This document shows positions 1 to 64,000 of a stretch of DNA of 64,000 nucleotides, one piece after another (the first letter of the stretch is position 1; each line of letters starts with the position of its first letter). The notes under the pieces were generated by a model. The model had not been told where the DNA came from, made no database searches, and was given only the letters and a program-made list of their open reading frames with translations. Made by a program: the position numbers and the translations under genes. The DNA comes from Pseudomonadota bacterium (GTDB lineage Bacteria; Pseudomonadota; Gammaproteobacteria; Competibacterales; Competibacteraceae): the NCBI GenBank assembly GCA_022709365.1, contig JAKLIY010000018.1:1-64000 (forward strand). The letters run 5' to 3'.

Positions 1-249
1 GTGAATAACAATCAAACCAATATTCTGTTGATGCGCACCGGCGAAAAGCGCCAGGGCGTCGTCGGTCTGTTCCAGCCGGGCTTGCCGGGTGAGGTGTCGC
101 CCAGCCTGTCCGTGCGCTTCATGGGCATCAACCGCAAAGCGATTGCCTCCTATCTGATCTCGCTTTACTGCTCCGCGGCGGTTCTCACCGAGGACGCGCT
201 GGGCGTGCTGGAGGACGTTGAGGTGGGGCATTACCATGAGTATCAGTAA
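1..249 (+). CDS. Family 2A encapsulin shell protein, C-terminal part (gene cut by window edge)
   Basis: The 82 residues visible are the C-terminal end of an HK97-fold protein of the SrpI type. The blocks [31 protein letters not shown] and [16 protein letters not shown] match what I recall of the conserved tail of family 2A encapsulins. This protein self-assembles into a cytosolic icosahedral shell that holds a cysteine desulfurase. The first codon in the window is GTG but is very unlikely to be the true start, because the family has roughly 300 residues and the rest should lie upstream. The stop overlaps the next gene by 14 bases, so the two are translationally coupled. The assignment of the neighbouring desulfurase supports the shell call independently. 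Confidence 0.85.
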
Positions 250-925
250 CCCCGAAGTCGGGGGAGCGCCGTTTGATGCTGCGGTGATTGCCCGGCTTGC
301 TAATGAACTTTTTGCCGCACTGCCGGGGCGTTCGGCGCCTTTGCCCAGTACGGGTCCGGCGACTCCGCCGGTCGAAGTGGGGGCGCTGCCGGTTGCCTCG
401 GCGATTCCTCCGTCATCCGCGGTGGGGCCGTTGACCGAAGTCGAGTTTCGTTCGCTGCCGACTACCGTGTCCGGCGCGACGGTGCGGCCGCCGCAAGCGG
501 GCCTCACGCCCTCAGCTTTGCTCGGGCCTTACGACTTCCGCCCGGAGTTGATCCCGGATGCGGGGGCCATGACGGTTCCGGGAGGAGGGGCAGCCCCGAC
601 ACCGCCAGTGACGCCGCCGGTCGAGATGGGCGCATTATCCGCGGCTCTCGCAGCTCCCATGTCGGCTTCAGGGTCCCCCCCGCCGACCGAGGCGGAACTC
701 CGGGCGCTCCCCGCTACGTTGACGCCGTCGTCATCGACTACGCCGATAACGCCTGGATCGTCCTTTTATTTCCTCGACGCGGCTCAGTCGCCGCCGCTGC
801 TTACCCCGCCCGCGTCGCCGATCGGGGACTATGACTTCCATCCCGGCATGCTTCCTGATCTGGGGATCACGGCAGGCCCGTATGACCCGCATGTGGAGCG
901 GCGTGATTTCCCGGTCCGCTCATAA
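236..925 (+). CDS. Free-standing encapsulin cargo-targeting-domain-like protein
   Basis: This 229-residue protein is almost entirely Pro/Ala/Ser/Thr-rich and probably disordered. It opens with a short predicted helix ([17 protein letters not shown], residues 15-31), resembling the start of the roughly 225-residue N-terminal targeting region of family 2A desulfurase cargo. It then holds two related units: PPVE[VM]GAL (45-51 and 127-133), TE.E[FL]R[SA]LP (68-75 and 151-159) and YDF.P..[IL]PD (99-108 and 199-208). Its end, FYFLD (177-181) and YDP..ERRDFP (216-226), is repeated at the start of the downstream desulfurase. No catalytic domain follows; a stop comes right after RRDFP. I start it at ATG 236, behind a GAGGTGG ribosome-binding site, rather than at the upstream in-frame TTG. 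It may be a scaffold, a competing cargo or a broken duplicate. Confidence 0.7.
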
Positions 926-954
926 GGTGCTCATCCCAAGATGCGGAGAATAAA

Positions 955-2337
955 ATGTTAGCAACAACCTTGATGACCGGTGGTCTTGGCGCGTCGCCCT
1001 ACTTTCTCGACCCAGAGCAGGCGCGGACCGTTACGCCGCCTCTCCGCTTTGAGTCTCGCGAGCTGAGTCCCGACGCCGTGCCGAATTTGGGTTTCGCGGC
1101 CCGTCCTTTCGACCCCCAGGCGGTGCGGCGCGATTTTCCCATCCTGCAAGAGCGGGTGCATGGCCGGCCGCTGATCTGGCTCGACAATGCGGCTACGACA
1201 CAGAAGCCGAATGCGGTCATTGACCGGCTTTCCGAATTCTATCGGCACGAGAATTCCAACATCCATCGGGCGGCCCACACCTTGGCGGCGCGGGCGACCG
1301 ACGCCTACGAATCAGCGCGGGAGAAAGTGCGGCGCTTCCTCAATGCGCCTTCCGCCCGTGAAATCATCTTCGTGCGTGGCACGACGGAAGGCATCAACTT
1401 GGTCGCTCAGAGTTGGGGTCGCCGCAACGTCGAGCAGGACGATGAGATCATCATCACCTGGTTGGAACATCACGCCAACATTGTGCCGTGGCAGCAGTTG
1501 TGCGCGGAGAAAGGCGCTCGGCTACGGGTGGCACCAGTCGATGATCGCGGTCAGGTGATTTTGGAGGAATACGAGAAGCTGTTCAGTTCCCGGACGAAAC
1601 TGGTCGCGTTCAGTCAAGTCTCGAACGCCCTCGGCACGGTCACGCCGGTGCGTGAAATGGTGGAGATCGCGCATCGCTACGGGGCGCGGGTGATGGTGGA
1701 TGGCGCCCAGGCGGTTTCACATCTACGGGTGGATGTGCAATCGCTCGATTGCGACTGGTATGTGTTTTCCGGCCACAAAGTGTTTGGCCCGACCGGAATC
1801 GGCGTCGTCTTTGGGAAGGAGGAGCTGCTCAACGCGACCCCGCCGTGGCAGGGCGGCGGCAATATGATCGTGGACGTCACTTTTGAAAAGACGATCTACC
1901 AACCCGCGCCAGGGCGTTTCGAAGCGGGCACCGGCAATATCGCCGACGCGGTGGGACTCGGTGCGGCGCTCGACTACCTCGATCAAATCGGCATGGAGAA
2001 CGTGAGCCGCTACGAGCATGAGCTGCTGGTTTACGGCACCGAAGGTTTATTGAGCGTCCCCGGCTTGCGCCTCATCGGCACTGCGGCTGAGAAAGCGGGT
2101 GTGCTGTCCTTCGTCCTGGACGGGTTCCGCACTGAAGATGTGGGCAAGGCGCTCGATGAAGAGGGGATCGCGGTCCGCGCCGGCCACCATTGCGCTCAGC
2201 CGATTTTGCGGCGCTTCGGTCTGGAGAGTACCGTCCGGCCCTCGCTGGCGCTGTATAACACCTACGAGGACCTCGACGCGCTGGTCGCCGCGCTGCGGCG
2301 CATCCAGGCTGGGCATGGCGGGTGGTCTCATCAATAA
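955..2337 (+). CDS. SufS/CsdA-type cysteine desulfurase, encapsulin cargo enzyme
   Basis: A PLP-dependent group II cysteine desulfurase that converts L-cysteine to L-alanine and an enzyme-bound persulfide. The fold-type I core starts near residue 60 (RRDFPILQERVHGRPLIWLDNAATT). The PLP lysine is K275 in SGHKVFGPTGIG and the catalytic cysteine is C413 in RAGHHCAQP. At 460 residues it is about 50 longer than housekeeping SufS. The extra leader holds YFLDPEQ (16-22) and ARPFDPQAVRRDFP, matching the end of the preceding gene, so it probably carries a residual shell-targeting segment. A GGAG motif precedes ATG 955. The gene lies 29 bases after the targeting-domain gene and is the third gene of the shell operon. 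It probably delivers sulfur for storage inside the shell. The enzyme class is certain; encapsulation is inferred from context. Confidence 0.92.
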   Translation: MLATTLMTGGLGASPYFLDPEQARTVTPPLRFESRELSPDAVPNLGFAARPFDPQAVRRDFPILQERVHGRPLIWLDNAATTQKPNAVIDRLSEFYRHENSNIHRAAHTLAARATDAYESAREKVRRFLNAPSAREIIFVRGTTEGINLVAQSWGRRNVEQDDEIIITWLEHHANIVPWQQLCAEKGARLRVAPVDDRGQVILEEYEKLFSSRTKLVAFSQVSNALGTVTPVREMVEIAHRYGARVMVDGAQAVSHLRVDVQSLDCDWYVFSGHKVFGPTGIGVVFGKEELLNATPPWQGGGNMIVDVTFEKTIYQPAPGRFEAGTGNIADAVGLGAALDYLDQIGMENVSRYEHELLVYGTEGLLSVPGLRLIGTAAEKAGVLSFVLDGFRTEDVGKALDEEGIAVRAGHHCAQPILRRFGLESTVRPSLALYNTYEDLDALVAALRRIQAGHGGWSHQ

Positions 2338-2341
2338 CCGG

Positions 2342-2385
2342 AGCGAATGGCGAGAAGTCAAAAACTCTCGCTATTTCGCTATTTT
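2342..2385. terminator. Bidirectional terminator between converging sulfur operons
   Basis: AGCGAA (2342-2347) and GCGAGA (2350-2355) pair with TCTCGC (2366-2371) and TTCGCT (2375-2380), giving a stem with a small internal bulge. It is followed by ATTTT on the plus strand. It sits in the 67-base gap between the desulfurase and the rhodanese, whose transcripts converge. Confidence 0.6.
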
Positions 2386-2404
2386 AATTCGATGAATTAT
2401 CAGC

Positions 2405-2902
2405 TTAGCTTTGCTTCCACGGCAACTGCTCAGCTCGCCAGCCACTCGCGCCCCGGTGGCCGTGGTCATTGATCGGACCCTCGAAACCATCGGTGACGTT
2501 GTAAGTGGTATAGCCGCGCTCGGCGAGAAATTCGGCGGCCGCCCGCGACCGGATGCCGCTGCGGCAGATCAGGTAGACCGGCCTCCCTGGAGTAATATTT
2601 TGAGCTTGCAACTCCCTCACGAACCGGGGATTGCGTTCCATATTGGGGAAAATCTGCCACTCTACCTGTAGCACGGCCTTGCCCAGACTGGAAAGGTCGG
2701 GACCGCCGACGAACGTCCATTCAGCGCGGGTGCGGATATCAACCAGCACCGCGCCCGCCTCGTGTTGCAGATTCTGCCAAACCTGGGCCGCACTGAGATC
2801 ACCCAAAAACTGGCCCGGTACGGTGTGGGTCTCCCGGTTGACAGGCGGGCGGGATTCTACTGGAGTCAAATGCGCCCTTTGTGCGGCGAAACCTCTAGCC
2901 AT
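2405..2902 (-). CDS. Rhodanese-domain sulfurtransferase
   Basis: A single rhodanese domain of 165 residues that moves sulfane sulfur between thiols through a cysteine persulfide. The active-site loop CRSGIRSR places the catalytic cysteine at C113, and VLVDIRTRAEW and YNVTDGFEG are the usual flanking motifs. About 35 extra residues precede the domain and have no recognisable motif; they are Pro-containing and could be a targeting tail, but nothing proves this. ATG 2902 has AAGGA eight bases upstream. It is the last gene of the minus-strand operon with cysteine synthesis genes and converges on the desulfurase. This setting suggests it transfers persulfide sulfur made or stored by the nanocompartment. 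Rhodaneses are recurrent neighbours of family 2A encapsulins. Confidence 0.9.
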   Translation of the reverse strand: MARGFAAQRAHLTPVESRPPVNRETHTVPGQFLGDLSAAQVWQNLQHEAGAVLVDIRTRAEWTFVGGPDLSSLGKAVLQVEWQIFPNMERNPRFVRELQAQNITPGRPVYLICRSGIRSRAAAEFLAERGYTTYNVTDGFEGPINDHGHRGASGWRAEQLPWKQS

Positions 2903-2937
2903 TGTCTCATCCTTCTGGTTAGGTGTCGGTAAAAGGT

Positions 2938-3615
2938 TTAAATCAGGGGCTGCGCGTAGGTCATCACCAGATATAAGACCGCTTCCACAGAGCCGACATT
3001 ACGATAGGTATGCGCGACATCGGCCATGAACTGAATCGCATCTCCGGCGACCATTGGGTAGCGGTTCTCGGCAATGATGATCTCGACCTCACCGCGACTG
3101 ACCACCAGATTTTCGAGAGTACCCGGCGGATGCGGCGCGGCGACTTCGGCCCCATCGCGTTTCAGACGCAATTCGTAAAATTCCATCCGCCGGGGCTTAT
3201 CAAAGGGGAACAACGCCCGCGAGCAAAAGCGGCCATCCTTGGAAAACAGCCAGTTCCCACTGGCCGCAGGTAGCCGCCAGACGCTGTCCTCCCGATCCTC
3301 GCTCAAAAACGCGGAGATCGGCGCTTCCAAGGCATAGGCAATCTTCCACAGCACGGCGATGGTTGGAGTGCTGCGCCCCCGTTCGATCTGACTCAACATA
3401 GCCCGACTGACATGCGACCGCCGGGCCAGCGTTTCCAGCGATAGCCCGTGTTGCTTGCGCAGCTTGCGGACATTGCCTCCGATGACTACAGCCAGACCGA
3501 TTGTGTCCTCACCCGGATCGGGTTCCATGGCCAACGGGGCTACGTTGGGGTATTGAAGCGGTGGCGGCAAAGGGTCAGCACGTCTGACGAGAGCCACTGA
3601 CGATGCATCGTTCAT
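2938..3615 (-). CDS. XRE-family regulator with C-terminal cupin domain
   Basis: A transcription factor with an HTH-XRE domain (about residues 45-105; LRKQHGLSLETLARRSHVSRAMLSQIERG in pieces) joined to a cupin sensor domain (about 150-220; FEN-like LENLVVSRGEVEI and VAGDAIQFMADVAHTY). Proteins of this layout usually sense a small metabolite through the cupin and repress or activate a nearby operon. I prefer ATG 3615 over ATG 3624, because AAGGA lies eight bases upstream of 3615 and is too close to 3624. It lies between serine acetyltransferase and rhodanese on the same strand, so it is the best local candidate for regulating the cysteine and encapsulin genes. The ligand is unknown; O-acetylserine or cysteine are guesses from context. 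Confidence 0.88.
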   Translation of the reverse strand: MNDASSVALVRRADPLPPPLQYPNVAPLAMEPDPGEDTIGLAVVIGGNVRKLRKQHGLSLETLARRSHVSRAMLSQIERGRSTPTIAVLWKIAYALEAPISAFLSEDREDSVWRLPAASGNWLFSKDGRFCSRALFPFDKPRRMEFYELRLKRDGAEVAAPHPPGTLENLVVSRGEVEIIIAENRYPMVAGDAIQFMADVAHTYRNVGSVEAVLYLVMTYAQPLI

Positions 3616-3626
3616 CCTCAGCATCC

Positions 3627-4580
3627 TTAAATCCCGGCACCGCCATCAAACACTTCGCTACGCACTTGCGCCTGCGAAACGGTGCTGCCGGACGGTACGC
3701 TGCGCGTCAGCCAGACATTGCCGCCGATGATCGACCCGCGCCCCAGGGTGACACGACCGAGAATGGTTGCGCCAGCGTAGATCACCACGTCATCTTCGAC
3801 GATGGGATGCCGGGCGTTCCCTTTCACCAAAGAGCCATCTTCGTTGACCGCGAAGCGTTTAGCCCCCAGGGTTACGGCCTGATAGAGCCGCACCCGCTGG
3901 CCGATGATTGCCGTTTCGCCGATGACCACCCCAGTGCCGTGATCGATGAAGAAACAGCCGCCAATCGTCGCACCGGGATGAATGTCGATGCCGGTGGCCG
4001 AATGGGCGATTTCCGCGATGATCCGGGCGATGAGCGGAACGCCCAGTCGGTGCAGCCGATGCGCCAACCGGTGGTGGATGATCGCCGTAATGCCCGGATA
4101 GCACACCAGCACTTCGTCGACGCTGCCCGCCGCCGGATCACCTTCGTAGGCGGCGCGAAGATCGCTATCCAGCAGGGCGCGCACCTCGGGCAGTTGCGCG
4201 GCGAACGCTTGAGTGATGTCGATGGCAGATTGATGATCGGCATCATGGACACCCTCCGTACTAGCGGCGTAACGCAATTCTCGCCGTACCTGCTCCTGCA
4301 AATGCTGCAGCGCTGTATCCAGGGTCTGTCCAACGAAGTAATCAATCCCTTCATCGCTGAAATCATGCCCGCCCAGGCGATTCGGAAACAGCGCCGCGCT
4401 CAGCTTCTCGACAATACCGGCCAGCGCCTTGCGGGAAGGCAAGCGGGGCGGGCGATGCACCCGCTGCCGCTCCGCCAGCGACCGTTCCCGTTGATCACGC
4501 AACTGGGTCACAATTGTGTCGATGTCGCTGGGCAACCTAGCGATCGACCATGCGTCAACTGATCGGATTCGCGCGCTCAC
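3627..4580 (-). CDS. cysE: Serine O-acetyltransferase, long EpsC-type
   Basis: It makes O-acetyl-L-serine from L-serine and acetyl-CoA, the first step of cysteine synthesis. The 317-residue protein has an N-terminal helical region followed by a left-handed beta-helix of hexapeptide repeats from about residue 190 ([40 protein letters not shown]). The histidine of IDIHPGA and the DHGTG block are the usual active-site elements. The length fits the longer EpsC form rather than the roughly 270-residue E. coli enzyme. It starts with GTG, and its first four bases (GTGA) overlap the cysK stop, so the two are coupled. Co-expression with cysK suggests a cysteine synthase complex feeding the desulfurase. 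Confidence 0.93.
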
Positions 4581-5554
4581 GCCGCCAGTCCCTTGGCGTC
4601 AAAGACACCTTCAAACAAGACGGAACTCAGGTAACGCTCGCCGGAATCAGGCAGCACGACGACGATCGTTTTACCGGCATGCTGCGGGCGCTGGGCAATG
4701 CGGATCGCTACAGCCGCCGCAGCCCCGCAGGAAATGCCGGCCAGAATGCCTTCTTCGCGCGCCAGCCGATGTGCGTAGTGAATGGCTTCTTCGTTGCTGA
4801 CCTGCTCGATCTCGTCCACTAACGACAGATCCAGCACCTCCGGGACAAAGCCCGCGCCGATGCCCTGAATCTTGTGAGGCCCTGGTTTGAGCGGTTCGCC
4901 GACCCGTTGCTGTGTCAGTACTGGACTGGCCACCGGTTCCACCGCGACCGAAAGGATCGGCTTGCCCTGAGTCTGCTTGATGTAGCGGGAGACGCCGGTA
5001 ATCGTGCCGCCGGTGCCGACGCCGGACACAAAAATGTCAATAGCGCCGTCCGTATCGTTCCAGATTTCCGGCCCGGTCGTCTGCTCATGAATCGCCGGGT
5101 TCGCGGGATTCTTGAACTGTTGCAGCAGGACGTAACGGTCCGGGTCCGACGCAGTGATTTCCTCAGCTTTGGCGATAGCACCGCTCATGCCCTTGGCCCC
5201 TTCGGTCAACACCAGTTTTGCTCCGTAGGCAATCAGTAGCTTGCGGCGTTCCAGACTCATGGTTTCCGGCATGGTCAGCGTCAGCGGAATGCCCCGGGCG
5301 GCAGCGACAAACGCGAGCGCAATACCGGTGTTGCCGCTGGTCGGTTCGACCAACTCCTTACCGGGTCCCAGCAGACCGCGTTGCTCGGCATCCCAAATCA
5401 TCGCTGCGCCAATCCGGCATTTCACCGAATAAGCCGGATTGCGCCCCTCGATCTTGGCCAGCACCGTGACCGGCGCCCCCTCGGTGATCCGGTTCAGCCG
5501 CACCAGCGGGGTGCGCCCGATGGACTGGGAGTTGTCTTCGTACCAATGCGCCAT
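4577..5554 (-). CDS. cysK: Cysteine synthase A (O-acetylserine sulfhydrylase)
   Basis: A PLP enzyme that joins O-acetylserine and sulfide to give L-cysteine. The PLP lysine is K45 in [19 protein letters not shown], the substrate loop is [10 protein letters not shown], and the phosphate-binding loop is [15 protein letters not shown]. At 325 residues it has the normal length. A GGAG motif lies about nine bases before ATG 5554. It lies 18 bases downstream of the sulfate-binding protein gene and overlaps serine acetyltransferase by four bases. It provides the cysteine that the desulfurase in the converging operon consumes, so the two operons together could form a closed sulfur-storage route. Confidence 0.95.
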
Positions 5555-5572
5555 GGCGGATTCTCCGGGGAC

Positions 5573-6586
5573 TCAACGGCCAGGTTGATAGATCTGGTCG
5601 AAAGTGCCGCCATCGTCAAAATGGGTTTTCTGCGCTTTCTGCCAGCCGCCAAAGACCTCGTCGATAGTGAAGAGATTCACCTTGGAGAATTGATCCGCAT
5701 AGTTAGCCGCGACTTGGGGATCGCGGGGGCGATAGAAGTTCTTGCCAGCAATATTTTGTCCTTCCTCGCTGTAGAGGTATTTCAGATACGCCTCAGCGAC
5801 TTTGCGCGTTCCCTTTTTGTCCACCACCTTGTCGATCACTGTGACCGGCGGCTCAGCCAGAATCGACAGGGAAGGTACGACGATCTCGAATTTATCCGGC
5901 CCCAACTCCTTAGTCGCGAGGAACGCTTCGTTCTCCCAGGAGATAAACACATCGCCAATACCACGTTCGACGAAAGTGGTGGTCGAACCCCGCGCCCCAG
6001 AGTCCAGCACCGCGACGTTTTTATACAACCGGGCCACGAAATCGCGGGCCTTGGCTTCATCACCACCCGGTTGCTTCAGGGCATAGCCCCATGCCGCCAG
6101 GTAATTCCAGCGCGCCCCACCGGAGGTTTTCGGATTGGGCGTAATGACCGAGACGCCCGGCTTGATCAGATCGTCCCAATCCTGGATGCCCTTGGGATTG
6201 CCCTTGCGCACCAGGAAGACGATGGTTGAGGTGTAGGGTGAACTGTTATTCGGTAGCCGCTTCTGCCAGTCGGTTGGAATGAGCTTGGCTTTTTCGGCGA
6301 TAGCATCGATGTCATAGGCCAAGGCCAAGGTCACTACATCGGCTGCCAAGCCGTCGATCACCGCCCGCGCCTGCTTGCCCGAGCCGCCATGCGACTGCTG
6401 GATAGTCACGATTTCGCCGGTTTGCGTCTTCCAATATTTGGCGAACGCAGCGTTAAAGTCCTGATAGAGTTCGCGGGTCGGGTCGTAGGAGACATTCAGC
6501 AGGGTCGTCTCCGCCCATGAAGGCAAACTCACCCCGACGGTCAGGGCCATACCCAGGATGGCTTGAGCAATGCGACTTTTTTTCAT
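5573..6586 (-). CDS. sbp: Periplasmic sulfate-binding protein of an ABC transporter
   Basis: The substrate-binding component of a CysPTWA-type sulfate or thiosulfate transporter. A signal peptide (residues 1-25, ending SLPSWA) is followed by the family motifs [30 protein letters not shown] and [20 protein letters not shown], with 337 residues in all. It is the first gene of the minus-strand operon leading to cysK. No permease or ATPase gene is next to it, so it must work with a transporter encoded elsewhere. An AT-rich region with an inverted repeat lies upstream and probably holds the operon promoter. The choice between Sbp and CysP cannot be settled here. Confidence 0.92.
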
Positions 6587-6650
6587 GGTGCCGTTCTCTA
6601 AGGAAGTGATGAACTGCTAATGTAAGTCGTCATCCTCATAAGTGGAACGA

Positions 6651-6680
6651 ATATTAATTGAATTGTTTATTCTAATATTT
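6651..6680. promoter_or_regulatory. AT-rich inverted repeat, candidate operator of the sulfur operon
   Basis: The 350-base gap (6587-6936) between sbp and the divergent GST gene has no ORF of note. Within it AATATTA (6651-6657) is repeated inverted as TAATATT (6674-6680), with inner half-matches GAAT and ATTC. The block is much more AT-rich than its surroundings and lies 65-95 bases upstream of the sbp start. It could be the operator for the XRE-cupin regulator or a CysB-like site. No strong -35/-10 pair could be fixed. Confidence 0.35.
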
Positions 6681-6936
6681 GCATAAAACGCTGGTTACTA
6701 CGGTTGCATCCGGCCCAGCGAGTGGCGGACTCTAACCAGCGAAAATCGGCTAGCCGTTCCAGTGATACTACAAAACCTTCAGCGGGTAGCGGTGTACTGA
6801 ACAGCTAGCCCTGCGCGCAATCGAACCCTGTTCTGTTCAAGGAGAATTCTGTTGCGCTCCGCCATTATTTAAGGGGTTTAAATTGCTGTATAAACAAAAG
6901 CCATCTGACTTCTAACCACTCACTGAGGAGAACTGC

Positions 6937-7557
6937 ATGTTGCAAATCTATGGTTGTCCCAACACTCGCTCCAATCGCGTCGTTTGGGCATTGGAAGAAG
7001 CAGGCGCGGTCTATGATTACCACAAAATTGACCTGTTCGCCGGCGGAGGCCGGAAACCAGACTATCTGGCGCTCAATCCTGGCGGCAAAGTGCCGACGCT
7101 GGTCGATGGCGATCTGACCCTGACCGAATCAGCAGCGATCTGCACCTATATTGGCGACAGTTTCCCCGCGAGTGGTCTGACTTCGCCGGTCGGTTCCCCG
7201 GAACGCGCACAATACAGTCAATGGTGCTGCTTTGTGATGAGCGAGTTGGAGCAACCATTATGGACCATCGCCAAGCACCGTTTCGCTCTGCCAGAGAAGC
7301 GGCGAGTGCCAGCGATCATCGAAACGGCGCAGTGGGAATGGGGCTTGGCCGCCAAGGTCCTGGCAACCGGGTTGGGAGAACGGGAGTTTCTGGTCGGCGG
7401 ACAGTTCACCGCAGTGGATATTCTGGCTGCACAAACCTTGGCTTGGGCGCGAGCCTTTAAGATGTCGCTCGGTCACACCCCTCTGGACGCTTACGCTGAC
7501 CGATTGCTGGCGCGTCCGGCACTAGCACGCGCCTTGGCGCGGGAACAGAACGGCTGA
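6937..7557 (+). CDS. Glutathione S-transferase family protein
   Basis: A soluble 206-residue GST with an N-terminal thioredoxin-like domain (LQIYGCPNTRSNRVVWALEEAG, in pieces; LNPGGKVPTLVDGDLTLTESAAICTYI) and a C-terminal helical domain ending with the FTAVDILAA capping motif. The cis-proline (KVPTL) and the TESAAI glutathione-binding residues are intact. The first-domain active residue is probably Ser or Cys near CPNTRS. A TGAGGAG ribosome-binding site precedes ATG 6937. It stands alone, divergent from the sulfur operon. A thiol-related role is plausible but the substrate is not visible. Confidence 0.9.
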   Translation: MLQIYGCPNTRSNRVVWALEEAGAVYDYHKIDLFAGGGRKPDYLALNPGGKVPTLVDGDLTLTESAAICTYIGDSFPASGLTSPVGSPERAQYSQWCCFVMSELEQPLWTIAKHRFALPEKRRVPAIIETAQWEWGLAAKVLATGLGEREFLVGGQFTAVDILAAQTLAWARAFKMSLGHTPLDAYADRLLARPALARALAREQNG

Positions 7558-7568
7558 TGCATCCTCGC

Positions 7569-7712
7569 CTAGAGCCAGCGTATGTTAGCCAATTGATCCA
7601 ATGTTTGCCGCTGACGATAAGCCGCCTGACGATAGGCCGGAGAACAGTAGGCCCGGGTTGTCGGCCGTGCGGTGTGGGACGCGCCACACTGGACACACTG
7701 GATCGTTTGCAT
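7569..7712 (-). CDS. Small Zn-ribbon-like protein with a degenerate fourth ligand
   Basis: A 47-codon ORF beginning MQTIQCVQCGASHTARP and continuing AYCSPAYRQAAYRQR. It resembles small zinc-ribbon proteins with a CxxC...YCSxxCRQAAYRRR pattern. The fourth cysteine is a tyrosine here (SPAYRQ), so metal binding may be lost. It lies between the GST gene and a dead transposase on the opposite strand, in an eroding region. It may be a decayed gene, and no ribosome-binding site stands out. Confidence 0.45.
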   Translation of the reverse strand: MQTIQCVQCGASHTARPTTRAYCSPAYRQAAYRQRQTLDQLANIRWL

Positions 7713-7801
7713 CGCAGGCGGCGGAACCTGGGTCGCCCGGCGCTGGGCGCAACATTTCTCTTTGGACTATGGAGCGAGTTTAACTGAGATCGGAGAGGCG
7801 G

Positions 7802-8041
7802 ATGGGAACGGTTCGGCAGTTGGCGACAGAAATCGAACAAGGGTTGCGCGAAGCCCACCCGACGTTGCGTAAGACCGTGGTGACGAAGTTGGCCTTGGCA
7901 GTGGGGGCGATCTGCGAAGCGCAGACCCCGAATACCGTGGAACTGGCGAATCTGTTACCGCTGGACACGGAACGGCAAGACCTGCGCGAGCAGGTGGCGG
8001 CGGTTGTTGAAGAATCCGTTGCTGTCGAGCGCGGAATTGCT
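7802..8041 (+). pseudogene. IS4-like transposase, N-terminal remnant with frameshift
   Basis: The first 64 codons read as the N-terminus of an IS4-type transposase (LRKTVVTKLALAVGAI, QTPNTVELANLLPLDTERQDLREQ). One extra base near 7993 shifts the frame, and the family sequence continues in the next frame as WRRLLKNPLLSSAELLE. The similarity stops at about 8041, where a dead exonuclease gene on the other strand begins. No DDE catalytic domain is present, so the element is inert. The family call rests on recall of these motifs; an ISfinder search would confirm it. Confidence 0.65.
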
Positions 8042-8302
8042 GGAGTCAGCGGCCTGGCTCATAACCTCCGCTGCCGACGGGGCCTGGTGAATCATTGCAT
8101 TGGTAATGCCTGTCAGCGACTCGATGAAAGCAGGAATCTACGCCCGAGCATTCATCAAACTTTGGTAGCGGTCCACGATACCACTGTCCCGAATCAACAC
8201 CACAGCAATTTCCGTCGCTCGCGCTCCTTCTTGAGGCAACAGCCCCGTAGTTTCAAAATCGATGACCGCCACTGTTTCACAGTGATCTGTCATAGGTTTC
8301 AT
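8042..8302 (-). pseudogene. DEDDh 3'-5' exonuclease (DnaQ-like), truncated and interrupted
   Basis: Read from ATG 8302 the product begins [20 protein letters not shown], with the Exo I motif DFETTG, followed by [13 protein letters not shown] and [10 protein letters not shown]. An in-frame TAG (8140-8138, codon 55) then interrupts it. The same frame continues with family-like IPAFIESLTGITNAM and HQAPSAAEVM before ending against the transposase remnant. The Exo II and Exo III motifs are missing. Its ATG overlaps the TGA of the upstream SH3 gene (TGATG), so it was once coupled to it. The role was probably a DNA polymerase III epsilon-like exonuclease. Confidence 0.7.
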
Positions 8303-8940
8303 CAGAATTGATCCCAGTGCCGTTTGCGCCGCCAGGGAATCAGGGGGATCACCAGACCCAAGAACAAACTGCCCAATACCACGCCGGCACCGGATAGGAA
8401 CCAGTTGCGGCTTGTATCATCGCGCAACGTGCTGCTTTGCTGCTCCAGGCGTTCCATCTGCTCGCGCATCGTCGCCATCTCCTGTTGCAGCTTGCGATTT
8501 TCTTCATCAATCGCCAAAGTTTGCGACGCCTTATTGCGAACCTCCGACAACTCCTCGCCGCACCGGGTCAGATCATTGCGGATGACCTTCACACTTTCAT
8601 TCTCCCCTCGCAGAGTCTGGTTTTCCTCCTCCAGCGTCGTTACCCGCCCCTCCAGTTGCAACACTCGATCACGGGGACTGGCCTCGTTCATCAGGTCACG
8701 GGTCAACATCCAGCCCACAATCCGTTCTGGCGTCCTGACCTTGGCGAACCCCTCATCGTTGGTTTCCAAAACTTCCAGCGGCGTTCCGCTCGGTACCATA
8801 CGTACAATGCGATTATTTGCCGAACCCCCACTGCGCATCGGGAGCTTAAAGGAATCAGTGGCATAGCGGGTTTCAGCCTGAATCGGGCTTACCAGTGCGC
8901 CGAGTGCCAGCGCCAAACAACATGGAAACAATCGCCTCAT
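8302..8940 (-). CDS. SH3-domain, coiled-coil inner-membrane-anchored protein (YgiM-like)
   Basis: A 212-residue protein with a signal peptide (1-22, ending SPIQA) and a bacterial SH3 domain (about 25-85; [35 protein letters not shown] in pieces). A heptad-rich coiled coil follows (about 92-170, starting [19 protein letters not shown]), with one C-terminal transmembrane helix (about 182-203) and a basic tail. This is the TIGR04211/YgiM layout. It probably sits in the periplasm anchored to the inner membrane and may bind peptidoglycan-related structures. It is followed by a coupled but dead exonuclease gene. Confidence 0.88.
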
Positions 8941-9064
8941 TTTGGCCCCATCAAAGTGTGAAAACTAACATTTCAAATCAATCGTGCTTACACTTTTAAT
9001 TATAGCGCCTACGGTTCTCCCGTCTCAGGCTTTTCCTGACATCCTGGTAACAAGGAACATCAAT

Positions 9065-9289
9065 ATGCGTATGGTAATGTTGTTGATCGTACTGGCCATT
9101 ATCGGCCTGACCCTAGCGCGATGGCTCGGCCACAAGCCGCCGCCACCGCCGCCAGTTTCCCAGGAAACGCCAGACCGCGCCACGCCACCCGCCGTGCCGA
9201 CCCGGCCCGAAGATTTGAAAGCCTTTGAAAAGGACATCAACCGCTTTATGCAGGACGCCGCTCGACAGCGTCAGGAAAATGCGCCTTGA
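9065..9289 (+). CDS. Small single-pass membrane protein, unknown function
   Basis: A 74-residue protein from ATG 9065, which has AAGGAA about nine bases upstream; earlier in-frame codons extend it but lack a comparable site. One transmembrane helix (about 4-20, VMLLIVLAIIGLTLA) is followed by a run of prolines (KPPPPPPVSQE) and a charged helical tail (KAFEKDINRFMQDAARQRQ). I do not recognise the family. It is divergent from the SH3 protein gene, with 124 bases between them. Confidence 0.6.
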   Translation: MRMVMLLIVLAIIGLTLARWLGHKPPPPPPVSQETPDRATPPAVPTRPEDLKAFEKDINRFMQDAARQRQENAP

Positions 9290-9301
9290 CCCGTGATTTT
9301 T

Positions 9302-9321
9302 TCCACAGATCCTGTGGATAA
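9302..9321. other. Short hairpin with a DnaA-box sequence
   Basis: TCCACAG (9302-9308) and CTGTGGA (9312-9318) form a 7-bp perfect inverted repeat with an ATC loop. The right arm extends to the consensus DnaA box TGTGGATAA (9313-9321). It lies 12 bases after the stop of the small membrane protein, behind a run of six T. It is related in sequence to the larger hairpin at 16064-16110. Confidence 0.5.
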
Positions 9322-9405
9322 GTCCACTGCAATACCTGCATCTACACATGCAAACGGTTGTTTAGCTTGCGCCGTGTTTGTTTGGCGAAAAATTCGCCAA
9401 ACCGC

Positions 9406-10293
9406 TTAAAACCGGCTTACCGCCACGGTCGTTGATCCGCCACAGATCAATGCCCGAAAATCCGCCCTCACCCCCTCGATGCGTTCCCTAAGCCGGGTAC
9501 GCTGGCGGTCGGTCATCAAGCGCAGCAGGTCGGCGGTCAAAGCCAGGGCCTCGGTACGGGTGCGGACGACCTGCCGGGCATAATCCGCTGTTTGCACTGT
9601 CGCCGGCGTCTCGAACAAACCGACCAACTGACGCCGGGCGCTGCCCGCATCCGGCCTGGCCAACGCTGCACGCACGGCTTCCAGCAAGCGCTGCCGGTTC
9701 GCCAACCAGCCACTGCTCTGATCATCCAGTACCATGTTCCATTGACGGATGCGGTCAGCTTGTTCAGCAGTTAAAGCGCCAATCCAGGGTTTTAAGCGCT
9801 TTTCCAGACGCTCCGCCCGTTCACGCTGCCGCTGTTCCGGCGGCGGATCGACATACTTAACCCGCATCTCGATCAGTTCCTGATCTAGCCGGGCGAACAA
9901 CTCAGCACGCTGGACTGAATCGAGCCGCAGCAGCAATTCCGCTATTGTCGGCGCGAATTCCGCCAGAATCGCCGCGATGAATTGCTCCAACTGGCCGGAG
10001 AGCGCCGCCAGCCGGGCCGGATCCGGCGCGTCAATCTCCGCCTCCAATGCGCCCAGCCATTCAACATAGGCGGGCAACTGGGTCCGGCAATGCCATTCCC
10101 GATGCGCCCGCAACCGCTCCTCCAGCCAGCCGCGTTGTTCGGCGTTCAGCGTGACGAAGCTCTCGACCTGACCGAGCAACCAGAAATCAACGTGGTAATA
10201 GGCCAGGCGTAGTACGCTGCAACTGGCCAACGCCAGCACCAGACTCAACGCCAGCAGTGCAGGAAAACCGATTCGGCGTAGCATTGTTCGCAT
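9406..10293 (-). CDS. DUF6279-family lipoprotein
   Basis: A helical lipoprotein of about 295 residues. Counting from ATG 10293, a signal sequence (MRTMLRRIGFPALLALSLVL in its first 20 residues) ends in the lipobox LALASC. The mature part starts SVLRLAYYHVDFWLLGQVESF and contains an Arg/Glu-rich helical domain with the motif VKYVDPPPEQRQ. I choose ATG 10293 because longer starts overlap the cusF gene upstream. Family members are common in gammaproteobacteria and have no known function. It lies 22 bases downstream of cusF on the same strand and may be read with the cus operon. Confidence 0.8.
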   Translation of the reverse strand: MRTMLRRIGFPALLALSLVLALASCSVLRLAYYHVDFWLLGQVESFVTLNAEQRGWLEERLRAHREWHCRTQLPAYVEWLGALEAEIDAPDPARLAALSGQLEQFIAAILAEFAPTIAELLLRLDSVQRAELFARLDQELIEMRVKYVDPPPEQRQRERAERLEKRLKPWIGALTAEQADRIRQWNMVLDDQSSGWLANRQRLLEAVRAALARPDAGSARRQLVGLFETPATVQTADYARQVVRTRTEALALTADLLRLMTDRQRTRLRERIEGVRADFRALICGGSTTVAVSRF

Positions 10294-10315
10294 GATTATT
10301 GGAAGGAGCGAAATT

Positions 10316-10675
10316 TTAGTGCGCGTGCGCTGGTTGAATGGAAGTGATGAGATAAGCACCCTTTTGGCCTTTCTTCATCTCGAACTTCACTGAGTCGCCG
10401 GCCTTGACCTGGCCCGCCATGACTTTATCCGCTAACTGAAAATCCATCACCATGCGCGGCCAATTCAACGCCGGGATCGGGTCATGGTCGATGACCAGTT
10501 TGCCCTTGGCAACATCCACGCTTTTAACCGTTCCCGTCGCGGCGATGGTCGGGTTAGTCGTAGAGGAGGTTGCCGGGGCCACCGCATGATCGTGCTTCGC
10601 CTCAACCGCCAGCGTCGGACCACTCATGCTGATCAGGGCAGCCAACAGAGTAGGAACAAGTAACAGCCTCTTCAT
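10316..10675 (-). CDS. cusF: Periplasmic copper/silver-binding protein CusF
   Basis: A 119-residue exported protein: signal peptide 1-23 (ending PTLA), a short His-containing linker, then one CusF domain (about 45-113). The metal site is recognisable in DHDPIPALNWPRMVMDF: a histidine, a tryptophan and two methionines, as in CusF. It would pass Cu(I) or Ag(I) to the CusB/CusA pump. The start overlaps the end of cusA by four bases. The same domain is also fused to the C-terminus of CusB in this operon, giving two metal chaperone modules. It ends in a His-rich tail (PAHAH). Confidence 0.9.
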   Translation of the reverse strand: MKRLLLVPTLLAALISMSGPTLAVEAKHDHAVAPATSSTTNPTIAATGTVKSVDVAKGKLVIDHDPIPALNWPRMVMDFQLADKVMAGQVKAGDSVKFEMKKGQKGAYLITSIQPAHAH

Positions 10676-13600
10676 GGTTTTCTCCTTCGTCGTGGATAAG
10701 ATTCAATGGTTAGCGACGTTTCTTTACCGATCACCCAGCCCTGCCAGATCAGGTACACCGCCGGGATCACCACCAGGGTCAACAAGGTCGCGCTGACGAT
10801 GCCGCCAATCATCGGCGCGGCGATCCGCTGCATCACCTCTGACCCGGTGCCGACGCCGTACATGATCGGCAACAGGCCGACGATAATCGTGGCGACGGTC
10901 ATCATTTTGGGCCGCAATCGCAACAGCGCGCCTTCAATCACCGCTTCGCGCAATTCCGCTAGCGTCACATTCCGCCCTGCCGCCTGTGCGGCTTCCCGCC
11001 GTCGGGATAACGCATGATCCAGATAGACCAGCATAATCACCCCGGTTTCCGCTGCGACGCCGGCCAGGGCGATAAATCCGACCCCGACCGCCACCGACAG
11101 GTTGTAGTCCAGCCAATACAGCAACCAGACTCCGCCGAGCAGCGCGAACGGCAGTGTCCCCATGATCAGCACCGCTTCGCCCAGGCGGCCAAAGCTCAGG
11201 TACAGCAATAGAAAGATGATGACCAGCGTCACCGGGGCCACGACTTGCAGTTTGGCCAGCGCCCGGCTCAGGTATTCATACTGACCGGACCAGCGCAGCG
11301 AATAACCCGCCGGCAACGCCACCTGTTCGGCAACCGCCCGTTGCGCCTCGGCGATGAACGAGCCGATGTCGCGGCCCTGGATATCCACAAAGGTAATGCC
11401 GATCAGCCGGGCATTCTCGCTTTGCAGCATTGCCGGCCCGTCAGCGATTTTGACTTCAGCGACCTGACTCAACGGCACGGCAGCCCCAGTCGGGGTGACA
11501 ATAGGCAGGTTGCGTAGTTGCTCCAGCGAGTCGCGCATCGCCTGCGGATAGCGCAGATTCACCGGATAACGCTCCAGTCCTTCCACCGTTTCGGTGACGT
11601 TCATCCCGCCAACCGCCGTGTTAATCACTTCCTGCACATCGCTGATGTTTAGGCCCAGCCGCGCCGCCGCCAAACGGTCAATAGCGATATCGACATAGCG
11701 CCCGCCCGCCACCCGTTCAGAAAAGACCGAGGCCGCACCGGGAATAGTCCGAATGACCTGCTCCAGCTTCTCGCCGATCTGCTGGATCACTAGCGGATCG
11801 CTGCCGGCCACCTTAATCCCCAAGGGCGTTTTGATGCCGGTGGCCAGCATGTTGATCCGGTTCTTGATCGGCATCACCCAAGCGTTGCTCAAGCCCAGCA
11901 ATTTGACGATGCGATCCAGTTCGGCGATTAAATCCTCGGTGGTCAAACCGGGCCGCCATTCCGCATGCGGTTTCAACTGAATCGCCGTTTCAATCATGCT
12001 CAACGGCGCGGGATCGGTCGCAGTCTCCGCCCGGCCTACTTTGCCAAATACCCGCTGCACCTCCGGCACGCTGCGAATCAGCTTGTCGGTTTGCTGCATA
12101 ATTTCCACCGCCTTGCCGATGGACACGGCGGGAAAGGTCGTCGGCATATACAACAAATCGCCTTCGTCCAGGTCGGGCATGAACTCCACGCCCAGCCGTT
12201 GCAGCGGCCACCACGCGGTTAGCGTCAGTAATCCGGCGAGTAATACGATAGGCCAGGGATGACGCAGCACCAGATTGACGAAGGGCCGATAACCAGCCAT
12301 GAGCAGGCGATTCAATGGATTCCGCGCTTCCGGCTGGATGCGGCCCCGCACCAGCCAGCCCATTAACACGGGAACCAAGGTAATCGCCAGTCCGGCGGAA
12401 ACGGCCATCGCATAGGTTTTGGTGTAGGCCAGCGGCGCGAACAGCCGCCCTTCCTGCGCTTCCAGAGCGAACACCGGCAGAAAGCTGGCGGTAATCACCA
12501 GCAGCGAGAAAAACAGCGGTGGCCCGACTTCACAGGCGGCCTGCTGAACGATATGCCAGCGTTCGGCTTCATCGCGCGGCGTCTGCTTCTCCAGATGCTT
12601 GTGCAGATTTTCCACCATGACAATCGCCGCATCGACCATCGTGCCAATGGCAATCGCAATGCCGCCCAGCGAGAGAATATTGGCGTTGATGCCCTGCCAG
12701 CGCATGATGGCGAACGCGGCCAAAATGCCGATGGGCAGGCTGATTAAAATCACCAGGGAGGAACGCAAATGGAACAGGAACAGCGCGCAGACGATGACCA
12801 CGACGATGAATTCCTCGACCAGCTTCTCGCCGAGATTCTTCACCGCCCGCAGAATCAGATTGGAACGGTCATACGTCGGAACGATCTCAACGCCTTCCGG
12901 CAGCCCGCGCCGCAACTGTTCCAGCTTGGCCTTCACGGCTTCAATCGTGGTCAGCGCATTCTCGCCGGCGCGCATGACGATGATGCCGCCCACGACTTCC
13001 CCTTCGCCATCCAGTTCCGCCGCGCCGCGCCGCAGTTCCGGCCCCAGGCGAATCTCCGCCACATCATCCAGCAAAATCGGCGTCCCTGTATCGCTCACGC
13101 CCAGCGGGATTTGCTGCAAATCCTCGATCCGTTGCAGATAGCCCCGGGAACGCACCATGTATTCCGCCTCGGCTAATTCAATCACCGAACCGCCGACTTC
13201 CTGATTGGCGTTCTGAATGGCCATCCGCACTTGCGAAAGTGGCAGGTTGTAGGCGCGCAACCGGTTCGGATCGAGGATCACCTGATACTGCTTGACCATG
13301 CCGCCCACCGTGGCGACTTCAGACACGCCATCGACGGATTGCAGCTCGTATTTCAAAAACCAGTCCTGCAACGAACGCAACTGGGCCAGATCGTGGTGGC
13401 CACTGCGATCCACCAGGGCGTATTCATAAACCCAGCCGACCCCGGTCGCGTCCGGCCCCAATGCCGGTTGCGCCTGCGGCGGCAAGCGGGGCGCAATCTG
13501 ACTGAGATACTCCAGCACTCGCGAGCGCGCCCAATACAGGTTGGTGCCGTCAGCGAAAATGACATACACAAAGGAATCACCGAAACCGGAATAGCCGCGC

Positions 13601-13845
13601 ACTGTGACCGCGCCCGGCACGGCCAGCAACGCCGTGGCCAACGGATAGGTCACCTGGCTTTCTACCACCTGCGGCGCTTGACCGGGATAGTTGGTTTTCA
13701 CAATGACCTGCACATCAGACAGGTCTGGCAAGGCATCCAGCGGGATATGGCGGGCCGACCACGCGCCCCAGCCGGCCAGCAGCAGGGTCAGCAGCGTGAC
13801 CAGCAGCCGGTTTTGAATCGACCAGCGGATGATCGCGGCAATCAT
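10672..13845 (-). CDS. cusA: Heavy-metal RND efflux pump CusA (Cu/Ag type)
   Basis: A 1057-residue proton-driven inner-membrane efflux pump of the HME-RND family with the typical twelve-helix, two-porter layout. TM4 carries the CusA-like IAIGTMVDAAIVMVEN. The block RINMLATGIKTPLGIKV, including a methionine at the periplasmic site, is close to E. coli CusA and favours Cu(I)/Ag(I) over Zn/Co/Cd. It overlaps cusF and cusB by four bases at each end, so the three are one coupled operon. No outer-membrane CusC channel lies in the window, so the pump must share one encoded elsewhere. Confidence 0.94.
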   Translation of the reverse strand: MIAAIIRWSIQNRLLVTLLTLLLAGWGAWSARHIPLDALPDLSDVQVIVKTNYPGQAPQVVESQVTYPLATALLAVPGAVTVRGYSGFGDSFVYVIFADGTNLYWARSRVLEYLSQIAPRLPPQAQPALGPDATGVGWVYEYALVDRSGHHDLAQLRSLQDWFLKYELQSVDGVSEVATVGGMVKQYQVILDPNRLRAYNLPLSQVRMAIQNANQEVGGSVIELAEAEYMVRSRGYLQRIEDLQQIPLGVSDTGTPILLDDVAEIRLGPELRRGAAELDGEGEVVGGIIVMRAGENALTTIEAVKAKLEQLRRGLPEGVEIVPTYDRSNLILRAVKNLGEKLVEEFIVVVIVCALFLFHLRSSLVILISLPIGILAAFAIMRWQGINANILSLGGIAIAIGTMVDAAIVMVENLHKHLEKQTPRDEAERWHIVQQAACEVGPPLFFSLLVITASFLPVFALEAQEGRLFAPLAYTKTYAMAVSAGLAITLVPVLMGWLVRGRIQPEARNPLNRLLMAGYRPFVNLVLRHPWPIVLLAGLLTLTAWWPLQRLGVEFMPDLDEGDLLYMPTTFPAVSIGKAVEIMQQTDKLIRSVPEVQRVFGKVGRAETATDPAPLSMIETAIQLKPHAEWRPGLTTEDLIAELDRIVKLLGLSNAWVMPIKNRINMLATGIKTPLGIKVAGSDPLVIQQIGEKLEQVIRTIPGAASVFSERVAGGRYVDIAIDRLAAARLGLNISDVQEVINTAVGGMNVTETVEGLERYPVNLRYPQAMRDSLEQLRNLPIVTPTGAAVPLSQVAEVKIADGPAMLQSENARLIGITFVDIQGRDIGSFIAEAQRAVAEQVALPAGYSLRWSGQYEYLSRALAKLQVVAPVTLVIIFLLLYLSFGRLGEAVLIMGTLPFALLGGVWLLYWLDYNLSVAVGVGFIALAGVAAETGVIMLVYLDHALSRRREAAQAAGRNVTLAELREAVIEGALLRLRPKMMTVATIIVGLLPIMYGVGTGSEVMQRIAAPMIGGIVSATLLTLVVIPAVYLIWQGWVIGKETSLTIESYPRRRRKP

Positions 13846-15353
13846 GGCTGTTCTCCCCTCGCCCCTGGCGGGAGAGGGGCTGGGGGTGAGGGGTCAACCG
13901 CATCGATCACATAGCGCCCATCTTTACCCTCACTAATCCGAAAGCGCAGTTTCTGATCCGGCTTTAATCCTTCCAGCTTGACGTTCTGGCGGATCGGAAA
14001 ATCCATGGTCATGGCTGGCCAGTTCAGCGCCGGAATCGGTTCATGGGTCACGTTCACCATCCGCGAGCCGGTCTCGACGGTATTGATGACGCCCTCGGTC
14101 CAAATCTCTGGCTTGGGCGGCGCAGTCAAACGTTGCAGGCTGGCGCGGACGCTGCTCTCGGAGTCGATCAGAAACTGCGCGGAAGTCACGACCTGCTCCC
14201 CTTCCTTCAAGCCAGACCGAATCTCCACGCGGTCACCAGATTCGATACCGACCGTCACTGGCTGCGCTTTAAATCGACCCTCGCCGAGCGCCACGATCAC
14301 CCGCTGTTCAGCGCCGGTCGGAATCAGCGCCTCACGGGGAATGCTCAATGCCTTAGCCAGTGGCGCAGCGTGAATCACGATGTCGGCGAACATGTTGAAC
14401 TTGAGCCGGTCGCCGGGATTAGGAAAGCGTAATCGGGCGCGCAGGGCGCGAGTTTTTGCGTCAACTTCGGGGTAGATGTATTCCACTTTCCCCTCCCAAA
14501 CCTCGCCGGGCGCATAGGGCAACCGCACTTCGGCTTTCTGGCCGACCGCCAGCCAACCGGCCTGTTGCTCGAAGACTTCAATTCTGACCCAAACGGTGGA
14601 GGTGTCCGCCAAGGTCATCAGCTCCATTTCCGGGGTGACATACATGCCTTCGCGGATATTGAGCGCCGAAACAATGCCGTCCTGTCGGGCATGTACCGTC
14701 GTTAACTGGCTGACGCGCCGCTCTTTCTCGATCTGTTGAATCTGGCTTTCCGACACCCCCAGCGCCAGCAACCGGTCACGGGCTGATACTTTCAAGGATT
14801 GCTGAAGGCCATCCAACGCTTGGAGGTATTCCCGCTGAGCGTTCACCAGATCAGGCGCGTAAACCTCCAACAGTAAATCGCCCTGCTTGACCCGTTCGCC
14901 CAAGGTGCGGACCTTGAGATTCTCGACCCAGCCGTTAGCGCGCAGGTGAACATGACTCAAGGCACGCTCGTCATAGTCGATGTAACCCACGGTCTGGATG
15001 CGCCGCGCCAGATCGCCGCGCTCCACCGGCGCGGTTCGCACCCCCAGGTTATTGACGACTTCCGGGGCGATAGTGAAACCAGGACCCGCTGAGTCGCCGC
15101 CGCCATCGGCATAGACCGGAAGGTAATCCATGCCCATATCGTCCTTGGCGGGCGTGTCCGAAAAAATAGTTGGATTCATCGGATGGCGATACTTGACCAG
15201 CTTGCGCTCGGCGACATCGCTCCCTCCCCTCTCGCCAGGGAGGGTCGAGGACGCGATGTTGAGATTAACCAGCCAGGATTGCAGATGGGGCGCCAGCCAC
15301 ACGCCAGCACCGAATAATAGAATGGCGACCAGGATCGCCAGAAGGGTTTTCAT
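13842..15353 (-). CDS. cusB: CusB membrane-fusion protein with C-terminal CusF domain
   Basis: A periplasmic adaptor of about 503 residues from ATG 15353 (MKTLLAILVAILLFGAGVW as signal anchor); in-frame sequence upstream overlaps an unlikely extension. An N-terminal metal-binding region YRHPMNPTIF...DDMGMDYLPVY is followed by the barrel-sandwich and hairpin domains. A second CusF-type domain then closes the protein (THEPIPALNWPAMTMDFPI, last 80 residues). The final residues (DPSPPAPLPPGARGEQP) are encoded by a GC-rich palindromic repeat. It transfers metal and links CusA to the outer-membrane channel. The CusF fusion is known in this family. Confidence 0.92.
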   Translation of the reverse strand: MKTLLAILVAILLFGAGVWLAPHLQSWLVNLNIASSTLPGERGGSDVAERKLVKYRHPMNPTIFSDTPAKDDMGMDYLPVYADGGGDSAGPGFTIAPEVVNNLGVRTAPVERGDLARRIQTVGYIDYDERALSHVHLRANGWVENLKVRTLGERVKQGDLLLEVYAPDLVNAQREYLQALDGLQQSLKVSARDRLLALGVSESQIQQIEKERRVSQLTTVHARQDGIVSALNIREGMYVTPEMELMTLADTSTVWVRIEVFEQQAGWLAVGQKAEVRLPYAPGEVWEGKVEYIYPEVDAKTRALRARLRFPNPGDRLKFNMFADIVIHAAPLAKALSIPREALIPTGAEQRVIVALGEGRFKAQPVTVGIESGDRVEIRSGLKEGEQVVTSAQFLIDSESSVRASLQRLTAPPKPEIWTEGVINTVETGSRMVNVTHEPIPALNWPAMTMDFPIRQNVKLEGLKPDQKLRFRISEGKDGRYVIDAVDPSPPAPLPPGARGEQP

Positions 15354-15430
15354 GCAAGGGGACTCCCTGAAAAATCGCACGGAGCGGCGCGAAGCCGCGT
15401 TCTTGGTAAAACGCGCGACAACAGGAAGCG

Positions 15431-15841
15431 CTAGAGGCGCAGAATCAGGGAGCGTTGCGACGGCGGGAGGCCGATAGCCGTGATAAAGGGCAGAGGAAAA
15501 TAACGCCGGCCCGACCAGTCTGGCGGCAGCCATTCCGCAACCAAGGTCAGTGCTGACCAGGCCGGTTCACTGGCTAATGATAGATACCCAGAAAATCCGT
15601 CATGATCACTGAGCGCTTGTAGGCAGGGGCCGTCATGACAGGTTAAAGGCGTAGAAGAAGCCGGCGTGTCTGACGTTGCCGCCGTGTCGTGGCAACAACC
15701 GTGGGTATCTGGCAGCGCAGGATCGACATCAGTCAACATCGGACAGGCAGGGGCGCGAAACGCCAGTAATAAAACCAGCAATAGTATCATCATGATACCA
15801 CTGGGTTGCCGGGCGAAGAGGCGCCAATTTGCCGTGCTCAA
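15431..15841 (-). CDS. Cys/His-rich secreted small protein ahead of cusB
   Basis: I take TTG 15841 as the start because AAGGA lies just upstream; an earlier in-frame ATG (15898) lacks such a site. The protein has about 136 residues, with a signal anchor (IMMILLLVLLLAFRAPA) and then a metal-ligand-rich stretch (ACPML, THGCCHDT, TCHDGPCLQALSDHDG). The C-terminal half is hydrophobic. I do not recognise the family. Its place directly before cusB and its Cys/His/Met content suggest a periplasmic copper-binding or sensing accessory protein. That function is inferred only from context. Confidence 0.6.
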   Translation of the reverse strand: MSTANWRLFARQPSGIMMILLLVLLLAFRAPACPMLTDVDPALPDTHGCCHDTAATSDTPASSTPLTCHDGPCLQALSDHDGFSGYLSLASEPAWSALTLVAEWLPPDWSGRRYFPLPFITAIGLPPSQRSLILRL

Positions 15842-15898
15842 TGCGGAGTCCTTACAGTAACCATCTTCTTGGATTGTAACCGATAACTCAGGTTCCAA

Positions 15899-16063
15899 TC
15901 CGATTAGTGTCAGTCAAGGCAAAGTTTGTAATGTGATGTTATAATAGTCGATTATAATATCGCTATGCGGAATATTACATAAACTAACAAGCACGGTCGG
16001 CTATTTTTTAATCAATCCGACTTTCCATAACCAACTTCCGGTTTTTTAAGCTTGCCCCGCAGT
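15899..16063. other. AT-rich intergenic region, promoter side of the cus operon
   Basis: No ORF with coding character is visible. The stretch 15925-15980 is very AT-rich (ATGTTATAATAG, TTATAATATCGC) and probably contains the promoter of the minus-strand cus operon. TTATAAT and TATAATA offer several possible -10 elements, but none can be paired confidently with a -35. Confidence 0.3.
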
Positions 16064-16110
16064 CAGCGCCCGTAGTTATCCACAGCTTTTGTGGATAACT
16101 ACGGGCGCTG
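16064..16110. repeat. 47-bp perfect hairpin with two inverted DnaA boxes
   Basis: Two 21-base arms (16064-16084 and 16090-16110) are exact reverse complements around a five-base loop (GCTTT). Each arm contains a perfect DnaA box: TTATCCACA at 16076-16084 and TGTGGATAA at 16090-16098. The outer parts are GC-rich (CAGCGCCCG). No T-tract follows, so a Rho-independent terminator is less likely. It lies between the cus operon and two small genes. Confidence 0.85.
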
Positions 16111-16219
16111 TCGGTTCCCCGCACAATTGCAAATCGCTTCCAGCGCATTTTTATGCCAAGCTTGACAAACACAACAGCCTATACTAAGTATTGCCAACGT
16201 ATATACGAGATGATAATAT

Positions 16220-16399
16220 ATGGGTAAATCTAAAAAGCAAAAGTCCAGCAAGGACGAGGAAGTCAAGTTAGTGGTTCGAATCGAAGCGGGTTTGCGCGAT
16301 GCATTCATCGAGGCCTGCCAAGATATGGACACTACCGCTTCCAGGGAAGTGCGGCGGTTTATCCGCGACTTTCTGGCGCACTCGGGTCAGGAGACCTGA
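16220..16399 (+). CDS. Small ribbon-helix-helix-like protein
   Basis: A 59-residue protein: a lysine-rich start (MGKSKKQKSSKDEE), a short beta-strand-like stretch (VKLVVRIEAG), then two helices (LRDAFIEACQDMDTTASREVRRFIRDFLAHSG). This order is typical of MetJ/Arc ribbon-helix-helix DNA-binding proteins such as CopG or small antitoxins. The genetic target is unknown and no toxin gene is adjacent. It lies just after the DnaA-box hairpin and before another small gene, perhaps in one transcript. TTGACA (16162-16167) and TATACT (16180-16185) lie upstream but only 12 bases apart. Confidence 0.6.
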   Translation: MGKSKKQKSSKDEEVKLVVRIEAGLRDAFIEACQDMDTTASREVRRFIRDFLAHSGQET

Positions 16400-16475
16400 G
16401 ATGTCGCGAATGATGCTCGGGGTCCGCCAAGACCGATGATTGATCCCTATCCACTCTCCAGCGAGGCACAACACC

Positions 16476-16652
16476 ATGCTTCATCTCAACCCCGCTACTG
16501 CTGCCCAACAGCAAACCCGAGCCGCTATTGAAGCCATGCGCGCCTATTTTGCTGCGTCCGCTCAAGCTCAGCCACACCGGGAACGGCAACGACTGGCCCA
16601 TGAATGGCTGACGGCGGTTCGCCAGATGCGGATCCAATCTACGACGCAGTAG
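16476..16652 (+). CDS. Small helical protein, unknown
   Basis: A 58-residue ORF from ATG 16476 with GAGG about ten bases upstream. The sequence is Ala/Gln/Arg-rich and should be one long helix pair (AAQQQTRAAIEAMRAYFAAS, then ERQRLAHEWLTAVRQMR). No family is recognised. It lies 76 bases downstream of the ribbon-helix-helix gene in the same direction, so they could form a two-gene unit. Confidence 0.4.
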   Translation: MLHLNPATAAQQQTRAAIEAMRAYFAASAQAQPHRERQRLAHEWLTAVRQMRIQSTTQ

Positions 16653-16809
16653 TCTCTTCTACAGCATGACCCTTGCCACTAGGACGAGGCTTTCTCCGAG
16701 CAACCCATTGCGGTTTTAGGGCGTGTCAAGCGACATCGAATGCTGGTCTGCTGGAGACATTATAAATCCGTCCCAAGGAATGGAAGTGATCAGTACGCCG
16801 TTTGGGTAG

Positions 16810-16835
16810 CACCCCCTCCCGGCCGAGAGGGGGTG
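16810..16835. terminator. GC-rich hairpin after the GT4 gene
   Basis: CACCCCCTC (16810-16818) pairs exactly with GAGGGGGTG (16827-16835). It begins 25 bases past the stop of the minus-strand glycosyltransferase. No T-tract is present, so it may instead be one of the REP-like palindromes seen elsewhere in the window. Confidence 0.45.
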
Positions 16836-16859
16836 TGCTGCAGGAAGGCGGACTGCGAC

Positions 16860-18026
16860 TTAGCGCGCTACAACCTGGTAGACCCCTTCGGTATAAGCCG
16901 CCACGGTGTCCCAGTTAAATTTCTCTTCCACCGCCCGGCGGCCATTGGCTCCCAATGCGCGGCAGTGCTGGTGATCCGCCAGCAGCGAGCCGATGCCGTG
17001 CGCCATGCCGCCTGGAGTGGCATCGACCAGGAAGCCGTTGACATTGTGCCAGACGAAGTCCCGTGGACCGCCGGCGGTCGTGGCCACTACGGGCTTGCCA
17101 GCAGCCCACCCTTCCAGTACGACAATACCGAACGGTTCGTTGCGGCTAGGCACCGCCAGAATATCGCAGGCGCGCATCAGGTCGATGTATTGCCAGCGGG
17201 GAACATGGCCGAGGAAGACAATGGCTCCGGCTGCGCCAACCTCGTAAGCCCGCCGCACCACAGCCTCTTTCTCCGGCCCCTCGCCGGAAATGATGAACCG
17301 GGCTTCAGGATAGGACGCCAGCACCATCGGGACCGCCTCGACCAGCATGTCCATGCCTTTTTGCACGGTCATCCGGCCCGGCGCGAAGATGGTCGGGGCC
17401 ATCGGCGCAATGCCATAGCGCGCCTTAACCTCGGCGGGGTTGATAAAACCGTCGAAAGCCTGATAGTTAACTCCGTTGGGCACGACGTGGATTTTCTCCT
17501 GAGGAACCTGATAAATGTTGCACAGTTCATCGGCGAGAAAATGGCTGACGGCGATCACGATGGAAGCGTTATGACAGCCCGCCGCTTCAGCGTCGCGCAC
17601 CCAGCGGGCGAAACCGTCAAAAAAGACGTTGCCGTCGCGCCCATACTCGGTCGAGTGCATGGTGATCACCCCAGGCGTGTTAAAGCCGTCCATCACGTAT
17701 TTCATCGCGTTGGCGGCCAGCCAGTCGTGGGCGTGGACGAGTTCGAACTTGCCGATCATGGATGTCACTTCATGGAAGCGATGAGCCATGGCTTTGCACA
17801 TATAATCCATACACTCGACGAAATTTTCGCTCAGGCCATGATCGATCCGATGATAATGGACGCCATCGATGCCATCATAATAGTTCTGATCTTCCTTGCG
17901 TCGGGTGATGACGTGCAGTTCGTGGCCTCGGCGGTGTAAGCCAGCAGCAAGCTCAGTGACATGAACGCCGAGTCCCCCGGAGGAGATGGAGTGCAAGGAT
18001 TCCGCTGACAACATAGCGATACGCAT
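16860..18026 (-). CDS. GT4 glycosyltransferase, likely polyglucan-related
   Basis: A retaining GT-B glycosyltransferase of 388 residues. The N-terminal domain has the glycogen synthase-like start SAESLHSISSGGLGVHVTELAAGL and VHAHDWLAANAM. The C-terminal nucleotide-sugar domain has FAPGRMTVQKGMDMLV and the E-x7-E motif in NEPFGIVVLEGWAAGKPVVAT. The GGLG loop and overall layout suggest transfer of glucose from a nucleotide sugar. A GH57 enzyme about 1.8 kb away on the opposite strand supports a role in alpha-glucan or trehalose metabolism, but the acceptor cannot be deduced. Confidence 0.88.
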   Translation of the reverse strand: MRIAMLSAESLHSISSGGLGVHVTELAAGLHRRGHELHVITRRKEDQNYYDGIDGVHYHRIDHGLSENFVECMDYMCKAMAHRFHEVTSMIGKFELVHAHDWLAANAMKYVMDGFNTPGVITMHSTEYGRDGNVFFDGFARWVRDAEAAGCHNASIVIAVSHFLADELCNIYQVPQEKIHVVPNGVNYQAFDGFINPAEVKARYGIAPMAPTIFAPGRMTVQKGMDMLVEAVPMVLASYPEARFIISGEGPEKEAVVRRAYEVGAAGAIVFLGHVPRWQYIDLMRACDILAVPSRNEPFGIVVLEGWAAGKPVVATTAGGPRDFVWHNVNGFLVDATPGGMAHGIGSLLADHQHCRALGANGRRAVEEKFNWDTVAAYTEGVYQVVAR

Positions 18027-18346
18027 GATTACCCCCTAGATAAGATATTGAATTTTCGGCTGTAGATAGGGCTGTGTGTGGTCATCATCCTATACTTTGG
18101 AGCCAACAGTGCGCCGATCTACCGCCAGTTTACCACCATGTTGCATAGCAGCAATCTTTTTGGCTGGTATTGTTCAGGAGGCTTGGTCCAGAATGGCTTA
18201 TCGAATGGAAACCTCATGTGGCAAGCACTGATCCGCTTTTTTTCAAAACTGTCTTTCGCTGCTATCTCCCAACGTCCCGTCCAGTTGCAGGAGACACAAC
18301 GAATTGATCTGGACGTCGATGAAGCTTTTACCGGCCTGGTTTTATA
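18027..18346. other. Intergenic region between divergent GT4 and MscS genes
   Basis: About 320 bases with no ORF I would support. It should hold the promoters of both genes. Nothing palindromic or repeated stood out. Confidence 0.4.
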
Positions 18347-19687
18347 ATGCAATCTCCCTTTTTCGAAGGCGGCTTTATTCTGACTTGGCTATGGGCGATC
18401 TGGATCTGGTTGCATGAGCACCTACTGGCGCCGCAACACATTGTTTACACCGCCATGCAGATGCCGGCTCTAATGAGCGCCGGTTTCATTGCCTGGTGGA
18501 TTTACGACTTTGTTCACCCGTGGCTGGTTCGGCGCATCCATGCCAGCGCGACTGGCGAATACGTCCGGCAGGTCTTTCTTACTCTGGCCTCGCTGGGTTT
18601 TCCGCTGCTGTGGATCATCGACCTGTCGATCGCCGGTTCGGTTGCGGTGCGCTTTGGCTGGCCCAACCACTGGATCCGTATCGGTATTCATCTACTAGCG
18701 GCCTGGATCGCCATTCGTCTGTTTTCCATGTTCGTGCGCGAGCCAGTGTGGGCGCGGGCGGTGGTGATTGCCGCCTACAGTACAGCGGTATTGGCGATTT
18801 TCGACCTGCTCGATCCCACCCTGGCGCTGCTCGACCGACTCGCGGTTAATCTGGGACAGTTGCGGCTATCACTGCTGACCGTCCTCAAGAGCATGTTTTA
18901 TTTTGGGGTCGCGTTGTGGATTGCGGTGCTGGTGTCGCGGGTGCTGGAGCAGCGGCTGGAGCGTTTGCCTAGCCTGACGCCGTCGGTGCGAGTGCTATTT
19001 GGCAAACTGTTCAAGGGGGGATTGATCATTCTGGCGGTGGTGGTCTCGCTGGCCAGTTCCGGCATCGATTTTACGGCGCTGGCGCTGTTCAGCGGTGCGC
19101 TCGGCGTGGGTCTGGGTTTCGGTCTGCAAAAGATTATTTCCAATTTGATCAGTGGCGTCTTACTGGTGATGGACAAATCCATCAAGCCGGGCGATGTCAT
19201 CCAGATCGGCGGTACCTACGGCTGGGTGGCCTCGCTGGGCGCACGCTATGTATCGGTGGAAACCCGCGACGGCACGGAATATTTGATTCCCAATGAGGAA
19301 ATCATCACTCATCAGGTGATCAACTGGTCGCATCGCAACGATTTGGCGCGGCTGAAAGTGCAAGTGCGGATCGCTTACGATACGGACGTGCGCCAGGCGT
19401 TAGCGTTGATGGTCCAGGGCGCAGGCCGCCCGGCGCGGGTGTTGGCCGATCCTGCACCGCGTGCGCTGCTGTTGGAGTTCGGCGAGAGTTTTATGCTGTT
19501 GGAATTGCGGTTCTGGATTCGCGATGTACAGAACGGCATCCGCAATATTTCCAGCGATGTGATGCTGGAAGTCTGGGATTTGTTCCGCGAGCACGGTATT
19601 ACCATTCCGATGCCGCAGCAGGGCATCCATATCAACAGCCTGCCGCCAGTCACCGTGCGGTTGGATGGCTCCATGCCCCCCACCTGA
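18347..19687 (+). CDS. MscS-family mechanosensitive channel
   Basis: An inner-membrane channel of 446 residues that opens under membrane tension to release solutes. Several N-terminal helices (about 10-30, 40-60, 80-105, 115-130, 140-160) lead to the pore region. The MscS core contains SGALGVGLGFGLQKIISNLISG, in pieces, and VMDKSIKPGDVIQIGGTYGWV, followed by the beta domain (ETRDGTEYLIPNEEIIT). The ribosome-binding site before ATG 18347 is weak and a slightly later start cannot be excluded. It heads a pair with the GH57 gene 110 bases downstream. Confidence 0.92.
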   Translation: MQSPFFEGGFILTWLWAIWIWLHEHLLAPQHIVYTAMQMPALMSAGFIAWWIYDFVHPWLVRRIHASATGEYVRQVFLTLASLGFPLLWIIDLSIAGSVAVRFGWPNHWIRIGIHLLAAWIAIRLFSMFVREPVWARAVVIAAYSTAVLAIFDLLDPTLALLDRLAVNLGQLRLSLLTVLKSMFYFGVALWIAVLVSRVLEQRLERLPSLTPSVRVLFGKLFKGGLIILAVVVSLASSGIDFTALALFSGALGVGLGFGLQKIISNLISGVLLVMDKSIKPGDVIQIGGTYGWVASLGARYVSVETRDGTEYLIPNEEIITHQVINWSHRNDLARLKVQVRIAYDTDVRQALALMVQGAGRPARVLADPAPRALLLEFGESFMLLELRFWIRDVQNGIRNISSDVMLEVWDLFREHGITIPMPQQGIHINSLPPVTVRLDGSMPPT

Positions 19688-19797
19688 TGACAGGCATGGC
19701 AACTTGCCCCGGCGCTCGGTATGCTTAGCGCTGACAAACCTGTTTTTGTAATGGTTTTTTCGACATCGCCCCACAAACCATAATGAGGAGAAGCGCG

Positions 19798-21147
19798 ATG
19801 CGGGATGTTTACCATGCCTTGGTGCTGAATATGCATCAACCCCCCGGCAACCTGGATGCGTTGCTGGATAACAGTGAGTGGGAAGCCAAGGAAATTCTGT
19901 TTGCCTATGACCGGATGCCCCGTGCGCTCTGGGACTATCAGGACATTGCCCGTGTTCATCTATCGCTGTCCGGAACATTGCTGGAAACCCTGTCTAATCC
20001 GGGCTTCCAGAGCCGGGTTTACGGCATGGTGGACTGCGGCAAATTGCTCTGGCACCTGCAAAACCAGAACCTGTTCGAGATTCTCGGCACCGGTTACTAC
20101 CATCCCGTCCTGGCGCTCACTCCTGAAGCCGACTGGGATGAGCACATTGCCCGCTGGCAAGCCATCGCTCGTCACCTACTCTGGCGGCCCCGGTTCAACG
20201 GGTTCTGGCCACCGGAAATGGGCTTCGACATGCGGATGATTCCACACCTGAGACGGGCCGGTTATCGCTATGTGATGGTCGATTGCGAATATGTCGATCC
20301 GGTCGATACGATGAGCTGGCAGGAAATCCGCTATCGGCCGCATATCGCCGAATACGGCGGCGAGCAGATGGTGATCGTGGTGCGTGACCGCGAGCTGTCC
20401 GACGCCCAACTGGCCGGCATGGACTATGGCTGGTTCTATCACGAGCTGCAAGAACGGACAAAATGGTGTGATTTCCCACCCTTGGTGACGACCGCGACGG
20501 ACGGCGACAACGGTGGCTGGTTCCGCAACGTCACTGAGAAATCCAACTTCTGGACCTGGTTCTATCATGAAGCGATGGAGGAAATTCGCGCCGGCCATTC
20601 CAGTATGCGCCCGACCTTCATTACCGATTATCTGGATCGCTTCGGCGCTCACGGGCAAGTCACCGTGCGGCGCGGGGCCTGGAATACCGATGAGCATCAT
20701 GGCTGGGATTTTCACCAGTGGCAGGGTTCCTGGGTGCAGCGTGACACGATGGTCCGGGTGCATGATCTCAGCCAGGAGTTTCACAAGATGGCCGATGCCG
20801 TGGCGCAGGTCGAGCATCCGGACCCCGAACTGGCGCGGGTCATGACCGAAGCGCACTGGCATTTACTGCGGGCCGAGACGAGTTGCAATTTCTACTGGGG
20901 CGAAGCCTGGGTTCACAAATCTCACGCCGATCTCGACAGCGTAGCCTGGCATCTGGGTGAAGCTAAAGCGATATTGGGCGAGCGTTTAACAGCTTTGCTG
21001 GCGCTGACGGAACCGCTGGTCGCTCAACCGGCTGAAACTGCCGAAAGAGCTGAAACATCTGAAACAGCTAGACCCGCTAACAACGCCGCTGGGCCGGTGG
21101 AAAATCAGTCTGGCGAGGAACCAGATACGGTAGAAAAGCCGGTGTAG
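19798..21147 (+). CDS. Glycoside hydrolase family 57 protein
   Basis: A retaining alpha-glucan-active enzyme of about 449 residues. GH57 hallmarks are the N-terminal LVLNMHQPPGNL (motif 1), FWPPEMGFDMRM with the likely nucleophile glutamate, and TTATDGDNGGWF with the likely acid/base aspartate. The last 50 residues are low-complexity (repeats of AE/ET around EPLVAQPAETAERAETSETA) and probably a flexible tail. I start at ATG 19798, seven bases after GAGGAG, not at the ATG inside that region. GH57 members include amylases, 4-alpha-glucanotransferases and branching enzymes; which one is not decidable by eye. Confidence 0.88.
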   Translation: MRDVYHALVLNMHQPPGNLDALLDNSEWEAKEILFAYDRMPRALWDYQDIARVHLSLSGTLLETLSNPGFQSRVYGMVDCGKLLWHLQNQNLFEILGTGYYHPVLALTPEADWDEHIARWQAIARHLLWRPRFNGFWPPEMGFDMRMIPHLRRAGYRYVMVDCEYVDPVDTMSWQEIRYRPHIAEYGGEQMVIVVRDRELSDAQLAGMDYGWFYHELQERTKWCDFPPLVTTATDGDNGGWFRNVTEKSNFWTWFYHEAMEEIRAGHSSMRPTFITDYLDRFGAHGQVTVRRGAWNTDEHHGWDFHQWQGSWVQRDTMVRVHDLSQEFHKMADAVAQVEHPDPELARVMTEAHWHLLRAETSCNFYWGEAWVHKSHADLDSVAWHLGEAKAILGERLTALLALTEPLVAQPAETAERAETSETARPANNAAGPVENQSGEEPDTVEKPV

Positions 21148-21158
21148 ATTGACCGAAC

Positions 21159-21189
21159 GCCCCTCTCTCCACGCAAGGGGAGAGAGGGC
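21159..21189. repeat. REP-like GC-rich palindrome after the GH57 gene
   Basis: GCCCCTCTCTCC pairs with GGAGAGAGGGC around ACGCAAGG, with one unpaired base. It lies 12 bases after the GH57 stop and may act as its terminator. It belongs to a group of similar CCCTCTCC/GGAGAGGG palindromes in this window. Confidence 0.55.
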
Positions 21190-21218
21190 GCCGATTTCTC
21201 ACTCTGGAGGTTCATCTC

Positions 21219-21566
21219 ATGCCCCTGCTGGCTCTGCAAACTTCGGTTACGCTCTCCAATCAACAGCGCTACGACCTGCTCGCGCCGCTTTCGCAAATCA
21301 TCGCGGAATGTATCGGTAAACCGGAACGCTATGTGATGGTCACGGTGTCCACGGTCGCCATGCTGATGGACGGCAGCGAAGGTCCAACGGCCTATGCGGA
21401 CATTCGCAGCATTGGCGGCTTGAACCCGGCGGTGAACCGCAAGCTGTCTGAGCGGATTTGCGCCCTGCTCAAGGAACGGCTGGGTGTTCCGCCTGACCGG
21501 GTTTATCTCGGCTTTACCAGCGTCAGCGCCGAGAACTGGGGCTGGAACAGCGGCACGTTCGGCTGA
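21219..21566 (+). CDS. Tautomerase-superfamily protein of the MIF type
   Basis: A 115-residue protein with the catalytic N-terminal proline after Met (MPLLALQTSV), and the family blocks GKPERYVMVTV, ADIRSIGGLNP, and PPDRVYLGFTSVSAENWGWNSGTF. These match phenylpyruvate tautomerase/MIF-like proteins, which form trimers. The natural substrate is unknown. It follows the GH57 gene with a palindrome between them and may be transcribed separately. Confidence 0.9.
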   Translation: MPLLALQTSVTLSNQQRYDLLAPLSQIIAECIGKPERYVMVTVSTVAMLMDGSEGPTAYADIRSIGGLNPAVNRKLSERICALLKERLGVPPDRVYLGFTSVSAENWGWNSGTFG

Positions 21567-21587
21567 AACCCGATGGGAGGTTTGCTC

Positions 21588-22214
21588 ATGAGACAACCCC
21601 GCCTGAAACCTAAGCCGGTTTTTACCTATGTCGATTATTGCGGCTGGCCCGATGATGAGCGCTGGGAATTGATCGATGGTGAGGCTTACGCGATGGCTGC
21701 TCCCAACCGCGCTCACCAAACGACAGTCGGTGAATTATTCGTCCAGATCAGCCTGTTTCTGCGCAGTAAGCCCTGTCGTCCGTTTATCGCGCCCTTTGAC
21801 GTGCGTTTGCCTGATCGTCAGGAAGCCGATGACGAGGTAACGACTGTTGTGCAACCCGATATTTCGGTGATCTTTGATCCGGATAAGCTGGATGATCGTG
21901 GTTGTCGCGGAGCGCCGGACTGGGTGATTGAGGTATTGTCGCCCAACACCGCCGCCAAAGATCATATTGAGAAGCGGGACGCTTACGAACGCTCCGGGGT
22001 GCGGGAATTTTGGCTGGTGCATCCAACGGATCATGTAGTGACCATCTACACGTTGGATGCTGATCGACGTTATGGCAAGCCCGCCGTTTATGCAACCACG
22101 GGAATGTTGTCGCCCAGCCTGTTCCCGGAACTGCTGATCGACTGGGCGTTGGTGTTTCCTGACGTCGCCGCCGTTCAGTCGTCTCCCTCTCCGGCCAGCA
22201 GGCGAGGGGAATGA
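21588..22214 (+). CDS. Uma2-family (DUF820) nuclease-fold protein
   Basis: About 208 residues of the Uma2 family, with the PD-(D/E)xK-like elements DDERWELIDGEAYAM, VVQPDISVIFDPDKLDDRG and GAPDWVIEVLSPNT, followed by DAYERSGVREFWLVHPT. ATG 21588 is behind a GGGAGG site. Despite the nuclease fold, the cellular job of these proteins is unknown; many copies occur in some genomes and this window has two. The last codons (SSPSPASRRGE) are read from a GC-rich palindromic repeat. Confidence 0.85.
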   Translation: MRQPRLKPKPVFTYVDYCGWPDDERWELIDGEAYAMAAPNRAHQTTVGELFVQISLFLRSKPCRPFIAPFDVRLPDRQEADDEVTTVVQPDISVIFDPDKLDDRGCRGAPDWVIEVLSPNTAAKDHIEKRDAYERSGVREFWLVHPTDHVVTIYTLDADRRYGKPAVYATTGMLSPSLFPELLIDWALVFPDVAAVQSSPSPASRRGE

Positions 22215-22549
22215 GCGGCAGGATCGGGCAGCGTCTCCGGGGCTTCGGGTAACGGCGCCAGCGAACGCAGTTGCAGATGCAGTGCGGCCTTGGACAGTAA
22301 ATGGGCGCTGGCCGGCGCGGTGATAAACAGAAACAGCGTCACCAATACCTCATGCAGACTGATGCCTTCGCCGCGAGTGCTGAAGTAGACGGCTGAGGCG
22401 ACGAGCAGGCTGCCGACGCCCAGTGTGGTGGCCTTGGTCGGGCCGTGCAGGCGAGTGTAGAAATCCGGCAACCGGGCCAGGCCCAGCGAGCCAATAAAAG
22501 CGAAGGCCGCGCCGGCCAGGATGAGCAGGGAGAGCAGAATATCCAGCAT
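22175..22549 (-). CDS. mrpG: Na+/H+ antiporter subunit MrpG
   Basis: A 124-residue protein with three membrane helices (about 5-25, 42-60, 68-88) and the family motif LGLARLPDFYTRLHGPTKATTLG. It is the last gene of the mrp operon. Its 3' end overlaps the converging Uma2 gene by 40 bases, where both use the same GC-rich repeat, and its C-terminal tail is Pro/Ala-rich. It is a small scaffold subunit of the Mrp complex. Confidence 0.88.
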   Translation of the reverse strand: MLDILLSLLILAGAAFAFIGSLGLARLPDFYTRLHGPTKATTLGVGSLLVASAVYFSTRGEGISLHEVLVTLFLFITAPASAHLLSKAALHLQLRSLAPLPEAPETLPDPAAHSPRLLAGEGDD

Positions 22550-22554
22550 GGTCG

Positions 22555-22824
22555 TTACTCGATGATATCGCCGCGCAATAGATACTTGCAGAGTGCGACC
22601 GTACCGACGAACCCCATCAGGGCGATCAATAGCGCCGCCTCGAAATACAGTGCGCTGGAGAGATGGATGCCCAGCAGCACCAGCAGAGCGATGGCGTTAA
22701 TGTACAAGGTATCCAGCGCCAGGATGCGATCCGGGGTACTCGGACCAATGAGCAGACGCCAGAAACTCAGGGCAAAGGCTGCGGCGACCAGAGCGAACGC
22801 CAAGGGAACGGCAATGTTCAGCAT
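22555..22824 (-). CDS. mrpF: Na+/H+ antiporter subunit MrpF
   Basis: An 89-residue, three-helix membrane subunit with the typical RLLIGPSTPDRILALDTLYINAIALLVLLG, in pieces. It overlaps mrpE by seven bases and is followed by mrpG after a few bases. It is part of the multi-subunit Na+/H+ antiporter. Confidence 0.9.
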   Translation of the reverse strand: MLNIAVPLAFALVAAAFALSFWRLLIGPSTPDRILALDTLYINAIALLVLLGIHLSSALYFEAALLIALMGFVGTVALCKYLLRGDIIE

Positions 22825-23309
22825 CTCTCGAAGATCTCCTGCAACGGGGCCTCGTAGCGCGCTTTAATGGTCGCGGCCAGTTCATCGGGGTCCGCCGTAT
22901 CCAGCGTATGCACCAGCAAATACTGCCGATCCAGGCTCAGGCGGGACGACACCGTGCCGGGAGTCAGGCAGAGGGTGTTGGCCAACAGGCTGATGGCCAG
23001 ATCCGATTTCAGGGCCAGCGGTACGCTGACAAACACAGGCCGCAAGCGTTCCGGGCGACCCAGGATCAACCGCGCGACCGTCAGGTTCGCTGTGACAATA
23101 TCGCCCAACACCCGGACGATGAAGCGCAACAGGGCGAGGGGACGGTGGATGCGCGGCGTGTCAGGCCAGAAGCGCAGGGTGAACAAAGGAATCGCCCAGC
23201 CCAGCAACAGGCCCAACACGATCTGGCCGGAGTCCGCGCTGTTGACTAACAAGAGCCAAACCACGGTCAAGGCCAGAGTGATCAATGGATGAGGTAGCAG
23301 GCGACGCAT
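22818..23309 (-). CDS. mrpE: Na+/H+ antiporter subunit MrpE
   Basis: A 163-residue protein with two or three N-terminal helices and a cytosolic domain. Family motifs are VSVPLALKSDLAISLLANTLCLTPGTVS and VHTLDTADPDELAATIK, in pieces. It meets mrpD at a shared base. It stabilises the Mrp complex in the membrane. Confidence 0.9.
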   Translation of the reverse strand: MRRLLPHPLITLALTVVWLLLVNSADSGQIVLGLLLGWAIPLFTLRFWPDTPRIHRPLALLRFIVRVLGDIVTANLTVARLILGRPERLRPVFVSVPLALKSDLAISLLANTLCLTPGTVSSRLSLDRQYLLVHTLDTADPDELAATIKARYEAPLQEIFERC

Positions 23310-24823
23310 CAGGGTGTTCTTCCTGAATTCATGACCGCCTGAATATAGAGCTGCGGTTGCAACACCTGATCGGCGATGGCGCGGGACTGGTCAAACACCG
23401 GCCCGGCTCCAATGGTCAGGCCCAGCACCAGCAGTAGCAGGCCGATCACCGGCGCGATGTCTGCCCGGATTGGGGGCCATGGCGCAGCGGGAGCCGTTTC
23501 CGGGTCCACGCGATAGAACAGCAGGCTGCCGGTGCGCGCCAGAGCGATGACGCCGAGTAACGCAGCGACTAACACGGTTCCCATCACCCAGGGCAGAAAA
23601 GGATGATCCAGTGCGGCTTGCAACATCAGGAACTTGCCGAGAAAACCGGCCAGCGGCGGCAGACCGGCGACCGCGATGGCGGTAATGAAAAACAATGCGC
23701 CAAGCAGGCGCGAGTCGGGCAGGTCCGGACCCGGATCGAGTCGGTCGTTCAGGACGCCGCGCTGACGGGCGATCAAATCCGCCAACAGGAACAATGCGGC
23801 GGCGGCGAAAGTGGTATGGGGCAGATAAAACAGCCCGGCGGCGATGCCCGCGTGACTGTTGAGGCCGAACGCGGTGAGCAGCGAGCCGACCGAGGCCACA
23901 ACCAGATAAGCCGCCTGTTGGCGCAAGTGGGCGCTGGCGACCGCCCCGATCATGCCCACTATCAAAGTCGCTAGCGCCAGCGGCAATAGCCAGAACTCGA
24001 TCAAATTCGCCGCCGGGCCAGCTTCGGGGCCGAAGATCAAGGTGTAAACGCGCAGAATGCTGTAGGCCCCGATCTTGGTCATGATGGCGAACAGGGCGGC
24101 GACTGGAGCGCTCGTGTGGGCGTAGGCGGCGGGCAGCCACAGGTAGAGCGGCAGCAAAGCTGCTTTCAGGGCGAATACCCCAAATAGCAGCAACCCCGCC
24201 GCTCGCACTAGTGGAACATTCTCCGGCGGCGCTGCGGCCACTTTGATCGCCAGATCAGCCATATTGAGTGTGCCGAGGACGCCGTACAAAGTCCCTACGG
24301 CGAACAGGAACAGCGTCGATCCGGCCAGGTTGATCACTACAAAATGCAGTCCCGCCCGGATGCGCTGCCGTCTGCCACCATGCAATAGCAGACCGTAGGA
24401 CGCCAGTAGCAGAATCTCGAAGAATACGAACAGGTTGAACAAGTCGCCGGTGAGGAACGCACCGTTCAGGCCGAAGAGTTGGAACTGAAACAGGGTATGG
24501 AAGTGCCAACCCACCGTATCATCACCGCGAATGGCATAGAGCAGCGCGAACAGCGCGAGCAGGGCGGTAATGACCAGCATCCAGGCCGCCAGCCGGTCAG
24601 CCACCAGGACGATGCCGAAAGGCGCTGGCCAGTTGCCGAGCGTGTAGACCAGAATATCGCTGTTGTTGACCGTCGCCATGAGCGCCAGCGCCAGCCCGAT
24701 CTGGGCGGCTACGGCCATGACGCTCAGAGTCCGCTGCAGGGTCAGTCGCGATTGCGACAGCAGTAATAACAGGATACCCGCCAGCAACGGCAGTAGCACT
24801 GGAGCGATGACCAGCAGGTTCAT
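23309..24823 (-). CDS. mrpD: Na+/H+ antiporter subunit MrpD
   Basis: A 504-residue, roughly 14-helix subunit homologous to complex I NuoM/NuoN proton-channel subunits. Motifs include LTGDLFNLFVFFEILLLASYGL and LFGVFALKAALLPLYLWLPAAYAHTSAPVAAL, in pieces. The conserved glutamate after FVFF and the lysine in FALKAALLP are present. It overlaps mrpC by four bases. Confidence 0.94.
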   Translation of the reverse strand: MNLLVIAPVLLPLLAGILLLLLSQSRLTLQRTLSVMAVAAQIGLALALMATVNNSDILVYTLGNWPAPFGIVLVADRLAAWMLVITALLALFALLYAIRGDDTVGWHFHTLFQFQLFGLNGAFLTGDLFNLFVFFEILLLASYGLLLHGGRRQRIRAGLHFVVINLAGSTLFLFAVGTLYGVLGTLNMADLAIKVAAAPPENVPLVRAAGLLLFGVFALKAALLPLYLWLPAAYAHTSAPVAALFAIMTKIGAYSILRVYTLIFGPEAGPAANLIEFWLLPLALATLIVGMIGAVASAHLRQQAAYLVVASVGSLLTAFGLNSHAGIAAGLFYLPHTTFAAAALFLLADLIARQRGVLNDRLDPGPDLPDSRLLGALFFITAIAVAGLPPLAGFLGKFLMLQAALDHPFLPWVMGTVLVAALLGVIALARTGSLLFYRVDPETAPAAPWPPIRADIAPVIGLLLLVLGLTIGAGPVFDQSRAIADQVLQPQLYIQAVMNSGRTP

Positions 24824-25188
24824 GGTCGCTCCCGATTGCGGGTGGCTTGACGCCTGACGCCGCTTTTTTCCTGCCCATCGACGTGATCGTTACCCAGCTC
24901 CACACGGGCCTTCAGCGCCAATACGATGACGAAGGCGGTCATGCCGAAGCTGATAACGATGGCCGTCAACACCAGGGCTTGTGGCAATGGATCGGCGTAG
25001 CCTGCCGCATCCACCGCGATCACTGGCGGCTGGCCGATGGTGAGGCGACTCATGGCGAACAGGAACACGTTGACCGCGTAGGACAGAAAGGTCAGGCCCA
25101 GCACGACCGGGAACGTGCGGGCGCGCAAGGCGAGATAAACGCCGCAACCGGTCAGCACGCCAATGATCAGTGCAACCAGAGCCTCCAT
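24820..25188 (-). CDS. mrpC: Na+/H+ antiporter subunit MrpC
   Basis: A 122-residue, three-helix NuoK-like subunit (GCGVYLALRARTFPVVLGLTFLSYAVNVFLF; DPLPQALVLTAIVISFGMTAFVI, in pieces). It follows mrpA by 17 bases and overlaps mrpD by four. The C-terminal cytosolic tail is short and charged. Confidence 0.93.
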   Translation of the reverse strand: MEALVALIIGVLTGCGVYLALRARTFPVVLGLTFLSYAVNVFLFAMSRLTIGQPPVIAVDAAGYADPLPQALVLTAIVISFGMTAFVIVLALKARVELGNDHVDGQEKSGVRRQATRNRERP

Positions 25189-25205
25189 TAGCGAACCTCC
25201 GTGGA

Positions 25206-28004
25206 CTAATTGGGAGTGATACGGTTGGCCTGATGCATCAATCCCAAGCGGATCAGGATCAACAGCGTTGCGCCGACCACCACCAGATAAACCCCTAGCT
25301 CGAAAGCCATGGCCGAAGCCAGCTCAAACTCGCCGACTGCCGGCCAGTGCAGATGATCAAAGGTCGAGGTCAGGAATGGATAGCCAAAAATCAGGCTGGA
25401 CAGACCGGTCAGCGTGGCGATCAGTAAACCCAGGCCAATGACAATGTGCATATTCCACGGCAGCCGCGAGCGCATCCAGGCCGCACCGTTTGACAGGTAT
25501 TGCATGATCAGCGCGACGGCGGTGATCAAACCGGCAATGAACCCGCCGCCCGGCAGATTATGACCGCGCAGGAAAATGAAGATCGCCACCAGCAACGCCA
25601 GCGGCAGCAACAAACGGGTCAGCGAGGACAGAATGACCGGATGCAGGTCCGGGTCCCAGGCGCGGCCCTGGGCGTCCTGCTCGGGACCGTCCAAGCGCAG
25701 CGACGCCAACATGGCGTAGATGCCCATGCCAGCCAGCGCCAGCACACTGATTTCGCCCAGCGTGTCGTAGCCCCGGAAGTCCACCAGGATCACGTTGACC
25801 ACATTGCCGCCGCCGCCCCCCGGAACGCTGTTAGCCAGGAAATAGCCAGCGATGGTTTCGTAGGGTCGGGTGACTACCGCCCAGGTCAGCGCCGCCGCGC
25901 TGCTGCCAGCCGCAACCGCCAACAGTATCTGCCAGCGTTGCTGCGCCAGATCGGTTTCAACCGGGCTATGCTGCGGCAGGAAATACAGGGCCAGCAGCAA
26001 CAACACGATAGTGACTACCTCGACCGAAAGCTGAGTCAGCACCAGATCGGGTGCGGAAAATTTAATGAAGATCAGCGCCACCACCAGACCCACCGCGCCA
26101 GTCAAAATCAGGGCGATCAGGCGTTGTCGGTGCAGCCAGACCGCGCTGATGGCGGCGGCCAGCAGGCTCAGCGTCGCCAGCAGGCTGACGCCATCGACCG
26201 AGGTCCGGGGTCGGCTTCCGGTCAGCGGCATCGAGGCGCTGAGGAAACCCGCCAGTCCCAACATCAGGGCGGACAGGATGAACACGAAAAGCATTCGCTG
26301 CAACGAGCCGGTATCCAGTCGTTGCGTCACAGCCTGGGTCAACGTGAACAGTCCGTTCAGCAGGCGTTGATAGAGCGCTTTCGCCTCCAGCCGGTGTTCG
26401 TGGCGTTCGTAAAAAGTGAACAGCGGCCGGCGACCGAGGTAGGTCAGACCGCCGCCGATGAGCGCGATGACGCTCATCCACAGCGCCGGGCTGAAGCCAT
26501 GCCAGATCGCCAGATCATGTTCTGGCAGCGGTCCCTGTAAAACGCCTATTGAGGCAACGGCCAGGATCGGCTCTACGGTGATCGCCGGGAAGATGCCGAC
26601 CAGCAGACAGAGGGCGACCAGGATCTCCACGGGAACCTTCATCCAGCGCGGCGGCTCATGTGGGGTTTTGGGCAGATTAATCGGTTCACCGTTGAAGAAC
26701 ACGTCGTGGATGAAGCGCAGCGAATAAGCCACGGCGAAGACGCCAGCTACAGTCACCGCCGCCGGCAACAGCCAGCCGAAGCGCATTTGGGTGGTGACGC
26801 CGACTGCTTCGGCGAAGAACATTTCCTTGGAGAGGAACCCGTTGAGCAAGGGGACGCCAGCCATGGCCGCCGACGCCACCATGGACAGCGCAGCGGTGTG
26901 CGGCATGAACTTCCACAGGCCGTTGATACGGCGCATATCGCGGCTGCCGGTTTCGTGGTCGATAATGCCCGCCGCCATGAACAGCGAGGCTTTGAACGTG
27001 GCGTGGTTGATGATATGGAACACTCCGGCGACGGCAGCGAGCGGGGTGCCGATGCCAAAGAGCAGGGTAATTAACCCCAGGTGGCTGATGGTGGAATAAG
27101 CGAGCAAGCCCTTGAGATCGTGCTGGAACAGGGCGATGAACGCGCCGATCAGCAAGGTTGTCAGGCCCACCCCACCGACCAGCATCGACCATTCGGGAGT
27201 GCCGGATAGTGCGGGGAATAACCGCGCCAGCAGAAACACTCCCGCTTTCACCAGGGTGGCCGAATGCAGATAGGCGGACACCGGCGTCGGCGCGGCCATG
27301 GCGCTGGGCAGCCAAAAGTGGAAAGGAAACTGGGCGGATTTGGTGAACGCGCCGAGCAGCACCAGAATTAGCATCGGCAGATAGAGCGGATCAGCGTGAA
27401 TCACGTCGCCAGAAGCCAGAATCACGGATAGGTCATAACTGCCGGCTATCTTGCCGAGCAGGAGAAATCCGCCGAGCAGCGCCAGACCACCGGCGCCGGT
27501 CACGGTCAACGCCATGCGTGCGCCATTACGGGCTTCGGTGCGCTGCTGCCAGTAGCTGATCAGCAGGAAAGAGGACAGGCTGGTCAGTTCCCAGAAGATC
27601 AGAAGCTGAATGATATTTTCGGACAGCGCCACGCCGAGCATGGAACCCATGAACAGCAGCAGGCTGGCGTAGAAACGGCCCATGCTGTCGTTGGGCGAGA
27701 GGTAGTAACGGGCATAAAGAATAATCAACAGGCCGATCAGCAGGATCAGCAGGGCAAACAGTAGGCTGAGACCATCCAGGCGGAAGGCGAGATCGAGACC
27801 GGCGGTCGGCATCCACGAAAAGCGCTGGATGAGCGTTTGTCCGGCAAACGGGGCGGAAGCCAGCGGCAATAACCAGGCCAAGGCAATCAGCGTGACTAAG
27901 CCGGCGATCCATGCCGCGTGCAACCGGCCTCGATGGGAAACCCAGGCCACCAGCGCCGCGCCGAGAAACGGGGTAAGAATGACGAGCAACAGACTCATGA
28001 CCAA
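25206..28004 (-). CDS. mrpA: Na+/H+ antiporter subunit MrpA fused to MrpB
   Basis: A 932-residue subunit. The NuoL-like antiporter region carries [17 protein letters not shown] and [31 protein letters not shown], in pieces. The DUF4040-like segment typical of long MrpA ends near residue 780. From about 790 ([20 protein letters not shown]) to the end the sequence matches MrpB, including [14 protein letters not shown]. The MrpA-MrpB fusion, with order AB-C-D-E-F-G, marks a group 2 (Pha/Sha-type) operon. The complex exchanges cytosolic Na+ for external H+ and supports pH and salt tolerance. It is the first gene of the operon and is preceded by the APC permease. Confidence 0.94.
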
Positions 28005-28044
28005 GAGCTTCCTTCGTCAGGGATCAGCGATTTGCGCAAATCGC

Positions 28045-30027
28045 CTAAATCTTGATCGGCGTCACGATCATCTGGATTTCTCGCAGATGCAGTCGACGTT
28101 GCATGGCGATGGCGGTGTGATTGTGCAGCCATGAAATCAGCCAGCTTTCATCGTCAAAAATCAACTTGCTACCCAGGCACACGCTGTTGGGATATTCGAT
28201 AGTGACCTGCATCACCAACTTTTCCAGCTCGGACTCTACATCGGTGCCATAGGCGGCATAAGACGTTGCCGCCCAGCCCTGGTTGTGGCAGTAGTGAAGA
28301 TAGTACCGCAGCGAGTTCTCGATCTGATACTGCAACGAGCGTAATGCACCCTTGCCGCCGTAGCTTTCCGCATCAACTTCGCCGACGCTCAGAAAAATGA
28401 AATTCTTGAAATGGCCGGTAAAAACCTCATTGAGCCATTTGAGCGTATACATCCCCAAGCCGCGATTCTTGCCGACCAGGAAAATCGCCGTGGGCAACGT
28501 TGAGTCCAGTGGCGGTTCCGGCAAATCCTCTTCCCAGTCCGGGCGCGGCGCATAGAGCGCATCGACCGTGCGCAACTGCTGGCGGACCCGGTCGTAATGA
28601 CGCCGGATTAATGCGCAGAGGGTGATGGTCAGGCCGGTGATCAGCAGGGTCAGCCAGCCGCCCTCGGTGAATTTTTCCACAATCGTGATGATCAGGATGC
28701 CTCCGGCGACGATCAGGCCGAGCAACGACAGCGGCAAGCGCGACTTCCAGCGATCTTCATCATAGCGGTTGGTCCACCAGTGCTTGCATAGGCCGAGCAG
28801 TGACAGCGAGAAGGTCAGAAATACGTTGATGCTATAGAGCACCACCAGCACCGACACATCGCCCTCGGTCCACATCAGGATGAACAACGCACCAATGCCC
28901 ATCAGATAAATGCCATTCTGGGTGACCAGTCGGCCGGACAGGTTACGAAACTGGCGCGGCACCCAGGAATCGACCGCCATGTAGGCTAGCACTCGCGGGC
29001 CGCCGAGAAAGCCGGTGTTGGCGGCGACGAAGAGTAATCCCGCCTCCAGGATCAGGATGATCGCCAGTAGACCATAGCTGACGATTGGATCGAGCCGCCA
29101 ACTGTCGATGATGGCGCCGAAAGTGACTGCATTCAGTGTCTGGTGGGGGACGTATTGGGCGTTCCAGAGTAGATAGAGCAGGATGACGCCGCCCGCAGTA
29201 AAGCTGAGCGCAACCGCCATGTAGAGCATGGTGTAGCGGCCAGTGGTGACCCGTGGCTCTCGCAGCAGGTTGACGTTGTTAGACACGGCTTCCAGACCGG
29301 TGTAGGTACCGCCGCCCAGCGAATAAGCGCGCAGGAACAGCGAGACGGCGAAAAGCCAGCCCATCTGCTCGGTCAGTTGGTTAGTTTCAGTGATCGTGTC
29401 CGGGATCAGCGCGGGCAGACCTTCCGAATGGGCAATGATGCCGTAAATGATCAGGAAAGCGTGGGTTAGAATGAAACCGAGAAAGATGGGCAGCAGCACC
29501 CGGAGGGATTCTTTCATGCCGCGCAGGTTAAGGACGATCAAAGCTATGCCCAGCGCTATTTCCGTCATCAGTTTATAATCTTGAGCACCGGGCGGCAGCA
29601 AACTGAACAGGGCGTCCACGCCTGCAGCGATAGAGATCGCGATAGTCAGCACATAATCCACCAGCAGCGCCGAGCCGGATACCAGTCCGGCTCGGGAACC
29701 GAGCAACTGGGTAGCGACCTTGTAACCGCCGCCGCCGCTGGGGAACAATTCGATGACCTGGTTGTAGGCCAGGGCGATGATGAAGACGGTCATAAAGGTG
29801 GCGGCGGCCAGGTACAGGCCAAAATGCGTATGACGGCCCAGCGCCAGAAACGCTTCCTGGGGGCCATAGCAGGCCGAGGATAACCCATCGGCACCGAGAC
29901 TGATCCAGGCCAGAAATGCGACCAGGGCGATGTTATGGTGGGTATCCGGGTAGTGGGGGGCAGTCGAATGGAGCGGGTCTTGCGGCTTGCCAATGACCGC
30001 TTCTTTGACTTTATCAGCGAACGGCAT
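28045..30027 (-). CDS. APC-superfamily permease with C-terminal cytosolic domain
   Basis: A 660-residue transporter. About twelve helices are followed, from residue 480, by a soluble domain (ALIRRHYDRV to the end). The TM1 region SLGADGLSSACYGPQEAF and the TM6-like AYSLGGGTYTGLEAVSNNV resemble KimA/KUP-like APC potassium importers and amino-acid permeases. The C-terminal half carries GKNRGLGMYTLKWLNEVF and has a universal-stress-like fold appearance. It is directly upstream of mrpA on the same strand (40 bases), which would fit an ion-homeostasis role. The substrate remains uncertain. Confidence 0.82.
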   Translation of the reverse strand: MPFADKVKEAVIGKPQDPLHSTAPHYPDTHHNIALVAFLAWISLGADGLSSACYGPQEAFLALGRHTHFGLYLAAATFMTVFIIALAYNQVIELFPSGGGGYKVATQLLGSRAGLVSGSALLVDYVLTIAISIAAGVDALFSLLPPGAQDYKLMTEIALGIALIVLNLRGMKESLRVLLPIFLGFILTHAFLIIYGIIAHSEGLPALIPDTITETNQLTEQMGWLFAVSLFLRAYSLGGGTYTGLEAVSNNVNLLREPRVTTGRYTMLYMAVALSFTAGGVILLYLLWNAQYVPHQTLNAVTFGAIIDSWRLDPIVSYGLLAIILILEAGLLFVAANTGFLGGPRVLAYMAVDSWVPRQFRNLSGRLVTQNGIYLMGIGALFILMWTEGDVSVLVVLYSINVFLTFSLSLLGLCKHWWTNRYDEDRWKSRLPLSLLGLIVAGGILIITIVEKFTEGGWLTLLITGLTITLCALIRRHYDRVRQQLRTVDALYAPRPDWEEDLPEPPLDSTLPTAIFLVGKNRGLGMYTLKWLNEVFTGHFKNFIFLSVGEVDAESYGGKGALRSLQYQIENSLRYYLHYCHNQGWAATSYAAYGTDVESELEKLVMQVTIEYPNSVCLGSKLIFDDESWLISWLHNHTAIAMQRRLHLREIQMIVTPIKI

Positions 30028-30100
30028 AATGGATTCTCGTCGCGGGTTTTTCTGGTGTCATTGCGACACTATACCTTAAATTAAAGACGCTAATACAGCG

Positions 30101-30226
30101 TTATAAAATCAATATGTTAACCAAGTTATACGCGCCTTGATATGCTTCCACCTGAACGCCCAGTCGTCGCCAGACGGCGGCAGCGTTGGCAATTTGTTGG
30201 GAGACCCCACTGTGAACGAGCGTCAT
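30101..30226 (-). CDS. Short ORF after bluB, possible gene remnant
   Basis: A 41-codon ORF (MTLVHSGVSQQIANAAAVW, then RRLGVQVEAYQGAYNLVNIL) begins 33 bases after the bluB stop. It looks protein-like but I recognise no family. It may be a tail of a lost gene. The surrounding 230-base gap also holds AT-rich sequence (30050-30120) ahead of the APC permease start. Confidence 0.25.
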   Translation of the reverse strand: MTLVHSGVSQQIANAAAVWRRLGVQVEAYQGAYNLVNILIL

Positions 30227-30259
30227 GGTGTCTCAGTATCCAGCGATTTTGGGTTCGCC

Positions 30260-30940
30260 TCAGACCGGCCAGCTATTTTCCGCAACCAGCGTATGCAATG
30301 GCTGACGCTCCGCCCAACCTTCCAGTTCCAACATTGGCTTCTCATAAAAGCGTTCAGCCGGTCCCAAACACAGCACTGCGACCGGCCAGGCGCCAGGCGG
30401 CATCGCCAACAAGGTTGCCAAGGCTTCAGGATCGAACAGCGATACCCAACCCAATCCCAGACCCTCAGCACGGGCTGCCAGCCACAAATTCTGAATGGCG
30501 CAGGCCACCGACGCCAGATCCATCTCCGGCAGGGTGCGTCGCCCGAACACATACCGTTCGCGGCCCTCCATCAGCGCCGCCACCAACAACTCTGCGCATT
30601 CCAACACGCCTTCCACCTTTAACCGCATGAACTCATCCTCCCGCTGACCCAGCGCCTCGGCGGTGCAGCAGCGCTCCGCCTCGACCAGCGCATGAATCGC
30701 GGTCCGCAAAGCCGGATCGGTAATGCGGATAAAGCGCCAGGGTTGCATGAAACCCACGCTTGGCCCTTGATGGGCTGCTGCCAGCAATCGGGTGAGCTGC
30801 GCTTCTGGTACGCTGCCCGGACGGAAGTGGCGAATATCGCGGCGCAGCGCGATGGCCTTATAGACAGCAGCGATTTCGGCGTCATCGAACTGGTGAGGGT
30901 TTACCAATGGGTCCGTGGGCGAGCGAAGATTAGCGTTCAT
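30260..30940 (-). CDS. bluB: 5,6-dimethylbenzimidazole synthase
   Basis: A flavin-destroying nitroreductase-fold enzyme that turns reduced FMN and O2 into the lower ligand of vitamin B12. Family blocks are YKAIALRRDIRHFRPG, AAHQGPSVGFMQPWRFI, and FGRRTLPEMDLASVACAIQNLWLAARAEGLGLGWVSLFDP in pieces. From ATG 30940 it has 226 residues, the usual length. In-frame starts further upstream (30973, 31048) exist but none has a good ribosome-binding site. No other cobalamin gene is in the window. Confidence 0.9.
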   Translation of the reverse strand: MNANLRSPTDPLVNPHQFDDAEIAAVYKAIALRRDIRHFRPGSVPEAQLTRLLAAAHQGPSVGFMQPWRFIRITDPALRTAIHALVEAERCCTAEALGQREDEFMRLKVEGVLECAELLVAALMEGRERYVFGRRTLPEMDLASVACAIQNLWLAARAEGLGLGWVSLFDPEALATLLAMPPGAWPVAVLCLGPAERFYEKPMLELEGWAERQPLHTLVAENSWPV

Positions 30941-31223
30941 CAAAAGATATCGGTTGGCCTGAGAATTGAGCATATTGTAGCGCAGGATAGTAAGCGACTT
31001 TGCCAAAATTCCGGCAGTCGCCGCGCACTGACAGCCCCGGCTGACCATAGATGCAAGCCACCTCTACGCATCAGCGGCACTTAAACGGGAGAATTGCTGG
31101 TATGGACGCTGCCGATCATTCTTGCTGCTCCCGAAAAAGAGATTGATATTTGCAAAAATCCCGAATTTAGCCTAATCCAATCCCATCAGCTTGTATAAAT
31201 GAATCGTTGAGGAGAGCCATCAC

Positions 31224-34200
31224 ATGTGCAGCAGCGCCCGAACCTCCCCACTTCGGTTGTTTTCCCTGCTCCTGGCACTGCTGCTCCTGGCGGGATTCCA
31301 CGTCCTACCCCCCGCTCAAGCCGCAGCCATCCCACCCGGTCTACTGACGCAGATTCCAACGCCCCTGCATCCGTGGCTGGATTGGGCGCTGCGCGATCTG
31401 CCCCAGTTACGCTGTCCGGTGTATTACGATCAACCGACCCGGCGTCAGTGCCTCTGGCCGTCGGCGCTGGCGCTGCGGCTGGACCACCGGGGCGGCGAAT
31501 TTACCCAGCGGACGCATCACGATGCTGAAGCCTGGCTGACGCTGCCCGGCGACCGACGCCATTGGCCACAGGACGTGCGGCTGAATGATCAGCCGGTCGT
31601 CGTGCTGGAACAGGCGGGACGACCTGCGCTCAAGGCCGCGCCCGGCGATCATGTCGTGACCGGGCGTTTTTTCTGGAGCGCGCTGCCGGATTCCATCCGC
31701 CTTCCGCCGGATAATGCGTTGCTCGACTTATCCATCGACGGTCGCCCGGCGCAAGCGGATCGGCTGGAAAAGGACGGGATCTTGTGGCTGCGCCAGCGGC
31801 CCGTCGCGCCCGCCCAACAGGACGCGCTCGACGTGCAGGTCTTCCGGCTGTTGAGCGATGGTATTCCGTTCACTATCACCACTCGACTGGAACTGCGCGT
31901 CTCCGGGCAGGCGCGGGAGGAACTGCTGGGACCGGCGTTGTTGCCAGCATTTCTGCCCTTGGCACTTGACAGTCCCTTGCCGGCCCGGCTGGAAGCCGAT
32001 GGCCGCTTGCGGGTACAACTGCGTCCGGGAACCTGGACGATCAGCCTGACCGCCCGTCATCGGGGACCGCTGGACGCCCTAAACCTGCCCGCTGCCGAAA
32101 CGCCCTGGCCGGCCCAGGAAATCTGGAGTTTCCAGGCGCAAAACGCTTTGCGGGTCGTCCAGGTTGAAGGCGCACCGGCCCTCGATCCGACCCAAACGAA
32201 TCTGCCCGAAGCCTGGCGTTCCTGGCCGGCCTATCTGTTGCAGCCCGGCGAAACTCTGCGCTTCATCACCCGCACCCGGGGCGTCGCCGAACCCGCGCCG
32301 GAGCGGCTGACTCTGAGCCGCACGCTGTGGCTGGATTTCGCCGGCGGCGGCTACACCGTCCAGGATCGACTGAGCGGCTCGCTCGACGCCACGCGCCTGA
32401 ACGCTGCGCCAGCCTTGCGGCTGGGCCGGGTGGCAATCAACGGTGAAGATCAATTCATCACCGAGCAGTCCGACATCGAGGGCAGCGGGGTGGAAGTGCG
32501 GTCATTGAATCTTCTGCAACTGACCGCCGACAGCCGGCTGGAACCGGCAACCATTGACGATCTGCCGGCCGTCGGCTGGCTTATCGCCCCGCAACGCATG
32601 GACGCGACATTGAATTTACCGCCCGGCTGGCGATTGTTGGCGGCGGCGGGACCGGATCACACCGGCAATGCCTGGCTGCATTCCTGGAATCTGCTCGACC
32701 TGTTCATCGTACTGATCATCGCCCTGGCCTTCGCCAAATTGTGGAGCGTCGGCTGGGGTCTGATCGCCCTGGCCGGGATGCTGCTGATCTACCATGAAGC
32801 CAACGCCCCGCTGTATGTCTGGCTCAACGTGCTGGCGGCTATCGCCCTGCTGCGGGTATTGCCGCCGGGCCGGCTCCACAAATTGATCGAGTTCTATCGC
32901 CGCCTGGCGTTACTGGCGCTGCTGATCATCGGCGGACTGTTTGCCGTTCAACAGGTGCGCAGCGCGTTGTATCCCCAACTGGAACCCTTCGCCCTCAGCC
33001 CGACCGCCTTCGACGTCATGCCGCCCGCCGCCATGCCGACGACTCCGGCTCTGGAGGAGAAACAGAACGCCTACAGCGCCTATAACCGTGCGCAGTCATT
33101 TGAACAGCAAGCCAAAAGTAAACAGTCGCAACGGCTCCAGCAGCAGTATGCAGCCAATATCAAGGTGCAAACCGGGCCGGGTGTGCCCGTCTGGAACTGG
33201 CAACGGGCGACCCTGCGCTGGAGCGGGCCGGTGGCGATGGATGAACGCCTGCGCCTGTGGCTGTTGCCGCCCTGGGGAACCCGCCTGTGGCTGCTAGCCG
33301 GACTGACGTTAATGCTGATCATGAGCACACGGGTGTTCGTGATCAGCGGGAAGGCGTCTTCCCCGTCCACGCCTGCGCCGGAAACAGGGAAACCTGCGAC
33401 GGCAATAACGGCGCTGACTCTGTTGGCAGGAGTGCTGCTGCTGGGAACGGTATCACCCGCTCAGGCGCAATTTCCATCCCCGGAACTGCTTAATGATCTG
33501 CGCGATCATCTGGCCAAACCGCCGGATTGTGCGCGCTGCAGCGATCTGGCGGCGCTGACGCTGAACGTCGATCACGATGATCTGCGCCTGCGGCTGGCGC
33601 TGCACGCTCAGACCGACACCGCCATGCCGCTGCCGTTGCCTGATGAAGGGCTGATTCTGCGAGCCATTGAACTGGACGGCCAGCCGGCGATCCTGTTGCG
33701 GGACGGTCAACGACTATGGTTACGATTGCCGTCGGGTTTGCACGAATTGACGATCATCGCCGCCGTGCCGGCCACGGTCGCCACCCTGCAACTACCGCTG
33801 CCGATGACGCCGGGCCGGGTGGAATTGAACGCGGAGGGTTGGCAGGTCGAGGGCTATGTCGAGGGCCGCGCCGACCAGCAATTGCAACTGACCCGGCAGC
33901 GTCCCCTCTCCGCCGATTCATCCGCTGCCGGCGGATCGAACAGCCCGGTGTTGCAAGCTGGAGTGATGCCGCCCTTCGTACAGGTTGAGCGAGAGATCCT
34001 CCTAGACGTAGATTGGTCGGTGGAAACCCGAGTGCGGCGGCTAAGTCAGGCGGATTCGGCAGCGGTCGTAGAAATTCCACTGCTGCCCGGCGAGCGGGTC
34101 ACGACCCCGGACATTCGAGTGCGCGATGGACGAGTGTTGCTCAACTTGCCGCCGGATCGCGCCGAGATCGGCTGGACGGCGACCTTGAGCCGTGCCGATG

Positions 34201-35333
34201 CGTTGAATCTTCAGGCGGCGGACCTTGAGAGTCTGGTGGAAATCTGGCGACTGCACACCGGCTCGTTGTGGCATGTGCAAAGCGCCGGTATTCCGCTGGT
34301 GCAGCGCGTCGATGCGCAAGGCGAGTGGCTGCCGGAATGGCGACCCTGGCCGGGCGAAGCGGTGACGTTAAATATCACTCGCCCGGAGGGTGCGCCGGGT
34401 GGTACGGTCACGATCGACCGCAGTCGTTTACAGTTGAGTCCGGGACAACGGTTGAGCGAGGTAACTCTGGAAATGAGCATCCGCACCAGTCGCGGCGGGG
34501 ATCATCCGGTGATGTTGCCGCCGGGCGCAGTGCTGACCGGGGTGCGGATCAATGACCTCGCACAACCGCTCCAGCAGCAGGAGCAGCGGATCGTTCTGCC
34601 GCTGGTTCCCGGCATCCAGTCGGTCGTCCTGACCTGGCGCAGTGAGGAGAATCTCGGTTGGCGATATGAAACGCCGCCGGTGGATTTAGGCGGTCCCAGC
34701 GTGAACGCGACGGTGAGTCTGAATCTGCCGCGTGACCGCTGGCTGCTGTGGACGAATGGCCCGGCGATGGGGCCAGCAGTGCTGTTCTGGGGGATGCTGG
34801 CGGTGATTCTGGCCGGGGCCATCGGGCTGGCGCGATTCAGCGGCGCACCGATGCGGACGCATCAGTGGTTCCTGCTGGGGATTGGTTTGAGTCAGAGCCA
34901 TATCATCGCCATTCTGCTGGTCGCCGGCTGGCTGTTGCTGCTGGCGCGACGGAAAGCGCTGGCGGAATCAGCAGTGATGAGTGCATTCAAGTTCGATCTG
35001 GTACAAGTCGGGCTGGTCGTGTTGACGCTGGCGGCGCTGGCGGCGTTGCTCAGCGCGGTGGAGCAGGGCTTGCTGGGAACGCCGGATATGCAGGTAGCCG
35101 GCAACAATTCCAGCGCCTGGCAGTTGGGCTGGTATCAGGATCGCCTGGCTGGACCATTGCCTACCGCCTGGGTGATTTCCGCGCCGCTGCTGGTCTATCG
35201 GGGGCTGATGCTGGCCTGGGCGCTGTGGCTGGCGCTGGCGCTGCTCCAATGGCTGAGTTGGGGCTGGAGTTGCTTCAGCGCCGGCGGGGTGTGGCGACCT
35301 TTGCGGCGGCACACATCGACCGAAGCTCATTGA
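31224..35333 (+). CDS. Very large two-halved membrane and periplasmic protein, unknown function
   Basis: This 1369-residue protein is not assignable to a named family by eye. It starts with a signal peptide (LFSLLLALLLLAGFHV...PPAQA). A beta-rich exported region (about 35-490), a helix cluster (about 488-580), a soluble linker (585-685) and another helix pair come next. A second segment that looks like an internal signal peptide (LLLGTVSPAQAQ, about 740-755) then begins a second beta-rich region (755-1190). A final helix cluster (1190-1355) ends the protein. The two beta regions start alike: LRDLPQLRCPV...CLWPSALALRLD versus LRDHLAKPPDCARCSDLAALTLNVD, each with two cysteines and followed by LNDQPVVVLE or LDGQPAILLR. 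This suggests duplication of a secreted unit. GAGGAG lies before ATG 31224. Confidence 0.75.
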   Translation: MCSSARTSPLRLFSLLLALLLLAGFHVLPPAQAAAIPPGLLTQIPTPLHPWLDWALRDLPQLRCPVYYDQPTRRQCLWPSALALRLDHRGGEFTQRTHHDAEAWLTLPGDRRHWPQDVRLNDQPVVVLEQAGRPALKAAPGDHVVTGRFFWSALPDSIRLPPDNALLDLSIDGRPAQADRLEKDGILWLRQRPVAPAQQDALDVQVFRLLSDGIPFTITTRLELRVSGQAREELLGPALLPAFLPLALDSPLPARLEADGRLRVQLRPGTWTISLTARHRGPLDALNLPAAETPWPAQEIWSFQAQNALRVVQVEGAPALDPTQTNLPEAWRSWPAYLLQPGETLRFITRTRGVAEPAPERLTLSRTLWLDFAGGGYTVQDRLSGSLDATRLNAAPALRLGRVAINGEDQFITEQSDIEGSGVEVRSLNLLQLTADSRLEPATIDDLPAVGWLIAPQRMDATLNLPPGWRLLAAAGPDHTGNAWLHSWNLLDLFIVLIIALAFAKLWSVGWGLIALAGMLLIYHEANAPLYVWLNVLAAIALLRVLPPGRLHKLIEFYRRLALLALLIIGGLFAVQQVRSALYPQLEPFALSPTAFDVMPPAAMPTTPALEEKQNAYSAYNRAQSFEQQAKSKQSQRLQQQYAANIKVQTGPGVPVWNWQRATLRWSGPVAMDERLRLWLLPPWGTRLWLLAGLTLMLIMSTRVFVISGKASSPSTPAPETGKPATAITALTLLAGVLLLGTVSPAQAQFPSPELLNDLRDHLAKPPDCARCSDLAALTLNVDHDDLRLRLALHAQTDTAMPLPLPDEGLILRAIELDGQPAILLRDGQRLWLRLPSGLHELTIIAAVPATVATLQLPLPMTPGRVELNAEGWQVEGYVEGRADQQLQLTRQRPLSADSSAAGGSNSPVLQAGVMPPFVQVEREILLDVDWSVETRVRRLSQADSAAVVEIPLLPGERVTTPDIRVRDGRVLLNLPPDRAEIGWTATLSRADALNLQAADLESLVEIWRLHTGSLWHVQSAGIPLVQRVDAQGEWLPEWRPWPGEAVTLNITRPEGAPGGTVTIDRSRLQLSPGQRLSEVTLEMSIRTSRGGDHPVMLPPGAVLTGVRINDLAQPLQQQEQRIVLPLVPGIQSVVLTWRSEENLGWRYETPPVDLGGPSVNATVSLNLPRDRWLLWTNGPAMGPAVLFWGMLAVILAGAIGLARFSGAPMRTHQWFLLGIGLSQSHIIAILLVAGWLLLLARRKALAESAVMSAFKFDLVQVGLVVLTLAALAALLSAVEQGLLGTPDMQVAGNNSSAWQLGWYQDRLAGPLPTAWVISAPLLVYRGLMLAWALWLALALLQWLSWGWSCFSAGGVWRPLRRHTSTEAH

Positions 35334-35743
35334 TAGCCCGTCCCCTCACGCCGCTTGTGTTGGAGTTTCTCAGGCTCCAAGTCCCGCACTATCGGATAGG
35401 TGATCTTCCCGGATTTTGAGACCGCTGTGCCTTCAGCGCGGGTCGGGAGTACGGCAACTGTGGTCGGTTCACCCCATTTGAGCGCCTTAGCCATGGAGTT
35501 GGTCTTAGCCACGGTTTCCGGCATGACAATAGTCGCCGCTATCTGATAGTGACGGGCTGCTAACGCGACGCCTTAGGTATGATTGCCGACACTGGCGACC
35601 ATCACTCCTTTAGCTCGTTCCGCCTCGGACAGGCTGGCGATTTTGTTGAACGCGCCGCGCACTTTGAAAGAACCGGTGCGTTGCAGATTTTCCAACTTCA
35701 GAAACACCCTTGGCCGTTCTCCCGAACAAATGGCTGATTTCAT
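35327..35743 (-). pseudogene. Threonine dehydratase (IlvA-like) N-terminal remnant
   Basis: From ATG 35743 the product reads [29 protein letters not shown], in pieces, with the PLP lysine of SFKVRGAF, then [13 protein letters not shown]. An in-frame TAA (35575-35573) follows, replacing the expected glutamine codon of GNHAQG. The frame continues with GVALAARHYQIAATIVMPET, after which family similarity stops at about 35500 and unrelated sequence runs to a stop at 35327. The catalytic domain is therefore truncated and dead. Confidence 0.75.
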
Positions 35744-35802
35744 GCAGCCGGTGCGCCCGGCCGCCCGCTTTGTAGCGGGCGGACTAATACGACGTATCAG
35801 CC

Positions 35803-36093
35803 TTAGCCAATCCGCGTATAGCGGCGAATGTCCGGTTCCATCGCCAGCAGGGGCGGCGCTTGCGCGAACGCCGCCTGCACATGCGGCGTGGTGAAATGCC
35901 CTTCCAGCGCCGTTTCATCCGCCCATTCCTCGACAAAGGTAAAGTCGGTCGGGTCGACGGCGTGGTGCAGCAACTCATAGCGTAAGCAACCCGGCTCTTG
36001 GCGAGTCGGTTCGATCAGGCGCAACAACAAAGCTTGCAACTCCGCTACCGTTTCCGGGCGGGCGGTCAAGCGGGCTACGACATGAACGGTCAT
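35803..36093 (-). CDS. ABM-domain (putative quinol monooxygenase) protein
   Basis: A 96-residue dimeric alpha/beta ferredoxin-like protein of the antibiotic-biosynthesis monooxygenase fold: [59 protein letters not shown], in pieces. This is the YgiN-type arrangement. The substrate is unknown. TCCGGAGG precedes ATG 36093. A second ABM protein is encoded at 51211. Confidence 0.88.
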
Positions 36094-36270
36094 TGCAAAA
36101 TCCTCCGGAGGTGAGTGATGGCTTTAAGATTAGCATCCGAGTCTCAATTTCTTCGACGGATAAAGTCAGGCAAAGTGTCCGATTTCCTTGACTGCTTGAT
36201 CATGCTGGAGGATCGCTCGATCTCGCCCGTCGGAAAAATGTGATCCATGACTTTTACGAACCCTGCGCTA

Positions 36271-36390
36271 TCAATCGACGACCAAGCCCAGTTTCCTCAT
36301 CCTTCGCCACAGGGTGGTCCGACTGACTCCAAGCAGCGTGGCAGCTCGATCGCGGTTGCCTCCGGATTTGGTCAGCGCCTCGACAATTGA
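36271..36390 (-). pseudogene. C-terminal HTH remnant of a sigma-54 activator
   Basis: Forty codons ending at TGA 36273 read SIVEALTKSGGNRDRAATLL, GVSRTTLWRRMRKLGLVVD, a Fis-type HTH as in NtrC-family regulators. A stop in the same frame lies just upstream and no AAA+ domain is present. It is the leftover end of a lost regulator. The rest of the 36094-36714 gap holds repeats and no gene. Confidence 0.7.
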
Positions 36391-36410
36391 TGCAAGCCGT
36401 CACCGCCCTG

Positions 36411-36530
36411 TTAGCCCGCGTGCGCCCTCCCCCTCTCCCCCAACCCCTCCCCCACCGGGGGGGAGGGGAGCAAAAACACCTCCCTCTCCCCTCGTAGGAG
36501 AGGGCCGGGGAGAGGGGAATTCCGTAACCT
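36411..36530. repeat. Cluster of GC-rich REP-like palindromes
   Basis: Alternating pyrimidine runs (CCCTCTCCC, CCCCTCCCCC) and purine runs (GGGGGGGAGGGG, GGAGAGGG, GGGGAGAGGGG) can fold into two hairpins (about 36440-36470 and 36482-36521). The same type of element occurs at 13850-13895, 15220-15245, 21159, 22185 and 54758. A short tandem repeat (CTACAAGACTACAAGACTA) lies a little downstream at about 36658-36676. Confidence 0.6.
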
Positions 36531-36719
36531 CGCCGCCGATCCCGATCCGCGCGGTATGGACCTGATCGCCGATGCGGTCGAGATCATCAATGAACCGATC
36601 CAGTAGCCCCGTAGAGAACGGATCGGGTTATCGGGCAACGCTGCGCTTTTGCCCGACCTACAAGACTACAAGACTAAAACACCCGGGCCGTCACGATCCG
36701 CCGCCCGCCAAGTCAAGCG

Positions 36720-37453
36720 CCCAAGCTCCCGCTGGAAGATCAGGTCAACTCCACCCGGCATTTCATGCGCGAGCTGAATCGCCTCGGCATCACCTCGGTG
36801 ATTGACGCCGGTGGCGGCGGGCAGAACTACCCCGAGAATTACACTGTCATCCAGCGCCTGCACCAAGACCGGCAGATGATCGTGCGCGTGGCCTACAACC
36901 TGTTCGCCCAAAAAGCCGGGGAAGAGCTGGACAGTTTCCGGCGTTGGACCGAGATGACGACCCCAAGGGCTGGCGATGCGCAACTACGCATGAACGGCGG
37001 TGGAGAAAATCTGACCTGGTCCGCCGGCGACTTCGAGAATTTCCTGGAGTCGCGCCCGGAATTCGCCCCCACCATGGAACGCGAGTTGGAACCGATTGTT
37101 GAGTTGCTGGTGGAAAAGCGCTGGCCCTTCCGCCTCCACGCCACTTATGACGAGAGCATCCATCGTTTCCTGACCGTGTTCGAGCGCGTCAACGGGTGCC
37201 GGCCGTTTGCCACCCGCTTCATCATCGGCCACGCGGAAACGATCTCCGAACCCAATATCGAGCGCATCAAGGCTCTGGGTGGCGGCATCGCCATCCAGCA
37301 CCGCATGGCGTTCCAAGGAGAGCATTTCGTCGAGCATTACGGCACCAAGGCGGCCGAGGCGACGCCGCCAGTGAGCAAGATGCTGGCGCTGGGCGTGCCG
37401 GTCGGAGCGGGCACCGACGCCACTCGCGTAGCCTCCTACAACCCCTGGGTGTG
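36720..37453 (+). pseudogene. YtcJ-like amidohydrolase, internal fragment
   Basis: The frame runs from about KLPLEDQVNSTRHFM, through MRELNRLGITSVIDAGGGG, AYNLFAQKAGEEL, PFRLHATYDESIHRFL, FIIGHAETISEPNIERIK and GVPVGAGTDATRVASYNPWV. These are the middle blocks of a YtcJ-type metal-dependent amidohydrolase, with metal-ligand histidines in LHATYDE and IGHAE and an aspartate in GTDATR. The N-terminal HxH motif and the C-terminus are missing. A stop follows SYNPWVC, directly before an IS982 fragment. Confidence 0.8.
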
Positions 37454-37469
37454 TTGACCCGCGTTCCTC

Positions 37470-37978
37470 AATGCCGGTGGTTTCCTGATGCAGCGGATTT
37501 CGGTTATTGCACGGCAAAAAAGCAGTATTATTATGGGCTTCACGGTCATCGGATGATCACGGTTAACGGCGTGATCACCGCTTGGACGGTGACGCCGACC
37601 GCCGGTGATGAACGCGCGGCGCTGCGGGATTTGACTGAGGGCGTTCAGGGCCTAGTGATGGGTGGCAAAGGTTACATTAGTGCCTTTCTTCAGGCGGAGT
37701 GGGCGACCGTCGGCATCGATCGGCAAACCCCGTTGCGAGCGAATATGACCGAGACCCGCCCCCCAAACGGGGTTCGGCGATGGACCAGAACCCGCCGCCT
37801 CGTGGAAACCGGGATTGGCCAACTCACGGAGCGGTTTCATTTTGAAAAAATCCGGGCACGGGATCGGTGGCACTTGACGAGCCGGATCGCACGGAAGGTG
37901 TTGGCTCACACCCTGGGTATTTTTATGAACCGGCTACTCGGCCGCTCAGACCTCCAGTTTGAGGGGCTGATCGCCTGA
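37470..37978 (+). mobile_element. IS982-family transposase, 5'-truncated remnant
   Basis: The C-terminal two thirds of an IS982-type transposase: DAADFGYCTAKKQYYYGLHGH, GVITAWTVTPTAGDERAALRDL, MGGKGYIS, RRLVETGIGQLTERFHFEKI and ARKVLAHTLGIFMNRLLGRSDLQFEGLIA, each in pieces. The N-terminal region and the first catalytic aspartate are missing. It replaces the end of the amidohydrolase gene, so it is probably part of the event that broke it. No terminal inverted repeat could be defined on either side. The 260 bases to the next gene contain nothing recognisable. Confidence 0.8.
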
Positions 37979-38238
37979 AAAGTCGAACATCGCGTTTGAT
38001 AAGTTTGGTCGTCTTCCAGAGCCGGCATCCGCCTTGCCACGCGAAGACAAAATCGCCTACTCGGGCAACATGCAGCAGGTCTTCTGCTATACATGAACCC
38101 TTAACTTAAACTTCGGTGATTTTGGTCTTGACAATGGGGTCCATCATAGATTTCCCTCAATGGTAGCTTTTGGCTGGCCCTTTCATTAGGCTATGCGGCG
38201 CTGTCTTCCTCCTTATCCAAGCTTTGGAGATCTCCTGT

Positions 38239-38568
38239 ATGAACCGTTCGGTCATCACTGCCGCTCTGTGCCTGTCCGCCGCCTTGTTCGCCTCATCGAC
38301 CGCGCTGGCCAAGAAAAGCCAGCCACAGAACATCGACTTCGGGGCGATCACCTGCAATGAGTTCATGCAGGAACTCGCGAAAGGCTCCTCTGAAGACGCG
38401 GGGGTGGTGTTCATGTGGATCGATGGCTATTTGAGCGGCGTTTCCGGGGATAAGGTGCTGAGCTGGAAGAATCTGGAAAAATTCAGCACTGATCTGGTGG
38501 CTTATTGCAGCAGCAAGCCCAATGCCAAGGTGCTGGACGCCGCCGAGGAAGTCGGCATTTCCGAGTGA
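38239..38568 (+). CDS. HdeA/HdeB-family periplasmic acid-stress-chaperone-like protein
   Basis: A 109-residue exported protein with a signal peptide (ALCLSAALFASSTALA) and the HdeA/B pattern TCNEFMQE...FMWIDGYLSG...LVAYCSSKPN...VLDAAEEV. It has the two cysteines that form the disulfide (TCNEF and AYCSS). E. coli HdeA and HdeB protect periplasmic proteins at low pH; many relatives in other bacteria have no tested role. ATG 38239 is preceded by GGAG. pyrF follows after six bases. Confidence 0.82.
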   Translation: MNRSVITAALCLSAALFASSTALAKKSQPQNIDFGAITCNEFMQELAKGSSEDAGVVFMWIDGYLSGVSGDKVLSWKNLEKFSTDLVAYCSSKPNAKVLDAAEEVGISE

Positions 38569-38574
38569 TGCGTC

Positions 38575-39312
38575 ATGACCTCATCCTCACTGCTTTCGAC
38601 CAAACCGATTCCCCCGGCTGAACGCCTGATTTTCGCCTTGGACGTACCCAACCCGGTGACCGCCCGGGAGTTAGTGGCGACGCTGGGCGACGCGGTGTGC
38701 TTCTACAAGATTGGCCTGGAACTGTTCATGGCGGGCGGTTATTTCGAATTGATCGAATGGCTGCGCACCCGTGGCAAGAAGGTCTTTGTCGATCTCAAGT
38801 TCTTCGATGTACCGGAAACGGTTCGCTCCGCCGTGCGCCAGCTTCAACCCTATGGCGCTACGTTCACCACAGTGCATGGCAACGACGCCATCCTGCGGGC
38901 GGCAGTGGCGGCCGCTCAGGAGACCGGCGGCGATCTGGGCATCCTGGCGGTCACCGCGCTCACCAGTCTCGATCAGGCTGACCTCACCGATCTGGGCTTC
39001 GCCTGCGATCCCAAAACCCTGGTGCTGTCACGGGCGCGCCGGGCGCTGGAGATCGGTTGTCGCGGCGTCATCTCCTCGGGGTTGGAGGCCGCTGATTTGC
39101 GGGAGAGTCTGGGCGAGAAGTTGCTGATCATCACCCCCGGCATCCGGCCGGTGTTGAACCGACCGGCGGATGATCAGAAGCGTACTCTGGATGTCGAGGA
39201 CGCTTTTTTAAACGGCGCCGATTATATCGTGGTCGGTCGACCGATTCGCCAGGCGGCGGATCCCCGGATAGCGGCGGCGGCGATTCAGGAGCGGATTGCC
39301 CGGTTGTTTTGA
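38575..39312 (+). CDS. pyrF: Orotidine 5'-phosphate decarboxylase
   Basis: A TIM-barrel enzyme that makes UMP from OMP in pyrimidine synthesis. The catalytic K-D-x-K-xx-D array is seen as FVDLKFFDVPETV, and the phosphate-binding end is TPGIRP and YIVVGRPI. It has 245 residues, the usual length for the bacterial type 1 enzyme. It follows the HdeA-like gene closely and ends in a hairpin shared with the converging GNAT gene. Confidence 0.95.
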   Translation: MTSSSLLSTKPIPPAERLIFALDVPNPVTARELVATLGDAVCFYKIGLELFMAGGYFELIEWLRTRGKKVFVDLKFFDVPETVRSAVRQLQPYGATFTTVHGNDAILRAAVAAAQETGGDLGILAVTALTSLDQADLTDLGFACDPKTLVLSRARRALEIGCRGVISSGLEAADLRESLGEKLLIITPGIRPVLNRPADDQKRTLDVEDAFLNGADYIVVGRPIRQAADPRIAAAAIQERIARLF

Positions 39313-39313
39313 A

Positions 39314-39358
39314 GGGGTCGCCGGGAGATCGGGAATAGCGTAGCGAACTCCCGACCCC
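39314..39358. terminator. Hairpin between converging pyrF and GNAT genes
   Basis: GGGGTCG and GGGAG on the left pair with CTCCC and GACCCC on the right, with a two-base bulge and a loop of about 20 bases. It lies two bases after the pyrF stop. The loop is long, so the call is moderate. Confidence 0.5.
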
Positions 39359-39366
39359 CGAAGTTC

Positions 39367-39927
39367 TTAAGCGGCTTCCGGTTCATCCTTCAGCGATTTG
39401 GCTAATTCAATATCGGCATAGGCATGTTCCCGATACTCCGGGTCGCCGACGATTTTGGTAATACGGTCGTAATTCAGCGCTACCCAGAAACGCAGCGCGG
39501 GCCAGTTGCGCAGACCGACGGTAGCCCGTATTTCCCGATAGCCGGCTCTCGCAGCCCGCCTTTCGAGTTCCGCCATGACTTCCCGGCCGATGCCCCGCCG
39601 TTGCCAGCGCGGGCGCAGGAAAAAGTGGCTAATGTAGAGCGTTTCCGTGGTGGGATGGCCACGATAGACGCTTAACAACCCCACCAACTCATCGTCGCTC
39701 CGATTCCGGATGAGAAAGCTGTTTTCATGAGCCGAGTGGCCGTTCGGTGGCAGGCGGTCGTGACGCAGTACGCTCAGGGCGAGGCGCTCCAGGTCGCGCT
39801 CCGGTCCAAGCAGTGGAAACACGGCGCGATTCTCGGCCAGAACAGTGGCGACGACCGGCAAATCGTTTTCCCGGGCTTCCAGGAGCCGGCAGCGGCCCAT
39901 TTCCCAGATTGAGGCGAGAAGGTTCAT
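39367..39927 (-). CDS. GNAT-family N-acetyltransferase
   Basis: An acetyl-CoA-dependent acyltransferase of about 186 residues. The core motif A is HFFLRPRWQRRGIGREVMAELE, in pieces, with RRGIG forming the pyrophosphate loop. Motif B is GLRNWPALRFWVALNYDRI. The start ATG 39927 is the best placed of three; in-frame sequence runs upstream toward murI but would extend into the divergent promoter region. The acceptor is unknown. Confidence 0.85.
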   Translation of the reverse strand: MNLLASIWEMGRCRLLEARENDLPVVATVLAENRAVFPLLGPERDLERLALSVLRHDRLPPNGHSAHENSFLIRNRSDDELVGLLSVYRGHPTTETLYISHFFLRPRWQRRGIGREVMAELERRAARAGYREIRATVGLRNWPALRFWVALNYDRITKIVGDPEYREHAYADIELAKSLKDEPEAA

Positions 39928-40079
39928 GTTCAATGAGACTCTGTGATGGAGCCGGTCCACGTCGCTGGAGCGGGCCGGAAGAGGATGAATTGGCAAAATG
40001 ACGGGGGTGCCACGGCGTGTTTTACAATTATTAATTTTCGATATGTTAACCGGTAAAGCCTGATGCAGGTCAATGGCGA

Positions 40080-40961
40080 ATGAGCAGTGATCAACCAGTC
40101 GGCGTGTTTGACTCCGGGGTAGGCGGCCTGTCGGTGTTTCAACGGATTCGCGCCAACCTGCCGTATGAGCGCCTGCTGTATGTGGCGGATTCGGGTCATG
40201 CGCCCTATGGCAATAAACCTGCCGGGTTCATTGTGCAGCGTTCGTTGGCGATCACCGAGTTTCTGCTGGAACAGGGCGCTAAAGCCGTGGTGGCGGCCTG
40301 CAACACCGCAACGGCGGCGGCTATCGTCCCGTTGCGAGCGCATTTTGACATTCCCATCATCGGCATTGAACCGGCGGTCAAGCCCGCCGTTGCCATGACC
40401 CGCTCCGGGGTCGTCGGGATTTTGGCGACCGGTAACACCGTGCGCAGCGACAAGTTCGCCCATTTGCTCGACCAGCATGGTCATCGGGCGCGGGTGCTGG
40501 TGCAGCCCTGCCCCGGATTGGCGGATTGCGTCGAACAGGGAGATTTGAACGGTTCCCGTCCTCGCGCTCTGTTGGAGCGTTATCTGATGCCGTTGCTGAG
40601 CGCTGGCGCCGATACCCTGGTGCTGGGGTGTACGCATTATCCGTTTCTGACGCCATTGATTCAGGAATTAATGGGACCCGAAGTTGCGATCCTTGATCCG
40701 AGTCCAGCCGTCGCTCGACACCTGCGTCACCGCTTGGCCGTCGGGGGACTGCTGGCCGATCACAACGCGAACGGCGGCGAACGCTATTTCACCAGCGGCG
40801 AACTGGAACCTACTGCTGGCGTGATGGCTCGATTGTTGACTGAGTCGGTGAATCTGGAAGTTCTGCCCGAACGTTTCCGGTCTGCTGAAGCGCTCCCCGC
40901 GTCATCCCTTTCCCGCCTGCAGAACGATCCAGTGGCAACGTCTCAATCAATACTGGCGTAA
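40080..40961 (+). CDS. murI: Glutamate racemase
   Basis: A cofactor-independent enzyme that makes D-glutamate for peptidoglycan. The N-terminal motif is VGVFDSGVGGLSV and the two catalytic cysteines lie in VVAACNTATAA and LVLGCTHYPFL. It has 293 residues, slightly longer than average, with a low-similarity C-terminal tail. Its last 19 bases overlap the converging Uma2 gene. Confidence 0.95.
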   Translation: MSSDQPVGVFDSGVGGLSVFQRIRANLPYERLLYVADSGHAPYGNKPAGFIVQRSLAITEFLLEQGAKAVVAACNTATAAAIVPLRAHFDIPIIGIEPAVKPAVAMTRSGVVGILATGNTVRSDKFAHLLDQHGHRARVLVQPCPGLADCVEQGDLNGSRPRALLERYLMPLLSAGADTLVLGCTHYPFLTPLIQELMGPEVAILDPSPAVARHLRHRLAVGGLLADHNANGGERYFTSGELEPTAGVMARLLTESVNLEVLPERFRSAEALPASSLSRLQNDPVATSQSILA

Positions 40962-41494
40962 AGTTCATCGATATCCAGTGAAAAATCCACGGAGCGCAAC
41001 TCCACCCGTCCGCTAATATGAATGCCTGCCTGCCAATCCTCGGCCCGCTGGTAGATTTCGATATGCCGGGTTTCCTGCGAGACCAGCACATATTCCTCCA
41101 GGCTTTCAATCTGCTGATAGGCCAGGCGCTTCTTGAAGCGATCTTTGCGGGAGGTTGAGTTGGACAGGACTTCAATAATGAGTTTGGGATTATGGCAAAG
41201 CACCCCATCATTTTCCTGCCGGTCACAACTGACTACTACATCCGGGTAAAAGACATTTTGGGCAACCTGGACTTTTAAATCCGATGTGAACACCCGGCAC
41301 GGCGTACCTTTTAGATGGTTCAGCAAGGCGGCGCCCAATTGCAAAATTAGCGATGCATGGGCGACCGTACCGCCGGTCATGGCGATGATTTGCCCGTTCA
41401 ACCATTCATGCTTGGTGTCCTGCTGGTTTTCCCATTCGATAAATTCGTCAACGCTCAGATCACTGGAATACAGGGTTTTAGCAAGTGCGCTCAT
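40943..41494 (-). CDS. Uma2-family (DUF820) nuclease-fold protein, second copy
   Basis: A 183-residue Uma2 protein: FIEWENQQDTKHEWLNGQIIAM, FYPDVVVSCDRQEND, and NPKLIIEVLSNSTSRKDRFKKRLAYQQIESLEEYVLVSQE, in pieces. It differs clearly from the copy at 21588 and is closer to the long LxEYVLV subtype. It overlaps murI by 19 bases at its 3' end. Its function is unknown. Confidence 0.87.
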   Translation of the reverse strand: MSALAKTLYSSDLSVDEFIEWENQQDTKHEWLNGQIIAMTGGTVAHASLILQLGAALLNHLKGTPCRVFTSDLKVQVAQNVFYPDVVVSCDRQENDGVLCHNPKLIIEVLSNSTSRKDRFKKRLAYQQIESLEEYVLVSQETRHIEIYQRAEDWQAGIHISGRVELRSVDFSLDIDELYASID

Positions 41495-41545
41495 GGTCTT
41501 ATTCCTCGGTGAAACAGTGGATGGGCGGAAAGCCGTCCCAAACGA

Positions 41546-41983
41546 TTAGTCAGCCTCTTCGGTTGAGGCGATGAAGACGCCGTCCACTTCGTTGATGTGA
41601 TAGCGATGCGGCCTGCTGGCAACCGGTAGGTCGTTCTCGCGCAATCCGGACTTTTCCAGCATATGGGCGCGCATAACCGGATCGCTCAGCGTACCCTCCT
41701 GATGTTCGACCCATTCCTGGATACACGGATCCTGAAGCTGAAAGATATGAATCTCCCGATGACCGCGCTCCAACGCAGCGTAGACGGGCGGATCACCAAA
41801 CTCGATCAGTTTGGTATAGCCCATACCCTCATACATATGGGTAGTTTGCCTGACGCTGGACAGGACTTTGCCATTTCCTTCGAAATCGGGGCCATGCTCG
41901 AAACGGTTACCCTTTTCCATGAGGTGACGGCGAACCGCTTTCAGCGCTTCATCAAAGCAACGGGTTTGTTGAGTATCGCTCAC
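41546..41983 (-). CDS. Unknown small protein, paralogue of the gene at 45071
   Basis: A 145-residue soluble protein I cannot assign. It aligns along its length with the 150-residue product at 45071: RRHLMEKGNRFEHGP versus RRHLLEKGHRFERGP, MYEGMGYTKLIEFGDPPVYA versus MYEGMGYTKFMQVGDPPVYA, and ENDLPVASRPHRYHINEV versus EGELPVASKPQRFRITEV. It lies upstream of the restriction-modification gene in the opposite direction; the two paralogues bracket that gene as an inverted pair. It could be a local accessory of the system or an independent duplicate. Confidence 0.7.
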   Translation of the reverse strand: MSDTQQTRCFDEALKAVRRHLMEKGNRFEHGPDFEGNGKVLSSVRQTTHMYEGMGYTKLIEFGDPPVYAALERGHREIHIFQLQDPCIQEWVEHQEGTLSDPVMRAHMLEKSGLRENDLPVASRPHRYHINEVDGVFIASTEEAD

Positions 41984-42081
41984 GAAATCCGGTCTCCTCG
42001 TGATGATGTTGAATACGGCAAAGGGAACAACATGTCCGGCGAATTTGCAACGAAAGGATTATGATTTTCTCTGACTGTAAT

Positions 42082-42096
42082 GTGAATCGCATTCAC
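42082..42096. promoter_or_regulatory. 15-bp palindrome upstream of the restriction-modification gene
   Basis: GTGAAT and ATTCAC are perfect inverted repeats around CGC. The site lies in the 181-base gap between the divergent unknown gene and the MmeI-like gene, 69 bases before the latter. It has the size of an operator, but no controller protein gene is nearby. Confidence 0.4.
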
Positions 42097-42164
42097 TCAG
42101 AACGCCCTCTGGAGGAAGTGTTCATGGCAAACCCGGCCAGGGGGAGAAAGAAGGTACAGTATTC

Positions 42165-44966
42165 ATGCCCCTGTCATGGAACGAGATCAAAGATCGCGCC
42201 CTGCAATTTTCCCAACACTGGGTGGACGAGACGTCCGAGCACGCCGAAGCTAAAACCTTTTGGGATGAGTTTTTCCAAGTCTTTGGCGTGTCGCGCCGGC
42301 GGGTGGCGACCTTTGAAACGAAGGTCAAAAAGATCGATGGCCGGGATGGCTATGTGGATCTGTTGTGGCGCGGCATCCTGTTGATTGAACACAAATCGCG
42401 GGGCAAGGATTTAGACCGGGCCTTTGCTCAGGCCAAGGACTACTTTCCCGGCATTCAGGACCGGGACTTGCCGCGCTATCTTCTGGTGTCCGATTTCGCC
42501 CGCTTCCGGTTGTATGACCTGGAGCAGGGCGAATCCCATGAATTTCCGCTGGCCGCGCTGTATCAAAATGTCCGGCTGTTCGGCTTTATCGCCGGTTATC
42601 AGACGACTACCGCTCAGGAACAGGACCCGGTCAATATCCAGGCCGCCGAGCGGATGGGCCGGTTGCATGATCAGCTCAAGGCCATCGGTTATGGCGGCCA
42701 TGAGCTGGAGGTGTATCTGGTTCGTCTGCTGTTCTGCCTGTTTGCCGAGGACACCAGTATCTTCGAGCGCCGCCAGTTTCAGGATTTGATCGAACAGCGC
42801 ACGGCGGAAGATGGACAGGATTTGGCGCATTGGCTCGCGGATTTGTTTCAGGCGCTGGATACGCCGGTGGAAAAGCGTTTGAAGATGCTCGATGAGCAAT
42901 TGGCGGCGTTTCCCTATGTGAATGGCCGTTTGTTTGCAGAGCGCTTGTCCATCGCCGCGTTTAATGCCGGGATGCGCCAGCTTTTGCTGGAAGCGTGCGC
43001 GCTGGACTGGAGCCGGATTTCCCCGGCGATCTTCGGCAGCCTGTTTCAGTCGGTGATGGATGCGACATTGCGCCGCCATTTAGGCGCGCATTACACCACG
43101 GAAAAGAACATTCTCAAGTTGATTGGGCCGCTGTTTCTTGATGAGTGGCGAGCCGAGTTTGCACGGGTGAAGCAACAGCCCAAACGGTTGGCGGAGTTTC
43201 ATCAACGGTTGGCGCAATTGAAATTCCTCGACCCAGCGTGTGGGTGCGGTAATTTTCTGGTGATCGCCTACCGGGAATTGCGCGAACTGGAATTGGACGT
43301 GTTGCGCGTGCTCTATAAAAATCAGCGCACCGCGTCGCTGGACGTGGCGCAGTTCAACATTCTGTGCGACGTGGATCAGTTTTACGGGATCGAAATTGCG
43401 GAGTTTCCGGCACAGATTGCCCAGACGGCGCTCTGGTTGATGGATCATCAGATGAATCTGCGGGTGTCGGAGGAGTTTGGCCGCTATTTTGTCCGGTTGC
43501 CGTTGCGGAAATCGGCGACGATCGTTCATGGCAATGCGCTGCGGATGGATTGGCGGGAGATCGTGAAGCCTGCCGAACTCAGCTACATTCTGGGCAATCC
43601 GCCGTTTGTGGGGAAGAAGGAGCAGTCTGCCGCGCAAAAGCAGGACATGACGCGGATTTTTACCGATACGTCGAGCGCGGGCGTCCTGGATTATGTGGCG
43701 GCCTGGTATCGCAAGGCGGCGGATTACATGGCGGACCATCCGGCGATCAAAGCCGCTTTTGTATCCACCAATTCCATCACGCAGGGCGAGCAGGTCGGCG
43801 TACTGTGGGCCGATTTGCTGAAACGCGGCGTGAAAATCCATTTTGCCCATCGCACGTTTCAATGGTCGAGCGAGGCGCGGGGTAAGGCAGCGGTGCATTG
43901 CGTGATCATCGGATTTGCCTTGCGGGATACGCCGGACAAACGGTTGTTTGATTATGAAACACCCCATTCCGAGCCGCAGGAAATCAAAACTACCGCCGTT
44001 AATCCTTATCTGATTGATGCCCCTGATGTTCTTCTCACCAAACGCATGTCCCCGCTTGGCGATGCGCCGAAAATGGATTTTGGCAGCAAGGCAGCGGACT
44101 TTGGCCACCTGACCCTTTCAGAAGAAGACCGAACGGACTTGCTGCAACAACATCCCAGCGCGGCATCCTGGGTGCGCCCTTTTATCGGGTCGGAAGAATT
44201 CATCAATGGCTCCCGTCGTTATTGCCTCTGGTTGAAAGGCATTTCCGCCAGCGAGCTTCGCTCCTATCCGTGGATCATGCGCCGTATCGAGGAAGTTCGT
44301 TCTGCGAGGATTAAAAGCAATAAAAAGCAAACAAACGAATGGGCCAAGTTCCCAACTCTGTTTATTGAAGACCGGCAACCCACAACTGATTATCTGCTGA
44401 TTCCTAAAGTGAGTTCCGAGAGAAGAGAATATGTGCCTCTTGGATTCTGTCAGGCACACTTGATCGTAAACCCATCGGTGCTGGTCGTGCCAGACGCGAC
44501 GCTCTTTCATTTCGGTGTCTTGCAGTCAGCCATGCATATGGCCTGGATGCGCTATACAGCAGGAAGGATGAAAAGCGATTACCAGTACTCCAACACGATT
44601 GTTTACAACAACTTCCCCTGGCCGCAAACTCTTGCTGATCCACAAAAACAGGCCATTGAAGACGCAGCGCAAGCCGTGCTGGACGCCCGAACCCGGTTCC
44701 CGGATTCGTCGTTAGCGGACCTTTACGACCCGTTAACCATGCCCCCGGCATTAACCCAAGCGCATCAAAAACTGGATGCAGCGGTCGATACGGCCTATGC
44801 CAAACGGAAATTCAACGGCGACAGCGAACGAGTCACCTTCCTGTTCGCGCTTTACCAACAACTCATCAGCCCGCTGGCCGCACTCGCTACCAAACCGACG
44901 CGGCAGCGCAAGTCTCACAGCGATCCGGTTAAGAAGACTAAATCTTTCCGATCACCGACTGTATAA
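42165..44966 (+). CDS. MmeI-like single-chain type II restriction-modification enzyme
   Basis: A 933-residue fusion of nuclease, methyltransferase and specificity regions. The N-terminal PD-(D/E)xK nuclease shows GYVDLLWRGILLIEHKSRG, with D...E-x-K. The N6-adenine methyltransferase core has motif I LDPACGCGNFLVIAYREL and motif IV LGNPPFVGKKEQ. The C-terminal target-recognition domain starts near residue 640 and includes FIGSEEFINGSRRYCLWL. The protein starts with SWNEIKDRALQFSQHW and continues WDEFFQVFGVSRRRVATFE, as in the MmeI family (type IIL). It would cut and hemimethylate an unknown 6-7 bp site. It stands alone with no separate R or S gene. Confidence 0.9.
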   Translation: MPLSWNEIKDRALQFSQHWVDETSEHAEAKTFWDEFFQVFGVSRRRVATFETKVKKIDGRDGYVDLLWRGILLIEHKSRGKDLDRAFAQAKDYFPGIQDRDLPRYLLVSDFARFRLYDLEQGESHEFPLAALYQNVRLFGFIAGYQTTTAQEQDPVNIQAAERMGRLHDQLKAIGYGGHELEVYLVRLLFCLFAEDTSIFERRQFQDLIEQRTAEDGQDLAHWLADLFQALDTPVEKRLKMLDEQLAAFPYVNGRLFAERLSIAAFNAGMRQLLLEACALDWSRISPAIFGSLFQSVMDATLRRHLGAHYTTEKNILKLIGPLFLDEWRAEFARVKQQPKRLAEFHQRLAQLKFLDPACGCGNFLVIAYRELRELELDVLRVLYKNQRTASLDVAQFNILCDVDQFYGIEIAEFPAQIAQTALWLMDHQMNLRVSEEFGRYFVRLPLRKSATIVHGNALRMDWREIVKPAELSYILGNPPFVGKKEQSAAQKQDMTRIFTDTSSAGVLDYVAAWYRKAADYMADHPAIKAAFVSTNSITQGEQVGVLWADLLKRGVKIHFAHRTFQWSSEARGKAAVHCVIIGFALRDTPDKRLFDYETPHSEPQEIKTTAVNPYLIDAPDVLLTKRMSPLGDAPKMDFGSKAADFGHLTLSEEDRTDLLQQHPSAASWVRPFIGSEEFINGSRRYCLWLKGISASELRSYPWIMRRIEEVRSARIKSNKKQTNEWAKFPTLFIEDRQPTTDYLLIPKVSSERREYVPLGFCQAHLIVNPSVLVVPDATLFHFGVLQSAMHMAWMRYTAGRMKSDYQYSNTIVYNNFPWPQTLADPQKQAIEDAAQAVLDARTRFPDSSLADLYDPLTMPPALTQAHQKLDAAVDTAYAKRKFNGDSERVTFLFALYQQLISPLAALATKPTRQRKSHSDPVKKTKSFRSPTV

Positions 44967-45070
44967 GCGAGAATAGACCCGCGTGGTGATCAATGACATG
45001 CCCATGCCACAACCCATAGGGCGCCTATGTCTATGAGCACGATCCCTTTCCCACCCTGCGAGGATTTTCC

Positions 45071-45523
45071 ATGAGTGATAAAGCCAAGAAAACCAACGAT
45101 GTTACTGCTGCGATCAAGGAACTGCGTCGTCACCTGCTGGAAAAGGGCCATCGCTTTGAGCGTGGTCCCGCCTACGAGAGCCAGGGCAAAGCCCTGTCCA
45201 GCGTATCCCAGGCAGTACGGATGTACGAAGGAATGGGTTATACCAAGTTCATGCAGGTCGGCGATCCGCCGGTCTATGCCATGCTGGGGCGCGGTCATCA
45301 GGAGATGCATATCTTCCAGCCACAAGATCCGCAAGTCCGTGAATGGCTGGAAGATGATCAAGTCGCGCTGAACGATCCGACCGTGCGCGCCTACCTGATG
45401 CAGGGCACCGGTTTGAGCGAAGGTGAGCTGCCGGTCGCCAGTAAACCACAACGCTTCCGCATCACTGAGGTGGGCGATGTGTACATCATCACCAGCGAGG
45501 ATGCCCCACCTGAACGGCGGTGA
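45071..45523 (+). CDS. Unknown small protein, paralogue of the gene at 41546
   Basis: A 150-residue soluble protein without recognised domain. It shares RRHLLEKGHRFERGP, VRMYEGMGYTKF, GDPPVYAMLGRGHQEMHIFQPQDP and LPVASKP with the upstream paralogue. Both have a gap-free layout and similar acidic ends. GCGAGGA precedes ATG 45071. It lies 104 bases downstream of the MmeI-like gene in the same direction and may be transcribed with it. Confidence 0.75.
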   Translation: MSDKAKKTNDVTAAIKELRRHLLEKGHRFERGPAYESQGKALSSVSQAVRMYEGMGYTKFMQVGDPPVYAMLGRGHQEMHIFQPQDPQVREWLEDDQVALNDPTVRAYLMQGTGLSEGELPVASKPQRFRITEVGDVYIITSEDAPPERR

Positions 45524-45641
45524 CCGGCGCTGGGTCAGGGTTGGACCGAAAGCATCCCAAGACGCTGCCGTGGGCTAACATGGCAAGCCTAATGTTGCAC
45601 CAAACGCTGCCCCATTTTGCCGTTCTGTCGAGGACAACCTG

Positions 45642-46337
45642 ATGCAATCGGGGGTAACCGTGACCCGTACACGCTTGACAGCGCCACGCGCCGCCGCCAT
45701 CGCCGGTATTCTCTTTTCCATCCTGCTGATCTCCAGCATCATACTCATCCGGCTGTCGGTCCCGGCCAATCCGCTGGAAGCAGGGGCATGGCTTCAGACC
45801 CGGGCGAACACTGTGGCGCTGGCGCTGAACCTGGTCCCGTTTGCCGGCATCGCCTTTTTGTGGTTCATCGGCGTGCTGCGCGACCGCCTGGGGGAGCGGG
45901 AAGACCGCTTCTTTGCCACCGTCTTTCTCGGCAGCGGGCTGCTGTTCCTTGCCATGCTGTTCTTCTCGGCGGCGGTGGTGGGCGGGATCATCATCGCCCA
46001 TACCGCCGACTCGCAGCGGTTGCTCGGCTCCGGCACTTTCACCTTCGCCCGCGCCATCACCTATGAAATCATGAACATCTACGCGATCAAGATGGCGGGA
46101 GTCTTCATGATCGTCACCTCCACCCTCGCGATCCGCACCGGGTTCATCGCCCGCTGGATCGCGCTGCTGGGCTATGCTTTAGCTCTGTTGCTGTTGTTGA
46201 GCAGTCGCTACATTGAAGAAATCTTGCTGGTCTTCCCGCTATGGGTGCTACTGACCAGTTTCTACATTCTGATCGACAATTTACGCCAGCCGCCGCCAGC
46301 GGAGGCGACCTGCCCGGAGAAACACCCCGATGAGTAA
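45642..46337 (+). CDS. Six- to seven-helix membrane protein, unknown
   Basis: A 231-residue integral membrane protein with hydrophobic segments near 16-38, 58-80, 95-118, 135-155, 162-180 and 190-212. I recognise no transporter or enzyme motif. GAGGA lies eight bases before ATG 45642. Its last eight bases overlap the ppk2 start, so the two are translationally coupled. It could be part of the phosphate/polyphosphate unit, but that is only context. Confidence 0.7.
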   Translation: MQSGVTVTRTRLTAPRAAAIAGILFSILLISSIILIRLSVPANPLEAGAWLQTRANTVALALNLVPFAGIAFLWFIGVLRDRLGEREDRFFATVFLGSGLLFLAMLFFSAAVVGGIIIAHTADSQRLLGSGTFTFARAITYEIMNIYAIKMAGVFMIVTSTLAIRTGFIARWIALLGYALALLLLLSSRYIEEILLVFPLWVLLTSFYILIDNLRQPPPAEATCPEKHPDE

Positions 46338-47178
46338 AACCAAAGCCGTCAACGATTCAGTAGAAACCCCAGCCCCGGAAAAGCCGGAAAAGCCGGAAAA
46401 GCCGGAAAAATTGAGCAACAAGGACTACGAACGTGAACTCGCCAAGCTGCACGTCGAGTTGGTCAAGCTCCAGGAATGGGTCCGCCATCAGGGACTGAAA
46501 ATCTGCATCGTCTTCGAGGGCCGCGATGGGGCCGGTAAAGGCGGCGTGATCAAAGCAATTACCGAGCGGGTCAGCCCGCGCACTTTCCATGTGATTGCCC
46601 TGTCCGCGCCGACCGAGCGCGAGAAGTCCCAAATGTACGTTCAACGCTATATCCGGCATTTTCCCGGGGCCGGCGAGGTGATGATCTTCGACCGCAGTTG
46701 GTACAACCGGGCGGGCGTCGAGCGAGTGATGGGCTTCTGCACCGAGCGGCAGGCGCGGTATTTCCTGGAGATGGCTCCGCAGGTTGAGAAGGCCATGGTC
46801 GATTCCGGCATTATTCTGCTCAAATACTGGCTGGAGGTCAGTCCTGAAGAGCAAACCCGGCGTCTGGAAGCGCGTATCAACGATGGCCGCAAAATCTGGA
46901 AGCTCTCGCCGATGGATTTGCAATCCTACAGCCGCTGGTATGACTACTCGCGGGCGCGCGATGCGATGTTCGCGGCGACCGACACGCCGTGGGCGCCCTG
47001 GTATGTGACGCACTCCGATGACAAGCAACGGGCGCGGTTGAACATCATTCGCCACCTGCTCAGTCAGATTCCCTACGAAGACATTCCACGCGACAAGGTG
47101 AAACTGCCCAAGCGGCAAAAACCCGGCGACTATCAGGAACCGGACTACCCGTTCAAGTTCATCCCTGAAGCGTATTGA
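46330..47178 (+). CDS. ppk2: Polyphosphate kinase 2
   Basis: A PPK2-family nucleoside kinase that uses polyphosphate to phosphorylate ADP or GDP, or the reverse. Walker A is FEGRDGAGKGGVIKAI, the lid region is PTEREKSQMYVQRYIRHFPGAGE in pieces, and Walker B is EVMIFDRSWYNRAGVERVMGFC. At 282 residues it is a one-domain (short, class I-like) enzyme. A repeat of four 9-base units codes PEKPEKPEKPEK near the start. It overlaps the upstream membrane protein gene. Confidence 0.94.
   Translation: MSKTKAVNDSVETPAPEKPEKPEKPEKLSNKDYERELAKLHVELVKLQEWVRHQGLKICIVFEGRDGAGKGGVIKAITERVSPRTFHVIALSAPTEREKSQMYVQRYIRHFPGAGEVMIFDRSWYNRAGVERVMGFCTERQARYFLEMAPQVEKAMVDSGIILLKYWLEVSPEEQTRRLEARINDGRKIWKLSPMDLQSYSRWYDYSRARDAMFAATDTPWAPWYVTHSDDKQRARLNIIRHLLSQIPYEDIPRDKVKLPKRQKPGDYQEPDYPFKFIPEAY
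46375..46410 (+). repeat. 9-bp tandem repeat in ppk2
   Basis: Four consecutive units of CCGGAAAAG (the last ending AAA) code PEK repeats. The unit length is a multiple of three, so changes in copy number would keep the frame and only alter linker length before the kinase domain. Confidence 0.9.
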
Positions 47179-47240
47179 AAAAACCGCTCGGCGAAGTGCA
47201 GGCCAAGCCCTTTGAACGATCCCTGTTGAGAAACCTGCTC

Positions 47241-48182
47241 ATGGAACAAAAGCATAAAAAGTATGAAAGCTTGATTGCCCGCTGCCAGGCGCTGGCCCCG
47301 GTCCCGACTGCGGTCGCCCATCCCTGCGATGAGACTTCACTCAAGGGGGCAGTGGAAGCCGCGGAACTGGGCATCCTCAAGCCCATTCTGGTCGGGCCAA
47401 GAGCGAAGATCGAAGCCACGGCGGCGCAATTCCAGATCGACATCACGGGCTACGAAATCGTGGATGCGCCCCACAGCCACGCTGCCGCCGATCTCGCCGT
47501 GCAACTGGCCCGCGAGGGCAAGGCGGAAATGTTGATGAAGGGCAGCCTACACACCGACGAGTTGATGGGCGCGGTAGTGCGCACTGGAACGGGGTTGCGC
47601 ACTGAACGACGCATCAGCCACGCCTTCATCATGGATGTACCCGCTCTGGATCGGGCCATCATCGTCACCGATGCCGCGATCAACATTTTCCCGACCCTGG
47701 AAGACAAGCAGCATATCATCCAGAACGCTATCGATCTGGCGGCAGCCTTGGGCTTCTACCAACCGAAAGTGGCGGTGCTGTCGGCGATGGAGACGATCAA
47801 TCCCAAAGTGCCGTCCACCGTGGAAGCGGCGGCGCTGTGCAAAATGGCTGACCGGGGGCAAATCACCGGCGGCATTCTCGACGGGCCGCTGGCGCTCGAC
47901 AACGCCATTAACCTGAATGCGGCGAAAATCAAGCACATTGATTCGCCAGTCGCGGGCCACGCGGATATTCTGGTCGTCCCCGATCTGGAAGCGGGCAATA
48001 TGCTGGCCAAGAGTCTCACCTTCATGGCCGATGCCGACGCGGCGGGGATTGTCCTCGGCGCACGGGTTCCCATCATTTTGACCAGCCGCGCCGATTCGGT
48101 CACGACCCGGCTGGCGTCCTGCGCCGTGGCGGCACTGGTCGCTCAGGCGCGGCGCGAAGATGTGAAAAAAGCGGTGGCCTGA
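47241..48182 (+). CDS. Phosphate acetyltransferase-family protein (Pta domain only)
   Basis: About 313 residues from ATG 47241. It has the PTA/PTB acyltransferase fold: PTAVAHPCDETSLKGAVEAAELGIL, LMKGSLHTDELMGAVVR, and VPDLEAGNMLAKSLTFMADADAAGIVLGARVPIILTSRADS, in pieces. It converts acetyl-CoA (or another acyl-CoA) and phosphate to acyl phosphate and CoA. It lacks the CobQ-like and malic-enzyme domains of longer forms and the N-terminal hydratase of bifunctional proteins. The in-frame sequence from 47175 overlaps the ppk2 end. It lies between ppk2 and fabI. Confidence 0.88.
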   Translation: MEQKHKKYESLIARCQALAPVPTAVAHPCDETSLKGAVEAAELGILKPILVGPRAKIEATAAQFQIDITGYEIVDAPHSHAAADLAVQLAREGKAEMLMKGSLHTDELMGAVVRTGTGLRTERRISHAFIMDVPALDRAIIVTDAAINIFPTLEDKQHIIQNAIDLAAALGFYQPKVAVLSAMETINPKVPSTVEAAALCKMADRGQITGGILDGPLALDNAINLNAAKIKHIDSPVAGHADILVVPDLEAGNMLAKSLTFMADADAAGIVLGARVPIILTSRADSVTTRLASCAVAALVAQARREDVKKAVA

Positions 48183-48209
48183 TTATTCATCTTCACTGGA
48201 GTACCCCAT

Positions 48210-48992
48210 ATGGCTATTGACATTCCCCGCCCGTTGTTTAAAGGCAAAAAAGTCTTTATCGCTGGCATCGCCAATGAACATTCCATCGCTTTCGGCTGCG
48301 CCAAAGCCTTCCACGAACTGGGCGCAGAAGTCGCGATCACCTACTTGAATGAGAAGGCGAAATCCCACGTTGCGCCGCTCGCCGAGCAACTGGAAGCACC
48401 GATTTTCATGCCGCTGGATGTCAGCCAGCCCGGCCAGCTCGAAGCGGTGTTTGCGCAGATCACTCAGCAATGGGGCCGACTCGATGCCCTGGTGCATTCC
48501 ATCGCTTTCGCCCCCAAGGACGATTTGCAAGGTGGCTTGCTGAACTGTTCGGCGGAAGGTTTCGCCAAGGCGATGGATATTTCCTGCCATTCTTTTATCC
48601 GCATGGCCAAGCTGGCTGCACCGCTGATGACCGAGGGTGGCGTGATGTTCGCCATGAGCTATCACGGCGCGGCGGAGGTGGTGCCGAATTACAACGTGAT
48701 GGGGCCGGTCAAGGCGGCGCTGGAGTCGTCCTGCCGTTACCTGGCCTACGAGCTGGGGCCGAAAAATATCCGGGTCCACGCCATTTCGCCGGGACCGCTC
48801 AAGACTCGCGCTGCCTCCGGATTGAGGGATTTCGACCTGCTGCTGAATGAAGCGGTGGAGCGGGCGCCGATTGGCGAACTGGTGGACATCATGGATGTCG
48901 GCTTTACCTGCGCCTTCCTCGCCACGCCTTACGCCCGACGGCTGACCGGCAGCACCATCTATGTCGATGGCGGCGTCAATATCATGGCGTGA
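48210..48992 (+). CDS. fabI: Enoyl-ACP reductase FabI
   Basis: A short-chain dehydrogenase that reduces enoyl-ACP with NADH in fatty-acid synthesis. Cofactor loop FIAGIANEHSIAFGCAKAF, active-site SYHGAAEVVPNYNVMGPVKAALE with Tyr and Lys in the Y-x6-K spacing, and TRAASGLRDFD loop are seen. It has 260 residues, typical for FabI. The active-site GA..VVPNYN loop departs from the common ERAIPNYN, so it may be a divergent subtype. It follows the phosphotransacetylase gene by 27 bases. Confidence 0.9.
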   Translation: MAIDIPRPLFKGKKVFIAGIANEHSIAFGCAKAFHELGAEVAITYLNEKAKSHVAPLAEQLEAPIFMPLDVSQPGQLEAVFAQITQQWGRLDALVHSIAFAPKDDLQGGLLNCSAEGFAKAMDISCHSFIRMAKLAAPLMTEGGVMFAMSYHGAAEVVPNYNVMGPVKAALESSCRYLAYELGPKNIRVHAISPGPLKTRAASGLRDFDLLLNEAVERAPIGELVDIMDVGFTCAFLATPYARRLTGSTIYVDGGVNIMA

Positions 48993-49018
48993 CCGGTCTG
49001 CGGTACGGTCCGAACTCC

Positions 49019-50986
49019 ATGAAGACTTCCAACGTCCACCTCCAGGCCGAACTCGAAGACCGGTTACGATTTGAGACCCTGTTAGCGGAACTCTCGGCGC
49101 GGTTTGTCAACCTCCCTCCCGAGCAGGTGGATCAGGAAATCGAGAACGCCCTAGGCCGCCTGGTTGAAGCCTTGCGCGCCGACCGGGCGGCTTTGGGACG
49201 CCTCACTGAAGACGGCCAAGATCTGGTCGTGACCCATACCTTCGCGGTACCCGGCGTGGAGGCGTTCCCCCTGCTCACTTCGCTGACCGCTCAGGCGCCG
49301 TTGCTAGCCCGGACGCTGTTGAGCGGCCAGCCTTTCGTAGTACCATATCTGGTTGACCTGCCAACAGAAGGTGAAGCGGATCGGCAGTTCTTTGCCAGTC
49401 GCCAGATTTTATCGGGCATGGTGGTTCCCTTAACGGTCGGCGGGCGCATCATCGGCGGCGTCGGTTGCAGTCTGGCGCACGGGGAACGTGACTGGCCGGA
49501 ACCGGTGGTGCGCGGTATGCGCCTGATCGCCGATGTGTTCGCCAACGCCTTGGCCCGTCAGGATGCCGACCGGGCGTTGCAGGAAAGCGAGGAACGCATG
49601 CGCCTGGCGGCGGCGGCGGCCCAGATCGGCCTGTGGGTCTGGGATATTCCCCGCGATGCCATCTGGGCTTCGGAGCGGGCGCGTACCCTGTACGGCATCC
49701 GGCCCGATGAACCGATCAACTTCCAGCGGTTTATGACATCCCTGCATCCCGATGACCGGACCCAGGTCGAAACCGCTGTACAGAGCGCATTGCGCCACGG
49801 CGGCGATTATCGCGGGAAATATCGGGTCGTTTATCCTGATGGCGTGATGCGCTGGCTCTATGCCCTGGGTTCCTGCCACCTGGACGGTCGCGGCCAGCCA
49901 ACGCGGATGATGGGCGCTTCCCTCGACATCACCGAACGGCGCGATCATGAAGCGCGGCTGCGCAACGCCCTGGAGGAAATTCGGCGCTTGCAGGAGCAAC
50001 TTCAGCAGGAAATCGTCTATCTCCGCCAGGAAGTCAAATTTAATCAAGGCTATACGCGCATTGTCGGCCAAAGTTCAGCCATTCGCCGGGTGCTGACGCA
50101 GGTTGAGCAGGTGGCCCCCACCCCGTCCTCGGTGCTGCTGCTCGGTGAAACCGGCACCGGCAAGGAATTATTCGCGACGGCGATCCACGAATTGAGTCCC
50201 CGCTGCAACCGCCCCATGGTGCGGGTGAACTGTGCGGCGATTCCGGCGGCGCTCATCGAGAGCGAACTGTTCGGGCGGGAGAAAGGCGCGTATACCGGCG
50301 CGCTGGCCCGGCAAATCGGGCGCTTTGAAATGGCGAATGATTCGACGATCCTGCTCGATGAAATCAGCGAATTACCGCCCGAGTCGCAGGCCAAGCTGCT
50401 GCGGGTCTTGCAGGAAAAAGAACTTCAGCGGCTGGGCAGCCCAAAACTCGTCAAAGTGGATGTGCGGGTGATCGCCGCTACCAACCGGGATTTGGCCAAG
50501 GCGGTCGCTGAAGGCCGCTTCCGGGAAGATTTATATTATCGTCTGAACGTGTTCCCGATCACCGTGCCGCCCTTGCGCGACCGATTGGAAGACGTGCCCT
50601 TGCTGGTGTGGACCTTCGTAGAAGAATTCTCGACCGCCATGGGCAAGTCGGTGGAGACCATCGCCAAAGCCAGCCTGCGAGCGCTGCAACAGTATCAATG
50701 GCCCGGCAACGTGCGTGAATTGCGCAACGTCATCGAACGGGCGATGATTCTGGCGAGCGGCTCCACGTTGAAGATTGATTTGCCGGGCGCGGTCGTCGGC
50801 CCGGTCTCCCGGAGTCTGTCCACCCTGGCCGACGCCGAACGCGAACACATACAGCGGGTGCTGGAAGCGACCGGCGGGCGTATCCGGGGCGCGGGCGGCG
50901 CGGCGGAAATCCTCGGACTCAAACCCACAACCCTCGAAAGCCGCATGGCTAAACTCGGCCTGCGCCGCCACCCCTTCAACCATTAA
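49019..50986 (+). CDS. Sigma-54-dependent activator with GAF and PAS sensors
   Basis: About 655 residues from ATG 49019. Layout: GAF (30-195), PAS/PAC (205-320; GLWVWDIPRDAIWASER), a short coiled coil, AAA+ (350-590) and Fis-type HTH (610-650; AEILGLKPTTLESRMAKLG). The AAA+ domain has Walker A GETGTGKELF, GREKGAYTGA (sigma-54 contact loop with Tyr for the usual Phe) and LLDEISELP. A GTG start at 48989 overlapping the fabI stop is also possible. The GAF ligand and target promoters are unknown. It could control the fabI cluster or genes elsewhere. Confidence 0.92.
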   Translation: MKTSNVHLQAELEDRLRFETLLAELSARFVNLPPEQVDQEIENALGRLVEALRADRAALGRLTEDGQDLVVTHTFAVPGVEAFPLLTSLTAQAPLLARTLLSGQPFVVPYLVDLPTEGEADRQFFASRQILSGMVVPLTVGGRIIGGVGCSLAHGERDWPEPVVRGMRLIADVFANALARQDADRALQESEERMRLAAAAAQIGLWVWDIPRDAIWASERARTLYGIRPDEPINFQRFMTSLHPDDRTQVETAVQSALRHGGDYRGKYRVVYPDGVMRWLYALGSCHLDGRGQPTRMMGASLDITERRDHEARLRNALEEIRRLQEQLQQEIVYLRQEVKFNQGYTRIVGQSSAIRRVLTQVEQVAPTPSSVLLLGETGTGKELFATAIHELSPRCNRPMVRVNCAAIPAALIESELFGREKGAYTGALARQIGRFEMANDSTILLDEISELPPESQAKLLRVLQEKELQRLGSPKLVKVDVRVIAATNRDLAKAVAEGRFREDLYYRLNVFPITVPPLRDRLEDVPLLVWTFVEEFSTAMGKSVETIAKASLRALQQYQWPGNVRELRNVIERAMILASGSTLKIDLPGAVVGPVSRSLSTLADAEREHIQRVLEATGGRIRGAGGAAEILGLKPTTLESRMAKLGLRRHPFNH

Positions 50987-51065
50987 TCCGGCATCGGCAG
51001 GTCAGGGGAAGAACATCAGCAGTCAAATAGCTAAAAGGTGCTTTTGTACCACCGCCAGAACTCTG

Positions 51066-51205
51066 TTATTTCGGAGTTCCACGAAATTTCAGATTTTCCC
51101 ACCGCGTCAGAACCATGATGGCCATCGGGAAAATCATCACAATCTATTGAATTAAAAAATTTTATTGCTTGATCTCCCAGGCTGGCGCGTCACTTGCCCT
51201 GACGA
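51066..51205 (+). repeat. Dispersed repeat, copy ahead of the ABM gene
   Basis: This non-coding 140-base stretch aligns at about 75% with 56393-56524. Shared strings include GAGTTCCACGA, ATTTCAGA, TTTATT and CGTC, and GAATT near the middle. It leads straight into the ABM gene at 51211. The start includes TTATTTCGGAGTTCC, a version of the CTCCGATATTTCCG motif seen at three other sites. Confidence 0.55.
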
Positions 51206-51210
51206 GATGC

Positions 51211-51603
51211 ATGATTGAGCTACGTCTTTGCCTCCAACCCCCTCCCCAGCGAACTGAGTCGCTGCTGGCCGCGTTGCAATCACAGGCGCGGCTGGCGCGG
51301 CTGGCGCGTGGGTGTCTGGAGGCTCATCTTTTCACAGAAAGCTGCAATCCCCGAAATCTTTGCTATACCGAGGCATGGGATACGGAAGAAAATCTATGCT
51401 CGATGCTCCGTTCGGAGCATTTCACCCGTCTCGCGGAACTGATGGAGACGGCAGTCGAACCCCCTATGCTTGATTTTCGCACAATCACCGTAATCCATGG
51501 CCTTGAATTCGCTTGGCAGGCGCGGCATGGCCAGAACGATTGGCGGCCAGAAGAGGTCAACGCGCTTCCGTTACCGGTTAAGGCAACTGACCCGCTGTCT
51601 TGA
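51211..51603 (+). CDS. ABM-fold (quinol monooxygenase-like) protein
   Basis: About 130 residues with the antibiotic-biosynthesis monooxygenase fold: MIELRLCLQPPPQR, ARGCLEAHLFTESCNPRNLCYTEAWDTEENLCSMLRSEHFTRL, in pieces. ATG 51211 is preferred over the in-frame ATG at 51169. The long C-terminal tail (after about residue 100) has no similarity I recognise. It stands 40 bases upstream of the HD-GYP gene on the same strand and may belong to its transcript. A possible duplicate was lost at 56525. Confidence 0.72.
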   Translation: MIELRLCLQPPPQRTESLLAALQSQARLARLARGCLEAHLFTESCNPRNLCYTEAWDTEENLCSMLRSEHFTRLAELMETAVEPPMLDFRTITVIHGLEFAWQARHGQNDWRPEEVNALPLPVKATDPLS

Positions 51604-51642
51604 GTGTAGCTTGAGCCGATCACGCTCACTGTGGAATCCTCG

Positions 51643-54600
51643 ATGAGTTCACGCACCATAGGCATTCCTCGTCAATTACCGTTGCGCATTCATATTGCGA
51701 CCCTGTTTATTGCGCTGATCCTGGTCTTGGGCGGGGCGGTAATTTGGAACAATCATGTCGGGACCACCCACCTGATGTTACAGACTGCCGACGAGCGCTT
51801 TGAGCGGATCGCCGACCGAACCCGCCAACAGCTCGGCAATCTGTTCACACCCGTTGCTATCACGGTCGATCTGCTGGCTTGGCAACAGTTGACGCGGGCG
51901 ACTTCGCTGGACGAACGCCTGAACAGTTTGCCTTACCTGCGCGAAGCCCTGGCGCAATCAGCGCATCTATCCGCCTTGTTTATCGGCTATGACGATGGCG
52001 ATTTCTTTCTGCTGCGGCCCCTCTCCGTGGACTCGCCGCTCCGTCAGACCTTCAACGTCCCGGAACCGGCCCGCTACCTGGTCCAGAGCATCGAACGCGA
52101 TGAATCCGGCGCAACGACCGGAACCTTTTTGTTCTACGATGAGTCGTTGAACGTGCTGCGCCGCGAACTCCGGCCCGACTACGTTTTTGATCCCCGGCAG
52201 CGACCCTGGTACCAGGGTGCGCGTGACCAGGTTCACCGAATCTATACCGAACCCTACCTATTCTTCACCACCCGTGAAGTGGGGGCGACCCTGGCCCGGC
52301 ACGCAACGACCGGAACGGCGGTAGTCGGCGCCGACCTGACATTGCGCGAGATCTCCGCTGTGTTGGCCGCCAGCCGTTTTCTCCCCAGCGCCCAGTTGGC
52401 GCTGTTCGACGACCGCTATCAAGTCGTGGCCTATCCCGAACCTGAACGGCTGCTTCGTCAGGAACCCGGTGATCGATTGCGCCAGGCGACCCTGTCTGAA
52501 CTGAATGAACCGGTACTCACTGATTTGGAGAGCCGTTTGCGCGATCCCGACCAGCGCGCGGCCTGGTTACGTCCGGACGGTTTCGTTTTGGACAGCGGCA
52601 ACCAGATCTGGCGCGGTCAGGTGAAAATCTTGACCCTGCAAAGCGGTAAACCTTTGTATCTGGCGCTGGCCGTCCCCAAGAACGAGTTGCTGGCGGATGC
52701 AGTACGCATCCGTAATCAATCAATCCTGATAACGATTGGCCTGGTGTTGCTGGCGTTGCCGATGGCCTGGCTGCTGGCACGCCACATCGCGCAACACCTG
52801 CAAAGCCTGGTCGGGGAGGCCGCGCGCATCCGCCACTTCCAGTTCCAGGACACAGTTGCTGTACGCTCCATCATCACCGAGGTCAACCAGTTGGCCGAGG
52901 CCATGGGGTTGATGAAATCCACCATCCGCCGCTTTCTGGACATCAGCACGGCGCTGGCGGCGGAACAGAATTTTGCCCGCTTGCTGGACCGGGTGCTGAC
53001 CGAAACCCTAGCGTTGACTCAGGCCGAAGCTGGCCTTCTGCTGCTGGTCAGCGACGATGAACGCACCTTGCAGCCGGCGGCAGCCCGATTGAGCGATGGG
53101 GCAGCGCTGGTCCCAGCCAACGAGCTGGGAGCGCTGTCGCTGACTGACCCGACGCCCCACCCGCTGATCCAGGCGGCGCAGGCGACCGTGCCTCGCCGAC
53201 ACCGGCTGATGGCGAATACGCCCCTCGCCGATTATCTGGCCCCGCTGACGAGTGCGATGACGGAACAGCCTGGCCAGTTGATCACCGTCCCATTGCGTAA
53301 TCGTCAGGAGGAACAGGTCGGGCTGCTGGTATTGCTGGAGACCCAGTCGCTCGATACGGCTGAAGGCGCATCGCCGGAACTGCTGGCGTTTATTGCCGCG
53401 CTGTCGGGTACTTCAGCCGTCTCCATTGAAAATCAGCGGTTGCTGCAAGCGCAGAAAAACCTGTTTGAAGCCTTCATCCAGTTGCTGGCCGACGCTATCG
53501 ACGCCAAGAGTCCCTACACCGGCGGCCACTGCGCCCGGGTGCCGGAACTGACCCAACAATTGGCCCAAGCCGCTTGCGCCAGTCGCGAGGGTCCGTTCCG
53601 GGACTTTAATCTGAGCGCGGCGGAATGGGAGGAACTGCATATCGCCGGCTGGCTGCACGATTGCGGCAAGATCACCACGCCGGAGTATGTGGTGGACAAG
53701 GCCACCAAGCTGGAGACGATCTACGACCGGATTCATGAAGTGCGGATGCGCTTCGAGGTCTTGAAACGCGATGCTGAAATCGTCTACTGGCGGCAGGTCG
53801 TGGCGGGCGGCGACCCGGAAGCGCTGCGGGCGGATTGGCAGGCACAATGGCGGACGCTGGATGAAGAGTTCGCCTTCATCGCCCGCTGCAATCAGGGCGG
53901 CGAGTTCATGAGTCCCGAACAGATCACCCGCGTCCGGCAGATTGCGGAACGGACTTGGCTACGCACGCTCGACGACCGGCTGGGGCTGTCGCATGAAGAA
54001 CTAACCCGCAAAGCAGGGATGTCCGCCCAACCGCTGCCGGTGATCGAGCCGCTGTTGGCGGATAAACCGGAGCATCGCCTCGCCCGCCGTCCCCAGGATC
54101 GCATCGAACCGGACAATCCCTGGGGATTCCAGATGCAGGCGCCAGAATGGCTCTATGACCGGGGTGAACTGCATAACCTGTGCATCAGCCGTGGCACCCT
54201 GACCGAGGAAGAGCGCTACAAGATTAATGAACACATTGTGCAAACGATCATGATGCTGTCGCGGCTGCCCTTTCCCAAGTCCCTGCAGCGGGTGCCGGAG
54301 ATCGCCGGCGGTCATCATGAAAAAATGGACGGCGCCGGTTACCCGAAGCATTTGCGCCGTGAGCAGATGAGCCTCCTGGCGCGGATGATGGCGATTGCTG
54401 ACATCTTCGAGGCGCTGACCGCGATTGATCGGCCCTACAAGTCGGGTAAAACCCTGTCCGAGGCGCTCCAGATCATGGCACGGATGTGCGACGATCAGCA
54501 CATTGACCCGGAGTTGTTTGCGCTGTTCCTGCGTTCTGGCGTTTACCGCCAATACGCCGAACGCTTTTTGCAACCCCAGCAGATCGATGTGGTACGAATC

Positions 54601-54684
54601 GAGGATTATCTGGGTGGCTCGGCGGGAGCCTCCGGTATTTCCGGGTTCCCCGTCCTGATGAAACCTTTCCGTGCAATCCGTTAA
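51643..54684 (+). CDS. Cache-HAMP-GAF-HD-GYP cyclic-di-GMP phosphodiesterase-like sensor
   Basis: About 1013 residues. One N-terminal helix (about 18-38), a periplasmic double Cache domain (40-350; DYVFDPRQRPWYQGARD), a second helix (about 358-378) and a HAMP segment lead to a cytosolic GAF domain (430-590) and an HD-GYP domain. The HD-GYP residues are HDCGK (about 672-676) and HHEKMDGAGYP (about 889-899). About 220 residues separate them, instead of about 60. The extra insert starts after VVDKATKLETIYDRIHEVRM and ends before GTLTEEERYKINEHI. If the metal site is intact it would hydrolyse cyclic-di-GMP. Confidence 0.9.
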   Translation: MSSRTIGIPRQLPLRIHIATLFIALILVLGGAVIWNNHVGTTHLMLQTADERFERIADRTRQQLGNLFTPVAITVDLLAWQQLTRATSLDERLNSLPYLREALAQSAHLSALFIGYDDGDFFLLRPLSVDSPLRQTFNVPEPARYLVQSIERDESGATTGTFLFYDESLNVLRRELRPDYVFDPRQRPWYQGARDQVHRIYTEPYLFFTTREVGATLARHATTGTAVVGADLTLREISAVLAASRFLPSAQLALFDDRYQVVAYPEPERLLRQEPGDRLRQATLSELNEPVLTDLESRLRDPDQRAAWLRPDGFVLDSGNQIWRGQVKILTLQSGKPLYLALAVPKNELLADAVRIRNQSILITIGLVLLALPMAWLLARHIAQHLQSLVGEAARIRHFQFQDTVAVRSIITEVNQLAEAMGLMKSTIRRFLDISTALAAEQNFARLLDRVLTETLALTQAEAGLLLLVSDDERTLQPAAARLSDGAALVPANELGALSLTDPTPHPLIQAAQATVPRRHRLMANTPLADYLAPLTSAMTEQPGQLITVPLRNRQEEQVGLLVLLETQSLDTAEGASPELLAFIAALSGTSAVSIENQRLLQAQKNLFEAFIQLLADAIDAKSPYTGGHCARVPELTQQLAQAACASREGPFRDFNLSAAEWEELHIAGWLHDCGKITTPEYVVDKATKLETIYDRIHEVRMRFEVLKRDAEIVYWRQVVAGGDPEALRADWQAQWRTLDEEFAFIARCNQGGEFMSPEQITRVRQIAERTWLRTLDDRLGLSHEELTRKAGMSAQPLPVIEPLLADKPEHRLARRPQDRIEPDNPWGFQMQAPEWLYDRGELHNLCISRGTLTEEERYKINEHIVQTIMMLSRLPFPKSLQRVPEIAGGHHEKMDGAGYPKHLRREQMSLLARMMAIADIFEALTAIDRPYKSGKTLSEALQIMARMCDDQHIDPELFALFLRSGVYRQYAERFLQPQQIDVVRIEDYLGGSAGASGISGFPVLMKPFRAIR

Positions 54685-54757
54685 TCCGTGATTTAGACAG
54701 GGAGTGCCGAGTATTTATCGATCCATTTAAGCGCATTCCCGAAGTGGTAAACGTTCA

Positions 54758-54800
54758 GACCCCCCACCCCAACCCTCCCCCACAAGGAGGGAGGGAGTTG
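54758..54800. repeat. GC-rich REP-like palindrome
   Basis: CCCACCCCAACCCTCCC is followed by GGAGGGAGGGAG; partial pairing gives a hairpin of about 9 bp. It lies 70 bases after the HD-GYP stop and 70 bases before the DUF2092 gene and may terminate the former. Confidence 0.5.
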
Positions 54801-54870
54801 CGCCTGGCTCCTGCGGCAGCCCACTAGAATGAACCGGCCATCTGGCCGAATGAAAAGGAGATGATCCAGT

Positions 54871-55692
54871 ATGAAAATGTTGTCATTGTTGTCCGCGATG
54901 CTCTTTCCTGCCCTGGCGCTGCTCGGCTGTGCCAGCCCACCCACCGATCCAACGACTGCGTCGGTCGCGCCACCGGCTCAAGTGATCAGCCCGTCACCGG
55001 CGGTTAGACCCCAGCCTGCGGACGTGCTGAAAAAGATGGCGGGCTATCTTCGATCCCTCGACCGCTTTACCGTGCGCGTTGAGAGGACCACGGAATTGAT
55101 CCTGCCCACTAACCAGCGGTTACACGCAGATCAAACCCTGGAGGTTGCCCTCCAGAAACCCAACCGCCTGCGGGTCAATTACCAGAATCTCAGCGGTGGG
55201 CGTCAATTGTTCTACGATGGCACGAATTTCTCACTCTACACCCCGGAGGCGAACGTCTACGCGAGCGCCGCCGCCGCGCCGACTATCGACGAGACTCTGG
55301 ACCTGCTCGCTACCCAATATCGAATTTCGTTGCCGGTTGCCGATTTACTGGTCGCCAACCCCGACAGCCGCCTGGCGCAAAATCTCACCTCGGCAACCTA
55401 TGTCGGCCGGATTCTGATACAGGGAGTTCCCTGTCACCATCTCGCCTTCCAGACCCCGGAGGTGGATTGGGAAATCTGGATCGAGGATGGCCCCCAGCCA
55501 TTGCCGCGCCGTCTGCTGCTCACCGACAAGAGCGTGGAAGGCTCGCCGCAGATGATGGCTAACCTGACCCGCTGGGATCTCGCCCCGACATTCCCTGCTG
55601 ATTTCTTCACTTTCAAGCCGCCGCAGAACGCCCAGAAGATCACGTTCCTGGAACAAGTGCGAGCGGTTAGTCCAGCTAAAGCCGCTCAATAA
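54871..55692 (+). CDS. DUF2092-family lipoprotein
   Basis: A 273-residue lipoprotein with a lipobox ALLGC (residues 16-20) followed by a Pro/Ala-rich linker. The rest has the DUF2092 fold, a LolA/LolB-like half-barrel: VRVERTTELILPTNQRLHADQTLEVALQKPNRLRV and FFTFKPPQNAQKI, in pieces. Such proteins probably bind lipids or lipoproteins in the periplasm. GGAGATGATCC precedes the start. It begins a run of four envelope genes. Confidence 0.86.
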   Translation: MKMLSLLSAMLFPALALLGCASPPTDPTTASVAPPAQVISPSPAVRPQPADVLKKMAGYLRSLDRFTVRVERTTELILPTNQRLHADQTLEVALQKPNRLRVNYQNLSGGRQLFYDGTNFSLYTPEANVYASAAAAPTIDETLDLLATQYRISLPVADLLVANPDSRLAQNLTSATYVGRILIQGVPCHHLAFQTPEVDWEIWIEDGPQPLPRRLLLTDKSVEGSPQMMANLTRWDLAPTFPADFFTFKPPQNAQKITFLEQVRAVSPAKAAQ

Positions 55693-55710
55693 CGCCGAGA
55701 GGATTTCACC

Positions 55711-56190
55711 ATGCACAATCTACTATCCATGAACTTGAAACGGGCGATGACGGTGGCTTTGGTCGTGGGACCGATCCTGGCACTCGTCAGCGTCGATGTA
55801 GAAGCGGCCCGTGGGGGCGGACGCGGGGGCGGCGGCGGCGGTGTTAGGACTCCGCGAGCCAATATCGGCGGGGGCAGCCACGACTTCAACCGAGGCAACG
55901 TCAATCAACGGGATGTCAACGTTAATCGGGATGTCAATATCAATCGCAACGTGGATGTCGACGTCGACCGCCACTGGGGTTATGGTGGAGTTGGAGTGGG
56001 TGCGGCGGTGGCGGTAGGAACCGCCGTCGCGGTGGGCGCTGTCGTGTCTACCCTGCCCCCGAGTTGCAATACCTTCGTCGCCGACGGCGTGACTTACCAG
56101 AATTGCGGCGGCACCTACTACGCGCCCCGTTACGATGGCCCGAACGTCGTGTATGAAGTGGTGTCGCCGCCGTCCGGCTGGAATCAATAA
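55711..56190 (+). CDS. Gly-rich exported protein with Asn/Asp/Val repeats
   Basis: A 159-residue protein with a signal-like stretch (VALVVGPILALVSVDVEA), a Gly/Arg run (RGGGRGGGGGGVR) and a block of N/D-V repeats (RDVNVNRDVNINRNVDVDVD). A transmembrane-like segment (VGVGAAVAVGTAVAVGAVV) and a Cys-containing C-terminal domain (PPSCNTFVADGVTYQNCGGTYYAP) follow. The C-terminal pattern is common in DUF6515-like proteins next to DUF2092 genes. GAGAGGA precedes ATG 55711. Function unknown; likely a cell-surface component. Confidence 0.75.
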   Translation: MHNLLSMNLKRAMTVALVVGPILALVSVDVEAARGGGRGGGGGGVRTPRANIGGGSHDFNRGNVNQRDVNVNRDVNINRNVDVDVDRHWGYGGVGVGAAVAVGTAVAVGAVVSTLPPSCNTFVADGVTYQNCGGTYYAPRYDGPNVVYEVVSPPSGWNQ

Positions 56191-56288
56191 TCTGAAAGAC
56201 CCGCAACCCTCGCCCGCTGACGGGCGAGGAAGCGAATACCGACCACTCTGGGGGTAAAAGCATCCCAGGGCGTCGCTAAAATTAGCGC

Positions 56289-56372
56289 GCCCCTTTGGGG
56301 CTTAACTGCCTGAAATATCTTCTTTTAGCCCTGAAAGGGCAATTCAATGTTAGCCCAGGGCAATGCCCTGGG
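56289..56372. repeat. Three small hairpins in tandem
   Basis: GCCCC-TTT-GGGGC (56289-56301), GCCCT-GAA-AGGGC (56328-56340) and CCCAGGGC-AAT-GCCCTGGG (56354-56372) are perfect short palindromes in a row. This combination resembles a widespread REP-like repeat. The 56191-56631 gap has no gene. Confidence 0.6.
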
Positions 56373-56386
56373 TGATCTTTGGGGAA

Positions 56387-56565
56387 CCTCCGATATTTCC
56401 GAGTTCCACGATATTTCAGACTTCTCCACTGCGCCAGAACTCTGTTGTGACCGGCAAAATTTTCACAATTCACTGAATTGACGAACTTTATTACTAAATT
56501 CCCAAGCTGGCACGTCGCCTGCTTTGACTGGCGGTTAAGGCAAATAACCCGCAGCCTTAATGGCG
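56387..56565 (+). repeat. Dispersed repeat, copy without the ABM gene
   Basis: The left part (56393-56524) matches 51066-51205. The right part (about 56530-56560; GGTTAAGGCAA, ACCCGC) matches 51577-51607, the end of the ABM gene. The roughly 370 bases of ABM coding sequence between them are missing. The first 20 bases contain CCTCCGATATTTCCGAGTTC, also found nearly unchanged at 54629-54649 and inverted at 56648-56663. Confidence 0.5.
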
Positions 56566-56631
56566 GTCGATCTTACCGACAAGCGCCGATTTGAATGAAA
56601 TTCCTGATATCAACAACGAGGATTACTTCCC

Positions 56632-57210
56632 ATGAGAAAGCTCCATACCCGGAAATATCGGAGTTTAACGGCGATAACGCTAGCCTGGGCGCTGACAACG
56701 CCGGTCTGGGCCACCCAACCGGCGGATGCCCCTAAAGCCAGCGAAGAACTCCGGGCGACGCTGCGCCAGCACCATGAAGCCCTGAATAAACATGACCTCA
56801 AGGCGCTGCTGGCCCTCTATGCCGACACCCCCAACGTGGCGCTGATGGGCACCGGCCCCGGTGAATTCTGGAAGGGCAAGGCGGCGGTGGAAGACACCTA
56901 TAAGCACTATTTCGAAACGTTCAAGACCGGCTCGTTGAGCCATGAATGTCCCGAAGTGACTGGATTTGAAGAAGGCAACGACGCCTGGCTGATGGCTTCC
57001 TGCATCATGAAGGATACTGACCCGGAAGGACAACCACGCGAGTTCGGACTCAATATTTCGGCGGTGCTGAAGAAAGAAAAGGCTGGTTGGCGGCTCCAGG
57101 CGATGCACTTCTCCAATCTGGCCGGAGACGAAGCACCGCCTGAAGAAGACGCAGCCCCGGAAGCTACTCCTGCACCAGGGGCGGAAGCCGCGCCAAAGAA
57201 GGCTCAGTAG
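56632..57210 (+). CDS. SnoaL/NTF2-like exported protein (DUF4440 type)
   Basis: A 192-residue protein with a signal peptide (LAWALTTPVWA), a cone-shaped NTF2-like domain (LRQHHEALNKHDLKALLALYADTPNVALMGTGPGEFWKGKAAVED, in pieces), and an acidic Ala/Pro/Glu tail (after residue 160). The start lies within a copy of the dispersed CCCGGAAATATCGGAG motif. It may bind a small molecule or be enzymatic; neither is visible. The next gene starts 24 bases after its stop. Confidence 0.8.
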   Translation: MRKLHTRKYRSLTAITLAWALTTPVWATQPADAPKASEELRATLRQHHEALNKHDLKALLALYADTPNVALMGTGPGEFWKGKAAVEDTYKHYFETFKTGSLSHECPEVTGFEEGNDAWLMASCIMKDTDPEGQPREFGLNISAVLKKEKAGWRLQAMHFSNLAGDEAPPEEDAAPEATPAPGAEAAPKKAQ

Positions 57211-57234
57211 AGGAAGAGGAAGAGGAGAATAATC

Positions 57235-57588
57235 ATGATCGACCAACAGGAGAAGGGGCTTTCGGAATCCTCCGATGCGCCGGTTGCTCAGGAGCGGCGG
57301 CGGTTTTTGCGCGGACTCGGTAAATGGTCACAGGCGGTGATCGGCGGCGCGCTGCTGGGTGGCGCGCTGATTGAATCCAAACCGGCCCAGGCTTGGGTTG
57401 CCGCCCGTGGCTATGGCGGCTCCGCTGCCGCTGGCGGGGGGGGTAGCTGGGTTAACCGCTACGGCGGTGGCGGCGGCTGGATCAACGGCGGTGGTGGCGG
57501 TGGTGGCTGGATCAATGGCGGCGGCGGCGGCGGCGGCTGGGTCAATCGCTATGGCGGTGGCGGCGGAGCCTGGGTCAACCGCCGTTAA
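57235..57588 (+). CDS. Gly-rich protein with a twin-arginine-like leader and five W-[IV]-N motifs
   Basis: A 117-residue protein. Residues 21-50 resemble a twin-arginine (Tat) signal (RRRFLRGLGKWSQAVIGGALLGG) ending SKPAQA. The mature part is mostly glycine with five WVN or WIN units: SWVNRYGG, GWINGG twice, GWVNRYGG and AWVNRR. W-x-N is the target motif of radical-SAM cyclophane-forming enzymes in Xye, Grr and Fxs peptide systems, as I recall it. No radical-SAM gene is in this window. It may be an orphan RiPP-like precursor, or simply a structural Gly-rich protein. Confidence 0.65.
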   Translation: MIDQQEKGLSESSDAPVAQERRRFLRGLGKWSQAVIGGALLGGALIESKPAQAWVAARGYGGSAAAGGGGSWVNRYGGGGGWINGGGGGGGWINGGGGGGGWVNRYGGGGGAWVNRR

Positions 57589-57668
57589 AGGGTCGTAATC
57601 ATTTACACCACCTGCGCCGAATCTCCCTGACCAGGAAAAGGGGGAGTCGCGGAATCGTGGGTAGAGGA

Positions 57669-57693
57669 GTAGGGTACGCAATGCGTACCCTAC
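57669..57693. terminator. 25-bp near-perfect palindrome after the Gly-rich protein gene
   Basis: GTAGGGTACGCA and TGCGTACCCTAC are exact inverted repeats around one A. It lies 81 bases after the preceding stop. It may act as a terminator, though it has no T-tract, and repeats of this form occur widely in gammaproteobacteria. Confidence 0.5.
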
Positions 57694-57787
57694 GTTGATC
57701 AACCCAATCTCACTATTTGAAGATCATCAACCGGCTCAGCGATTCGTTTTAATACAGCTTCCAAGAACATCTTCCTGGGAAATTTTC

Positions 57788-58567
57788 ATGAACTTCGTGC
57801 TTTCCGCTTTTCTGATCACTCTGGGTTTATTTTTTGGCATGTTACTGTTCCTGGAAGTCGGCCGACGCATCGGGGTTCAACGACGGGCGCAGGATCCTGA
57901 TGGCGCAGTCGCCGGAACCGGCCCGGTCGATGGCGCGATCTTCGCCCTGCTGGGCCTGCTTCTCGCCTTCACCTTTGCTGGCGCCGCCTCGCGCTTCGAC
58001 ACCCGGCGAGCTTTGATTGTTGAGGAGACCAACGCTATTGGCACCGCTTATCTGCGGCTCGATGTGCTGCCGGCCAGCGCACAACCACCAATGCGTGAGT
58101 TGTTCCGGCGCTATGTCGATGCGCGGCTGGAGACTTATCGCAAACTGCCGGACGTGGAGGCAGTCATGGCGGAACTCAATAGAGCTAATCAGTTGCAGGG
58201 CGAAATCTGGTCACAGGCGGTCGCCGCGGGGCGTATGGAAGGCGCGCCGCCCACCGCGACTATGCTGCTGCTGCCGGCGTTGAACCAGATGATCGACATC
58301 ACCACTACCCGGACCATGGCAAGCAAAACCCATCCGCCGATCGCCATTTTCGTCATGCTGTTCGGGGTGGCGCTGGCGAGCGCGCTGCTGGCCGGTTACG
58401 ACATGGCCGGCGGTAAATCGCGCAACTGGCTGCACATGGTAGGTTTCGCCGCCGTGCTGGCGATGGCGGTTTACGTCATTCTCGACATCGAATTCCCACG
58501 GTTGGGGTTCATCCGCGTCGACGCTTTCGACCAGGCGTTGGTCGAACTGCGGAAAGGCATGAATTGA
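57788..58567 (+). CDS. DUF4239/bestrophin-like membrane protein
   Basis: A 259-residue membrane protein with helices at about 5-25, 48-65, 180-200 and 215-235, and a soluble helical segment between. The motif ALLGLLLAFTFAGAASRFDTRRALIVEETNAIGTAYLRLD, in pieces, marks a bestrophin-like DUF4239 protein, possibly a channel or stress protein. ATG 57788 is preferred over the in-frame start at 57695; GGGAA lies before it. It is 46 bases upstream of the phosphofructokinase gene. Confidence 0.78.
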   Translation: MNFVLSAFLITLGLFFGMLLFLEVGRRIGVQRRAQDPDGAVAGTGPVDGAIFALLGLLLAFTFAGAASRFDTRRALIVEETNAIGTAYLRLDVLPASAQPPMRELFRRYVDARLETYRKLPDVEAVMAELNRANQLQGEIWSQAVAAGRMEGAPPTATMLLLPALNQMIDITTTRTMASKTHPPIAIFVMLFGVALASALLAGYDMAGGKSRNWLHMVGFAAVLAMAVYVILDIEFPRLGFIRVDAFDQALVELRKGMN

Positions 58568-58613
58568 TGTCCGATAAGGCATGACCGTTTCCGTCCATTC
58601 CTGAGGCGTATTC

Positions 58614-59885
58614 ATGAACATCACCACCCTGGGCGAAGCCCGCTTCGTCTCCCCCCAGCGGCACACGGTCAGCGACCAGGCCCGCGTCCCTGCCCACCTC
58701 ATTCAGACGCCCGACGCCCCACCAGCGGAATCCCTCCAGTTCGAACTGGCCGGCCCGCGCGACCGCCTGTTCTTCGACCCGCAGCGAACCCGCGCTGGTA
58801 TTGTCACCTGCGGCGGACTGTGCCCCGGTCTGAACAACGTTATCCGCTCGGTGTTTCTGGAACTGTATCATGGCTACGGCGTACAGGACGTTCTCGGCTT
58901 TCGCGGCGGCTATGAGGGTCTCGACCCGGTACGCGGCCTGGAACCGGTCGTCTTAAGTCCGGCTTTCGTCCACGACATCCACAAGGACGGCGGCACGGTA
59001 CTGGGCACCTCACGCGGTCCGGTCGATATCGGCCTGGCGGTGGACAACCTCATCCGGCGCGGCGTGAATATCCTGTTCACCCTCGGCGGCGACGGCACCC
59101 AGCGCGGCGGCAACGCCCTGTTCCAGGAAGCCCAGCGGCGCGGCCATCCGCTGGCAGTCGTCGGCATTCCCAAGACGATTGATAATGATGTGGCTTTTGT
59201 CTCGCGCACTTTCGGCTATCTGACGGCGGTCGAGGAAGCGGCCAAGGTGCTGCATTGCGCCCACACTGAAGCGCACAGCGTTCATAACGGCATCGCCCTG
59301 GTCAAGCTAATGGGTCGCCACGCCGGATTCATCGCTGCCGGGGCCACTGTCGCCAGTCAGGACGTGAATTTCACCTTCATCCCGGAAATCCCCCTGCCGC
59401 TCGACGGCGAGAACGGGTTTCTCGCTGCGTTGAAACAGCGGATGCTCCAGCGAGCGCATGCGGTGGTCGTGGTGGCCGAGGGCGCTGGACAGGAATTGTT
59501 GGCGGCGAGCGGCGAGGAGCGCGACGCCTCGGGTAACATCAAGCTCCAGGATATCGGCCCGTTCCTGCGCGCACGCATCGAGAGTTACTTCAAGGAGGAA
59601 GGCATCCCGGTGACGCTGCGCTATTTCGATCCCAGTTATCTGATCCGCAGCGTTCCGGCAGACGCCGAAGACTCCATTCTTTGCGATTTCTTCGCCCGCA
59701 ACGCCGTCCACGCCGCGATGGCCGGCAAGACCGGACTGGTGATCGGCCTGCTGCACGACCTCTTTATTCACGTCCCCATCGAGCTGTTGGTCAGCCAGAA
59801 GAAGCGCCTGGATCTGGACGGTCCCGGCTGGCGTGCGGTGCTGGCCGCCACCGGGCAGACTTTCGATGCCAAGACCGGTCCTTGA
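58614..59885 (+). CDS. pfkA: 6-phosphofructokinase (trypanosome/plant-type motif set)
   Basis: Phosphorylates fructose 6-phosphate at position 1. The 423-residue protein has GIVTCGGLCPGLNNVIRSV at the nucleotide site, LGGDGTQRGGN, and GIPKTIDNDV with the substrate aspartates. GGDG is typical of ATP use, PKTIDND of PPi-type enzymes; the pair together is known in trypanosome-type ATP-PFKs. The donor is thus probably ATP but is untested. It is longer than E. coli PfkA because of an N-terminal extension of about 60 residues. Confidence 0.9.
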   Translation: MNITTLGEARFVSPQRHTVSDQARVPAHLIQTPDAPPAESLQFELAGPRDRLFFDPQRTRAGIVTCGGLCPGLNNVIRSVFLELYHGYGVQDVLGFRGGYEGLDPVRGLEPVVLSPAFVHDIHKDGGTVLGTSRGPVDIGLAVDNLIRRGVNILFTLGGDGTQRGGNALFQEAQRRGHPLAVVGIPKTIDNDVAFVSRTFGYLTAVEEAAKVLHCAHTEAHSVHNGIALVKLMGRHAGFIAAGATVASQDVNFTFIPEIPLPLDGENGFLAALKQRMLQRAHAVVVVAEGAGQELLAASGEERDASGNIKLQDIGPFLRARIESYFKEEGIPVTLRYFDPSYLIRSVPADAEDSILCDFFARNAVHAAMAGKTGLVIGLLHDLFIHVPIELLVSQKKRLDLDGPGWRAVLAATGQTFDAKTGP

Positions 59886-59941
59886 GACCGGTTTCTGTGG
59901 AATCACTGATCAGTGCAACCCATGGTCACACTCGTCAGGGG

Positions 59942-60262
59942 TTATCGATTGCGGGAATCCGCTGCAAAGCAACCATCGCTCCCCACCGGGCAAACGACAA
60001 CATAGGTGTCTTTCTTGCCGCAACCGGTGACGCCCACCATATATTCGGTCCGCTCAACCCCCACGATGTAAATGCCTTGCCGGGTCGGTTGGATCACTTC
60101 CCGCGAAAGAACTATTCCGGCAGCATCAGGGCAACTGATTTTAAACTGCGCCCGTTTGACCGCGGTCTGGATGACCACGCCTTGCTGGTCGTCGAGAATC
60201 TGGGTTTGGCTGACACAGCCAGCTATCCCCAGCACTATGACGATGAGCGATGTCTTTTTCAC
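59942..60262 (-). CDS. Small lipoprotein, unknown
   Basis: A 106-residue protein with GTG start at 60262. A GGGGAGAAGG ribosome-binding site lies just before it, whereas the in-frame upstream extension has no coding look. Lipobox LGIAGC is at residues 11-16. The mature part has four more cysteines (KISCPD, VTGCGKK, VVVCPVG, DGCFA), which could form two disulfides. The family is unknown. It lies between phosphofructokinase (converging) and the AraC-type regulator. Confidence 0.65.
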   Translation of the reverse strand: MKKTSLIVIVLGIAGCVSQTQILDDQQGVVIQTAVKRAQFKISCPDAAGIVLSREVIQPTRQGIYIVGVERTEYMVGVTGCGKKDTYVVVCPVGSDGCFAADSRNR

Positions 60263-60401
60263 AACAAGCCTTCTCCCCTGTTGGGTTTTTTTGCAAAAAA
60301 CTACCTTCAATTCGCGACAATCCAGAACGTCAAGCTCCAGGACATCGGCCCGTTCGACCTTGATGACATTAGTGTGGGCAACGAAGACCACCCCGTTGAG
60401 T

Positions 60402-61397
60402 TCAAGCCCGCTCACCAGACCGGGATCGCCATGCGGTCGGCGTCGTCCCTGACCAGCGCCGGAATGCCCGGGTAAACGCGCTGGCATCGGCATAATCGAG
60501 GGTCGCCGCGATCTGGCACATCGACAGGCGGGTGTTTTCCAACAACTGACGCACGATTTCATAGCGGACCTCATCCACCAACCCCTGGAAGGTGCAACCC
60601 TGTTCCTCCAGTCGCCGGTTCAAAGTGCGACGGTGCATCGAGAAGATCTGCGCCACCTGTTCCAGAGAACTCCGGCGGGTGATCAGCAGGGTTCGCAGCA
60701 CGCTGCGTAACTGGCCCACTAGATCGCGATGATCCAGGTTTTCCAATACGGCGATCCGTTGTTCAAACTGCTGGCGTATAAGGGGATCAGCGCCCATCAC
60801 AGTGTGGTTGAGCCACTTTGCCGGGAACACCAGCGCGGTTTGCTCCCGGTCGAAACGGAGCGGCGCCTGAAAGAAGTGGTGGTAGGGTTGGATATCGCCA
60901 GGCGGGTGATGGGAGAACAGTACCTCGGTGGGGAGCCAGGCCGGGCCGCACAGCGCTCGCATGATATTGAAGATGATGGCAATGGCCCCGTCGTAAATCT
61001 GATTGGAGCCTTCCACCCCTTGCTGGTAAATCAGGTAGCTCAGCACCACTACGCCTTGTTCGACTGACAATACCGGCACTGCACCCCGGTCGTGGAGGTG
61101 CAGATGAAGAATCAGGCTGCGCAATGCTGAGCCGACATTCGGCATCTTTTGCGCTAGAAGGCCAATAATCCCCAGGCAGTCTGGCCCCGACCGCTGTCCG
61201 ACCAGCAGCCCGAAATGCGGACATTGCGTCCGCGCCGCGCATAGCTTCAACAGCCGGCCCATGGCAGCGAAGGCGATCATGTTCTCGGGATCGTTCAACA
61301 GCGTTATATCGAGGCCGGCACTGCTGATCATTTCAACCGGATCAACGCCCCGTTCCCGCAGAAGCTGGGGAACCTCAATGAGAGGACCGACCCGCAA
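60402..61397 (-). CDS. AraC-family regulator of the ArgR-like long type
   Basis: A 331-residue transcription factor. An N-terminal ligand domain (AraC-arabinose-binding type 2-like; RERGVDPVEMISSAGLDITLL, FGLLVGQRSG) is followed by a C-terminal double HTH of the AraC type (VAQIFSMHRRTLNRRLEEQGCTFQGLVDEVR, LENTRLSMCQIAATLDYADASAFTRAFRRW, in pieces). The ligand is unknown. It lies 57 bases downstream of the sigma-54 activator gene on the same strand. Confidence 0.9.
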   Translation of the reverse strand: MRVGPLIEVPQLLRERGVDPVEMISSAGLDITLLNDPENMIAFAAMGRLLKLCAARTQCPHFGLLVGQRSGPDCLGIIGLLAQKMPNVGSALRSLILHLHLHDRGAVPVLSVEQGVVVLSYLIYQQGVEGSNQIYDGAIAIIFNIMRALCGPAWLPTEVLFSHHPPGDIQPYHHFFQAPLRFDREQTALVFPAKWLNHTVMGADPLIRQQFEQRIAVLENLDHRDLVGQLRSVLRTLLITRRSSLEQVAQIFSMHRRTLNRRLEEQGCTFQGLVDEVRYEIVRQLLENTRLSMCQIAATLDYADASAFTRAFRRWSGTTPTAWRSRSGERA

Positions 61398-61454
61398 ATG
61401 ACCTTCATTGACGGAGTGCTTTTGTCGGGAACCGCTTTAACCTTCGCCGGTGCA

Positions 61455-63395
61455 TCATCCTTCCACCGCCGGGCGACGGATACCCAGCTTCTTCATGCGG
61501 GCGTAGAGCGTGCCGGGATTCAGGCCGAGTCGGCGGGCGGCGCCGTCCGGACCTTTGATCTTCCAGCCGGCAGCCTGGCAAACCTGCAGGATGTGCGCCC
61601 GTTCGCAGGCTTGCAGGGTGTCGGCGGCGGCGGCGGGTCCACTGGCGCGGGCTGAACCGTCGAGCGCGGGGATCGGGCGTCTGACCGGACCCAGTTGAAT
61701 AGCGTCCAGCTCCAGGCTGGCGCCGGGCGACAGGATGATCGCCCTTTCGAGAACGTTCTCCAGTTCGCGGATGTTGCCGGGCCAGTCGTAGCGGATCAGC
61801 CGGTCGAGGACGGCCGGCGTGAGCGGGTCCATTTTTCGACCCAGGCGGCGCGCCTTGCGCGTGATCAGGTAGGCGGCGAGCAGCGGGATATCCTCGCGCC
61901 GCTCACGCAGCGGCGGGAGGTAGATGGGGAAGATCGCCAGACGGTGGTAGAGGTCGCTACGGAACTGCTCCTCGCGCACCGCTTGTTCAAGATCGCGGTT
62001 GCTCGCCGCAATGACGCGCACGTCGGTTTTCAGGGGCCGTCCGCCGCCCACCCGCTCGAACTCGCCGGACTGCAACACCCGGAGCATTTTCGCCTGCGTT
62101 TCCAGTGGCAGCTCGCCTACTTCGTCCAGAAAGAGGGTGCCGCCGTCGGCTTGCTCGAACCGTCCGGCGCGGCGCGCAATCGCGCCCGTGAACGCTCCTT
62201 TCTCGTGCCCGAACAATTCACTCTCCACCAGCGTGCTGGGCAGGGCGGCGCAATTCACCGCCACAAACAACCGCTTTCGCCGGCTGCTGCGCTGGTGGAT
62301 TGCGCGGGCCACCAACTCCTTGCCGGTGCCGGTTTCGCCGCTGATCAGCACCGTGGACGAGGTGGCGGCGACCAGGTCCACCTGTTCCAACACTCGGCCC
62401 AGGGCAGGGCTGCGGCCAATGAGGTCCGCGTCGGCGACCTCCAGACCCGCCTCCTGGCGCAGAAACCGGTTCTCGGCCAGCAGTCGCACTTTCAACTGCC
62501 GCAACTCTTCCAGCGATTGGCGCAGCGCCTCCTCCGTCTCCCGTTGCTCGGTGATGTCAATAGTGTCGTGCAGCCAGCGAACGTGCCGGCCCTCCTGCTG
62601 TTCGAGCGAGAACGCGCGAGCCTGGAGCCAGCGCCACCCGCCACGGCCGTCGGCCAGCCGATAAATCACCCGGAACGGCTCGCCGGTGGCCAGGGAGTAT
62701 TCCACCTTTTGCGAATAGGATGTGGCGTCCTCCGGATGTATCATCGCCAGCAGTTGTTCGAGACTCCTCGGGAGGCTGTCGGGGGCGAGACCCAGCTTTT
62801 CTTCATGCGGGACGTCGCCGAAAAAATCCAGTTCGATCCCGCCCTCCGTAACATGGGCCGCACCCAGCACGGAAAAGGAGTTGGCGGCCAGTTGCCAGAG
62901 TTTGTCCTGTTCCGAGCGGAGGGCGGAGCGCGACGCTTCCAGTTCCCGCACGGACCGGCGCAGCGCCGCCTCGGTTTCGTATTGCGCCGTGAAATCACGG
63001 TTGATAAAAATCCACCCCATTGCCCGACCGTCGTGGACTTCGGTCGGCACCGCGCGGCCTTCGATCCACCGCCAGTCGCCGCAGCCATCGGCCAGCCGAT
63101 AGCTGGCGTCAAACGCCTCGCCCGTGGCCAGCGAGTGTTCCACCGCCTGCCGATAGCCGGAGACATCGTCCGGGTGCATCAGGGCGAGGGCATCCTGGAG
63201 CGTTTTGGGGAAGGCGCCCGGCGCTAGTCCCAGCTTGGCCTCCGGACTTCTGTCCCCCAGCCAGGTCAGGGTCAGATCACCGTTAGCAGTGACGCGGGCT
63301 TCGCCTACGACCAGGAAAGGGCTGGAGGCCAGTATCCAGAGCTTGTCCTGCTTCTCCGTGATCCGGGATGCATTTTTCTGCGACATTAAATCCAT
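61455..63395 (-). CDS. Sigma-54-dependent activator with two PAS domains
   Basis: A 646-residue activator. Two PAS/PAC domains (20-145; 170-290; each with ASYRLADG or VIYRLADGRGGWRWLQ) lead by a short coiled coil to an AAA+ domain (320-545) with GETGTGKELVARAIHQRS, GHEKGAFTGA and GGTLFLDEVGELPLET. A Fis-type HTH closes it (600-640; AARRLGLNPGTLYARMKKLGIRRP). It has no receiver domain and no kinase next to it, so it probably senses the signal itself. A sigma-54 promoter-like site lies upstream of the divergent EF-hand gene. Confidence 0.93.
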   Translation of the reverse strand: MDLMSQKNASRITEKQDKLWILASSPFLVVGEARVTANGDLTLTWLGDRSPEAKLGLAPGAFPKTLQDALALMHPDDVSGYRQAVEHSLATGEAFDASYRLADGCGDWRWIEGRAVPTEVHDGRAMGWIFINRDFTAQYETEAALRRSVRELEASRSALRSEQDKLWQLAANSFSVLGAAHVTEGGIELDFFGDVPHEEKLGLAPDSLPRSLEQLLAMIHPEDATSYSQKVEYSLATGEPFRVIYRLADGRGGWRWLQARAFSLEQQEGRHVRWLHDTIDITEQRETEEALRQSLEELRQLKVRLLAENRFLRQEAGLEVADADLIGRSPALGRVLEQVDLVAATSSTVLISGETGTGKELVARAIHQRSSRRKRLFVAVNCAALPSTLVESELFGHEKGAFTGAIARRAGRFEQADGGTLFLDEVGELPLETQAKMLRVLQSGEFERVGGGRPLKTDVRVIAASNRDLEQAVREEQFRSDLYHRLAIFPIYLPPLRERREDIPLLAAYLITRKARRLGRKMDPLTPAVLDRLIRYDWPGNIRELENVLERAIILSPGASLELDAIQLGPVRRPIPALDGSARASGPAAAADTLQACERAHILQVCQAAGWKIKGPDGAARRLGLNPGTLYARMKKLGIRRPAVEG

Positions 63396-63558
63396 AAGAA
63401 CCCAGGGTTGAAATACTGAACGGGTTGATTAAATAACCTATAAAGGTTGGCTGGTCAACCATCAATTCCTTTTCCTACCCCGTTAATCCGGGCCAAGTCT
63501 TGAAGTATCCATCCTTTCTTTAATGGCTTAAAGCGCCCACTCCCACTGATGCGGTTCT

Positions 63559-63574
63559 TGGCACGCGAATCGCT
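63559..63574 (+). promoter_or_regulatory. Candidate sigma-54 promoter before the EF-hand gene
   Basis: TGGCAC (63559-63564), a five-base spacer, and TCGCT (63570-63574) match the -24/-12 consensus TGGCAC-N5-TTGCT except for one base in the -12 element. It is 69 bases before the EF-hand gene and downstream-facing from the divergent sigma-54 activator, making regulation by that activator plausible. The rest of the 63396-63642 gap has GGTTG/CAACC arms near 63444, a possible upstream site. Confidence 0.4.
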
Positions 63575-63642
63575 AAAGCGGGTTTGCCATCATCCGAATC
63601 ACCCCCATCACGAACCGCCACCTACGGTTCAGGAGAAATGAC

Positions 63643-63954
63643 ATGAAAAAACCCTTGATCGCCACGAGCAGCTTGGCTCTGCTGCTGGGTGCTGGCGTCG
63701 CACTGGCGACCGGCTGGAATCAAGCGAGTTTCCCCCCCTTCTCGCAAGTCGATGCTAACAAGGATGGCAAGGTCACCATGGAAGAAGCGAAGGCGCATCC
63801 TGGCGTCACCACCGCAGCGACGAAAGCCATGCCGGGTAGTACCGCCGAGGCGGCCCTGAAAAGTTTCTTTAGCGAAGCCCATCAAAAAGACAAGAACAAG
63901 CCCTATGACTCGCCCATGACCCAGGAAGACTGGGAAGGCATGACCGGCAAGTAA
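63643..63954 (+). CDS. EF-hand-like calcium-binding exported protein
   Basis: A 103-residue protein with a signal peptide (ATSSLALLLGAGVALA) and one clear EF-hand loop, DANKDGKVTMEEA (about residues 37-49). A second, imperfect acidic helix region ends the protein (SPMTQEDWEGM). It probably binds Ca2+ in the periplasm. GGAG lies about seven bases before ATG 63643. It may be driven by the sigma-54 site upstream. Confidence 0.82.
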   Translation: MKKPLIATSSLALLLGAGVALATGWNQASFPPFSQVDANKDGKVTMEEAKAHPGVTTAATKAMPGSTAEAALKSFFSEAHQKDKNKPYDSPMTQEDWEGMTGK

Positions 63955-64000
63955 GCGAACCCCCGTGGCAGGGAAGCCACCTCCCGCCGATAAGTCCCTG

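Follow-up and report, generated by a model that had tools for sequence, protein, structure and literature searches.

The locus studied here raises the question whether a small glycine-rich peptide with an export-type leader is the substrate of a radical SAM enzyme when the window, i.e. the whole stretch of 64,000 nucleotides of a Competibacteraceae MAG that was analysed, holds no gene for such an enzyme. The initial annotation had described an orphan Gly-rich peptide with five W-[IV]-N motifs and a Tat-like leader, and had read it as a candidate triceptide substrate. Based on the results presented below, the peptide is very probably the substrate of a radical SAM enzyme encoded elsewhere in the genome, and a probability of about 80% is assigned to the reading that it represents a triceptide-like RiPP precursor, which is modified in trans and exported via the Tat pathway.

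The gene and its repeat were confirmed as described (Table 1), and shuffling of the core, repeated 200,000 times, did not produce five W-x-N units in any case. The units are located at residues 72, 82, 92, 102 and 113 with glycine runs between them, and represent the predicted crosslink sites. The N-terminal leader reads RRRFLRGLGKWSQAVIGG (also given as RRRFLRGLGKWSQAVIGGALLGG). A scan for promoters and terminators around the gene yielded nothing exceeding chance. Homologs of the peptide were found in 29 of 59 related genomes.

Table 1. Positions of the features discussed in the text; coordinates refer to the window unless a locus label (L) is given.
Feature	Position	Strand	Remarks
SnoaL-like protein gene	56632..57210	+	signal-like N-terminus; 24 bases separate it from the downstream peptide gene
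Likely ribosome binding site	57211..57228	+	purine-rich stretch directly 5' of the peptide ATG, read from the sequence
Precursor peptide gene, 117 aa	57235..57588	+	ATG start; Tat-type leader, Gly-rich core, five W-[VI]-N
Conserved leader motif RRRFLRGLGKWS	57295..57330	+	W-S invariant and R-R nearly so in 120 relatives
AQA, likely signal-peptidase site	57385..57393	+	just before the core; inferred
Five W-x-N units	57448..57579	+	W codons start at 57448, 57478, 57508, 57538, 57571
Examples of peptide repeat/gene variation	L138:3815-4366, L089:4884-6345
SnoaL-linked peptide of G027	L105:4929-5258		intact leader, frame-shifted core
Divergent peptide group	L121:4147-4539, L126:2299-2688, L120:102-494, L136:2619-2996, L141:1290-1670		same kind of leader

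Across 120 peptides of the family, an asparagine followed at position +2 in 853 of 1010 tryptophans (84.5%), compared to at most 10% for the other offsets tested, and 853 of the 991 asparagines were located at this distance from a tryptophan. The middle residue can be any of 16 kinds. Thus, the repeated aromatic-x-Asn spacing (i, i+2) that characterizes triceptide substrates was found for the majority of tryptophans and for all five units of the window copy. The Competibacteraceae peptides differ widely in the middle residue and in the number of repeats, which reaches 17 W-x-N within the set. At the locus L089, three tandem peptide genes adjoin the enzyme. This variation, for which L138 serves as a further example, suggests a fast expansion of repeats and genes.

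Concerning the surroundings of the window copy, the earlier calls hold for DUF2092 (229 bits) and SnoaL_3 (54 bits), while the DUF6515-like protein lies with 24.1 bits marginally below the cut-off of 24.9 bits. The DUF2092 and DUF6515-like genes are located farther upstream of the peptide than the SnoaL-like gene. As stated before, no radical SAM gene is present in the window; PF04055 had no match on the whole contig and 22 matches on other contigs of the genome. The description as an orphan is therefore appropriate for the window but not for the genome, in which two paralogs share the leader of the window peptide. One of these, on contig C54, comprises nine W-x-N units. A SnoaL paralog and a gene for a 399-aa SPASM radical SAM enzyme are located immediately upstream of it in the same orientation. 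The other, on contig C53, precedes the gene of a 267-aa protein. Within the 3.4-kb loci around the radical SAM genes of this genome no W-x-N peptides were detected, the C54 peptide lying just outside its locus. The distant maturase considered in the initial annotation thus has a candidate. Modification of the window copy by this remote enzyme would follow from the shared leader and not from adjacency.

Since neither an enzyme nor a pseudo-enzyme gene adjoins the window copy, and its C-terminal repeats also fit a structural Gly-rich protein, it could be a relic that has become detached, or a secreted protein that is left unmodified, with modification being limited to the enzyme-adjacent copies. 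This explanation is distinctly unlikely in view of four observations. Compared to orthologs from other genera, the core of the window peptide showed a dN of 0.07-0.24 and a dS of 0.67-1.18, which indicates purifying selection on the protein sequence, and its leader agrees with the one of the paralog beside the enzyme. Moreover, scattered SnoaL-peptide pairs without an adjacent enzyme are kept in several places and in many genera of the family; in the SnoaL tree, the window pair falls into a clade of 15 members from many genera, and 14 of these 15 members have no adjacent enzyme. Finally, in a genome in which no matching enzyme was found (G027), the core of the SnoaL-linked peptide is frame-shifted behind an intact leader. 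A recent duplication of the C54 pair was also considered as the origin of the window copy; this is ruled out, since the SnoaL proteins of the window and of the C54 locus belong to different Competibacteraceae subclades.

Modification in trans, as assumed for the window peptide, is consistent with the arrangement of the genes among the relatives. Three layouts were observed, namely enzyme and peptide (with or without SnoaL), SnoaL and peptide, and peptide and 267-aa protein, and the genes for peptide, 267-aa protein and enzyme are all kept together in a single Competibacteraceae relative only (G011). Where genomes comprise the enzyme it is a single one, compared to as many as five peptide matches per genome. 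In Competibacteraceae, a motif search revealed no second radical SAM gene behind that of the 267-aa protein. Peptide and enzyme were both found in 24 genomes of the family, the peptide only in 5, the enzyme only in 2 and neither in 6, and peptide and 267-aa protein occurred together in 26 and were both missing in 7, with 3 + 1 discordant cases. Accordingly, the 267-aa protein tracks the peptide better than the enzyme does (Fisher P of 9e-5 compared to 0.004, both values ignoring shared ancestry). The drafts G006 and G016 (93% and 99% complete) comprise the peptide and the 267-aa protein, and no enzyme was found in them. The link between peptide and enzyme is hence not absolute, given these two genomes, in which the enzyme is possibly missing as a result of drafts broken at repeats.

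The enzyme itself is intact. The CX3CX2C motif was present in all 42 diverse members, and nine further cysteines, typical of SPASM proteins, are invariant in the C-terminal half. As expected for triceptides, the precursor family is therefore genetically linked to a SPASM radical SAM enzyme of its own, for the window copy in trans. The search of the genome for a SPASM radical SAM enzyme, as suggested in the initial annotation, was thus successful, but an assignment to the Grr/Xye/Fxs type could not be upheld. The scores were 85-92 bits for GrrM/OscB (TIGR04261, cut-off 310 bits) and, for the first member, approximately 35 of 450 bits for XyeB (TIGR04496) and 35 of 370 bits for FxsB (TIGR04269). 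The best NCBIfam profile was that of the anaerobic sulfatase maturase (TIGR03942) with 137-143 bits, compared to a cut-off of 349 bits. The profiles of DynA (130 of 450 bits for the first member) and DarW scored somewhat above GrrM/OscB, all below their cut-offs, and the C54 enzyme of the own genome behaved like the first member. The predicted model (pLDDT 90.6) matched anSME and ChlB with a TM of 0.74-0.78 at about 16-22% identity.

Outside the Competibacteraceae the components form a complete operon. Scanning named genomes with the enzyme alignment resulted in 79 loci. Outside the family, 46 loci had enough upstream sequence to be testable; 44 of these, counted by eye, showed the order (SnoaL)-peptide-267-aa protein-radical SAM enzyme, 37 of them (likewise counted by eye) with SnoaL in front. 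The hosts include Chromatiaceae, a Methylococcaceae bin, Accumulibacter, Acidobacteriota, Desulfobacterota, Verrucomicrobiota, Eremiobacterota and others. Orthologs of the C54 enzyme adjoin such peptides in at least five phyla, which, together with the maturase in the genome and the agreement of the motif with OscB chemistry, supports the reading as a triceptide substrate. A leader HMM built from the Competibacteraceae also detected the peptides outside the family, and by eye these combine an RRxFL...WS leader with a W-x-N core. Clustering of the neighbours for further conserved operon genes yielded only general signalling proteins, one shared housekeeping set and sulfatases in four loci (L177, L185, L201, L228). 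The latter possibly reflect chance or hint at a kinship to sulfatase maturases. It could be argued from these sulfatase genes, and from anSME being the best match in both profile and structure, that an anaerobic sulfatase maturase is encoded on C54, which lies near the peptide by chance. With adjacency to the peptide kept across phyla in nearly all testable loci and a best score of 143 bits far below the cut-off, this is highly improbable.

Besides this operon, a divergent group of peptides was observed (Table 1), in which the same kind of leader is combined with a Cys pair and W-x-N in a core like VNWNDC...WLNSSGSGGHWINS...GGTWVNY. Neither the enzyme nor the 267-aa protein is encoded next to these peptides. 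Upstream of them lies a gene for a small membrane protein, which in L120 and L126 is preceded at some distance by an asparagine-synthetase-like gene.

Not only the enzyme, but also two partners belong to the conserved arrangement. The 267-aa protein was not visible to the initial annotation, and the adjacent SnoaL-like protein had been reported but not linked to the system. The 267-aa protein from C53 exceeded the cut-off of no Pfam or NCBIfam family, but it models as a radical-SAM/SPASM fold. The model of the ortholog in L175 (pLDDT 94) showed ChlB and anSME as the best solved matches, with VIA-align Z values of 14.7 and 14.3 over 251 residues at an rmsd of 3.3-3.5, while Foldseek resulted in an E of only about 0.001. 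None of 28 members comprises the CX3CX2C cluster site, whereas all 28 retain a C-terminal CxxCx5C that aligns with the SPASM cysteines of the enzyme. Based on this combination of modelled fold and cysteine pattern, the protein is probably a radical SAM homolog without catalytic activity. The fixed place of its gene between those for peptide and enzyme points to a role as partner. The SnoaL-peptide pair likewise recurs in related genomes, and export together with a secreted SnoaL partner suggests a function of the product in the envelope rather than in the cytoplasm.

The leader may serve more than one purpose. In 120 aligned leaders, R-R was retained in 99-100% and F and L in 98-99%, while the W and S were invariant, which is partly caused by anchoring the rows on the W-S motif and by excluding two further members with small changes at this motif. 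The Tat-like character assumed before is real, with RR-x-F-L kept in at least 98% of the relatives and TatC encoded in the genome, but the match to the Tat signal profile (TIGR01409) is weak, with 13.7 bits for the window peptide compared to a cut-off of 16.7 bits. A Tat signal requires RR-x-FL, but is not known to require a W-S at a fixed distance. The W-S is therefore a candidate recognition element for the radical SAM enzyme, as far as can be read from the sequences. An A-x-A in the region of the putative cleavage site was found in 106 of the 120 relatives. In one peptide (L197, residues 9-66) the leader weakly matched TIGR04117, a radical SAM target with Cys-Xaa-Xaa-Xaa repeats (E 0.069), which may indicate that two different cores are combined with one type of leader.

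Among the known systems, GrrA/GrrM (OscA/OscB; TIGR04260, TIGR04261) is similar in the Gly-rich precursor, the repeated aromatic-x-Asn and the SPASM radical SAM enzyme. In contrast to it, the present peptide and enzyme both lie below the family cut-offs, an invariant WS marks the Tat-like leader, and SnoaL and pseudo-radical-SAM partners are present. For TIGR04260 (cut-off 31 bits) the window peptide gave no match, and the best relative scanned singly reached 26.1 bits. AmcA/AmcB (NF041721, NF041718) also places several cyclophane motifs on one precursor, but leader and operon differ; the enzyme scored only 63 of 425 bits with AmcB, and for AmcA (cut-off 40 bits) one Contendobacter peptide reached 36.8 bits and the window peptide gave no match. 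With anSME and ChlB, both known from solved structures, the enzyme shares the overall radical SAM and SPASM fold; unlike anSME, its substrate would be the adjacent Gly-rich peptide and not a sulfatase. The 267-aa protein resembles, by NCBIfam name only, the pseudo-SAM/SPASM family TIGR04347, which we take to group radical-SAM relatives from RiPP loci that lack catalytic activity, in having the fold without the catalytic cluster site; its lack of a family match distinguishes it. Since the enzyme scores far below every NCBIfam family cut-off, the family is a new variant of the cyclophane RiPPs, without a name in the databases searched. No paper on Competibacteraceae RiPPs or on pseudo-radical-SAM partners was found among the open-access literature. 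Unannotated clusters with Aro-Xaa-Asn motifs are mentioned in PMC9062424, which may or may not include the present family, and it may already appear as an unnamed cluster in triceptide sequence networks.

With regard to the product, a Trp-Asn three-residue cyclophane is most likely by analogy, because in motifs of this type OscB forms a bond between Trp C7 and Asn C-beta (PMC11002830). Another bond, for example an ether, a C-N link, an epimerisation or a hydroxylation, would be compatible with an enzyme family distinct from GrrM/OscB and with the somewhat higher scores of DynA and DarW, dynobactin-type enzymes making C-C and C-N crosslinks (PMC11002830), but the strict i to i+2 spacing fits the substrates of OscB, and such a bond is rather unlikely. 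For the cyclophane, the following course is proposed. In the cytoplasm, the C54 enzyme would recognise the shared leader RRxFLxGLGKWS, probably working together with the dead homolog from C53, and would connect the ring of every Trp with the C-beta of the Asn at position +2, with a loss of two hydrogens per unit. The modified, stiffened peptide would then be exported via Tat, with the same leader acting as the signal, and cleavage after the A-x-A would release a product of about 64 residues bearing at most five rings. The secreted SnoaL-like protein encoded next to the peptide would belong to the system as well, probably encountering this product in the envelope.

Altogether, these features may, as a tentative picture held at somewhat less than even odds, describe a cross-phylum RiPP system with a pair of an active and a dead radical SAM protein, one enzyme serving several unlinked precursors in trans, a Tat signal doubling as recognition leader, and export of pre-stiffened cyclophane peptides, along with a SnoaL partner, to the envelope. 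The radical-SAM pseudo-enzyme partner and the Tat signal as RiPP leader are testable cases, and named strains with the full operon, including Chthoniobacter flavus Ellin428, Thiorhodococcus minor DSM 11518 and Lamprocystis purpurea DSM 4197, make the chemistry checkable. A precursor without a local enzyme can be assigned one via its leader. The family adds an unnamed, widespread branch to the cyclophane RiPPs, carried by glycogen-accumulating sludge bacteria, purple sulfur bacteria, Accumulibacter, sulfate reducers, Acidobacteriota and Verrucomicrobiota.
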